IMG/VR virus record: IMGVR_UViG_3300028430_000414
Span: 1 to 32,529 of that record
Origin: a virus
DNA length: 32,529 nucleotides
Strand: one strand, 5' to 3'
Position numbers and translations under genes: made by a program. The notes beneath the pieces are model-generated. The model was not told the origin of the DNA, made no database searches, and saw only the letters and a list, made by a program, of their open reading frames with translations. Below are positions 1 to 32,529 of the stretch, piece by piece. Positions within the stretch are counted from its first letter, which is position 1; each line of letters starts with the position of its first letter.

Positions 1-1
1 G

Positions 2-151
2 ATAAGTCAGATTCTGGCAGGTCTTAGTAAAACTCCAGAGCAGGAGATTATTAACATCCAAAAAGATAAGAATGGAAACATTAAGGTTAATATTAATGGA
101 GAGGTCGAGATAAGTATTTCATCTAAACAAAGAAAGAGAGGAAAATTTTGA
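2..151 (+). CDS. C-terminal end of an unknown protein (cut by window edge)
   Basis: An open frame runs from the first bases of the window to a TGA at 149-151 and gives 49 residues with no stop. The peptide is charged, rich in Asn, Lys, Ile and Glu, and ends in a basic tail (KQRKRGKF). The alternating pattern around NGNIKVNINGEVEIS looks like a beta-hairpin. Its start lies outside the window. The next small frame begins inside its last codons and the downstream genes follow on the same strand, so it looks like the end of an upstream operon member. I do not recognise a family, and the short length makes the call tentative. Confidence 0.45.
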   Translation: MSQILAGLSKTPEQEIINIQKDKNGNIKVNINGEVEISISSKQRKRGKF

Positions 152-225
152 AAGAAATCAGTCAAGTTAAATCTCGTTTAATAAAAGCTATAAACAGGGA
201 AAGGAATAAAAATGAAAGAAAGTAA
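148..225 (+). CDS. Possible 25-residue small protein with TTG start
   Basis: A TTG codon at 148 overlaps the preceding stop (TTGA) and is preceded by a purine-rich GAGAGG at 136-141 with about six bases of spacing. The frame stays open to TAA at 223-225, 14 bases inside the next gene. The predicted peptide is strongly basic (many Lys and Arg). Position, spacing and overlapping junctions match how neighbouring genes are coupled, but the length is minimal and no family is recognisable. It may instead be only a leader that carries ribosomes to the ATG at 212. Confidence 0.25.
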   Translation: MKEISQVKSRLIKAINRERNKNERK

Positions 226-487
226 AATCTACATCATGGAATTGATTCGGGACGGAGACTATTTGGGCGAGGTGACTGGAGAAGTGGTTTATGTTTATCG
301 TTCGGAGCGCACTGCGGTTCCGTATCAAGAAGGATTCGCGTCTTTCGAAACCTCGGAGCTTCACAAGATTGAAGTTGACCCGCTGGTGGAACTGATAACG
401 GAAGAAGGTAAAGTCATTTCCGATTTTGCGTTGACAGCCACGGAAATAAAAACGATCAAAGAAAAAGCCATGAAAGGAAATTTATGA
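212..487 (+). CDS. Hypothetical acidic phage protein, 91 aa
   Basis: The ATG at 212 follows an AAGGA-type ribosome site at about 201-206. The 91-residue product begins with an MKESKIYIMELIRDG segment and has many Glu residues. A beta-strand-rich N-terminal half is followed by a helical C-terminus (TATEIKTIKEKAMKG). There is no signal peptide or membrane segment. Its stop overlaps the ATG of the ribbon-helix-helix gene (ATGA at 484-487), so the two are probably translated together. I do not recognise the family. It resembles the many small accessory proteins of phage early or replication regions. Confidence 0.6.
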   Translation: MKESKIYIMELIRDGDYLGEVTGEVVYVYRSERTAVPYQEGFASFETSELHKIEVDPLVELITEEGKVISDFALTATEIKTIKEKAMKGNL

Positions 488-690
488 AACCCAAAAAACT
501 GACCGACGCACTAAAGCCGGACGAAAACCCGATTCACATTTCGGCGCGCGTTCCAGAGTCGCTTCACAGACGCGTGAAAGAGTTGCTGAAAAAGGACGGA
601 AAAAGCGTCAATGATCTGGTTCTCGCGGCGTTCAAGATTTATTTTGAAGAAAAAACTCACGCGACTGCGGAAGGTCGTTCAAAAGAATAA
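484..690 (+). CDS. Ribbon-helix-helix (CopG/Arc-like) DNA-binding protein
   Basis: This 68-residue protein has the signature of a ribbon-helix-helix fold. A short beta strand (HISARVPESLHRRV, about residues 19-32) is followed by a helix, a turn (KDGKSVNDLV) and a second helix ending near FEEK. Such proteins dimerise and insert the paired strands into the major groove, often as small repressors or toxin-antitoxin regulators. It overlaps the upstream 91-residue gene by four bases. Its last 59 bases are antisense to the 3' end of the VRR-NUC gene on the other strand. A regulatory role for this region is inferred. No operator was identified. Confidence 0.7.
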   Translation: MKPKKLTDALKPDENPIHISARVPESLHRRVKELLKKDGKSVNDLVLAAFKIYFEEKTHATAEGRSKE

Positions 691-1063
691 AAACCTTTTC
701 TTGAATATCAGGCGCGTTCACCCATCGGGTAAAGAGCGCGCGCAAGTGCTGTTCCCCGTCCGTAACGCACGCAAAACACCCCTGCTTGATTTTCCTAATC
801 AAAAACTCCCGTTGGTGGCGCGAGCCCTTGGCGTTGATCACTGAGCGCTTGCCAGGGGCCTTGAGCTCAATCCATACCGAAGTAGGGCCATAGTTTCCAA
901 TCAAGTCAGGGAGCGACTCCGAAGCCTGGCGGCGCAAGTATCGACCGGCCATTGGGTTCCAAACTGCCGACGTGTCGACCACGCTCAAGTCCATTCCGGC
1001 GCGATTCGCCCACGCGAGAACTTCGGGCTCGGTGATAGTTTTTTCGGGTCCAGAATTTCTCAT
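632..1063 (-). CDS. VRR-NUC domain nuclease
   Basis: This is a 143-residue protein with the VRR-NUC (PD-(D/E)XK superfamily) core. Asp53 sits in LPDLIG, Glu66 and Lys68 in WIELKAPG, and then comes a helix with RHQREFLIRKIKQG and a strand ending CFACVTDG. These stand-alone phage nucleases are related to Holliday-junction resolvases and cut branched DNA during replication or packaging. It is the only minus-strand gene in the first 2.1 kb. It is convergent with the ribbon-helix-helix gene (59-base overlap) and divergent from the HNH gene. No good Shine-Dalgarno site is visible before the ATG at 1063, so the exact start is uncertain. Confidence 0.85.
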   Translation of the reverse strand: MRNSGPEKTITEPEVLAWANRAGMDLSVVDTSAVWNPMAGRYLRRQASESLPDLIGNYGPTSVWIELKAPGKRSVINAKGSRHQREFLIRKIKQGCFACVTDGEQHLRALFTRWVNAPDIQEKVFILLNDLPQSREFFLQNKS

Positions 1064-1099
1064 TTGCGCATCCAGTCAACTTGTGTTTCAATCGATCTT

Positions 1100-1396
1100 A
1101 TGAGCGAGTCAACCAAAGAGTCAATCTATGCCAAGATTCGAACGCAAAGGTGCCTGGTTTGCTCGTCCCGCGAAGTGGACGTCGCGCACATTAGAACACG
1201 CGGAGCGGGCGGCCCTGACCGCGAATTCAATCTCATGCCGCTCTGTCGATTGCACCACACCCAACAACATCAGATCGGAATTGTCACGTTCGCAAGGCGT
1301 TATCCGACGGTTGCGGCCTATATGGGCGTAGCTGGGTGGCGAGTCGAGAACGGTCGCCTTTGGAATGATCAACTAGGACCTGAAGCCCTGCCGTGA
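1100..1396 (+). CDS. HNH endonuclease-like protein
   Basis: From the ATG at 1100 the product has 98 residues. A zinc-ribbon pair (Cys18, Cys21) is followed by a histidine motif (DVAHIRTRG, His30), the Asn/Leu segment EFNLMPLC and the end of the HNH core (CRLHHTQQH, Cys49, His52, His53). This arrangement fits the small phage HNH proteins resembling DUF968 and NinG-type nucleases, which act in recombination. A TTG at 1064 would add 12 residues that carry no recognisable motif. Neither start has a clear ribosome site. The gene is divergent from the VRR-NUC gene, so two DNA-processing nucleases lie side by side. Confidence 0.75.
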   Translation: MSESTKESIYAKIRTQRCLVCSSREVDVAHIRTRGAGGPDREFNLMPLCRLHHTQQHQIGIVTFARRYPTVAAYMGVAGWRVENGRLWNDQLGPEALP

Positions 1397-1411
1397 TAGG
1401 CTGAGGTCGCA

Positions 1412-2014
1412 ATGGACCAAGACTCAATGCAATTCATAGTCGATAAATCCCTGGGAGTGATGGGCCTGGCCCTTTTAGGCTTCATGGCGCGGTCGTGGGT
1501 GAACGCACTGGAGTCGAAGTTTGATCAGATAGCCATGGTCCAAGAAAATCGCGCCAAGGACCTGGAAGCGCGTTTAACAAGCATGGAAGGCAAGTACCGC
1601 GACGTTCTTGACATCGTTCTGTCGAAATTCAGCGCCTGGGAAGACCGAATTGCGAATCTTTTGCTGAAAGTAAAGGACTCAAGTCCAGCTCAGCTCAAGG
1701 ACGAGGTCGACAAATTCAGGGCTGAGGCGAAAAACGACATAGATACAATGAAACTTGAAGTCGAGCGCGTGCGCGTGGACGTGAATAAAATTGCTCAAAC
1801 TCCGGGCATTGATGATAAGATCAAAACAAGTTTAGTTGATAAGCTCACCGAGTTCGAGCGGCAGTTCCTCGAACGCATCACCAATTCTGAAAAGCGAATA
1901 AGCTTGATCATTAAGATGGTGGGCACGCTGAACAACTCCGTAAAAACCCACGAATTTAAGATCAACAACCTAACACTGACGATGGTGAGCAAGTCAGATG
2001 ATAGTGGCAATTGA
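1412..2014 (+). CDS. Membrane-anchored coiled-coil protein, unknown function
   Basis: The ATG at 1412 has a GAGGT site just upstream. The 200-residue product starts with a short hydrophobic segment (about residues 13-27, LGVMGLALLGFMA) that could anchor it in the inner membrane. A long, highly charged helical region follows to about residue 190. Heptad-like Leu/Ile spacing suggests an extended coiled coil interrupted near TPGIDDK. No enzymatic motif is visible. It lies between the HNH gene and the convergent endolysin gene. It might be an exclusion, lysis-accessory or membrane-tethering protein, but this is speculation. Its 3' end overlaps a small ORF by 17 bases. Confidence 0.65.
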   Translation: MDQDSMQFIVDKSLGVMGLALLGFMARSWVNALESKFDQIAMVQENRAKDLEARLTSMEGKYRDVLDIVLSKFSAWEDRIANLLLKVKDSSPAQLKDEVDKFRAEAKNDIDTMKLEVERVRVDVNKIAQTPGIDDKIKTSLVDKLTEFERQFLERITNSEKRISLIIKMVGTLNNSVKTHEFKINNLTLTMVSKSDDSGN

Positions 2015-2156
2015 CGACGACAAACAAGTTTTCGACTTTGAATTGTTCACGAACAGCTTGCCATTCGAAGTCATCACTCAATGTATTGAAAAAACTTCTG
2101 ATTTTCGTTCTGAAGTTCTAAGAATTGTCGGCCCAAGGGACAAGGAATCCGAGTAG
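1998..2156 (+). CDS. Possible small acidic protein, 52 aa
   Basis: An ATG at 1998 lies inside the last codons of the coiled-coil gene, in another frame. It opens 52 codons to TAG at 2154-2156. The peptide is acidic (starts MIVAIDDDKQ), with mixed hydrophobic and charged residues that look like a folded or helical small protein. A weak GGTGAG lies upstream. It overlaps the preceding gene by 17 bases, in the style of coupled phage genes. It also overlaps the 3' end of the convergent endolysin gene by 39 bases. No family is recognised. Confidence 0.4.
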   Translation: MIVAIDDDKQVFDFELFTNSLPFEVITQCIEKTSDFRSEVLRIVGPRDKESE

Positions 2157-2648
2157 TTTCATTTTGCCCGCCCCGTCCATAGAGCGAGTCTTCTCGTAAA
2201 CCCCGTCACCTTCCCTGATAACACCGTCCCCTGGACCCGTATTCCCTTCAATACAAGTGAACTGACGCGTTCTCAGGTTCAAGCCCGAGACGATGCCCGC
2301 GTGACCCGCTGTTGTGTCTCCGTGCTGCCAAATTGCCACGTATCCCGGCACTGGCGTGAACGATCGACAAGTCACTGGAGTTTTATTCCATACCGTCAAA
2401 CAGTGTTCGCTTTTGAACAACTGCGACGGTCCGATTTCATATCCTAATTCAGCCGCGACGCGATCAACCCATGCGATGTTCGCTTGAACGAAACCCATGC
2501 ACCAAGCCTCACCGACGGCTTTATTGTCCACGGCCTTTTGCCACATTTCGATGAGCTGGCCCTTGTTGTCTCCGCCGCGCTCAGTGACGCCAACCCAGCG
2601 ACGAGATTCTGCAACAAGCAATTTGAGTTTGGGATGAATTTTGTTCAT
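2118..2648 (-). CDS. Endolysin, CHAP/NlpC-P60-like peptidoglycan hydrolase
   Basis: From the ATG at 2648, which forms an ATGA overlap with the upstream gene, the protein has 176 residues. It shows the papain-like pattern of CHAP-type amidases/peptidases: catalytic Cys50 in GEAWCMGF, His116 in AGHAGIV, and a polar residue in IEGNT (Glu134 or Asn136). The segment PGYVAIW before the histidine is typical of the family. There is no signal peptide, so release would need a holin, consistent with the holin-like gene at 6493. A start 33 bases further upstream is possible but would enlarge the overlap. It is the last gene of the minus-strand late operon. Confidence 0.8.
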   Translation of the reverse strand: MNKIHPKLKLLVAESRRWVGVTERGGDNKGQLIEMWQKAVDNKAVGEAWCMGFVQANIAWVDRVAAELGYEIGPSQLFKSEHCLTVWNKTPVTCRSFTPVPGYVAIWQHGDTTAGHAGIVSGLNLRTRQFTCIEGNTGPGDGVIREGDGVYEKTRSMDGAGKMKLLGFLVPWADNS

Positions 2649-3121
2649 ATGTACTTGATCACCGACAAAACGTGGCGGCATGTTCCTGTGATTCCCGAGA
2701 CTTGAAAAGTAAGGCGCATCCCAGGGCTCATTCGAATGTATGGCAATCCGCGATTGTCCGCGGAGTCTTGCGATGTTGCCATGTTGTAGCTGATTTCATA
2801 ACCAGAATACGGAACTGAATTTCCATTCACTTGTCCGCCAGTATGATTTGGCTCGATGTTAACAAAAGAGTTCGCGCCACCAGCTCCAGCAGTGTTTCCG
2901 TAAACATGAGCAACTTTCCAAGCGCCGCTCACTGGGTCTTGAATTTCAATCAAGTATTGCCCGTTGTTGTTGATGCCTGATCCACCGTCTACAGAAATAC
3001 CCTGAACTTTTACGTGGTTGTCGCCTTCAGTTGGTTGAAAAACGACCTGAACTCCTGGCGCAGATACGGGAACAGTAATTTGTTGTGGTGTGACTTGAAT
3101 TGCGGCTGTAAAAGTTCCCAT
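2645..3121 (-). CDS. Hypothetical virion protein, beta-rich, 158 aa
   Basis: The 158-residue product is rich in Gly, Asn, Val and Thr with alternating beta-strand patterns, as in tail-tip or decoration proteins. A proline/valine-rich N-terminus (about residues 10-30) is followed by a Gly/Asn-rich middle and a C-terminal strand pair. The ATG at 3121 overlaps the preceding stop (TAATG), and its own stop overlaps the endolysin start. It has no signal peptide or enzymatic motif. From its place after the tail-hub gene I infer a minor tail or tail-tip component. I do not recognise a named family. Confidence 0.65.
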   Translation of the reverse strand: MGTFTAAIQVTPQQITVPVSAPGVQVVFQPTEGDNHVKVQGISVDGGSGINNNGQYLIEIQDPVSGAWKVAHVYGNTAGAGGANSFVNIEPNHTGGQVNGNSVPYSGYEISYNMATSQDSADNRGLPYIRMSPGMRLTFQVSGITGTCRHVLSVIKYI

Positions 3122-3648
3122 TATCTAGGCCTCCAAAATAATTTCAGACCGCAGCCTTCTTGAGGACCAGCGACTGAAGAAAGAATGTCGAATCTAATTA
3201 AATCCCAAGCGTCGAATTGAGTCTTTGACAACACTGGAGCAACGAACCCCGTCTTTGTAGACCCGTTGTAAATCGCATCAGAGGCCGCAGCGTTTTGATC
3301 AAACTTCGGAGTCGTCGAAAAAATTGAAGCATACGCGCCCGAAGCATAAGGCTTCCACTTCAAATCCAGCTCCGTAATTCCGCCAGTTGCGACCGTTGGA
3401 CCTGTGTAAATCATCGCGTAGACGACTTCGAATGGAAACGGAAATGAAACAATGCCATCGAATTGCAAATTTGGAATTGGTCCTCGGTTGTATCTGCCGT
3501 TGACCTTGAAATCAATTGTGTCGAATTGCCTGAGGTTGATGAAGTTTGTGGTCGCTCCGACTCGGCTCAAGGTTGACTCTGAAACAGCCGCGCGAAACTT
3601 AGTTTCTTCTTGCTGGATTAGGATTCTTTCTTCTGTGATTTGCGCCAC
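3121..3648 (-). CDS. Hypothetical tail-associated structural protein, 175 aa
   Basis: Translation probably starts at GTG 3648, preceded by AAGGGG at a good distance. The first 25 residues are helical and charged (ITEERILIQQEETKFR). The rest is beta-rich with many aromatic, Gly and Thr residues (FPFPFEVVYAMIYTGP). The whole looks like a small jelly-roll or sandwich virion protein with an N-terminal helical anchor. It lies between the large hub-like protein and the 158-residue gene in one coupled cluster. A minor tail-tip role is inferred from context only. Confidence 0.6.
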   Translation of the reverse strand: MAQITEERILIQQEETKFRAAVSESTLSRVGATTNFINLRQFDTIDFKVNGRYNRGPIPNLQFDGIVSFPFPFEVVYAMIYTGPTVATGGITELDLKWKPYASGAYASIFSTTPKFDQNAAASDAIYNGSTKTGFVAPVLSKTQFDAWDLIRFDILSSVAGPQEGCGLKLFWRPR

Positions 3649-3657
3649 GCTTGCCCC

Positions 3658-6135
3658 TTATATGTATCGGTAAGAATACCCGCCGTCAGCGAAACCGATC
3701 AATTTGACCTCATGAGTATTATTGATCGTGAATCCGGTCGGTGTGTCAATCTCAATTTCATTTGTGCCAGGAAAAACGGCTATGACTTCCGCCTCTGGAC
3801 TATAATCAGTATAGTCAAAATTGTTCAAACGCACGACCGCGCCGACGCGAAACTTCGGAAAATCCGCAGCTGCAACCTCAAACCTGATTTGCGACGTCGC
3901 GAATAGCACCGGAACATTCGGCGAAAAGAACGCGTGCTGCGCTTTTAAGCTGGCGTTCGTGTTCGGATTCGTGTCCGTAGGATACAACGGAACGTCCACA
4001 ATCCAATCCTCGGACGGCGCCACCGACAACGGCGGGTCGATGAGCATTGAATCAGGGAATGTTCCCAGCGCCACGATTTCAGACTCCTCAACGAATGACC
4101 AATCTGGAGAGTGAACAATGATCGGAAATCCGACGTAGTCTTCCCACTTTTTTACTTCGTTTTGAAATGATTTTGTTCCCCATGATTTCTTCAGTCGCAA
4201 GCGGTCCACGCCAGAGTCAGCGTCAATTTTTGAGCTTGGAGAAATCACTCCGTAGCGGTCATTGAATTCAAAAGCAGTATTCAATAAATCGAAAGACGTT
4301 TCTCCGGTCTTGTTGTCGATTGTTTTATTGATGACTTCCATGTACTTCTTGATGCCTTGGCGGTTTCCTGTGGACGCGTCAGTCAGTTTCAAAGAAGCGT
4401 AGTCAACAAGCACAATGTCGCTGATTTCAATGGGATATCCAATTCCGTAAATGAGCTTCACGCCTTGAATGAACTCCGCGCCGAATCTATATCTGGCAAG
4501 CAATCGCTCACTCGATAAGTTTGACAGAAGCGTTGCCGCCAGGTCGGTTCTCATCCCGCGCGAAGCGATGGACATTTTCTTGTCACCAGTTGGAATTCGC
4601 AGCTGTGATTCTTCGCTCACGAAACTTCTCACGCGTCGATATTTATCTTCGAGATATTCGTGGTCGTATTTAAACTCGATTTTGTTGAAGAAATTAGAAA
4701 CAATGGAGCGTCGAACTTTTAAGTCCTTCGCGTTTTGCACATTGCTGACGTCGAGTGTTTGAATAAAGTTTGAAGCAATCGGCCCAATGGTGTATGTCGC
4801 CGAAGTTCGACCTGATCTCGGAACGCTGAAAACCGCCATCGGCAAAAACAATTCTCGCTCAATAAAGTCTTTTGTCACCTCGATATTGAACTCTGTGAAA
4901 TCGAAAGTGAATGTCGACAGGAAAGTATCACGGATGAATTCATGTCTTGCGACGTCGACTTCAGCCGGAGTCATTTTCAATCCGATTCCGAGCGAGTCAT
5001 ATTTTGAGCGAAACGAAATCAATGCCTGTGAATTGAACTCATCGACAAGCTGCGCGCCGTCCACGATCACGAATGATCCGTCATTGGTTTTATCGACCTC
5101 CACAATTTGGCGCATTGTGAATACGTTTTCTGGAAAAATTGCGGACGCACTTGTTATCCAATCACCAGGAGTGATGCCATATTCTTCAATGACGTCGATG
5201 CCTTCGAAGAAAATTGCGTTCTGTTGAGGCTGCCCGACTCCGATATTGTTGAAGTATGTGGCCGGAACCGCATTGACAAAATAGTCATTCCATCCCGACA
5301 GCATTAGTTTTAACGCCAGGTCGATTCCGTTGCCTTGAAGTCTAACGCCTTTAGAAACCTCGGCTTGATCGTCGTGTGAGTCCGCGACAGTGTTTAAATA
5401 CGCGCGCGTGACGTTTTGCAGGTCGTTGCCGCTAACAGTTTCGTACTTGAAAATTTCGTCATCAATTTGCGCCAGGAATTCAATCGCTGGGTCGGGTTGT
5501 CCGTCTGGACCGTTCACTACTTGCGGAAACGTGCTGGCATCTAGCAACGAGAGTGAAGTCAATGGCCCGTTCGTGATCGCGCCGTTCAGGTCCGTCGTGT
5601 CGTTGTCAAACAATGGCCGTCTTCGCTTTTCGTCCGCGCTCGACAGCAATAGATTGACGTATCCCGCGCCCGCATCGACGTCGGAAATAATGCCACGAAA
5701 AATGACGTCATAGTCTTCTGGATATGATGTTTCAAGAAACCCCACGGACACAACGCAATCGCGTCCGATGATTTCCTCAAGCTCAAATCCAGGGCTGATG
5801 AGACGAGAAATTTCTTCGTTCTTATCTATCAGACTGATAGTCATGTTTGAAATCGACGTTCCTTGCGCGCGATCTGGCTGGAGTTTTTGGCTGATTCTCG
5901 TTGTCGACCCACCGCCAGAACCGAAGCTCATGTATGTGGATTGATTCTTGATGAGGCGAACGCCGCCAATCACCCAGTCGTCGCCGATTTCTAGGCCCTC
6001 ATCCCCAATTCGAATGTATTCATTTATCCCGGCAGAAGTAAAAATCTTATCGTAGCCGTTGATTTTGAAAACAATGGTGGGAGTCGTTGAGATTTTCTGA
6101 GCTGCCGCGCGCGCGTTGGGTGTTAGATCAATCAT
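3658..6135 (-). CDS. Large tail protein, probable tail hub / tip
   Basis: This 825-residue protein has features of siphovirus tail-tip hub proteins. The N-terminal domain starts IDLTPNARAAAQ and has beta-rich segments such as FRGIISDVDAGAGYVNLLL. A module around residues 215-260 has DDEIFKYETVSGNDLQ followed by VTRAYLNT, a pattern common in phage tail hub proteins. The C-terminal third contains beta-barrel-like segments (FRVGAVVRLNNFDY and EIEIDTPTGF). It begins eight bases inside the end of the lipoprotein gene. Role: it would close the tail tube at the distal end and carry receptor-binding parts. The family assignment is inferred from pattern and position, not from a search. Confidence 0.65.
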   Translation of the reverse strand: MIDLTPNARAAAQKISTTPTIVFKINGYDKIFTSAGINEYIRIGDEGLEIGDDWVIGGVRLIKNQSTYMSFGSGGGSTTRISQKLQPDRAQGTSISNMTISLIDKNEEISRLISPGFELEEIIGRDCVVSVGFLETSYPEDYDVIFRGIISDVDAGAGYVNLLLSSADEKRRRPLFDNDTTDLNGAITNGPLTSLSLLDASTFPQVVNGPDGQPDPAIEFLAQIDDEIFKYETVSGNDLQNVTRAYLNTVADSHDDQAEVSKGVRLQGNGIDLALKLMLSGWNDYFVNAVPATYFNNIGVGQPQQNAIFFEGIDVIEEYGITPGDWITSASAIFPENVFTMRQIVEVDKTNDGSFVIVDGAQLVDEFNSQALISFRSKYDSLGIGLKMTPAEVDVARHEFIRDTFLSTFTFDFTEFNIEVTKDFIERELFLPMAVFSVPRSGRTSATYTIGPIASNFIQTLDVSNVQNAKDLKVRRSIVSNFFNKIEFKYDHEYLEDKYRRVRSFVSEESQLRIPTGDKKMSIASRGMRTDLAATLLSNLSSERLLARYRFGAEFIQGVKLIYGIGYPIEISDIVLVDYASLKLTDASTGNRQGIKKYMEVINKTIDNKTGETSFDLLNTAFEFNDRYGVISPSSKIDADSGVDRLRLKKSWGTKSFQNEVKKWEDYVGFPIIVHSPDWSFVEESEIVALGTFPDSMLIDPPLSVAPSEDWIVDVPLYPTDTNPNTNASLKAQHAFFSPNVPVLFATSQIRFEVAAADFPKFRVGAVVRLNNFDYTDYSPEAEVIAVFPGTNEIEIDTPTGFTINNTHEVKLIGFADGGYSYRYI

Positions 6136-6415
6136 TTTCCCTCACAAGGTCCTCAATGACTTTATCAAACTCCGTGCGCGAAATGCACATAAATTGCGTA
6201 GCGGTTTTGTGGCTCAGGTCTATTTGCGCCTCGGTGTATTCGTCCAGGACGCGATAAAGAACGAGCTGCTCGTTATCTATGAGCCAAATTTCACGGTCTT
6301 TTTTTGCGCGGAACGACCCGCACGCCGTCGTAATTAGGAACGCCATTGTCAGGCACGCCAATTTCAGACTCCAAAGGACGCTGGTCTTTAGTTTCAAGCG
6401 ACGTTTTCGCAGCAT
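6128..6415 (-). CDS. Small lipoprotein, possible outer-membrane spanin subunit
   Basis: The ATG at 6415 has a strong AAGGAGG site eight bases upstream. The 95-residue product starts with a very basic segment (RKRRLKLK) and a hydrophobic stretch to residue 31, ending ITTAC with Cys32 as the likely lipidated residue. The residue at -3 is Thr rather than the usual Leu/Val/Ile, so the lipobox is imperfect. The mature part is about 63 residues, with no proline-rich region as in lambda Rz1. It overlaps the 71-residue gene by 125 bases in another frame, reminiscent of Rz/Rz1 overlaps. A lysis role follows from the adjacent holin-like gene and is an inference. Confidence 0.6.
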   Translation of the reverse strand: MLRKRRLKLKTSVLWSLKLACLTMAFLITTACGSFRAKKDREIWLIDNEQLVLYRVLDEYTEAQIDLSHKTATQFMCISRTEFDKVIEDLVREND

Positions 6416-6506
6416 CCTTCAAATCCTCCTTGCGTTTAAAAAGCCTCCACGCCTTGAAGGCCTCGTAAATTTCCAGCACTAAATTGATAAAGCTATTTAG
6501 ATTCAC
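6291..6506 (-). CDS. Hypothetical 71-aa protein overlapping the lipoprotein gene
   Basis: The GTG at 6506 overlaps the end of the holin-like gene by 14 bases but has only a weak ribosome site. The 71-residue product has an amphipathic N-terminal helix (FINLVLEIYEAFKAWRLFKR), a charged middle and a basic, proline-containing tail (VVPRKKRP). It lies where an inner-membrane spanin would be expected, between holin and lipoprotein. However, its N-terminal segment contains several charged residues and is a poor transmembrane helix, so I do not assign it as a spanin. Its 3' half is shared with the lipoprotein gene in a different frame. Confidence 0.45.
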   Translation of the reverse strand: MNLNSFINLVLEIYEAFKAWRLFKRKEDLKDAAKTSLETKDQRPLESEIGVPDNGVPNYDGVRVVPRKKRP

Positions 6507-6741
6507 TTTGCTTTTTCAATTCTTCGTATGCCTCTTGAAGTTTCTTCGTGTTCGGATTGACCCCGATAGTCGGAAGCCAGTGCAAAACCTTTTGAAACTT
6601 CTGAACGATGGCATCAACCTTTTCGTCATCCGCTTTTGACGGCGTGATTCGAACCAGAATAGTCGCCAGAACGCTCAACGCCATTCCAAGCAACGCGATC
6701 AATTGAATGATATCAGGGATTTTTTCGAGCAACGGATGCAT
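6493..6741 (-). CDS. Holin-like membrane protein
   Basis: This 82-residue protein has one clear transmembrane segment (about residues 11-30, IIQLIALLGMALSVLATILV). A short N-terminus precedes it, and a charged C-terminal helix with many Lys and Glu follows. Holins of this class oligomerise in the inner membrane and open it at the lysis time so that the endolysin can reach the wall. A GGAGGA site sits six bases before the ATG at 6741. It is followed by two overlapping small genes, one a lipoprotein, which makes a lysis group. The endolysin itself is about 4 kb further downstream. A non-lytic small membrane protein remains possible. Confidence 0.55.
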   Translation of the reverse strand: MHPLLEKIPDIIQLIALLGMALSVLATILVRITPSKADDEKVDAIVQKFQKVLHWLPTIGVNPNTKKLQEAYEELKKQSESK

Positions 6742-7302
6742 TTAGTCCTCCAATGATTGTAAAAACGCCTGACATTTTGCGATCACAGCGGCCTTTTCTT
6801 GAGCCGTGAAAAACGCGGAAACATCTGACGCGGTTAAAACATCAATAAACGTTGTGATATTTCCAGACCAAAGATTTTCTCTCAGGCCTGCAATGAGTGG
6901 CGTCGACATAAATGCGTCAACCTGTGAACTAAGAAGACCTTTCGACTCGTTGATCAATGAAATCTCATCAATCATTTGTTCACCAAAAGCTCTCTTGAGT
7001 CGGCGCTCGTTGAGCTTTTTTTGCATGAGTTCTTGAGCGGTAACATCGACGTATTCCACTTGATATTGATTTGGAATCGTAACAATTGGCTCCATCAACT
7101 GAACGCCATATTGCTCCGTAATGCGGCTTATTTCACTAGCTAATTCTTCCGCAGTAAGACTTGAAAGCAAATATGAACCAGCTGGTTTTCCAAAAGCCAT
7201 TGTCGTCTTAATGACATCGTACCATTCTTCGCAAGCTGCTTGTGTTGGAAAAATTGCCTTGTGAGTGACAGTTCCATTTTTTGAAATTCTGACTTCGATC
7301 AT
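6742..7302 (-). CDS. Hypothetical protein coupled to a tail fibre gene, 186 aa
   Basis: I choose the ATG at 7302 because it forms a TAATG overlap with the fibre stop and has GGAGA upstream. A start 15 bases earlier is also open. The protein begins with a beta-hairpin (IEVRISKNGTVTHKAIFP) and continues as a mostly helical body with many Glu, Lys and Ala. No catalytic motif or membrane segment is visible. Genes that directly follow a fibre and are of this size are often fibre-assembly chaperones. That role is an inference from position, since no chaperone family signature is recognised. Confidence 0.6.
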   Translation of the reverse strand: MIEVRISKNGTVTHKAIFPTQAACEEWYDVIKTTMAFGKPAGSYLLSSLTAEELASEISRITEQYGVQLMEPIVTIPNQYQVEYVDVTAQELMQKKLNERRLKRAFGEQMIDEISLINESKGLLSSQVDAFMSTPLIAGLRENLWSGNITTFIDVLTASDVSAFFTAQEKAAVIAKCQAFLQSLED

Positions 7303-9329
7303 TAGTAAATTCTCCATCCAAAATTATTGTAGCTTGCAGAGTTGAACAAACCTAATCCAGCACCAGTGTCTTGAAAAGTTCTAACTCTTATTGTGTCTCC
7401 AGCGTTCACAGGAAATCCAACAACTCTTGATTGCATCCCCGTTCTTCCAATCGAACTTCCGTAGTTTGTACTGATAGAAATGAAAGTTGTGTTGTTGTGG
7501 AAAAAATGCATTGTTCTTGATCCAGTCGCGTTTGGTCCGCCGTATGTTAAAAGAGCTTGTAAATCAATGAACCCAGCTCTGGGGATAGTTAAAATTCCTG
7601 TCGTTGCATCAAAAGCGTTGTGTGTATCGGAAACCTTTGTCCATCCAGTTACAGTTTGATCTGTAGAATTTGGGATTACTTGTCCACTTGCGTTTGTAGC
7701 AAATCCAGAAATTACTTCACTGGCTGCAATTTGAGATGGACCTGAAGTTCTGGTAATGAATGCATTGTTTAATTGAAATGTTCTAGTATTACCTGCATTT
7801 TGAAACGCTCTTAACGTTACAACTTGCCCAGCTCTTAAAAATGGCTCATAAGAACCTGCAACATAAGTCGCTGACCCTTGTACTTGCGTACTAATAGCGT
7901 CAGTGACCGCCAGAGCATCACTAAAAACTCCATCTATATACAACCTAAGTTGATGAGACGCTGTAGAACCTCCCGCGAGTGTTCCGAAAAAACCACGAAC
8001 AGAAATTCTATAAAATCCAGTGACAGGTACACGATATTCATTTCCTACCCAAGCTCCGTGAGTATCTGAGCCTATGTTTAGTCCAGTCAGCGCGACATCG
8101 GTGTTATTTGCAATATTTTGTCCTGCTGTTTGAAAAGCGACTGAAGAAACTATTCTCGTGTCAGTATCCGACGAAAGCTGAACGTTTGAAGAAAAACCTA
8201 CAACCGGAACTTTTGCGTTTATTGAAACAGTATCGCCAGACGCAAGCGCAACTGGAGCCGTCTGATTCATTGCAGTCAATTGACCAGTTGCTGATGCTTG
8301 AACTGTACACAATAACTGAGTTGAATTGTTGTATTTAGCGCTTCCTTGATAGTAAGCACTCGCACTTGAATCGAATAAAGTGACATCACCAAAAACAACG
8401 TCAACAAAAGCAGCTGTCGGAAGTTTCGTTGTGTCGATTGCCATTCCACTCGGAAGATTCAACAAAATATTTGATGCGTTTGGTGCGCCAGTAAAAGACA
8501 ACTTATATTGAAGTTCCACAGAATCGCCGACTCGTCTGAAGCGTCCTGTATAAGTTGTATTTACTGTGAATCCGCCAGTAGGTGTGAACGATTGCCAGTC
8601 AGTAATGACAGCGCCGTTGCTCACAACTTGAGGACCAACTCGAACGTCGTCAAACCCTAAAACATATGCCGCAGCTGATGTCGTGGCGACGTGAAAAATA
8701 AGTCTATAGCTTGTTGAGTTTGGACTTGATTGAAACGTCGAGCGATACCTATAGAATTGACCAATCAGCGCTGGCTCAAGAAGTCTTCCGGCTGGCTCGA
8801 TCAGTCGGTTATTTGTAACGTCGAGAATATAAACTATGATGTCAGAATCAATTGCCGGAGCCGTGCTGCCAACAAAAGTTCCAGAAATTAATTTCCAATC
8901 AAATTGAATTTGCAACGGCTTTGCTTGGTCCGCGCGGTCAATTGTGAAGTCATAGCTCACGCCTTGGCCTTGGCGGTTGACTGCGTCTTTTGTAAAGTTA
9001 AATTCACCAGCGCCACGCAGAGGAGTTGTCGTCGAGCGCGTCCATGTAACGTTTGGCGTGCCGCCAGTTCCATCAACCGGACGAGATTGAGCTGCGTCGG
9101 CATAGGTCGCCCACCCGTTCGTGTTCGCTTGAGCAGAACCATTCAGAATATAATTTATTCCACCAGCTCCGCCACCGATGTCACCGTCAATGATTGCTTG
9201 TCGGAGTGTTTTATTGATTGAGTTTGCAGCGACATAGACTTGATCATCCCCAGGCAACGATGAAGCTGGCGCGCCCGCGCCCGCGAGGTCTGCTTCTGTT
9301 TTGATGTCTTGTCTTTGAATCTTGCTCAT
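7302..9329 (-). CDS. Tail fibre / receptor-binding protein with two C-terminal C1q-like modules
   Basis: The 675-residue protein has an N-terminal anchor with a Gly-rich hinge (about residues 45-57, GDIGGGAGG). Next comes a region resembling a carbohydrate-binding beta sandwich (residues 58-235, with NYILNGSAQ and FDDVRVGP), then a middle beta domain. Two related C-terminal domains of about 130-150 residues follow. Each begins with a VxxFxT/SGFAT-like strand and contains SDTHxA and a GFxxISV/GFIDLQA strand, like the C1q/TNF jelly-roll heads used by phages to bind cell surfaces. It is coupled to its neighbours by TAATG junctions at both ends. Receptor binding is inferred. Confidence 0.75.
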   Translation of the reverse strand: MSKIQRQDIKTEADLAGAGAPASSLPGDDQVYVAANSINKTLRQAIIDGDIGGGAGGINYILNGSAQANTNGWATYADAAQSRPVDGTGGTPNVTWTRSTTTPLRGAGEFNFTKDAVNRQGQGVSYDFTIDRADQAKPLQIQFDWKLISGTFVGSTAPAIDSDIIVYILDVTNNRLIEPAGRLLEPALIGQFYRYRSTFQSSPNSTSYRLIFHVATTSAAAYVLGFDDVRVGPQVVSNGAVITDWQSFTPTGGFTVNTTYTGRFRRVGDSVELQYKLSFTGAPNASNILLNLPSGMAIDTTKLPTAAFVDVVFGDVTLFDSSASAYYQGSAKYNNSTQLLCTVQASATGQLTAMNQTAPVALASGDTVSINAKVPVVGFSSNVQLSSDTDTRIVSSVAFQTAGQNIANNTDVALTGLNIGSDTHGAWVGNEYRVPVTGFYRISVRGFFGTLAGGSTASHQLRLYIDGVFSDALAVTDAISTQVQGSATYVAGSYEPFLRAGQVVTLRAFQNAGNTRTFQLNNAFITRTSGPSQIAASEVISGFATNASGQVIPNSTDQTVTGWTKVSDTHNAFDATTGILTIPRAGFIDLQALLTYGGPNATGSRTMHFFHNNTTFISISTNYGSSIGRTGMQSRVVGFPVNAGDTIRVRTFQDTGAGLGLFNSASYNNFGWRIY

Positions 9330-9589
9330 TATTCGCCTCTCAATCTAATGTAGTTCACTCTCACAGTCTGCCCCAGCACGGGGGCAGTTGTGAAGGTGAT
9401 ATTTAAACCTGAAATAGTGTAGTCAACACCAGGAATTTTCTTAAGTCCGTCGAGAAACACGTCCACGGCGTCGTTTTCCAATGGCGTTTGTGAAACCACG
9501 TACAAAGTATTCGTTCCGTTCACAAGACCTGCCGGAGTTTCATCAACCCAGAATCGTCTCAACCAAGCCGCATTTAAACGAGCAGACAT
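9329..9589 (-). CDS. Single-module small tail protein, 86 aa
   Basis: This 86-residue protein consists mainly of one beta-sandwich module: VDETPAGLVNGTN, then VDVFLDGLKKIPGVDY, then TTAPVLGQTVRVNYI. The same module appears inside the 555-residue protein at 10410-12077 with the matching steps YETPAGVINGSN, VFVDGVALKP and TTAPVLGQFLNVFY. This points to a shared, duplicated building block of the fibre assembly. The ATG at 9589 has AGGGG upstream, and its stop overlaps the next fibre start (TAATG). A role as a small connector or cap in the fibre is inferred. Confidence 0.7.
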   Translation of the reverse strand: MSARLNAAWLRRFWVDETPAGLVNGTNTLYVVSQTPLENDAVDVFLDGLKKIPGVDYTISGLNITFTTAPVLGQTVRVNYIRLRGE

Positions 9590-9601
9590 TTAAAATCCCC
9601 T

Positions 9602-10384
9602 TTAGTATTCGTAAGTGACTTGAATCACGTCGCCAGCAACCAATGCCGCCGGACCGACCGTCGCCAAGTCATTCAACCAAGTGATGCGAGTATTTCCGCC
9701 CGATCCACCTGTGTAGTTCACCGTGTATTCATACGATGCGCCTTCGAGCAAATTCGGAGCGCCGCGAACTTGAAAAATAATGCTGTTCGTGCGCGCGATT
9801 TGAGCCAGGTCGATGTAACCGTTCGTTATGTCGGCAGCCGCGAGAACGAAAGTCTGTTTGTTGGGAACCGCGAGAACAACACCCAAAGGCGAACGCTCCC
9901 AAACTGTTCCGTTGTAAATCACAAGGTCGCCGACCGCGAATGTGATGTTTCCAGCGCCCAAGTTCCGAGTTCCGGCAACTGAAACACGATAAACGTCACC
10001 AGCATTTCCGGTTCCGTTCGCGAGCGTTGGAGTATTTGTCGAAGCATTCCATGAACCTTGGTATTCCATGACGGAGTTTCCAAGTTGAGTCGTTGGGATT
10101 TTTCCGCTAGCGTCGAGAGTCGCCACACCGTTCGCAGCGCCCTTTTCTGTGGACTGAATACGAGCGTTGATTTGAGTTTGCAAGGGACCAGTAACGCCAA
10201 CTAAGTGAGCGAATACAGTGTTCGAAACAGTTCCGGCGCCGATTTTAGCAGCGTCTAAACCAGTTGCGACCTTCACGTTCGTGACCGCGTCGTTCTGAAT
10301 TGCCAATGTGTCGACGGAGTTATCAGCAATTTTCGGTGCCGTCACCGCGTCGTTCTGAATGAATTTCGATCTAATCTGAGCCAT
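9602..10384 (-). CDS. Tail fibre shaft/tip protein, 260 aa
   Basis: The N-terminus (about residues 1-80) is made of short repeats containing IQNDAVT and KIADNSV/KIGAGTV, typical of a trimeric fibre shaft. A module with GVATLDASGKIPTTQL, YQGSWNASTNTPT and FAVGDLVIYNGTVWE follows. The same module occurs in the large glycine-rich fibre at 22014. The C-terminal domain ends in GDVIQVTYEY and resembles the end of the 555-residue protein (GDKLRIGYVY). The strong GAGGAGG ribosome site lies in a small hairpin just upstream. This is a structural fibre component. Which receptor it touches, if any, cannot be told. Confidence 0.75.
   Translation of the reverse strand: MAQIRSKFIQNDAVTAPKIADNSVDTLAIQNDAVTNVKVATGLDAAKIGAGTVSNTVFAHLVGVTGPLQTQINARIQSTEKGAANGVATLDASGKIPTTQLGNSVMEYQGSWNASTNTPTLANGTGNAGDVYRVSVAGTRNLGAGNITFAVGDLVIYNGTVWERSPLGVVLAVPNKQTFVLAAADITNGYIDLAQIARTNSIIFQVRGAPNLLEGASYEYTVNYTGGSGGNTRITWLNDLATVGPAALVAGDVIQVTYEY
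10284..10360 (-). repeat. Two-copy direct repeat in fibre gene
   Basis: The 17-base string accgcgtcgttctgaat occurs at 10284-10300 and again at 10344-10360, exactly 60 bases apart and in frame. It encodes the repeated IQNDAVT step of the fibre shaft, so it probably reflects repeat-unit duplication of the protein and not a separate DNA element. Confidence 0.7.
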
Positions 10385-10386
10385 GC

Positions 10387-10406
10387 TTTTTCCTCCTCAG
10401 GAAAAA
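10387..10406 (-). promoter_or_regulatory. Hairpin overlapping the ribosome site of the 260-aa fibre gene
   Basis: The intergenic bases contain a perfect 8-bp inverted repeat, tttttcct (10387-10394) and aggaaaaa (10399-10406), with a four-base loop. On the minus-strand transcript the GAGGAGG ribosome site spans the loop and one arm, just before the ATG at 10384. Folding could limit translation initiation. The stem is mostly A-T and therefore weak. Its purine/pyrimidine arms may simply follow from an A-rich leader, so a regulatory role is only a suggestion. Confidence 0.3.
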
Positions 10407-10409
10407 AAG

Positions 10410-12077
10410 TTAGTAGACATAGCCGATTCTGAGTTTGTCTCCAGCTAAAAGCAATCCGTCGTATCCTAAACCGTTCCAAGATACCGTCGAGCCGCTCGCA
10501 ATGAAGTCGTCACCGTAGAATCCAGCACTGCCTCCTATAACATCGACCATTATTTCAGTGGGCGCGACTGGACTTTGTGCCAAAGATAGAGCTTTTGCTG
10601 TGATTTCTCCCGCCGTGAGCGTCCTGTATTCGATCTTGAAAACGCCGGAAACGACCGGTGGCGGAGACAATGTTCCAGCGGTGAGGTAAAACACGTTCAA
10701 GAATTGACCAAGCACTGGCGCCGTTGTGAGAACGACGTTCGAGCCCGACAATGAGAACTCAGTCGGTTTAAGAGCAACTCCGTCGACGAATACCATCAAG
10801 GATTGAGCCGTCGCGGGCAAATAAGTCAATGGTCCAAACGTCACGTTCGAGCCGTTGATCACTCCCGCAGGTGTTTCATATTGACCTACAGTTGTTGAGC
10901 CACCACCGCCGCCCCCAGCGATAACCTGCCAGCGATTCAGTGCAGAGTCTCGACGGACCATCATTGCGGCCCCGTCGTCCAGGTCAAAATCATTTCCGCC
11001 AGGGATTAGGAAACCCAAGGCCCCAGCGTCGTGAACGACCGTGACCGTGGACCCTGTTTTATTGACGATGATTTGAATTTTGTCGGCGTCGTCGATTGAT
11101 GCCTGAATGCCTACGATTGAAGTGATGGCTGGATTTGTAAACTCATAGATAAGTTTATCTAAATCGAGCAATGTGGCGGCAGGCGTGCTGGTTGTTGAGT
11201 CAATGACGGTGTCACCTTGGAATTTACCTTGAACTTCGAGTCCGTCTTGAAATGTTTTAAACCCTGCGAACGTCTGCGCGATCACGCTCACAAGTCCGCG
11301 AATCGTTGCGGATGCGTCTGGCACGTCGGCAGATACGTTTAAAGAGCCGAAGTCAGGCGTCGCCGGAATAGTTGGGCGATCTTGTTGGTCGAAGACTTCG
11401 AGAAAATAGCCCGTGAAATCTGTCGCCGATGCGAACGTGTGGGATTGTTCAGTGCCGTCAAAAATGAAATAGCTGAGAGTCCAAACCCCAGCGGACTCGG
11501 TCAATCGACCGTAGACTCTGCGGCCTGAGCTATCTTCGAGCGGCGTTCCGTTCGCGTCGAATAACTGCACGCGGTTTGATGGAATTGAAGTGATGACTCC
11601 CGCTTGCGTGGTCGTTCCGTTTGGCTGTTTTGTGGAAAATTGTGTGGATACGTCTGAGCTTAAGCCGATCGCGCCAGTGAATGAAAACCCCTGCCAAACC
11701 GCCGAGAATTTATTGAAGTTTGCAAGTACGTTCGCTGAAATCGCTGGCCCTTGTCCGTCTGTGCCGTCGTGACTGTGGCCTGAAATGCCATCGAATAACT
11801 GAACCAATGCTTCCACGCGCGCACGTACAGTATCGTTTGGCGCGCCCACAATGTCGCTCGACCATGTGATCAAGTAGTCGAAAACCTGGTCGACAGGAAT
11901 TCCCAACGCCGAGGCCAGCGCGTTGATATTTCTTTGCACGTTGATGATTTGGCCACCGGATTCGGCCAGGGCATTTTTAAGGTCTATTCTTCCGACCGTG
12001 TCCGTGTCATTTGTACGAGACATCAGCCGGGAATTGAACGTGTTTTCGTTGGCGAGCTGTCCGTTTTGTACCGACAT
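10410..12077 (-). CDS. Modular tail fibre / tail-tip protein, 555 aa
   Basis: The N-terminal part (residues 1-100) is helical with a GHSHDGTDGQGP segment, common in phage fibre proteins. Beta-rich modules follow, including one with SNRVQLFDANGTPLE and a phage-type region EFTNPAITSI. Around residues 398-470 lies the module shared with the 86-residue gene. The C-terminal 75 residues (LTAGEITAKALSLAQ to GDKLRIGYVY) match the end of the 260-residue fibre. It starts with a TAATG overlap with the preceding gene. It probably links the tail tip to the distal fibres, which is inferred from module content and order. Confidence 0.7.
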   Translation of the reverse strand: MSVQNGQLANENTFNSRLMSRTNDTDTVGRIDLKNALAESGGQIINVQRNINALASALGIPVDQVFDYLITWSSDIVGAPNDTVRARVEALVQLFDGISGHSHDGTDGQGPAISANVLANFNKFSAVWQGFSFTGAIGLSSDVSTQFSTKQPNGTTTQAGVITSIPSNRVQLFDANGTPLEDSSGRRVYGRLTESAGVWTLSYFIFDGTEQSHTFASATDFTGYFLEVFDQQDRPTIPATPDFGSLNVSADVPDASATIRGLVSVIAQTFAGFKTFQDGLEVQGKFQGDTVIDSTTSTPAATLLDLDKLIYEFTNPAITSIVGIQASIDDADKIQIIVNKTGSTVTVVHDAGALGFLIPGGNDFDLDDGAAMMVRRDSALNRWQVIAGGGGGGSTTVGQYETPAGVINGSNVTFGPLTYLPATAQSLMVFVDGVALKPTEFSLSGSNVVLTTAPVLGQFLNVFYLTAGTLSPPPVVSGVFKIEYRTLTAGEITAKALSLAQSPVAPTEIMVDVIGGSAGFYGDDFIASGSTVSWNGLGYDGLLLAGDKLRIGYVY

Positions 12078-12859
12078 TATTCGATCACCTTTCTAAAAAC
12101 GAGCGGCCCTGTTTCGTAGAAATCGTTCGCGCCCTTCATGTTTTCAATCTTGTATCTCGTTCCGTTTCTGTCAGCGGAAGTCGAATCCAGTAATAGCTCA
12201 TAAAATGTATTTCTGTCCGCCACATCAGGCATAAACTCGACCTTTGACTTCGTGATGAGATAGTTCATAAAGTCTCTGAGCGCCTGGCGACCGTTGGCGT
12301 TTTCGAAAAAAGGTTTGATCTTGAGTCCAGTGAGGTTCGTTGCGCCCCTAATTCCACATTCCATACGCTGTCCGTCGCCGAATGAAATTGTTTGCACGAC
12401 GCCGTTCGCGGAAATGTTTACGCTTGATGATTCTTTGACTAAGTTGTCTTCAAGCGCCAGGTAGTCGAACAAGGTCAACTGAGGCCTGTATTCGAATCCA
12501 GCGGCGTTTTCGCCTTCGTATGTGCTGTCTCCGGTCTTATCTGCGATGGTTGTGAAGCCAGCAAGGTTCCAAATTGCAATGGCTTGCTGCGAGCCCGTGG
12601 CAGTCAATAATTCGAAAGCTCCGGGCGCGCTGATTGTGATTTTTCTGGTCACGCGGTCGACCGTCGCCGTATATGTTTGCGTTCCAGCCAGGGTCATTCT
12701 CTGCGCGATTTCAAGCGCGTATGACGTCAGTGTGTAGTCGTTGATCGTCAAATACGTCGTGATTTCAGGACCGCCGGCTTCAGAAAAATTGATCGCGTTG
12801 TTCGCATTGGTCACATTAAAGCCGTAGTAAAAAGTCGACAGCGTGTTTATGCGGCTCAT
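12077..12859 (-). CDS. Tail protein downstream of tape measure, possible distal tail protein
   Basis: This 260-residue protein follows the tape measure gene by an ATGA overlap, the usual place of a distal tail (Dit-like) protein. Its N-terminal half contains a recurrent phage module: FYYGFNVTNANNAINFSE, an AxxIAQRM helix, then YTATVDRVTRKITIS and FELLTATGSQQ. The C-terminal half (VKESSSVNISANG, RQALRDFMNYL, VEFMPD) looks like a beta domain with a helix. These features support a structural tail-tip role. The exact homology with Dit is not shown by any motif I can name. Confidence 0.6.
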   Translation of the reverse strand: MSRINTLSTFYYGFNVTNANNAINFSEAGGPEITTYLTINDYTLTSYALEIAQRMTLAGTQTYTATVDRVTRKITISAPGAFELLTATGSQQAIAIWNLAGFTTIADKTGDSTYEGENAAGFEYRPQLTLFDYLALEDNLVKESSSVNISANGVVQTISFGDGQRMECGIRGATNLTGLKIKPFFENANGRQALRDFMNYLITKSKVEFMPDVADRNTFYELLLDSTSADRNGTRYKIENMKGANDFYETGPLVFRKVIE

Positions 12860-14946
12860 GCGTTCCTCAATTTCAGGCTGAATCCTCGGTCCATGGCCTC
12901 GTTGATCGCATCTACGATCTCAGCCCCAGCTTGAGCCTTATCGCTCCAAACAGGTCCGTAAAAGTTCAGGTTGAACACAGGACCGGATTTGTCACTTGAC
13001 TGCTGATTTCTTAAAAATTCTGTCAGGTCTTGGTTCGTTTGCGACGGAACTACGCGCTCGCCTGGCGCCAGCATGGCTGGAAAGTTATCTTGCGTTCCAA
13101 CTCCTGGCACGGAATCAATACCGCTGCGTAAATTTGTGGCAGCAATCTTAGAAATTTGAACCGCCGTCGCAGCACCCGCAGCCGCAGCAAACGCAGCACC
13201 CAACGCCGGACCACCGATTGCGGCCCCTTGTTTGTACGAAGAAGTCATCGCAGCATATCCGTCAATCGTTGCTTGCGCCAAACTGGCAGCCTTTCCTATT
13301 GCGAAAAGCTCTTTTGATTTCGTTTGTTGAAGCGCTCCGAGGTTGCCGAAAAATCCGCTGAAACCTTCAAGACGTTGCTTGTTGATGTCGGCTTCTTTTT
13401 TCTGCATATCTTGCATGAGTTTAAAGCGTTGCGCGTTTTGCTGTTGATCGAGCTGGGTTTTTGCCATCGCAAGTTGTTCTTCATTCAGCTTGGATTCTTC
13501 AAGCATCAGACGTTCTTGCTCGAACATAGCCATCTGAGAAGCCAGTTTTGCTTCCTTATACGATTCGAATGAAATTAAATCCGACTCGTAAGCCGTCTGC
13601 AATGTATCTTGCTGGAGCTGATAGCCGGCTGCGACCTGAACCGACTGATCAAAGATTTGTTGTCCGAATGTTGCCGCTTGTTCCGCGCGCATTTTTTCTA
13701 CAAGTGACAGTTGCTCAACTTGCGCGACTTGATTTTCTATTGTTGAACCGTAACCTTTTGCTGCGAAATCAGCTTTTGTGAACGCCTCTTCGGCGACATT
13801 TCCAACGCGATTCAGGTTTTCGGCCAGCGTGTTGAGCATAGTTTCTTCGCCGAAGTTTGCCGTGGCTTCGTCCCAACTTGCTTTAAAGTTTCCGAATGGG
13901 TCATCCGGCAATCCTTCACCAGACAAGACGGACTTTGCTGCGTTCCAAGTATCAATAATTCCAATTCCTAAAGCGACAAAACCGTCGATTATAAAATTTA
14001 TTGTTCTCATCACGACGTCAAAGGATTGCACAGTCACTTCCGCGAAGTTGATAACTCCGATCAATGCTTGCGCGAACGCCTCTTTCAGTCCTGGTCCTGC
14101 TTTATCCGCTGCCGTTGTGAGCTCAGCAAATATCTTTGAGATTTCATTTAGCGTTGCCACCACGACCGGATTCTGAGTGACGATTGATCCGAGCTGTTGA
14201 AATAAGTTACCAAAAGCGTTTTGAACTCCCAGCAAAGAGCCGGAAAATGTTTTCATCGCTCCGCCAGCAGCTCCACCGAATCGACTCTCGATCATTGTTA
14301 GAGCTGTTTCGAAGTCTCGCGCATTGTCGCCAGTTTTTTCAAACTGTAAACCCATCTTTTGAAGTGCGGTTGTGTTTCCGTTTGATGCTTTTGCCAGAGC
14401 GTCCGTGACAGTTCCAAGGTCTTTTCCAAGTGCAGCCGACAAATCAATTGCTGCGGACTGAGCTTTTTTCAATCCCTCTGCGTCCAAACGCGTGAGCGAA
14501 GACAACATTGCAAGATTGCCAGCTATGACGGCATCGTCAATTCCAGACAGAGTTTCCATGCTTCCGATGTATTCTTCTAGGTCGCGCGCGGCTTCCTTCG
14601 AAAAATTCCCGGACATTGCAAGCGAGTTTCCGAGCCGAACCATTTCTTTTTCAAACTGTGCGGCTTCGTCAATTCCTGTTTTGAAGTTTCCAATAAAAGC
14701 AGAGATTGCTTGCTGTGCGATTTGTGCGCCTTTAGCGACAACGCTTGCGAGGGTTGTACCAGCAAACACGTTCATGATCTGATCGAATCGACCCATGTTT
14801 TTCGATGCGTCTTTTGAGAATTTGTCGACGGCGTCCTGCATGTTAGACATCGTGGACGCGGTTTGCTTTTGAGCTTCCGTCAAACCTTTGAGGAGTTCGG
14901 CGTTTTGCGCCTCGATCTTAATTACCAGTTCTTCTAATGTCGCCAC
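12856..14946 (-). CDS. Tail tape measure protein
   Basis: This is a 696-residue, mostly helical protein starting at GTG 14946, with GAGGAGG nine bases upstream. The first 60 residues form a coiled coil. Hydrophobic helical segments follow (for example FAGTTLASVVAKGAQIAQ and FIIDGFVALGIGIIDTW). The central region has the family-typical SAAIDLSAALGKDLG, DALAKASNGN and FGGAAGGAMKTFSGSL motifs. A second coiled coil spans about residues 455-570 and an Ala/Gly-rich region follows. Such proteins set tail length and sit inside the tail tube until DNA ejection. Its start overlaps the second tail chaperone frame by 29 bases, as expected for this gene order. Confidence 0.93.
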   Translation of the reverse strand: MATLEELVIKIEAQNAELLKGLTEAQKQTASTMSNMQDAVDKFSKDASKNMGRFDQIMNVFAGTTLASVVAKGAQIAQQAISAFIGNFKTGIDEAAQFEKEMVRLGNSLAMSGNFSKEAARDLEEYIGSMETLSGIDDAVIAGNLAMLSSLTRLDAEGLKKAQSAAIDLSAALGKDLGTVTDALAKASNGNTTALQKMGLQFEKTGDNARDFETALTMIESRFGGAAGGAMKTFSGSLLGVQNAFGNLFQQLGSIVTQNPVVVATLNEISKIFAELTTAADKAGPGLKEAFAQALIGVINFAEVTVQSFDVVMRTINFIIDGFVALGIGIIDTWNAAKSVLSGEGLPDDPFGNFKASWDEATANFGEETMLNTLAENLNRVGNVAEEAFTKADFAAKGYGSTIENQVAQVEQLSLVEKMRAEQAATFGQQIFDQSVQVAAGYQLQQDTLQTAYESDLISFESYKEAKLASQMAMFEQERLMLEESKLNEEQLAMAKTQLDQQQNAQRFKLMQDMQKKEADINKQRLEGFSGFFGNLGALQQTKSKELFAIGKAASLAQATIDGYAAMTSSYKQGAAIGGPALGAAFAAAAGAATAVQISKIAATNLRSGIDSVPGVGTQDNFPAMLAPGERVVPSQTNQDLTEFLRNQQSSDKSGPVFNLNFYGPVWSDKAQAGAEIVDAINEAMDRGFSLKLRNA

Positions 14947-15115
14947 TGATCCAAGCCTCCTCTAAAACGATCGCATCATTGACTGACATCGGCTTATCTT
15001 TTCCGGCGGCGTAGTTGTAAATTGCAAACCACTCCGCAAATGTCAGCTTCCAGAAGTCCTCGGGCCGCATGTTCAGTTTAGTGACCGCCATTCCCAAAAG
15101 CAAATCCCAAGGCAT
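14918..15115 (-). CDS. Tail assembly chaperone, frameshift-expressed C-terminal part
   Basis: The 65-residue frame carries MPWDLLLGMAVTKL, RPEDFWKLTFAEWFAIYNY, a pattern like the GTA-type tail chaperone family next to GTA gp10 (W...G...L.l.P.eFW.lT..E). The frame is open upstream of its ATG without a stop back to the A9 run at 15153-15161. A -1 slip there would fuse it to the 113-residue gene and give about 190 residues. The independent ATG at 15115 has only a weak ribosome site. The G/GT pair of lambda works the same way: the short form and the fusion recruit tail tube subunits to the tape measure protein. Confidence 0.75.
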   Translation of the reverse strand: MPWDLLLGMAVTKLNMRPEDFWKLTFAEWFAIYNYAAGKDKPMSVNDAIVLEEAWISGDIRRTGN

Positions 15116-15147
15116 GGGTTCTGGTCCTGGTTCTTTACGTCGTTCAT

Positions 15148-15489
15148 CTAGCTTTTTTTTTGATTTTCAGTCAGCACCGCCATGGTCTTGTCTCCCGCGG
15201 TGATTCGTCCAATGAACTCAAGCATTGGAGTTGTCATGCCCATTCCTTCAGTCATACATAGGTCCCAGATTTGGGCCATTGTGTATTTCTTTTCGGCCTG
15301 GCAATGGAAAATCACTTTCGCAAGATCGGTCAGCGGTGGAAGCTGTTTCTTCGCTAGAGTAAACGAGAGCATCGGCAAACCATAACCGAGTGCGGCCTCC
15401 AGGTTTGCACAATTCTCGAAATCAGGGCGAAGCAGAATTTCCACGTCGCCCAACTTGATCACTTTTTCGTTTTTAAAAGGATTCGCCAT
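15148..15489 (-). CDS. Tail assembly chaperone (GTA gp10-like)
   Basis: This 113-residue protein lies between tail tube and tape measure. It begins ANPFKNEKVIKLGDVEIL, followed by LRPDFENCANLEAALGYGL and a helical segment ending ITAGDKTMAVLTENQKKS. The order LRPDF...LE..LGYG matches the GTA TAC family of gene transfer agents and related siphoviruses. The gene is preceded by an AAGGGA ribosome site. It ends in the A9 run that permits a -1 frameshift into the next frame. The product should act as a chaperone during tail tube polymerisation and would not be part of the mature virion. Confidence 0.8.
   Translation of the reverse strand: MANPFKNEKVIKLGDVEILLRPDFENCANLEAALGYGLPMLSFTLAKKQLPPLTDLAKVIFHCQAEKKYTMAQIWDLCMTEGMGMTTPMLEFIGRITAGDKTMAVLTENQKKS
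15153..15161 (-). other. Probable programmed -1 frameshift site (A9 slippery run)
   Basis: Read on the minus strand, the zero-frame codons are CAA AAA AAA AGC TAG, a run of nine A residues ending two codons before the stop of the first tail chaperone frame. The heptamer A-AAA-AAA allows tandem -1 slippage of two lysine tRNAs. After slipping, the frame reads AAG CTA GAT and continues through the second chaperone frame to 14918. Programmed slippage between these two genes is a widely conserved feature of long-tailed phages. No clear downstream hairpin was identified by eye. Confidence 0.7.
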
Positions 15490-15494
15490 GTCCC

Positions 15495-16154
15495 TTATGC
15501 AAAGTTAAAAACCGTTACAGGTCCAGAACTTTCCGCACTCACTGAGTATTGTCCTTCCGCGTCGTAGTCTCCAGACACAGAAAGCTCAGTGATCTTGAAG
15601 CAACCCTCGTATACGCGACCAGCTTTTGCGTCGATTAACGCCAAGCAAGTCAGTCGGTTGTTCAAGAAGTCTTGGAAAAATTCTTGGAACACGGGCTCGT
15701 TTGTCCATACGCCAGAACCTGACATTGAAGCAGAACGAACGCCAGCGCCGTCGAGCATAGAAGACCACTCGTCAGACGACACGTTTGTGATGTCTACGGC
15801 TTCAGAGCTGAGAGCGAATTCTTTAGAGCGCAGTCCGCCCAAGTTTCTGAAAACGAGAGCTTCAACAACCGCCGAAGTCGCATTCATAATCAGCGCAGCG
15901 CCAGTCAATGTCGCTTTTACTCTGATTGTGTCGACGTCAACAACCGTGTGAACGATGAAAAAATCATCGACGTTGATGATTGTATTCGCGCCAACTGCGG
16001 TGAACTTCACGATGTCGCCGACCTTTGCGCCGTGACCAGTGATTTCGATGTCCGCCGAAGCGTTGGTCGTTGAAATCGCAGTGAACTCTTTGCATTTTTT
16101 CAGCAATAGGTCCTTACCGCCGACTTCGTTTTGTGCCGTGTTACAAGTAGCCAT
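15495..16154 (-). CDS. Major tail tube protein with inserted domain
   Basis: The 219-residue protein has hallmarks of TP901-1/GTA-type major tail proteins. GGKDLLLK occurs at residues 12-19. After an insertion come LRSKEFALSSEAVDITN, DGAGVRSASMSGSGVW, the helix FQEFFQDFL, and the terminal strands YEGCFKITELSVSGDYD and GQYSVSAESSGPVTVF. Between residues 22 and 98 lies an extra beta-rich stretch (TGHGAKVGDIVKFTA, then IVHTVVDVDTIRVKAT) that ordinary members lack. It polymerises into the hollow tail tube. Position between tail terminator and chaperones agrees. It starts immediately after the stop of the upstream gene (TAAAATG). Confidence 0.88.
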   Translation of the reverse strand: MATCNTAQNEVGGKDLLLKKCKEFTAISTTNASADIEITGHGAKVGDIVKFTAVGANTIINVDDFFIVHTVVDVDTIRVKATLTGAALIMNATSAVVEALVFRNLGGLRSKEFALSSEAVDITNVSSDEWSSMLDGAGVRSASMSGSGVWTNEPVFQEFFQDFLNNRLTCLALIDAKAGRVYEGCFKITELSVSGDYDAEGQYSVSAESSGPVTVFNFA

Positions 16155-16155
16155 T

Positions 16156-16569
16156 TTAAGCCTCCCCTATCATAAGGTTAAATCTTTGAATTCCGTGCAT
16201 TGTTACGTTGTCGGCATCGACGATGACTTCAACGAAAACCTGTCTGAAATTGATGATGTTCCAGCCGTCAATACAGATGTTAACCGTATGCAAGAGACGA
16301 TCAACTTCGGCCTGTATTTGCTGGACCTTTTTCCGTCCGCGATTCTCTGACTGGTCCCAAACGTGAATTGTGACTTCCGCGGCGAATCCCCTGTGCGTGT
16401 GACTTGATCGGTCTGTGAACGTCGCCTCTCCGATCGTGACGTATGGAAAGGCTTGGTCCTGCGGAACTGACGTCGAATCGAATACGCCAGCGACTAGAGC
16501 CATCAACGGAGCGTCCGCCGTCAGCACTTCCCAAAGCGTTTTTTGTAGTTCCTGAGGAGCCCACGTCAT
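16156..16569 (-). CDS. Tail terminator / completion protein (DUF3168-like)
   Basis: The 137-residue protein shows the pattern of the DUF3168 family: an N-terminal helix (LQKTLWEVLTAD), APLMALVAGVFDS, then AFPYVTIGEATFTDRS, a strand with VTIHVWDQSENRGRKKVQQI and a C-terminal strand pair. Members cap the tail tube and join it to the head. It is coupled by ATGA to the upstream gp10-like gene and lies directly before the tail tube gene, the standard order. No unusual residues are evident. Confidence 0.82.
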   Translation of the reverse strand: MTWAPQELQKTLWEVLTADAPLMALVAGVFDSTSVPQDQAFPYVTIGEATFTDRSSHTHRGFAAEVTIHVWDQSENRGRKKVQQIQAEVDRLLHTVNICIDGWNIINFRQVFVEVIVDADNVTMHGIQRFNLMIGEA

Positions 16570-17012
16570 TTAAAAAATTCCTTCATGAAGTTATCATACG
16601 CCGTTCGCGTGATTTTCGCGAGGTTCGCGCTGGTCATTTTCAACGCCGTCGACAGCCATGGGCGCGGAGCCATTGTCTGAGTTCCGAACTCAAGCCATGC
16701 GCCGTATTTCAGGTTCGTGCCAACCAGGGCCGCTGTTCCCTCGCCACGCTCAACGCGAATAGACTGCACCAATCGACCAAGGTCTGTGTTCGGTGGGTCT
16801 CCAGGCTTCGAAACTGCCACCTTTCGGCGCGGGTTGTATCGAATGGCGGGGGTTCCGTCGGTGTTTTCGTTGATCAGTTTGATTGCGGCGTTGCGAATTT
16901 CCAATGCGATCAGCGCGTTCGTTTGACGCTCAAGTTCCTTTAAATTGCCGCCAAATGAGCTCAGCTTGTCGAGTTTCTTCAGCTTGCGAGTAACCTTTGC
17001 TGTGAATTTCAA
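16566..17012 (-). CDS. HK97 gp10-like tail component
   Basis: This family has a basic helical N-terminus (LKFTAKVTRKLKKLD), a helix (IALEIRNAAIKLINE) and the conserved end LKYGAWLEFGTQTMAPRPWL. All of these are present in the 148-residue product. I choose the TTG at 17012, which forms a TTGA overlap with the upstream stop and has AAGGAAGGGG about eight bases upstream. An ATG at 17051 would add 13 residues with no family match and a 43-base overlap. The role is in joining or completing the tail end near the neck. Confidence 0.82.
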   Translation of the reverse strand: MKFTAKVTRKLKKLDKLSSFGGNLKELERQTNALIALEIRNAAIKLINENTDGTPAIRYNPRRKVAVSKPGDPPNTDLGRLVQSIRVERGEGTAALVGTNLKYGAWLEFGTQTMAPRPWLSTALKMTSANLAKITRTAYDNFMKEFFK

Positions 17013-17347
17013 GACGCCACCCCTTCCTTGACCTTGATAACAATCCACCATTTCCGCTCGTCCACGTACTGGACCGAGTGAATCTGAAATAGTCTGCTAC
17101 CGTATCGGAAGCGGTCGGCTGCTTTATTAGGCAAATGATCTAAGGTGTTTCGAATGACGATTTCGTGGTCATAAACGTCTTCCAGTTTCTGCGCGAAGAC
17201 TCGCTCAATCCCGGACTTGGGTGTGATTTTTGCCCAACATTCTTGAACTAAATTCCACGCCAGCGTAGCACCGCCCTGACCGTCTGGCGTTTGCGCCAAG
17301 CGTTCGAGTTGAATGCGATGTCTAAGCTCGGCGATCTTAATATCCAT
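17009..17347 (-). CDS. Head-tail joining / head closure protein (SPP1 gp16-like)
   Basis: The 112-residue protein has the head closure signature: ELRHRIQLERLAQTPDGQGG near the N-terminus, then a segment WAKITP, FAQKLEDVYDHEIVIRN and a C-terminal strand FQIHSVQYVDERKWWIVIKV. Such proteins bind below the connector ring and retain the packaged DNA. The gene starts eleven bases inside the end of the connector gene. Its stop overlaps the TTG start of the gp10-like gene. Confidence 0.85.
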   Translation of the reverse strand: MDIKIAELRHRIQLERLAQTPDGQGGATLAWNLVQECWAKITPKSGIERVFAQKLEDVYDHEIVIRNTLDHLPNKAADRFRYGSRLFQIHSVQYVDERKWWIVIKVKEGVAS

Positions 17348-17990
17348 TAAACCCCAGGCGCGTGCGCTTGTAAGGGGCCATCATAAGAGACACAACGGAC
17401 GGAATAGCGACTTGCTTTTCGTCCCCGCGATGCTCATACAAGTGCGCCACAAGTTCTAAGACGGCTTGCTTTATCGTTGGTGGAACTTCCGCCGCCGTCG
17501 CAGCCATTCCAGCGGTGAATTTTATTTCGATGCCGTTGAGTTTTCGTAGAATTGTGGTGGGCCATACGCCCCCAAGAGGTAGTGCGACCCGACCAATAGA
17601 GCCAACACTATCAACAATATAACCAGAAGCAGGAAAAAGTTCAGCAACGCCATCGTCAGCGTAAGTGTTAAATTCAAGAACTTGTCGAACAGGTCCGATG
17701 AGCATTTCGATTTCTTCGGCGCCGGTGTATAGTTCGGAAATTGGCATTTCGCGAACACCATCCCACCACATGCCCCCGCGCACGCGCGTAGGCCAGCAAT
17801 CAAGATACTGCGCCCAGGTTTGCTCGATGAACCGTTGGTCACAATAGTCCTCAAGCCTTTGCGTTGCGGCCTCGATCATTAGAGCTATTCTTGAGTCCTC
17901 GCTTGCTCCGTCCACTCTTAGGTAGTCTTTTGCTTCCTGAACCGTCACCGGCTGTTCGAGAGCTGCTGCGAGTTTTTTCAATAGCGCCAT
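17337..17990 (-). CDS. Head-tail connector protein (gp6-like)
   Basis: From the ATG at 17990 (MALLKKLAAALEQ) the product has 217 residues. It shows the connector pattern PVTVQEAKDYLRVDG, SRIALMIEAATQRLEDYC and a C-terminal helix PTIKQAVLELVAHLYEHRG. Members add a ring beneath the portal. An ATG at 18104 is also open, but that region overlaps another likely gene and has no family resemblance. The connector frame shares about 140 bases with the end of the gene at 17851-18147, which is unusually long for this region. A loop rich in Trp and Arg (RVRGGMWWDGVR) is seen about residues 72-83. Confidence 0.85.
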   Translation of the reverse strand: MALLKKLAAALEQPVTVQEAKDYLRVDGASEDSRIALMIEAATQRLEDYCDQRFIEQTWAQYLDCWPTRVRGGMWWDGVREMPISELYTGAEEIEMLIGPVRQVLEFNTYADDGVAELFPASGYIVDSVGSIGRVALPLGGVWPTTILRKLNGIEIKFTAGMAATAAEVPPTIKQAVLELVAHLYEHRGDEKQVAIPSVVSLMMAPYKRTRLGFNGY

Positions 17991-18147
17991 TTTTCGGCTC
18001 CTCCATGGGCACGGCCAAACCAAAATTGATAAACCGCTGCGCTTCTTGCGCGTCGAGTTCATAGCCAAGTCCTGCGCGGAGTAAATCCTCCCGACCGTCA
18101 GCAAATTGGACCGGCATATTGGTCAGCATGTAAATCCATTTCTTCAT
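17851..18147 (-). CDS. Small phage protein between MCP region and connector, 98 aa
   Basis: The ATG at 18147 is preceded by AGGGA with six bases of spacing. The first 50 residues are well formed (YMLTNMPVQFADGRED, LLRAGLGYELDAQEAQRF, INFGLAVPMEE). They resemble small proteins often found between capsid and connector genes in siphoviruses, which carry a DxxEAxRxxxxGxA-type motif. The second half (from about residue 55) is a Ser, Lys and Arg-rich low-complexity tail that runs antiphase over the start of the connector gene. The tail may be disordered, or the shared bases may be constrained mainly by the connector. Its ATG lies ten bases after the T run of a terminator-like hairpin. Confidence 0.6.
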   Translation of the reverse strand: MKKWIYMLTNMPVQFADGREDLLRAGLGYELDAQEAQRFINFGLAVPMEEPKNGAIEKTRSSSRTAGDGSGSKRLPKSGRSKRGLKNSSNDRGRNAKA

Positions 18148-18157
18148 TTCAATCCCT

Positions 18158-18211
18158 AAAAAAGAGGCGGGCAATTTCCTTACTTTTACGCAAGTCCCTC
18201 CAACCCGCCTC
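18158..18211 (-). terminator. Intrinsic terminator-like hairpin after the capsid genes
   Basis: An 8-bp perfect G+C-rich inverted repeat, gaggcggg at 18164-18171 and cccgcctc at 18204-18211, is separated by 32 bases. On the minus-strand transcript the second arm is followed at once by six U residues (18163-18158). It lies after the putative decoration protein and before the connector-region genes. The long loop makes it a less efficient terminator. It may serve to lower expression of the tail genes relative to the capsid genes, or to stabilise the capsid mRNA end. Confidence 0.6.
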
Positions 18212-18233
18212 GACCATTCAAATCAATTGATGG

Positions 18234-18638
18234 TTATAAAGGAGGCATTTTTTCTGGATCGTGAGAAATTGCAACGACAGAAGTGGTAACGGAAACCGTG
18301 CCGCTGATGTCTAATTGCAAGCGAGCATATCTTTTTCCGCCTCGGTATTCTACCAAGTGCGTTTGAGATTGCTCTGCAGGCGTGTCCAACTCTTTCACGA
18401 GTGGAGCAACGCCTTCGTAGACTTGAGTAACGTCAACAAACGTCACGTTGTCGTCAGAGTGCTGCAATTTCAAGCCGATTTTATTCGTGCCAGAGAATGC
18501 GAACGCGCCAACTGCAACGATGAACGCCAAGCTGTTTATGCTCTGACAGTCAATTCCCGCAGTGTTTGCGTCAGCAGTGAGCGTTTGAGGCGCCAAAGCC
18601 AATTGATGATACTGTTTAAGTTTTTGATTCTTCCACAT
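18234..18638 (-). CDS. Putative capsid decoration or auxiliary protein, 134 aa
   Basis: This gene directly follows the major capsid gene with only a base between stop and start. The 134-residue protein is beta-rich. It contains NSLAFIVAVGAFAFSGTNK, then KIGLKLQHSDDNVTFVD, a pattern shared by many small phage proteins found next to capsid genes, and a C-terminal strand pair. No signal peptide or enzyme motif is present. I infer that it decorates or stabilises the capsid shell. The evidence is its position and beta-sheet character. Confidence 0.55.
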   Translation of the reverse strand: MWKNQKLKQYHQLALAPQTLTADANTAGIDCQSINSLAFIVAVGAFAFSGTNKIGLKLQHSDDNVTFVDVTQVYEGVAPLVKELDTPAEQSQTHLVEYRGGKRYARLQLDISGTVSVTTSVVAISHDPEKMPPL

Positions 18639-18639
18639 A

Positions 18640-19818
18640 TTACACCGACACTTTCAGAAGCTTAAGAGCTTCGAAATTCTTCACACCACCGCCAACGCGT
18701 TTAGTTGTGTAGAACTTGATGAATGGTTTAGCCGTGAACGGGTCACGCAGTACGCGGATACCGATACGATCAACGATTTGATAAGCTTGTCTCATGTCAC
18801 CGAAAGCGGCAACAAGGTTCCCCGCTGCTACTGTAGGCATATCTTGGAACTCAACGATTTCATAACCGAGGATTGAACCCGCAGTTTGACCGTCAAGACC
18901 TGGCGCCCACAAATAACGTCCGTCTAAGTCCTTCAACAAGCGAGCAACTTTGATTGCATCTCGGCTCATGAAGTACTTCGCGTTCGGTTTATACGCAGTT
19001 TTCAAAGAGTACATGAGATTGATCAAAGAATCGCCAGTGATAGTCGTTGCGCTTCCAGAGTTCACTTGCTCGACTTGGAAAAATCCAGTTCCAGCAGCAT
19101 AGCTCAAGAAACCTTTTGCTTTTTTCACGCCATCGCCAGAAACAAAAGCCGCATTTTCAAAGCGAGCGAAACGATCAGCAACTTTCTCAGCCAACCATGC
19201 TTCCATATTGATAGCAGCATCGTCCAAAAGACGTTGAGTGGCTTGAGGTTCTGCGTACAACTCATGAACAGGAATTTCGATCATGTTCAATTTAGGAGTT
19301 GATGTTTCAGGACGCGCTTCAACTTCGCCAACCCATCCCGCACCAGCTTCATCGAGGTCCTGGAGGATTTCGAGTGAGCTTGAGCTGATAGTTTGAACAG
19401 AAGCGTGTTGTCTCATTGGAGACGTTTCGAAAACCTTCTTCACGATTTCAGAAGAAGTTTGAGGAGTGATGAGCAGGCCCCCGTCTTCGTCAGAGTCAGA
19501 CGAAAGGGCTTTGATTTCCATTTCATTCAGACCTTTTCTCAAATAACCATCGAACAATTTAGCAGCCTTCACTTCAGTTTCAGTTCGCTGTCCTTTTTGT
19601 TCTGCGGGTTGCTGAGATCGCGCCATTGCAGTTTTGATTTGCGCGAGTTCATCGGACTTCTTTTGAACTTCTTCGTTCAATTTGTCCACTTTTTCTTGAA
19701 GGTCTGCCGGAGCATAACCCTTTGTTTCCAGAGCCTTAATGCGAGCTTCGTTCGCAGACTTAAACTCTGAAAATGCTGACTGAAGATCAGTCAATACCTT
19801 TGTAGTATCCATTTGCAT
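18640..19818 (-). CDS. Major capsid protein, HK97 fold with scaffolding domain
   Basis: The 392-residue protein has an N-terminal helical delta domain (about residues 1-105, coiled coil with many Lys and Glu). It acts as internal scaffold and is removed by the prohead protease. The HK97 core follows: GGLLITPQTSSEIVKK, SPMRQHASVQTISSSSLEI, a helix EAWLAEKVADRFARFEN, FVSGDG, then AGSILGYEIVEFQDMP and AFGDMRQAYQIVDRIGIRVL. The core ends with a typical strand pair. A second ATG at 19812 has better spacing from AAGGAG, so the true start may be two codons later. It follows the protease gene, as usual. Confidence 0.95.
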   Translation of the reverse strand: MQMDTTKVLTDLQSAFSEFKSANEARIKALETKGYAPADLQEKVDKLNEEVQKKSDELAQIKTAMARSQQPAEQKGQRTETEVKAAKLFDGYLRKGLNEMEIKALSSDSDEDGGLLITPQTSSEIVKKVFETSPMRQHASVQTISSSSLEILQDLDEAGAGWVGEVEARPETSTPKLNMIEIPVHELYAEPQATQRLLDDAAINMEAWLAEKVADRFARFENAAFVSGDGVKKAKGFLSYAAGTGFFQVEQVNSGSATTITGDSLINLMYSLKTAYKPNAKYFMSRDAIKVARLLKDLDGRYLWAPGLDGQTAGSILGYEIVEFQDMPTVAAGNLVAAFGDMRQAYQIVDRIGIRVLRDPFTAKPFIKFYTTKRVGGGVKNFEALKLLKVSV

Positions 19819-19832
19819 TTTCTCCTTGTTAG

Positions 19833-20483
19833 TTAGGCTCTGATCGTCGAAATCAATTTCTGTAATGATTGCTCTAGGAGCGGATCATTTCCGTCGGCGG
19901 CTTCACCATGAAGTGCCATCTCGATTTGTAAATCAGTAAACCCTTGTTGCTTTAATTGTCTAAAATGTTCTTTGAGCCATGCTTGTCGAGCGTCGTCCGG
20001 CTGGGATTTCATCGACGTGATCATGGCTTCAGTGTTCATTGGAAATGTTACGAGAGAGTATTCGAAAAGTTTAAGTTCCTTCAGGCGTCTCACCATTGGT
20101 TTTTCGCGGTCTGGTTCGGCCTTCACCACCATGTACCCGATCGACAGCCCCATTTTCGCGCCCATCTCCTGCGCCGTTTTCGCCAGCGAGTATTTTTCGC
20201 GCGCGCTTTGCACGTTCAAATCTAGCTTTCCTTCGACGTAGAGCCCTTTTTCGTCCTCCTCCGCGCGGAGGTTCCATCCAATCTGTTTCGTCGGGTCGTG
20301 ATCCGCCAAGATCGGCCACAAGCCCTTGGACTCCTTGATGGACTTCTTGAAAGCGCCCTTGTCCACTACGTCCATCCCCAGATCGACGTTTCCGAACGTG
20401 GACGCGAAGCCACGAATCATTCCGTTGCTGTCGGCGTCTTTGATCTCTAGGTCGAATGATTTGACTTCTACTTTTGGCGTCAT
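19833..20483 (-). CDS. Prohead protease (HK97 family, peptidase S78)
   Basis: This 216-residue serine protease matures the capsid. It has the conserved N-terminal GMIRGFASTFGNVD, a GAFKKSIKES helix, and catalytic His62 in ILADHDPTKQIGW. Catalytic Ser114 is in GLSIGY, and the region LKLFEYSLVTFPMN follows. The C-terminal 60 residues are a helical extension rich in Gln and Lys. Its start overlaps the upstream Ig-like gene by ATGA. It lies directly upstream of the capsid gene that it processes, in the normal order. Confidence 0.93.
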   Translation of the reverse strand: MTPKVEVKSFDLEIKDADSNGMIRGFASTFGNVDLGMDVVDKGAFKKSIKESKGLWPILADHDPTKQIGWNLRAEEDEKGLYVEGKLDLNVQSAREKYSLAKTAQEMGAKMGLSIGYMVVKAEPDREKPMVRRLKELKLFEYSLVTFPMNTEAMITSMKSQPDDARQAWLKEHFRQLKQQGFTDLQIEMALHGEAADGNDPLLEQSLQKLISTIRA

Positions 20484-20779
20484 TTGATGACCTTCCTGTC
20501 ATTTTCGAGTCCCACGTTTAGGCCTTTTTCAAACAAAACATGATAAACGTCGTCGCCGATAGCGACTTCAGCCATGAAGTTTTGCTTTTCGCCCACCTTT
20601 AAACCTTGAATTTCAAAGTCTTCGAGGTCAAGTTCGATTTTACCTTCAGTCTCGTCAATAATACGATATGAGTTTTTTTCGAGCGTGTGACCATTTTCGT
20701 ATTGGAATTGGACTTTGATAGAGTCAACGGCTTGCAGGTTGAACGGGTTCCCGAATTCATTAATTATTCTCAACTTCAT
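20480..20779 (-). CDS. Small Ig-like beta-sandwich protein, BppU N-domain-like pattern
   Basis: The 99-residue protein is an alternating-strand sequence: NEFGNPFNLQAVDSIKVQF, then IDETEGKIELDLEDFE and FMAEVAIGDDVYHVLF, ending GLNVGLEND. This resembles the small domains (for example the N-terminal domain of BppU) that phages use to anchor fibres. It is translationally coupled at both ends (ATGA). Its placement beside a second Ig-like gene and downstream of fibre genes suggests part of a surface cassette. The BppU likeness is a pattern resemblance, not a verified homology. Confidence 0.5.
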   Translation of the reverse strand: MKLRIINEFGNPFNLQAVDSIKVQFQYENGHTLEKNSYRIIDETEGKIELDLEDFEIQGLKVGEKQNFMAEVAIGDDVYHVLFEKGLNVGLENDRKVIK

Positions 20780-21117
20780 TTGATCACTCCCGTGATGTAT
20801 TCGGATTGAGTCTTCTTGGACTTTACCATGCCAGTGATGAATTTAGACGGGGGCTGGACCTTTGCCATGGGCCAAAATTGCTCCGCCACATCCGCATAGT
20901 CTTCGGAGTTCGTGATTTTATAGGTAGCAATCAAGGCAAAATCCGGCTGTTCTTCTTCCGTGTTCAGATACAACCCGTCGCCAGCATGGAATAAATACGT
21001 TTGCTTGTACAGCTTCCCTTGGGTGTCGTACAAATCGGCGCGCACTTTAGCGGCTGGGTTCGAGTCCCAGAGCTTCAAAGCCAATGTGATGCGTTCTCCG
21101 ACGGTTGTTTTTGTCAC
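20776..21117 (-). CDS. Small Ig-like virion-type protein, 113 aa
   Basis: Starts at GTG 21117 with a GTGA overlap with the preceding gene. The 113 residues begin as VGERITLALKLWDSN and continue with VRADLYDTQGKLYKQT, HAGDGLYLNTEEE and ATYKITNSEDYADV. This is a common beta-sandwich pattern in phage genes near fibre and capsid proteins. The last 30 residues hold a near-repeated ITGxxK step (ITGMVK, ITGVIK). It lies between the papain-like gene and the BppU-like gene in one operon. Function is not known. A fibre-anchoring or decoration role is inferred. Confidence 0.5.
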   Translation of the reverse strand: MTKTTVGERITLALKLWDSNPAAKVRADLYDTQGKLYKQTYLFHAGDGLYLNTEEEQPDFALIATYKITNSEDYADVAEQFWPMAKVQPPSKFITGMVKSKKTQSEYITGVIK

Positions 21118-21641
21118 TTGTATTCCCCATCGAACTCACCGACAGAATATTGACGGGCCACGCGTGACGCCTCAACCAAGTCCACAGTGTCAAATTGCTC
21201 ATCGAGCTTCACTCCGTATGCGTACGCAACGAAACGCGCGATGATTTCCGAGCAAACAGCTCCCTTTTCGTGATTGAGAATGACTCTCGATAAAATTCTT
21301 TTCAATTGAACGAACGTATTCTGCGCCTGAATCAAGATCAGTTGCGCGATTGAGTAGTTTTCGTTCTTGGCGATCAGCTTTTCAAGAAATTCCAGCGCCA
21401 AGTAAGGCATCACTTCAGGACGTTTCATGGTGTAGCTGTCAATGACTGCATAATCCTTGAGCCAATCCCCGTATGCGATCTTGCGCGCGCGCGGGTAAAC
21501 CGCGTCATATACGACCATTCCGTTGTCCGTTATGGCCATGATTGCCATGTGACTGAAAGGGATTTTCTGCATATACATGATCAACCGTGCGAGCGGATTG
21601 AATTTCTTGCGTGATGTGCATTCAAAAACCACAAATTCCAT
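21114..21641 (-). CDS. Papain-fold NlpC/P60-like (YiiX-type) protein
   Basis: From the ATG at 21641 (TAATG overlap) the protein has 175 residues. It begins EFVVFECTSRKKFNP. A histidine segment (IPFSHMAIMAI, then VYDAVYPRARK) precedes a C-terminal cysteine segment (KGAVCSEIIARFV). A histidine before the cysteine is the permuted order of the YiiX/LRAT branch of NlpC/P60 proteins. Such enzymes hydrolyse amide or thioester bonds. A peptidoglycan or host-protein substrate is possible. It is in the capsid-side fibre cassette, far from the endolysin, so a virion-associated role is an inference. Confidence 0.6.
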   Translation of the reverse strand: MEFVVFECTSRKKFNPLARLIMYMQKIPFSHMAIMAITDNGMVVYDAVYPRARKIAYGDWLKDYAVIDSYTMKRPEVMPYLALEFLEKLIAKNENYSIAQLILIQAQNTFVQLKRILSRVILNHEKGAVCSEIIARFVAYAYGVKLDEQFDTVDLVEASRVARQYSVGEFDGEYK

Positions 21642-22003
21642 TATAGCGTCATCCCTAAACGCCAAATTGCATCGATTTCCGCAGGGGTTTTGCCTACGAT
21701 TTGACCAATCTGAGCGACCAAAGGGTTTATTCTTTTAAAAGCGATGCTGTATTCCCACTCGACTTGCGCCAGCGATTTGTTTGGCTCCGGCAGTTGTGCA
21801 ATCGCATTCTCGATTTGTTGAATTGAAATCCCGCTCAAAATCAGAGCTTGTCTGACCTGACGTGGAGTGATGTCCGGCAATGCGTCTGAAGGATTGCGCG
21901 CCATTTCTGCAAGCTTCGCATTGATAACCGCCTCCGGTGTTCCGGCTGGGAATTCAATCGTTCCCACAATGTTTCCCTGAAAGTCCAAAATATTTCTAGT
22001 CAT
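21641..22003 (-). CDS. Small protein resembling tail fibre assembly or XkdW-like proteins
   Basis: The ATG at 22003 has AAGGAG seven bases upstream and follows the glycine-rich fibre gene. The 120-residue product starts TRNILDFQGNIVGTIEFPAG. Its middle reads DITPRQVRQALILSGIS, then AQVEWEYSIAFKRINPLV, a pattern common in small phage proteins that sit next to fibres. A role as fibre chaperone is inferred from this position. It is coupled by TAATG to the papain-like gene. Confidence 0.6.
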   Translation of the reverse strand: MTRNILDFQGNIVGTIEFPAGTPEAVINAKLAEMARNPSDALPDITPRQVRQALILSGISIQQIENAIAQLPEPNKSLAQVEWEYSIAFKRINPLVAQIGQIVGKTPAEIDAIWRLGMTL

Positions 22004-22013
22004 TGTTCACTCC

Positions 22014-24197
22014 TTAAAAAGTAGCCTGACAAACTCCGCCAGCTCCGCCAACTCCGCCAACTGTTCCAACGCCAGCCGTTCCAGCAGACCCAGCCGTTCC
22101 GATAACTGCGATCGAGGTTGCCGTCAATGCGTTGTAAAGTCTGATGCGTCCACCGTTAGCACCTGATCCTCCAGTTCCACCAACTCCAGTTCCAATTCCG
22201 TTTCCACCATTGCCTCCATTGCCTCCAGAAGCATTAGCAAGTCCAGCAACGACAGGTCCAGTGCGTCTTAAGTAAGCGATGTAGATGTATCCACCTGCGC
22301 CTCCTCCACCTCCACCGCCGCCGCCTACGTTTCCAGCAGCTCCGTTGGCTCCGTTTCCTCCGTTACCACCACCAGAAGAGAAAACTGCTGCAGGAGTTGA
22401 CGGACCAGTGACAAATTCTTGGCAATAAATTGCGCACATGCCGCCGCCCGCGCCGCCTCCGCCGCCTCCGCGACCAGCGACTGCACCGTCTCCGCCACCC
22501 GAAGAACCACCGGCACCGCCAGCGCCTCCAGTGATGATTGTTGCACCTCTGAGGAACGCTGTCTCTATTCGATCAAACTCAACAAGGTTCGAAGCCGTCG
22601 CGCCCGCGCGAGAAGCGCCACCAGCATTTGCCCCAGCATTTCCAGAACCGCCAGCGCCTCCAGCTCCACCGTTTCCTCCGTTGGAAGGTGACACGTTCGT
22701 TGGAGCACTTGCCGAAACACCGGCACCAACCACTCCAGTAGCTCCGGAACCTCCAGCTCCCGATCCGCCGAGCATGTTTGTGACTTGTCCTGTAGCTCCA
22801 CCTGCTCCAGTTTGAGTTGAAGCATTGGAGCCATTTGTGCCGTTAAACCTGATAGAGTTTGCGTCTGCGTTAGTTAAGATTATTTTCTTCGCATAGAGGG
22901 GAAATCCATTCAAATTAATCGCTCCACTAGGTCCCATTGTCAGTTCGTTGTAATATTGTGGTCCGGTCAAATTCAAAACACCCGTGAGTGTGACGTCACC
23001 ATCCGAGCCGCCGCCAAAATCTTGCTGTAAGTTTTCTTCAGCCCAAACAGGAACTCCGCCGTTCGATTGCAAAATGTACTTATCAGTTCCAAGCGGAAGT
23101 CGCGCCGTTTGGTTTGCAAGATCACGGATGATCATATCCCCAGCCGTCGTCATTGGGTCCGTTACTTTTGCGTCGATTGCAGTTTTTGTGACCTGAACGC
23201 TTGGAGCTTGGTCTGTTTGACTTCCCGCCAATGTGTTCACAACCGCAGCCGTGCGCGCGCGTGAAGTCGTGTGATACAAATTGCCAGCTTCCGTCACGTC
23301 GTCAGTGTCTAAAGTAACCGCGCCAGTTTTACCAGCAACGCTTGAAACCGCGTCCGTATTGTCGACCTTGCCCCAGGCTGTACCGTCGAAAATCGCCCAG
23401 TCACCGACCTGCCAAGACGTTACGCCATCAAGATTCGTAGAACCAGCGACGCTCACAACGTAATAGTCACCTTTAGCGCCGAGTCCGGTCGCCAGTGTCG
23501 GGCTGTTTGTGCTGGCGTCCCATAGCCCTTGAAATGAAACCTGTCCGAGAACAGCGTCAGGAATTTGACCGATGGGAACTTTTCCAGCTACCAAGTCGGC
23601 TTTATTGTTGAGCGCCGCTTGAGTCGCAGTCGAAATTGGTTTTGATAGATCTGAAGTATTGTCAACCGAGCCGAGCCCGACGTCTGCGCTATTTAAAGAC
23701 ACAGCGCCGGTTTTGCCCGCCACGGATTGAACCGGAGCCACTGCCGCAGCCTCGGAAAAAGTTGTATATTGTGGGTGTGGGTCAGCTGCCGCCTCGTGCG
23801 CGAGAACTCTTAATGAAACCCTGGTGTCCGCCGCTGAATTGAAGTCTGAAATCGTGCCTGAGTTTTGAGTCCCTGTGTGCGTTGATCGGTCTCTAAGCGA
23901 TGCGTTTGAATCGTTTACCGTTGCGCCAGCCGCAATTCCGTCGAGCTTCGACTTGTCCGCTTGGCTCATGAATCCAGCAACTAAATCCGTTGCCACTCCA
24001 TGTTCCGTGACGCCAGTAGAGCCGACGTGACTTAATGGAGCGAATGACCCTACGCCGCCCTCAATAATGACAAAAGAACCGTCGGAAAGTTTTCTTGTTT
24101 TTTTATCGTTTGCCAAGTCGATGAACTCAAACGCCTCTCCGGCTGCTGGCGTTGGTACATCAGCTCTATTTTTGAACTCGTATCCATAAATTCCCAT
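22014..24197 (-). CDS. Large glycine-rich fibre with polyglycine-type tip
   Basis: The 727-residue protein has a short N-terminal anchor (YGYEFKNRADVPTPAAGEAF). Repeated shaft segments follow with the motif SVAGKTGAVSLNSADV and its variant SVAGKTGAVTLDTDDV. The module QGLWDASTNSPT to WQVGDWAIFDGTAWG is shared with the fibre at 9602. After about residue 455 come long Gly/Ala/Asn-rich stretches (GGAGGAGGSGNAGANAGG; GGGGGGGAGG), as in polyglycine-II sandwich adhesins of some phages. The end (VGGVGGAGGVCQATF) is cysteine-containing. A receptor-contacting fibre is likely. It is unusual that it is encoded between portal and protease. Confidence 0.75.
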   Translation of the reverse strand: MGIYGYEFKNRADVPTPAAGEAFEFIDLANDKKTRKLSDGSFVIIEGGVGSFAPLSHVGSTGVTEHGVATDLVAGFMSQADKSKLDGIAAGATVNDSNASLRDRSTHTGTQNSGTISDFNSAADTRVSLRVLAHEAAADPHPQYTTFSEAAAVAPVQSVAGKTGAVSLNSADVGLGSVDNTSDLSKPISTATQAALNNKADLVAGKVPIGQIPDAVLGQVSFQGLWDASTNSPTLATGLGAKGDYYVVSVAGSTNLDGVTSWQVGDWAIFDGTAWGKVDNTDAVSSVAGKTGAVTLDTDDVTEAGNLYHTTSRARTAAVVNTLAGSQTDQAPSVQVTKTAIDAKVTDPMTTAGDMIIRDLANQTARLPLGTDKYILQSNGGVPVWAEENLQQDFGGGSDGDVTLTGVLNLTGPQYYNELTMGPSGAINLNGFPLYAKKIILTNADANSIRFNGTNGSNASTQTGAGGATGQVTNMLGGSGAGGSGATGVVGAGVSASAPTNVSPSNGGNGGAGGAGGSGNAGANAGGASRAGATASNLVEFDRIETAFLRGATIITGGAGGAGGSSGGGDGAVAGRGGGGGGAGGGMCAIYCQEFVTGPSTPAAVFSSGGGNGGNGANGAAGNVGGGGGGGGGAGGYIYIAYLRRTGPVVAGLANASGGNGGNGGNGIGTGVGGTGGSGANGGRIRLYNALTATSIAVIGTAGSAGTAGVGTVGGVGGAGGVCQATF

Positions 24198-24198
24198 A

Positions 24199-24741
24199 CT
24201 AAATTCCTTCCACCGTTCCTTGATTTCTCAATATCCCACGGTTCATAAATACGCCCTTCACGAACATGACTCGATTCTCTTGAACGACGACTGTTTTGTC
24301 CAAAGGTATTTGCTTCCAAAACGGCATCTGTTGCGTATCGTCTTCGATGAATCGAATAATGCCTTTGTTATTCACTACCCCCTGATTTCTCAACGGGGTT
24401 TTTAAAAGCATTTCATTCACTTCCGAAATGTTCAACTCTTCGCCTGGCTTTACCCACCAAACAGAAAATCCAGCTCCTCCGCCGCCGCTGCCACTTCCTG
24501 GGTCTCCCGGAATTCCTTGCGGTCCGCGCGGTCCCTTCGGTCCTGGCTTGCCGTCCTTGCCGTCTTCACCTTGCAAGTCAACCCATGGTCCCCATGAGCC
24601 GTCAGGGTTTTGAAAACGAAGCTCCGTGCCGCGCCATTCATGCTCTGGTGCGGGTCCGATTTCCCCTTGCGGGCCCTGTGGTCCTTCAGGTCCTTGCGGC
24701 CCTGCGGGTCCTTGTTTGTTGCGTGGTCCTGCTATTTGCAA
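24199..24741 (-). CDS. Collagen-like repeat virion protein, 180 aa
   Basis: The TTG at 24741 is preceded by GAGGT with six bases of spacing, and no ATG is available nearby. The 180-residue protein has two collagen-like Gly-X-Y blocks (residues about 11-30 and 60-82, e.g. GPAGPQGPEGPQGPQG and GEDGKDGKPGPKGPRG). A Trp-rich linker (WRGTELRFQNPDGSWG) separates them. A glycine hinge follows, and then a globular C-terminal domain. Collagen repeats form trimers and are typical of phage fibres. The gene follows the portal gene by five bases. The C-terminal domain could be a trimerisation head. Confidence 0.75.
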   Translation of the reverse strand: MQIAGPRNKQGPAGPQGPEGPQGPQGEIGPAPEHEWRGTELRFQNPDGSWGPWVDLQGEDGKDGKPGPKGPRGPQGIPGDPGSGSGGGGAGFSVWWVKPGEELNISEVNEMLLKTPLRNQGVVNNKGIIRFIEDDTQQMPFWKQIPLDKTVVVQENRVMFVKGVFMNRGILRNQGTVEGI

Positions 24742-24744
24742 GCG

Positions 24745-26940
24745 TTACCTCGAAGCCGTGAATGCGAGCGTGCATCGACAGTTGATCACTTGCTCCGCTC
24801 CACCAGCTGGGTCGCCTGGGCCGTCCATATCCGCGTCCGGTGGAACTGTGAACTTCTGATCGAGGTCGACTTGTACGCCGTTCATATCCAAATGATTTGC
24901 GTCGTTTCCGGTTTTTCCGCCGTCGCGCGTGCGATCATCTTGAACGGAAACCCACTCCTTCTTCAAGCCTGGGATTTCAAGAGCCTTGGCAGCCTCGACC
25001 GTGGCGTTGTTTGATGCCATTGATACTTCCGTGCGCGCAATCATCATGGCGCGAGACTTCGACAATGAGTCAAAAGCGTCACGCAATTCGCCCGCAAAAT
25101 CGACCGGTTCTTCCGTTCCATCGGCGCGTTCGTCGCGGATTGCCTCCGCCGTGAGTCTTTGAACTACTTTTCGAACTTGTTTTCTGGTGGTGCCTTCAAT
25201 GTCTGTGATGGCGTTTCCGGTTCTTGTCTTAATGTAGCGGTCTGCCCATTGTTCCCAAGTACGCTCGCTAGCTTTAGTTTCAATTCTAAGTCCGAGAGAT
25301 TTAGCTTCCTGAAATACTCGCCGACCGAAATCCTCAACTGAGAACTTGATGTAGCGTTGGATTGTTTTTGATATATCGACCATGCCCGCGTCGATGGCTT
25401 TTTGTAGGGCATATTCGGCTGTTCTGGGTTCTTTATCTTTGAGGGCTTTTTCAAGAGCGCGCCCCAGTTCTTCGAAATCTTGCTCTAGTGAGCGTTGAAA
25501 GGGTCTTTCGAGTCGTTTGCGTTGGGCGTTCATTCGACGCCATGATTGACGCTTTTCGCGTTGATTGAGGAGGTTGAAGTTTTTCCACTCCTTTACCTCC
25601 TCATCGTCCCCGATTACTTCTTCTTCGGAGTCTTCTTCGTTGTCTTCTTGGCTGGTTTCTTCATCTTGGTCTCCTTCCTCCGAATCGCTGTTTGTCTGAT
25701 CCGTTTCCAAATCAGACGAACTTTCTTCAGGAGTGTCAAGCAATTGATTTCCGATCATGAAAACGTCCCACCCCTCAACTGGTTCATATCCAGCGAGTTC
25801 ACGCTTTTCGTTTTGCGTGATGAAGTTGAGAGCGTTGATCGTGACGTACTTGGCTTGGCGCTTGTCCGTGAGTGCCTCGATGTCGTCGCGGTCGTATTTT
25901 ACTTCGATAGTATCACCGAACCACTGACGCAAATAGCGCGTGAGCTCGAACTCAAACATGTCCATCATCGGCATGATCGTGTCCACGTACATAGCGTCTT
26001 TGGCCTCTTTGTAGTTTTGATAAGTAGATTGACCGAATCCCAACAACTGAGACGGAACTCCGAACGCGTTGCAAATATCGGTCGACGTAACCTTTTTGCC
26101 TTCAAGCCATTCCATTTCTTTCGGGTTCAAGGCGATTTGTTCCCAGCTCATGCCACCTTCGAGCAGCATTGGGCGCGCGACGTTTTTCGGTCCGGCGTAT
26201 CGTTCTTCAAGTTGACGCTGTAAAAACGTGCGCTGTTCTGACGTCAGCATTCCGCCAGGATTTGAGTCACTCGATGCGACCTTGAGAACTCCAGAAGGTT
26301 GAGCCATGTTCTGAAGCAAGGACAAATTCCATCTGTTTGAGCTGTTGAGCTGGTCTACGTTTAAAATAATGGCCTCAATCGGGCTCATGCCGTACCAGAT
26401 ACTCAACGGGTGAAATGTTTTAATGTGTTTGATTCGGCTTTTGCCTGTGATCGGGTCTGCCGCCCAAAAGCGTTCGTTCTGTCCGTCTTTGAACATGTAC
26501 TGAGAGACTGTGCCCACCGCGTTCGGAACCACGCGCATGAGGTCGGGGCGCACAGACCACAACTCTGAGGGAGGAGCGTTTGGAGTTGGGCCCGCGCCTT
26601 CGATGTATGTATTTCCTGCAATTAAATAGTACGCGACGACGCTTTCAAAATACGCCGACCAGCCTTGAAGCGGATTCGGTGATTGTAACAGATTCCAAAC
26701 CGGACCGTTCGTCACTTCTTGCCCGCGTTGATAAACTTCCCAACGAATACCCGCCGCCGCCGTGGATAACAATTTCACGCATCGATAAACGACCACGTTC
26801 TTTTGATAGCCTTCTTTTGAAAACCCTGCGTAGTTGGCTTCGGTTGTAACAGGCTGCCCGAGCTTTTGAACTGACATCGCCATGCGGGCTTGGCTCGCTT
26901 TGGAGCCGAACAGAAACCTCATTCGATCAAAGAACGTCAT
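24745..26940 (-). CDS. Portal protein fused to a MuF-like head protein domain
   Basis: This 731-residue protein starts with an HK97-type portal (residues 1 to about 405). Its markers include VVVYRCVKLLSTAAAG, WNLLQSPNP, YYLIAGNTYIEG, MSPIEAIILNVDQ and TSTDICNAFGVPSQLLG. The clip region is followed by a strongly acidic linker (about residues 405-450, mainly Glu, Asp and Ser). A MuF-like C-terminal domain (about 570-731) then has ARTEVSMASN, DDRTRDGGKTG, HLDMNG and VINCRCTLAF. Portal and MuF are usually separate neighbouring genes. The portal forms the DNA channel and the MuF domain is thought to be a minor head protein. The gene overlaps the terminase stop by ATGA. Confidence 0.9.
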   Translation of the reverse strand: MTFFDRMRFLFGSKASQARMAMSVQKLGQPVTTEANYAGFSKEGYQKNVVVYRCVKLLSTAAAGIRWEVYQRGQEVTNGPVWNLLQSPNPLQGWSAYFESVVAYYLIAGNTYIEGAGPTPNAPPSELWSVRPDLMRVVPNAVGTVSQYMFKDGQNERFWAADPITGKSRIKHIKTFHPLSIWYGMSPIEAIILNVDQLNSSNRWNLSLLQNMAQPSGVLKVASSDSNPGGMLTSEQRTFLQRQLEERYAGPKNVARPMLLEGGMSWEQIALNPKEMEWLEGKKVTSTDICNAFGVPSQLLGFGQSTYQNYKEAKDAMYVDTIMPMMDMFEFELTRYLRQWFGDTIEVKYDRDDIEALTDKRQAKYVTINALNFITQNEKRELAGYEPVEGWDVFMIGNQLLDTPEESSSDLETDQTNSDSEEGDQDEETSQEDNEEDSEEEVIGDDEEVKEWKNFNLLNQREKRQSWRRMNAQRKRLERPFQRSLEQDFEELGRALEKALKDKEPRTAEYALQKAIDAGMVDISKTIQRYIKFSVEDFGRRVFQEAKSLGLRIETKASERTWEQWADRYIKTRTGNAITDIEGTTRKQVRKVVQRLTAEAIRDERADGTEEPVDFAGELRDAFDSLSKSRAMMIARTEVSMASNNATVEAAKALEIPGLKKEWVSVQDDRTRDGGKTGNDANHLDMNGVQVDLDQKFTVPPDADMDGPGDPAGGAEQVINCRCTLAFTASR

Positions 26941-28295
26941 AGAATTGTGATCCTTGGTTGGTATTGATTGAAGTTATTGAAATAGTCTGCCATCTGGGAA
27001 GTCGTGTCAACTTGGTCGTCGTGCGCGGTCGCTGGGAATTGCTCATGCTCTCGGATGAAATCAGATAACCACGACGCTTGTCGAGGCAAAAAGCATTTTC
27101 CAGACCGCACAAACGGAGTTGCCTCAATGGCGCGCAATGTTTTGTCCTTGGCGCGCGGGTCGTAGGCCTTAATGGGAATTGTCGTTTTCCGGCGTGCGTA
27201 CTGAATCATTGATGAGCCTGAAGACTTATCCTCGATTTGAACCTCGTTCGGTCTCCACTTGTTGTATTGCTGTTGAATGGCGTTTTCTAGGTCTGGTGCT
27301 TCCATCTTGGCGCGGAACAAGTCGAGTAAGTAAAACCCGTCGGCGGCCTTGCCCCAAGTCGCGCACACAGAATAGTCATTCGTGAGTCCTGGCTTTTGCG
27401 CCGTGTCCCAGAACTGCACCTTCCACTGAATCCAAGATGGAGCCTGATCGTAGTAATTCCACCACTCGCGCTTGAAAATTTCTCCGCCGTCCTTTGTTGG
27501 TTTTTGTTGATAAAGCGCCTGCCAATACTGGTCTGGTAATCCGTTTCTGATGTTTATCAAAGAATCTAGAGAATAGCGTTCTGGACATAGGGCCTCATTT
27601 TCCAATCGCCCCAGGAGATCATTCTCCTCTGAAATAGCTGGCAGTGAAATCATAGTCCAGTCATCGCCGTGATCATTCATTAGGTACCCGGCTAAATCAT
27701 CGTGATGCCACCGGGTCATGATCACTATGATAGTCGCTCCAGGCTCCTGTCGTGTATAAAATGTTGAGTTAAACCAATCCTTTACTTTTTCTCTGTATGT
27801 TTCAGAGCTGGCCTCTTCCCAGTTTTTAATTGGGTCGTCGCAGATAAGCAAGTGACCGCCCTTTCCAGTGATGGACCCTCCAATACCTGCAGTGGCCATA
27901 GATGAGCCATTTGAAAGCATGAACCTATTGGCAGCCTTATTGTCTGATGTGAGCTTCCTGCCAGCAAATTCATTTGCATCAAAATGGTTTCGAACCCATC
28001 GACCAAATCCAGTCGCGAGCTCGGCTCCATACGATGTCAGAATGACATTCTTTTCGCCAAAATTATCCAAGTACCAGGCCGGGAGCCATTTCGAAAATGT
28101 TTCTGTTTTGCCGTGCCTTGGTGGCATCGAAAGAATAAACCGCCCACCACCAGTCACTATTTTTGACGTTATCATTTTCAATGGAACCATCAAATGCCTG
28201 TATGGTTTCCACTTTTTTCCGCTGCATTTTTGCGCGTAAGTATCAGGAAACGCGCGCCAAAGATCGGCTAATCCATCAAAATCATTCGGCTTCAT
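26937..28295 (-). CDS. Terminase large subunit
   Basis: The 452-residue protein has an N-terminal ATPase with Walker A at about residues 56-64 (SMPPRHGKT) and Walker B at 149-154 (LLICDD). A coupling motif is near MTRWHHDDL. The C-terminal nuclease has acidic residues in QFWDTAQ (Asp297), EDKSSG and HDDQVD (425-430). It packages DNA through the portal and cuts the concatemer. It overlaps the small terminase gene by 14 bases and the portal by four. The length is typical. Confidence 0.95.
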   Translation of the reverse strand: MKPNDFDGLADLWRAFPDTYAQKCSGKKWKPYRHLMVPLKMITSKIVTGGGRFILSMPPRHGKTETFSKWLPAWYLDNFGEKNVILTSYGAELATGFGRWVRNHFDANEFAGRKLTSDNKAANRFMLSNGSSMATAGIGGSITGKGGHLLICDDPIKNWEEASSETYREKVKDWFNSTFYTRQEPGATIIVIMTRWHHDDLAGYLMNDHGDDWTMISLPAISEENDLLGRLENEALCPERYSLDSLINIRNGLPDQYWQALYQQKPTKDGGEIFKREWWNYYDQAPSWIQWKVQFWDTAQKPGLTNDYSVCATWGKAADGFYLLDLFRAKMEAPDLENAIQQQYNKWRPNEVQIEDKSSGSSMIQYARRKTTIPIKAYDPRAKDKTLRAIEATPFVRSGKCFLPRQASWLSDFIREHEQFPATAHDDQVDTTSQMADYFNNFNQYQPRITIL

Positions 28296-28704
28296 CGTCC
28301 ACCATCTTTTGGGCGATGGTTCGCGCTGCCTCTAAAAGAGATTCGTCGTTGATAATTTCCGCCAACGGATTTTTATTTGAAACCTTCGCCTTGATGTCTG
28401 AAACGTGTTCGAACTTATCAGCCCAACCGCACATATTTTTCAGGCAGAAAATCAACATGGTGTTATCTTCTTTTTCAATTGCTTTCCTAAGGGCCGTTCT
28501 GATGAGCGCGTGCCGAGTGTGAACCATGTTTTGTGCCCTAAACTCGACAAACGTGAGATCAAAATTGTCTCGAATAAACCTCTCAATCGTCCGCGGCGCG
28601 ACTTGAAACCAAGCAGCCGTATCTTCAAGCGTAGGCTTCATCCGCATGAATGCCTTGAGTTTTTCGATTTCTATTTTGTCTGTTTTTGTGGCAAAAGCTG
28701 GCAT
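28282..28704 (-). CDS. Terminase small subunit
   Basis: The 140-residue protein has an N-terminal helix-turn-helix (PTLEDTAAWFQVAPRTIER, about residues 28-46). A central helical region (ALIRTALRKAIEKEDN, MLIFCLKNMCGWADKFE) follows, which is the pattern in small terminase subunits of this type. An acidic C-terminus may contact the large subunit. It binds packaging sites on DNA and stimulates the large subunit. The gene directly follows the Mom-like gene (TAAAATG). It precedes TerL with a 14-base overlap. Confidence 0.85.
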   Translation of the reverse strand: MPAFATKTDKIEIEKLKAFMRMKPTLEDTAAWFQVAPRTIERFIRDNFDLTFVEFRAQNMVHTRHALIRTALRKAIEKEDNTMLIFCLKNMCGWADKFEHVSDIKAKVSNKNPLAEIINDESLLEAARTIAQKMVDDEAE

Positions 28705-28705
28705 T

Positions 28706-29461
28706 TTAACCCTGCCCTAATTGGAGCGCATCGGTCGGACTTTCACCGCCCCCTACCTCTTGGAAAGAGGTCGTGCCAGATTCAACACTAGATGCGCGTA
28801 TTTTTTGGCCTTTATACATCCTCACTTCATCTGGAATTTTGTCAATGAATTTGAATCTTGCCTCCAGAGATTTGTCGAAGAAGTAAATATACTTCATCTG
28901 AAACCCTTCAATTGGCTTCAATTTCAGGACTGTCGATAAGTTTTGTCCATTTGGGGTCAGTTTGTGATCTAGGGATTTTTTAGCCACCACTTTTCGTTTT
29001 TTTGTCCCGTGATTGAATGCCACTTCACCGTTTCCAGCATCAAGAAGCGAGTTATTTTTCTTGAATGAGTGCAGTTTAAAACCACTTGCGCGGTAAATAG
29101 TTCCATCACCGCACTGGCAGGCGTCCGCAAATGAAATAATACATCTTAAATGTGGATATGTTTTCTTCAATATTCTTAAACAAACAGAAATTGCGCGACT
29201 CTCGGAGTTTTTTGGAAGCACATCAGAAAACGCCATTCGATTCAACTCAAGAAAATGATTCATGTCTATCCCAAGATTTTCACCCATCCGCCGTTTGTCT
29301 ATCGACGGTCCGAACTGCAAGACGCCCTGTAAAGTTCCTTCCCAGAAAACTCCAAAATGAATTTGTGAGTTTTGAGTCGACTTTCCAGAATAATGGAATC
29401 TTTCGACAATTTTTCTGGCCGATGCACCATCGATTGATTTGATAAGAATGTTTTTAACCAT
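28706..29461 (-). CDS. Mom-like DNA modification protein
   Basis: The 251-residue protein fits the Mom family, GNAT-fold proteins that modify adenine (in phage Mu they add a methylcarbamoyl group) and protect phage DNA from host restriction. Key segments are ARKIVERFHYSGKS (residues 15-28) and LELNRMAFSDVLPKNSESRA (71-90). The strand CIISFADA (107-114) follows, then GTIYRASGF (120-128). The last 35 residues (after DEVRMYKGQKI) are Ser, Gly and Glu-rich and possibly disordered. It overlaps the ParB-like gene by eight bases and precedes the terminases. The chemistry in this phage is inferred from family, not shown. Confidence 0.75.
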   Translation of the reverse strand: MVKNILIKSIDGASARKIVERFHYSGKSTQNSQIHFGVFWEGTLQGVLQFGPSIDKRRMGENLGIDMNHFLELNRMAFSDVLPKNSESRAISVCLRILKKTYPHLRCIISFADACQCGDGTIYRASGFKLHSFKKNNSLLDAGNGEVAFNHGTKKRKVVAKKSLDHKLTPNGQNLSTVLKLKPIEGFQMKYIYFFDKSLEARFKFIDKIPDEVRMYKGQKIRASSVESGTTSFQEVGGGESPTDALQLGQG

Positions 29462-30080
29462 ATAGATACCGTTTCAGAATTGCTGCGAGCGCATTTCCGT
29501 TGGAATTTTTGTTCAATTCGTCTTCGCAGTGCTCGTTTTTCTTTGATTTTGCTATTGCCTCGTCGAGTATGTCCTTTTGCTCATTGGATAAGACGAAAGT
29601 GACTGTCTGAATTCCAGGGTCTGAAGTTGCTAGCGAAGGCATTTCGACTTCAAGCGGCTCGACTTTGAAATCTGGAATACCTAATACGTCAAAATCAATG
29701 ATTTCGTCCTTAAATTCGAAGGCAATTTCATTGATCTTGTTGTCATCCATTTCTGCAAGCTCTGCAATTTTATTGTCAGCAATCACGTCAGCAAATTCTT
29801 GAGCCTCGGATTCGTAGTCCTGAAAATCGACAGCCGCATGGGTCCATTTCAGCTTCTGGAGGGCCATCAATCGACCATGACCCTTAGTGATGAAGCCTGA
29901 TCTATTTGAGACGACGATGGGTGAACGCTGTCCCTGGTAGGCGATCACCTTGGCCAGAAAATCGATTTGAACTTCAGGATGATCATTCGGATTTCGTGGA
30001 TTTGGCACCAGTTCAAAAATTGGGACTATTTTTTTGTACGCACATTTGAATTTTGTCAGATCAATTTGATTTTCAAGCAT
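29454..30080 (-). CDS. ParB/Srx-domain protein
   Basis: From the ATG at 30080 (GAGGT ribosome site) the product has 208 residues. The N-terminal ParB/sulfiredoxin-like domain has LVPNPRNPNDHPE, then QGQRSPIVVSN and the nucleotide-binding loop ITKGHGRLMALQKL (residues 64-77). The next helical part (EFADVIADNKIAELAEMD) is common in phage ParB-like proteins. These proteins bind or hydrolyse nucleotides and often accompany DNA modification genes. The C-terminus is a separate helical region (LSNEQKDILDEAIAKSKKNE). It overlaps the Mom-like gene. A start at 30125 is open but less likely. Confidence 0.78.
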   Translation of the reverse strand: MLENQIDLTKFKCAYKKIVPIFELVPNPRNPNDHPEVQIDFLAKVIAYQGQRSPIVVSNRSGFITKGHGRLMALQKLKWTHAAVDFQDYESEAQEFADVIADNKIAELAEMDDNKINEIAFEFKDEIIDFDVLGIPDFKVEPLEVEMPSLATSDPGIQTVTFVLSNEQKDILDEAIAKSKKNEHCEDELNKNSNGNALAAILKRYLYG

Positions 30081-30166
30081 CGCTACCTCAATAAGAACTG
30101 ACCACAATTGATAGGATAAAGGCAATTCATTTGATGCATTGAGTCTAGGAAATGAGCTGCAGAAAT

Positions 30167-30204
30167 AAAAAACCCCGCGCCGAGAGTAACGTCGAAACGC
30201 GGGG
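30167..30204 (-). terminator. Intrinsic terminator after the recT-like gene
   Basis: A 7-bp perfect G+C stem, ccccgcg at 30173-30179 and cgcgggg at 30198-30204, encloses an 18-base loop. On the minus-strand transcript it is followed by six U residues (30172-30167) and further U-rich sequence. It lies about 40 bases after the recT stop and separates the early genes from the ParB/Mom/terminase operon. A promoter for that operon should lie between it and 30080, but no convincing -35/-10 pair is evident by eye. Confidence 0.8.
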
Positions 30205-30244
30205 TCTGCCTTCAGTTGGAACCACGATGCTAGGGAAAGTGACT

Positions 30245-31060
30245 TTAGGCGTTCCCTTTATCGGCGGGTGAATCCAAAAGTTGATTCAATTTATCCGCTC
30301 CGGACGTAATCTCGACCCCTTGACGGGTGACGTCCCGTGGTTCATCTGACGTTGGTATATAATTGAAATCGTATTCAGCTATCGGCGCTCCGCCAATTGC
30401 GTCTGGGAATGCGGTTTTTAGCGCTTGGCTTCGCGCCCTACGCATGAGCATGATTTTAGGATAGGTATTCCAAGGCCCGCGCTTATCGAGCAATCCAGCC
30501 CGTTCTGCTTCGTCCATGGTAAAAGTTGCCTCAACCTTTGGAAGTTCGTTTCTTTGTAAAACACAAACTCCAGCCCACGGTTTAGCGCTAAGATTTTTAT
30601 TCGCTAAACATATTTTGTTATACTCCGCGTCGATAACGTATTCGTCGATGAATTTTATTTCACGGGTTTGATACGCCAGCTTCAATGGAAGCTCGCCAAA
30701 TATTGAAGGAACTCCGTTGATAACTGCGATATTTCTCAATCCACTTACAGCCTCTAATCCAAGTTCTTTGGCGAATTGCATACCGACTACGATTTTTGCA
30801 GCACTATCATATCCTTTTGGCGCAAATCCTGCTTTTAAAATAGCCTCGGCGAACGCGAACATTTGCATTGAATTTTCAGGTTTTAATTTTCCTGATTCGT
30901 CAACTTTTGTGTATTCTTTGGTTTGTATTGATGAAGGTTTGGATTTTTTAGTCTCCTCTTTTCCGCTCTCTGCTGATTGACGCAAATCCGACAATATTTC
31001 TTGGTTCCCGATGGTCTCGCTTTGTAATTTTGTATCGATAACTGATGGCCCTTCTTGCAT
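30245..31060 (-). CDS. RecT-like single-strand annealing protein
   Basis: The 271-residue protein has the RecT/Bet-like pattern: FAEAILKAGFAPKGYDS, KIVVGMQFAKELGLEAVSG, then INGVPSIFGELPLKLAYQ. The terminal box FTMDEAERAGLLDKRGPW, YPKIMLMRRARSQALKTAFPD follows. It anneals complementary single strands in phage recombination. The ATG at 31060 has a strong GAGGTG site seven bases upstream. The first 60 residues are Lys/Glu/Ser-rich, not conserved in appearance, and are read in another frame by the C-terminus of the HNH gene. An in-frame ATG at residue 64 or 66 (SMQMFAFAEA) could be an older or alternative start. Confidence 0.8.
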   Translation of the reverse strand: MQEGPSVIDTKLQSETIGNQEILSDLRQSAESGKEETKKSKPSSIQTKEYTKVDESGKLKPENSMQMFAFAEAILKAGFAPKGYDSAAKIVVGMQFAKELGLEAVSGLRNIAVINGVPSIFGELPLKLAYQTREIKFIDEYVIDAEYNKICLANKNLSAKPWAGVCVLQRNELPKVEATFTMDEAERAGLLDKRGPWNTYPKIMLMRRARSQALKTAFPDAIGGAPIAEYDFNYIPTSDEPRDVTRQGVEITSGADKLNQLLDSPADKGNA

Positions 31061-31404
31061 AAATTCACCTCTTTTTTATAGTTTCTGTTTTTTGAAATCA
31101 TATCTCTGACGTTTTCCAGCTGAGTCCCGACTTTCAAATGATCTGGATTCACACACTTTGGATTGTCGCATGTGTGCATAACTACTTTATTTTTCACGCT
31201 GATTTTATTGAAATGCTCGCAAATTAAACGATGCACATAAGCTCTTTTTCTCAAACACTGAACTTTTCTATATCCAGACCCGTTGTGCCATCCACTAGCT
31301 TCCAAACACCCTGATTTTGTTTTTTGTGCGTTTTTATAAATCAGTAATGCTTTGCTAAGTAATTTTTTATCTAATTCGTTGATTGTGTTCATTTTTTCGA
31401 TCAT
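30883..31404 (-). CDS. HNH homing-type endonuclease
   Basis: The 173-residue protein has the HNH_3 architecture: YVHRLICEHFNK, then VVMHTCDNPKCVNPDHLKVG and TQLENVRDMISKNR. A C-terminal Zn finger (CKKGH near residue 116, CRIC about 25 residues later) and a basic tail follow. Free-standing phage nucleases of this type are mobile and spread into related genomes. The last 178 bases overlap the start of the recT-like gene in another frame, including the whole Zn finger. It starts at 31404 without a strong ribosome site, just after the micro-ORF. Confidence 0.82.
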   Translation of the reverse strand: MIEKMNTINELDKKLLSKALLIYKNAQKTKSGCLEASGWHNGSGYRKVQCLRKRAYVHRLICEHFNKISVKNKVVMHTCDNPKCVNPDHLKVGTQLENVRDMISKNRNYKKEVNLCKKGHQLSIQNYKARPSGTKKYCRICVNQQRAEKRRLKNPNLHQYKPKNTQKLTNQEN

Positions 31405-31407
31405 CTT

Positions 31408-31503
31408 TTAAAAGTCGTTCACCTCGACATGTGGGGGCTGGGTTTTTCTCGCTGGAACCACAGCCTCCGGTTTTTCCTCAATTGTTTGAATTTCATTTTC
31501 CAT
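31408..31503 (-). CDS. Micro-ORF of 31 aa between small early genes
   Basis: An ATG at 31503, preceded by GGGAGG with six bases of spacing, opens 31 codons to TAA at 31408-31410. The peptide is acidic at the start (MENEIQTIEEK) with a proline-rich end (KTQPPHVEVNDF). The start overlaps the stop of the upstream gene, and the stop is three bases before the HNH start, so it fits the coupled operon. The excellent ribosome site is the main evidence. No family is known. Confidence 0.5.
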   Translation of the reverse strand: MENEIQTIEEKPEAVVPARKTQPPHVEVNDF

Positions 31504-31690
31504 CTAATACCTCCCTTGTTGATTCTGCTAAAAATTTGTCCGCCCACTTAAACGCCAATTGAAAATCCGCGTCGCCCAACACAATGCGCGTCTGAAGCAT
31601 ACCCTGAAGAATTGCCAACGCGACTTTATTTCGAACCGACATTCCGCGCCCGATGTTCGCGAAGTCCGCGTTCTCAATCATCATCCGCAT
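31493..31690 (-). CDS. Hypothetical early protein, 65 aa
   Basis: I choose the ATG at 31690, one base after the upstream stop and with GGAG six bases before it. An ATG at 31702 would read through the stop region of the previous gene. The product is helical (MRMMIENADFANIGRGM, VRNKVALAILQGMLQ, DFQLAFKWADKFLAES). This resembles small phage proteins of RecT-type recombination regions, but I do not recognise a named family. It overlaps the micro-ORF and is part of the early operon. Confidence 0.6.
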   Translation of the reverse strand: MRMMIENADFANIGRGMSVRNKVALAILQGMLQTRIVLGDADFQLAFKWADKFLAESTREVLDGK

Positions 31691-31691
31691 T

Positions 31692-32030
31692 TTATTCTCC
31701 ATAACCGTCCCGTTCGTTGAAACACCAAACGCACGCCTCAGTGCTGCTGTCTTTGAATTTGCGCCATTCGTGATGGCACTTGAACCCGCGCTCGAAAATG
31801 CTGGCGTATCGAAACATTTCCATATGAATCGGTACTTTATACCGCTGCGGAACCTCCTCGGCCAGCTTTACCAGCTCGCACAACGGGATTCTTGAAATCA
31901 ATTCGTACAGCTTTTTTCTAACCTCAACAGAATGGCGGAACTCGTGATATGTCGCCGCCTCGTCGTCAAGGTGATGCGTTTCGCGCATGACGGCCTTAGT
32001 TACCTCTAACAAGCGCAACGATTGATCCAC
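31692..32030 (-). CDS. Hypothetical early protein with Cys/His cluster, 112 aa
   Basis: Starts at GTG 32030 with AAGGA six bases upstream, overlapping the previous gene by 35 bases. The first 80 residues are helical (RLLEVTKAVMRETHHLDDEAA, but without catalytic motifs). The C-terminus holds a possible metal site (FKCHHEWRKFKDSSTEACVWC). Such a short zinc-ribbon-like end occurs in small phage DNA-binding or adaptor proteins. The function is unknown. The pairing of one Cys-His-His group with a Cys-x2-Cys is what suggests zinc. Confidence 0.55.
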   Translation of the reverse strand: MDQSLRLLEVTKAVMRETHHLDDEAATYHEFRHSVEVRKKLYELISRIPLCELVKLAEEVPQRYKVPIHMEMFRYASIFERGFKCHHEWRKFKDSSTEACVWCFNERDGYGE

Positions 32031-32253
32031 GCGAAGTCCTTTCCGCCCTCATGGCGCCGATTTGAAGTTGCAGGTTTTCAAGCTCTGCTTTCAATCGACC
32101 GTTTTCGATCACCATTTTTTCCAATCGCCTGTCAAATTCAATGCGCGATTCGTAAAACTCATGACCCGCGCGGATTTGATTGGCGATCTGATAGTGACCC
32201 ATGCTTTCGAGAAATTTAAAAACATGCTCTATTTTTTTTGCTTTAATGCTCAT
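31996..32253 (-). CDS. Hypothetical coiled-coil early protein, 85 aa
   Basis: The ATG at 32253 makes an ATGA overlap with the upstream gene. The 85-residue product is helical and charged. The region EFDRRLEKMVIENGRLKAEL has leucine spacing of a short coiled coil (about residues 39-66). No DNA-binding or enzyme motif is recognisable. It is in the early operon with other small coupled genes. The C-terminal 12 residues overlap the next gene. Confidence 0.6.
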   Translation of the reverse strand: MSIKAKKIEHVFKFLESMGHYQIANQIRAGHEFYESRIEFDRRLEKMVIENGRLKAELENLQLQIGAMRAERTSRGSIVALVRGN

Positions 32254-32529
32254 TTCTCCCCCTCAATTTCTTTCAGTGCTTCAAAAATTAAAATATCTAT
32301 CTGGCTATGACCGCCGCTTGGTTCAAGAGAGTAACGAGAATCTCTAGCTGCTACAAGCGCAGCCTTAGCCACAACGAGCTTTCGCTCGAGGTCTGTTAGT
32401 TTTCTAGCAAGCTCTTTCTCATAACTTTGTGTTGGAACTTTTACCAAATAACCGATGGCCTCCTTCAACCGCTCATTTTCTTTTTCGAGGTCTGCGACTT
32501 TTGCTTTTTTTTCATTAAGTCTTTTTAGC
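32250..32529 (-). CDS. Coiled-coil protein, N-terminus beyond the window edge
   Basis: The frame is open from the right edge of the window to the stop at 32250, so the gene very likely starts outside. A TTG at 32468 is inside a continuous coding segment (VADLEKENERLKEAIG) and is not a needed start. The visible 92 residues form a coiled coil (LKRLNEKKAKVADLEKENER, then ELARKLTDLERKLVVAKAALVA) and end IFEALKEIEGEK. The stop overlaps the following start. No family is recognised. It seems to be the first visible member of the early operon. Confidence 0.6.
   Translation of the reverse strand, partial: LKRLNEKKAKVADLEKENERLKEAIGYLVKVPTQSYEKELARKLTDLERKLVVAKAALVAARDSRYSLEPSGGHSQIDILIFEALKEIEGEK

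Follow-up and report, generated by a model that had tools for sequence, protein, structure and literature searches.

A tRNA-Gly-like element in the 3′ end of a phage mom gene and its possible role as glycine donor for DNA modification

Glycyl-tRNA is an activated form of glycine found in every cell, and GNAT folds are contained in FemX as well as in TacT. Mom of phage Mu modifies DNA to α-N-(purin-6-yl)glycinamide (Swinton et al. 1983, as cited in PMC3874153 and PMC4461284), and the mass added by this modification equals one glycyl residue (57.02146, computed). The donor of the modification is not settled in the open-access literature; an acyl-CoA such as glycyl-CoA was proposed earlier (PMC7824862). 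In Staphylococcus aureus, the changes in the tRNA-Gly serving FemX are read as an escape from EF-Tu (PMC4052509).

Here we describe a mom locus in a stretch of viral DNA of 32,529 nucleotides, which is called the window. The encoded Mom has enzyme family and fold (PF25680, 8bv8) in common with the com-mom system of Mu. While in Mu the small gene that overlaps mom upstream is com, it is parB in the window; unlike the window, Mu carries neither a ParB gene nor a tRNA-Gly-like element near mom. The main partner of mom, passed over in the first-pass annotation as a Ser/Gly tail, is a tRNA-Gly-like gene (Table 1).

Table 1 Features of the mom locus in the window
Feature	Position	Strand	Evidence
mom (Mom/GNAT DNA modification enzyme)	28706-29461	-	PF25680 3.3e-46; 8bv8 phmmer 8e-21; Foldseek 1.5e-15
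tRNA-Gly-like element, 76 nt, in 3′ end of mom ORF	28722-28797	-	covariation, independent covariance model, relatives
Element parts: 7-bp acceptor, D-arm, anticodon arm (UCC), T-arm with bulged A63, U73, encoded CCA	28722-28797	-	
Acceptor 5′ strand GCGCATC, positions 1-7 (G1, C2, G3 = glycine identity)	28791-28797	-	pairs with 28726-28732
Anticodon UCC, positions 34-36 (C35, C36 = glycine identity)	28762-28764	-	
T-arm GGCGG-TGAAAGT-CCG(A)CC, bulged A at 28735; standard 5-bp register unpaired	28733-28750	-	
Acceptor 3′ strand GATGCGC, discriminator U73 and CCA	28722-28732	-	
parB (ParB/Srx fold, Mom-clade-specific C-terminal domain, residues ~150-208)	29454-30080	-	profile, Foldseek, relatives
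terS, small terminase, downstream	28282-28704	-	weak HTH profile match, relatives
terL, large terminase, downstream	26937-28295	-	profile matches
Intrinsic terminator between recT-like gene and parB	~30167-30207	-	stem-loop and T-run, z -3.9

The mom locus and the cloverleaf in its 3′ end

That the product of mom is a Mom protein is beyond doubt. The PF25680 profile matches residues 5-205, i.e. the whole domain, with 157.9 bits at a cut-off of 27.1, and the AF2 model has the GNAT-like fold of Mu Mom, which is also its top PDB match. The gene layout of the first-pass annotation was borne out: a Mom-like gene overlaps by 8 nt a ParB/Srx gene with the nucleotide loop KGHGRL, supported by profile and fold matches; the two terminase genes lie downstream of mom; and the proposed terminator, a stem-loop with a T-run, is well suited to end the transcript of the recT-like gene upstream. 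Upstream of the module, the genes of a RecT-like annealing protein (30245-31060) and of an HNH endonuclease (30883-31404) overlap.

The C-terminal tail of Mom, ~30 residues long, is disordered in the model with pLDDT <50 from residue 220, and residues ~220-251 are encoded by the same DNA as the RNA gene. The long Ser/Gly tail did not hold up as a protein feature, since relatives conserve this DNA in each of the three frames, as expected of DNA encoding a tRNA-Gly-like RNA. A conserved peptide motif EGGAxPTxALH at the Mom C-terminus was likewise discarded, as conservation of the underlying DNA holds in every frame and also beyond the ORF: relatives carry this DNA in the second or third frame, where it reads RRCDTDPxAP or AEHHRPARS, or past the mom stop codon. 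Counted by position, the element lies inside mom in 85 cases, across the stop codon in 23 and downstream in 24, and all reading frames occur.

In the DNA alignment of relatives, a 7-bp stem closes a unit of 67-76 nt that ends in TCCA. Imposing the tRNA cloverleaf on a first set of 31 elements, each 76 nt long, gave pairing in 94.8% of the cells and two-sided changes in 16 of the 21 pairs; the covariation score was 0.624, compared with 0.166 ± 0.015 after shuffling and ≤0.12 when the structure was slid. The regular T-stem register 49-53/61-65 was discarded with only 22.6% of cells pairing, and a T-arm with one bulged base, which is nearly always A, gives 100%. A second set was selected only by a DNA motif of the T-arm and 3′ end and not by pairing in the acceptor, D or anticodon arms. 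With 59 distinct sequences among the matches listed, this set showed the same covariation, its score being 0.631 versus 0.146; the alignment had been adjusted to the first model, a procedure that is somewhat in favour of the structure. The covariance model built from this second set with the window excluded recovers exactly the window element with an E-value of 9.8e-17 and without mispairs.

ARAGORN and Rfam found no tRNA in the window, where the gathering threshold of RF00005 was not reached. The elements of four relatives (L120, L158, L171 and L138) exceed the Rfam tRNA threshold. Single-sequence folding of the window element gives no cloverleaf; its structure rests on covariation and on the model matches.

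tRNA genes are common integration sites, and temperate phages carry tRNA fragments. As many relatives are prophage-like, one could see in the element the remnant of an attachment site left by integration into a tRNA gene. We regard this as extremely improbable, because the cloverleaf is full-length with compensatory changes in all arms, its fixed place is at mom and not at an integrase, and the acceptor stem differs between relatives.

Linkage of the element to Mom and the place of ParB/Srx

With the first covariance model, a match was obtained in 93 of 94 viral ParB-Mom loci (L043, whose DNA ends at mom, was left out) and in 51 of 61 bacterial Mom loci; the model gave no match in the viral locus L025 nor in the other 10 bacterial loci, about a sixth. 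The linkage was also approached from the RNA side by scanning IMG/VR with the DNA motif GGCGGTGCAANTCCGACC-N5-GCTCCA, which uses no protein information and samples one sequence variant. Among the matches listed, 115 loci had at least 400 nt upstream, and in 105 of these an ORF recognised by the Mom HMM overlaps or adjoins the element. In the remaining 10 loci, the ORFs of L251 and L341 match PF25680 and that of L350 resembles the one of L251, giving an element beside Mom in 108 of 115 loci (94%) among the matches listed; as the loci counted for linkage are all homologous, they do not represent independent events. A few elements have no recognised Mom nearby. In two loci (L298:792-860 and L343:500-568) the element stands beside genes of a C5-cytosine DNA methylase and a large terminase, and Mom was not recognised there.

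Divergent Mom clades carry the element as well, namely Arthrobacter phage StevieBAY (L184, E 1e-11) and L234 (E 3e-8). The model search detected no such RNA in sixteen other distant Mom loci including Mu, and the element was likewise not found at two bacterial Moms near that of Mu. By sequence comparison, the tRNA-Gly-like element appears linked to the Mom family in hundreds of viruses.

The arrangement varies in some relatives. Two tandem elements follow one mom in L110:4653-4793, L141:4801-4973 and L168:1499-1642, and in L254 the order is mom, a glycosyltransferase-like ORF and then the element (9259-9333). A possible degenerate tRNA-like 3′ half (GCAGTTCGATTCTGC...CACCA), unmatched by the model, follows mom in L131 at ~4680-4800.

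The ParB/Srx gene lies directly upstream of mom in each of the 107 viral loci that leave room there and in 60 of 63 bacterial loci, all of these being the nearest relatives of this Mom; the two genes mostly overlap by 14, 8 or 4 nt. In Foldseek, the N-domain matches Noc/ParB CTPase structures, several of them with CTP-derived ligands, and its nucleotide loop (G-x-x-R) reads GHGR, with G67 invariant in 71 relatives. While the N-domain is divergent among relatives, the C-terminal domain is well conserved, and in 398 genomes of one phylum it was found only at a mom locus, apart from one degraded copy. Pfam gave no convincing match for this domain; from its strand-helix-helix pattern we can only guess at a ribbon-helix-helix-like fold.

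The strong pairing upholds one part of the first-pass reading of a two-gene Mom-ParB system; the other part does not stand, as ParB is not obligatory in the wider system. Among the matches listed, the motif-selected loci with room comprise 66 with Mom, RNA and ParB and 31 of 97 with Mom and RNA and no ParB nearby, so that ParB is dispensable in other clades and a strict triad of Mom, ParB and RNA is ruled out. In 27 of these 31 ParB-less loci, among the matches listed, the element is found at the 5′ and not at the 3′ end of mom. An essential ParB that supplies or controls the modification, with the RNA as an accessory, would agree with the constant pairing and gene overlap in the nearest relatives and with a C-terminal domain nearly exclusive to Mom loci; the 31 ParB-less loci with Mom and element speak against it, and we consider this reading improbable.

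Several loci depart from the common ParB-Mom arrangement. L235 and L236 have the ParB-Mom pair, the element was not found there, and a conserved hairpin-rich stretch (AGGGTATCCCCCGGC...) without an Rfam match follows the pair at ~2100-2400. In L176:2620-2937 and L177:3562-4044, the ParB C-terminal domain precedes mom alone, without an in-frame N-domain, which could reflect a partner consisting of this domain only or a frameshift. StevieBAY encodes a ParB without the C-terminal domain (L184:693-1456) and a separate protein of 77 amino acids between ParB and Mom. ParB is followed by two tandem Mom-family genes in L130, L143 and L150-L152, in L014, and in L127, L138 and L170; in the last three, the added gene represents a divergent paralogue with a THAGGCKNDCGIVYQ motif.

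Glycine identity and glycyl-tRNA as the proposed donor

The bacterial glycine identity set consists of U73, G1-C72, C2-G71, G3-C70, C35 and C36 (PMC9976931, Table 1). Among 134 distinct elements, G1-C72 and C2-G71 are present in all, G3-C70 in 123, and U73 and the CC of the anticodon loop in 133 each, where some uniformity of the identity bases is expected because the elements were found by homology. The acceptor pairs next to the identity pairs vary freely. The element of the window carries the full set, and CCA is encoded in 105 of the 134 elements. When whole genomes were scanned with the element model, the remaining good matches were mostly host tRNA-Gly genes. We regard it as well established from these comparisons that the predicted RNA is a conserved cloverleaf with glycine identity and a specific link to mom.

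The elements depart from translating tRNAs in features that EF-Tu and the ribosome recognise. The T-stem is bulged in 124 of the 134 elements, and a canonical TTCRA T-loop is found in 29; the T-loop of the window element is TGAAAGT instead of TTC. The D-loop GG (G18-G19) is absent in the window (TGAATCTG) and present in 9 of 31 relatives. U33 occurs in 36 of 88 seven-base anticodon loops of relatives and is present in the window. The altered T-stem, T-loop and D-loop would shield the phage RNA from translation.

One may ask whether the element is an ordinary tRNA for translation, or a decoy or replacement against tRNA-cleaving host defences, whose position beside mom is fortuitous or due to a common cargo cassette. 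tRNAs are common in phages, and the elements of L158 and L171 are nearly canonical. This explanation is nevertheless rather unlikely in our view: about 94% of the motif-selected elements among the matches listed adjoin Mom, nearly all anticodon loops read NCC (Gly), and the elements mostly have a bulged T-stem and lack the D-loop GG and the TTC loop.

Another explanation, unlikely as well though slightly less so, sees in the element a tRNA-like signal for regulation or processing of the mom transcript that keeps Mom synthesis low, either through cutting by tRNA-processing enzymes or through Mom binding. The element and mom overlap at the 3′ or at the 5′ end of the gene, and processing would therefore cut the message; overexpression of Mu Mom is toxic (PMC4461284). 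However, U73, C35, C36, G1-C72 and C2-G71 are unneeded for processing and yet near-invariant, and the switch between 3′ and 5′ positions fits a linked gene better than a cis-acting signal.

We therefore return to glycyl-tRNA as the donor of Mom, a proposal made because glycyl-tRNA is ubiquitous activated glycine and because enzymes with a GNAT fold act on Gly-tRNA. Our model of the whole module, which we hold to be probable, is that the element is a dedicated glycine donor for Mom that is charged by the host GlyRS. With slightly more reserve, we also think it likely that this amounts to aminoacyl-tRNA-dependent DNA modification, in which a translation-shielded, host-charged phage tRNA-Gly is Mom's donor for the glycine on adenine and the two genes have merged.

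We infer the following course for the processing and charging of the RNA, its donation of glycine to Mom, the protection of the DNA and the part played by ParB. The core module would be Mom and its dedicated tRNA-Gly-like RNA, produced from one stretch of DNA. The RNA would be co-transcribed with mom and then trimmed as a tRNA; since element and gene overlap, each transcript may give either an intact mom message or the RNA, one of the two. Host glycyl-tRNA synthetase would charge the RNA with glycine, as the identity nucleotides are kept, and the charged RNA would avoid translation because of its altered features. Mom, with its GNAT fold, would transfer the glycyl group from the RNA to N6 of adenine. 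Direct transfer yields N6-glycyl-adenine, an isomer of the known product adenine glycinamide, and a subsequent rearrangement must therefore be assumed. The modified phage DNA would be resistant to restriction. In this clade, ParB/Srx, whose translation would be coupled to that of mom, probably places Mom on DNA or guides it there by means of the nucleotide switch and the clade-specific C-terminal domain of ParB/Srx.

The RNA is not needed by every Mom, because Mu Mom is active and yet no element was found at the Mu-type Moms searched; without an element of their own, these would need host Gly-tRNA or another donor. The 10 bacterial Mom loci and L025 without a match, and the few elements beside a cytosine methylase or with no recognised Mom nearby, also speak against the model.

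In the open-access literature we found no report linking Mom with tRNA or glycyl-tRNA, and earlier reports may have been missed. A dedicated glycine tRNA fused to a mom gene points to glycyl-tRNA as the donor. If this is true, DNA would join cell walls, lipids and tagged proteins among the targets modified from aminoacyl-tRNAs, and phages could make their DNA restriction-resistant at the expense of the host's translation supply. The elements also define an RNA family that standard tRNA finders (ARAGORN, Rfam) miss in the window.

Comparison with known systems

A similar use of a tRNA is that by FemXAB of S. aureus, for which PMC4052509 describes glycine taken from specialised, non-proteinogenic tRNA-Gly isoacceptors with T-stem changes and loss of G18-G19, as in the window. 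A bulged-A T-stem like that of the phage element is not described for the S. aureus tRNA-Gly in the available text of that paper. The acceptor of FemXAB is a cell-wall precursor, whereas that of Mom would be DNA. A precedent for enzymes acting on Gly-tRNA is given by TacT-type toxins, which read U73 and G71 of charged tRNA-Gly (PMC9976931); TacT acetylates the charged glycine, whereas Mom would take the glycine itself.

For the ParB domain of the window, the closest profile is that of phage ParB-DNA methyltransferase fusions (PHROG 498), and the protein is 48-57% identical to phage ParB-MTase and ParB-like proteins, e.g. of Roseburia phage Shimadzu. In contrast to the methylase fusions of PHROG 498, ParB of the window is free-standing, carries a C-terminal domain of its own and is paired with Mom. 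Psychrobacter phage vB_PmaS_Y8A (OQ059336) has a second, distant mom at which the model did not find the element. Its other mom lies in the order ParB-Mom-terS-terL as in the window and has two tandem elements, while the phage record labels this Mom 'hypothetical protein' and annotates no RNA at that place.
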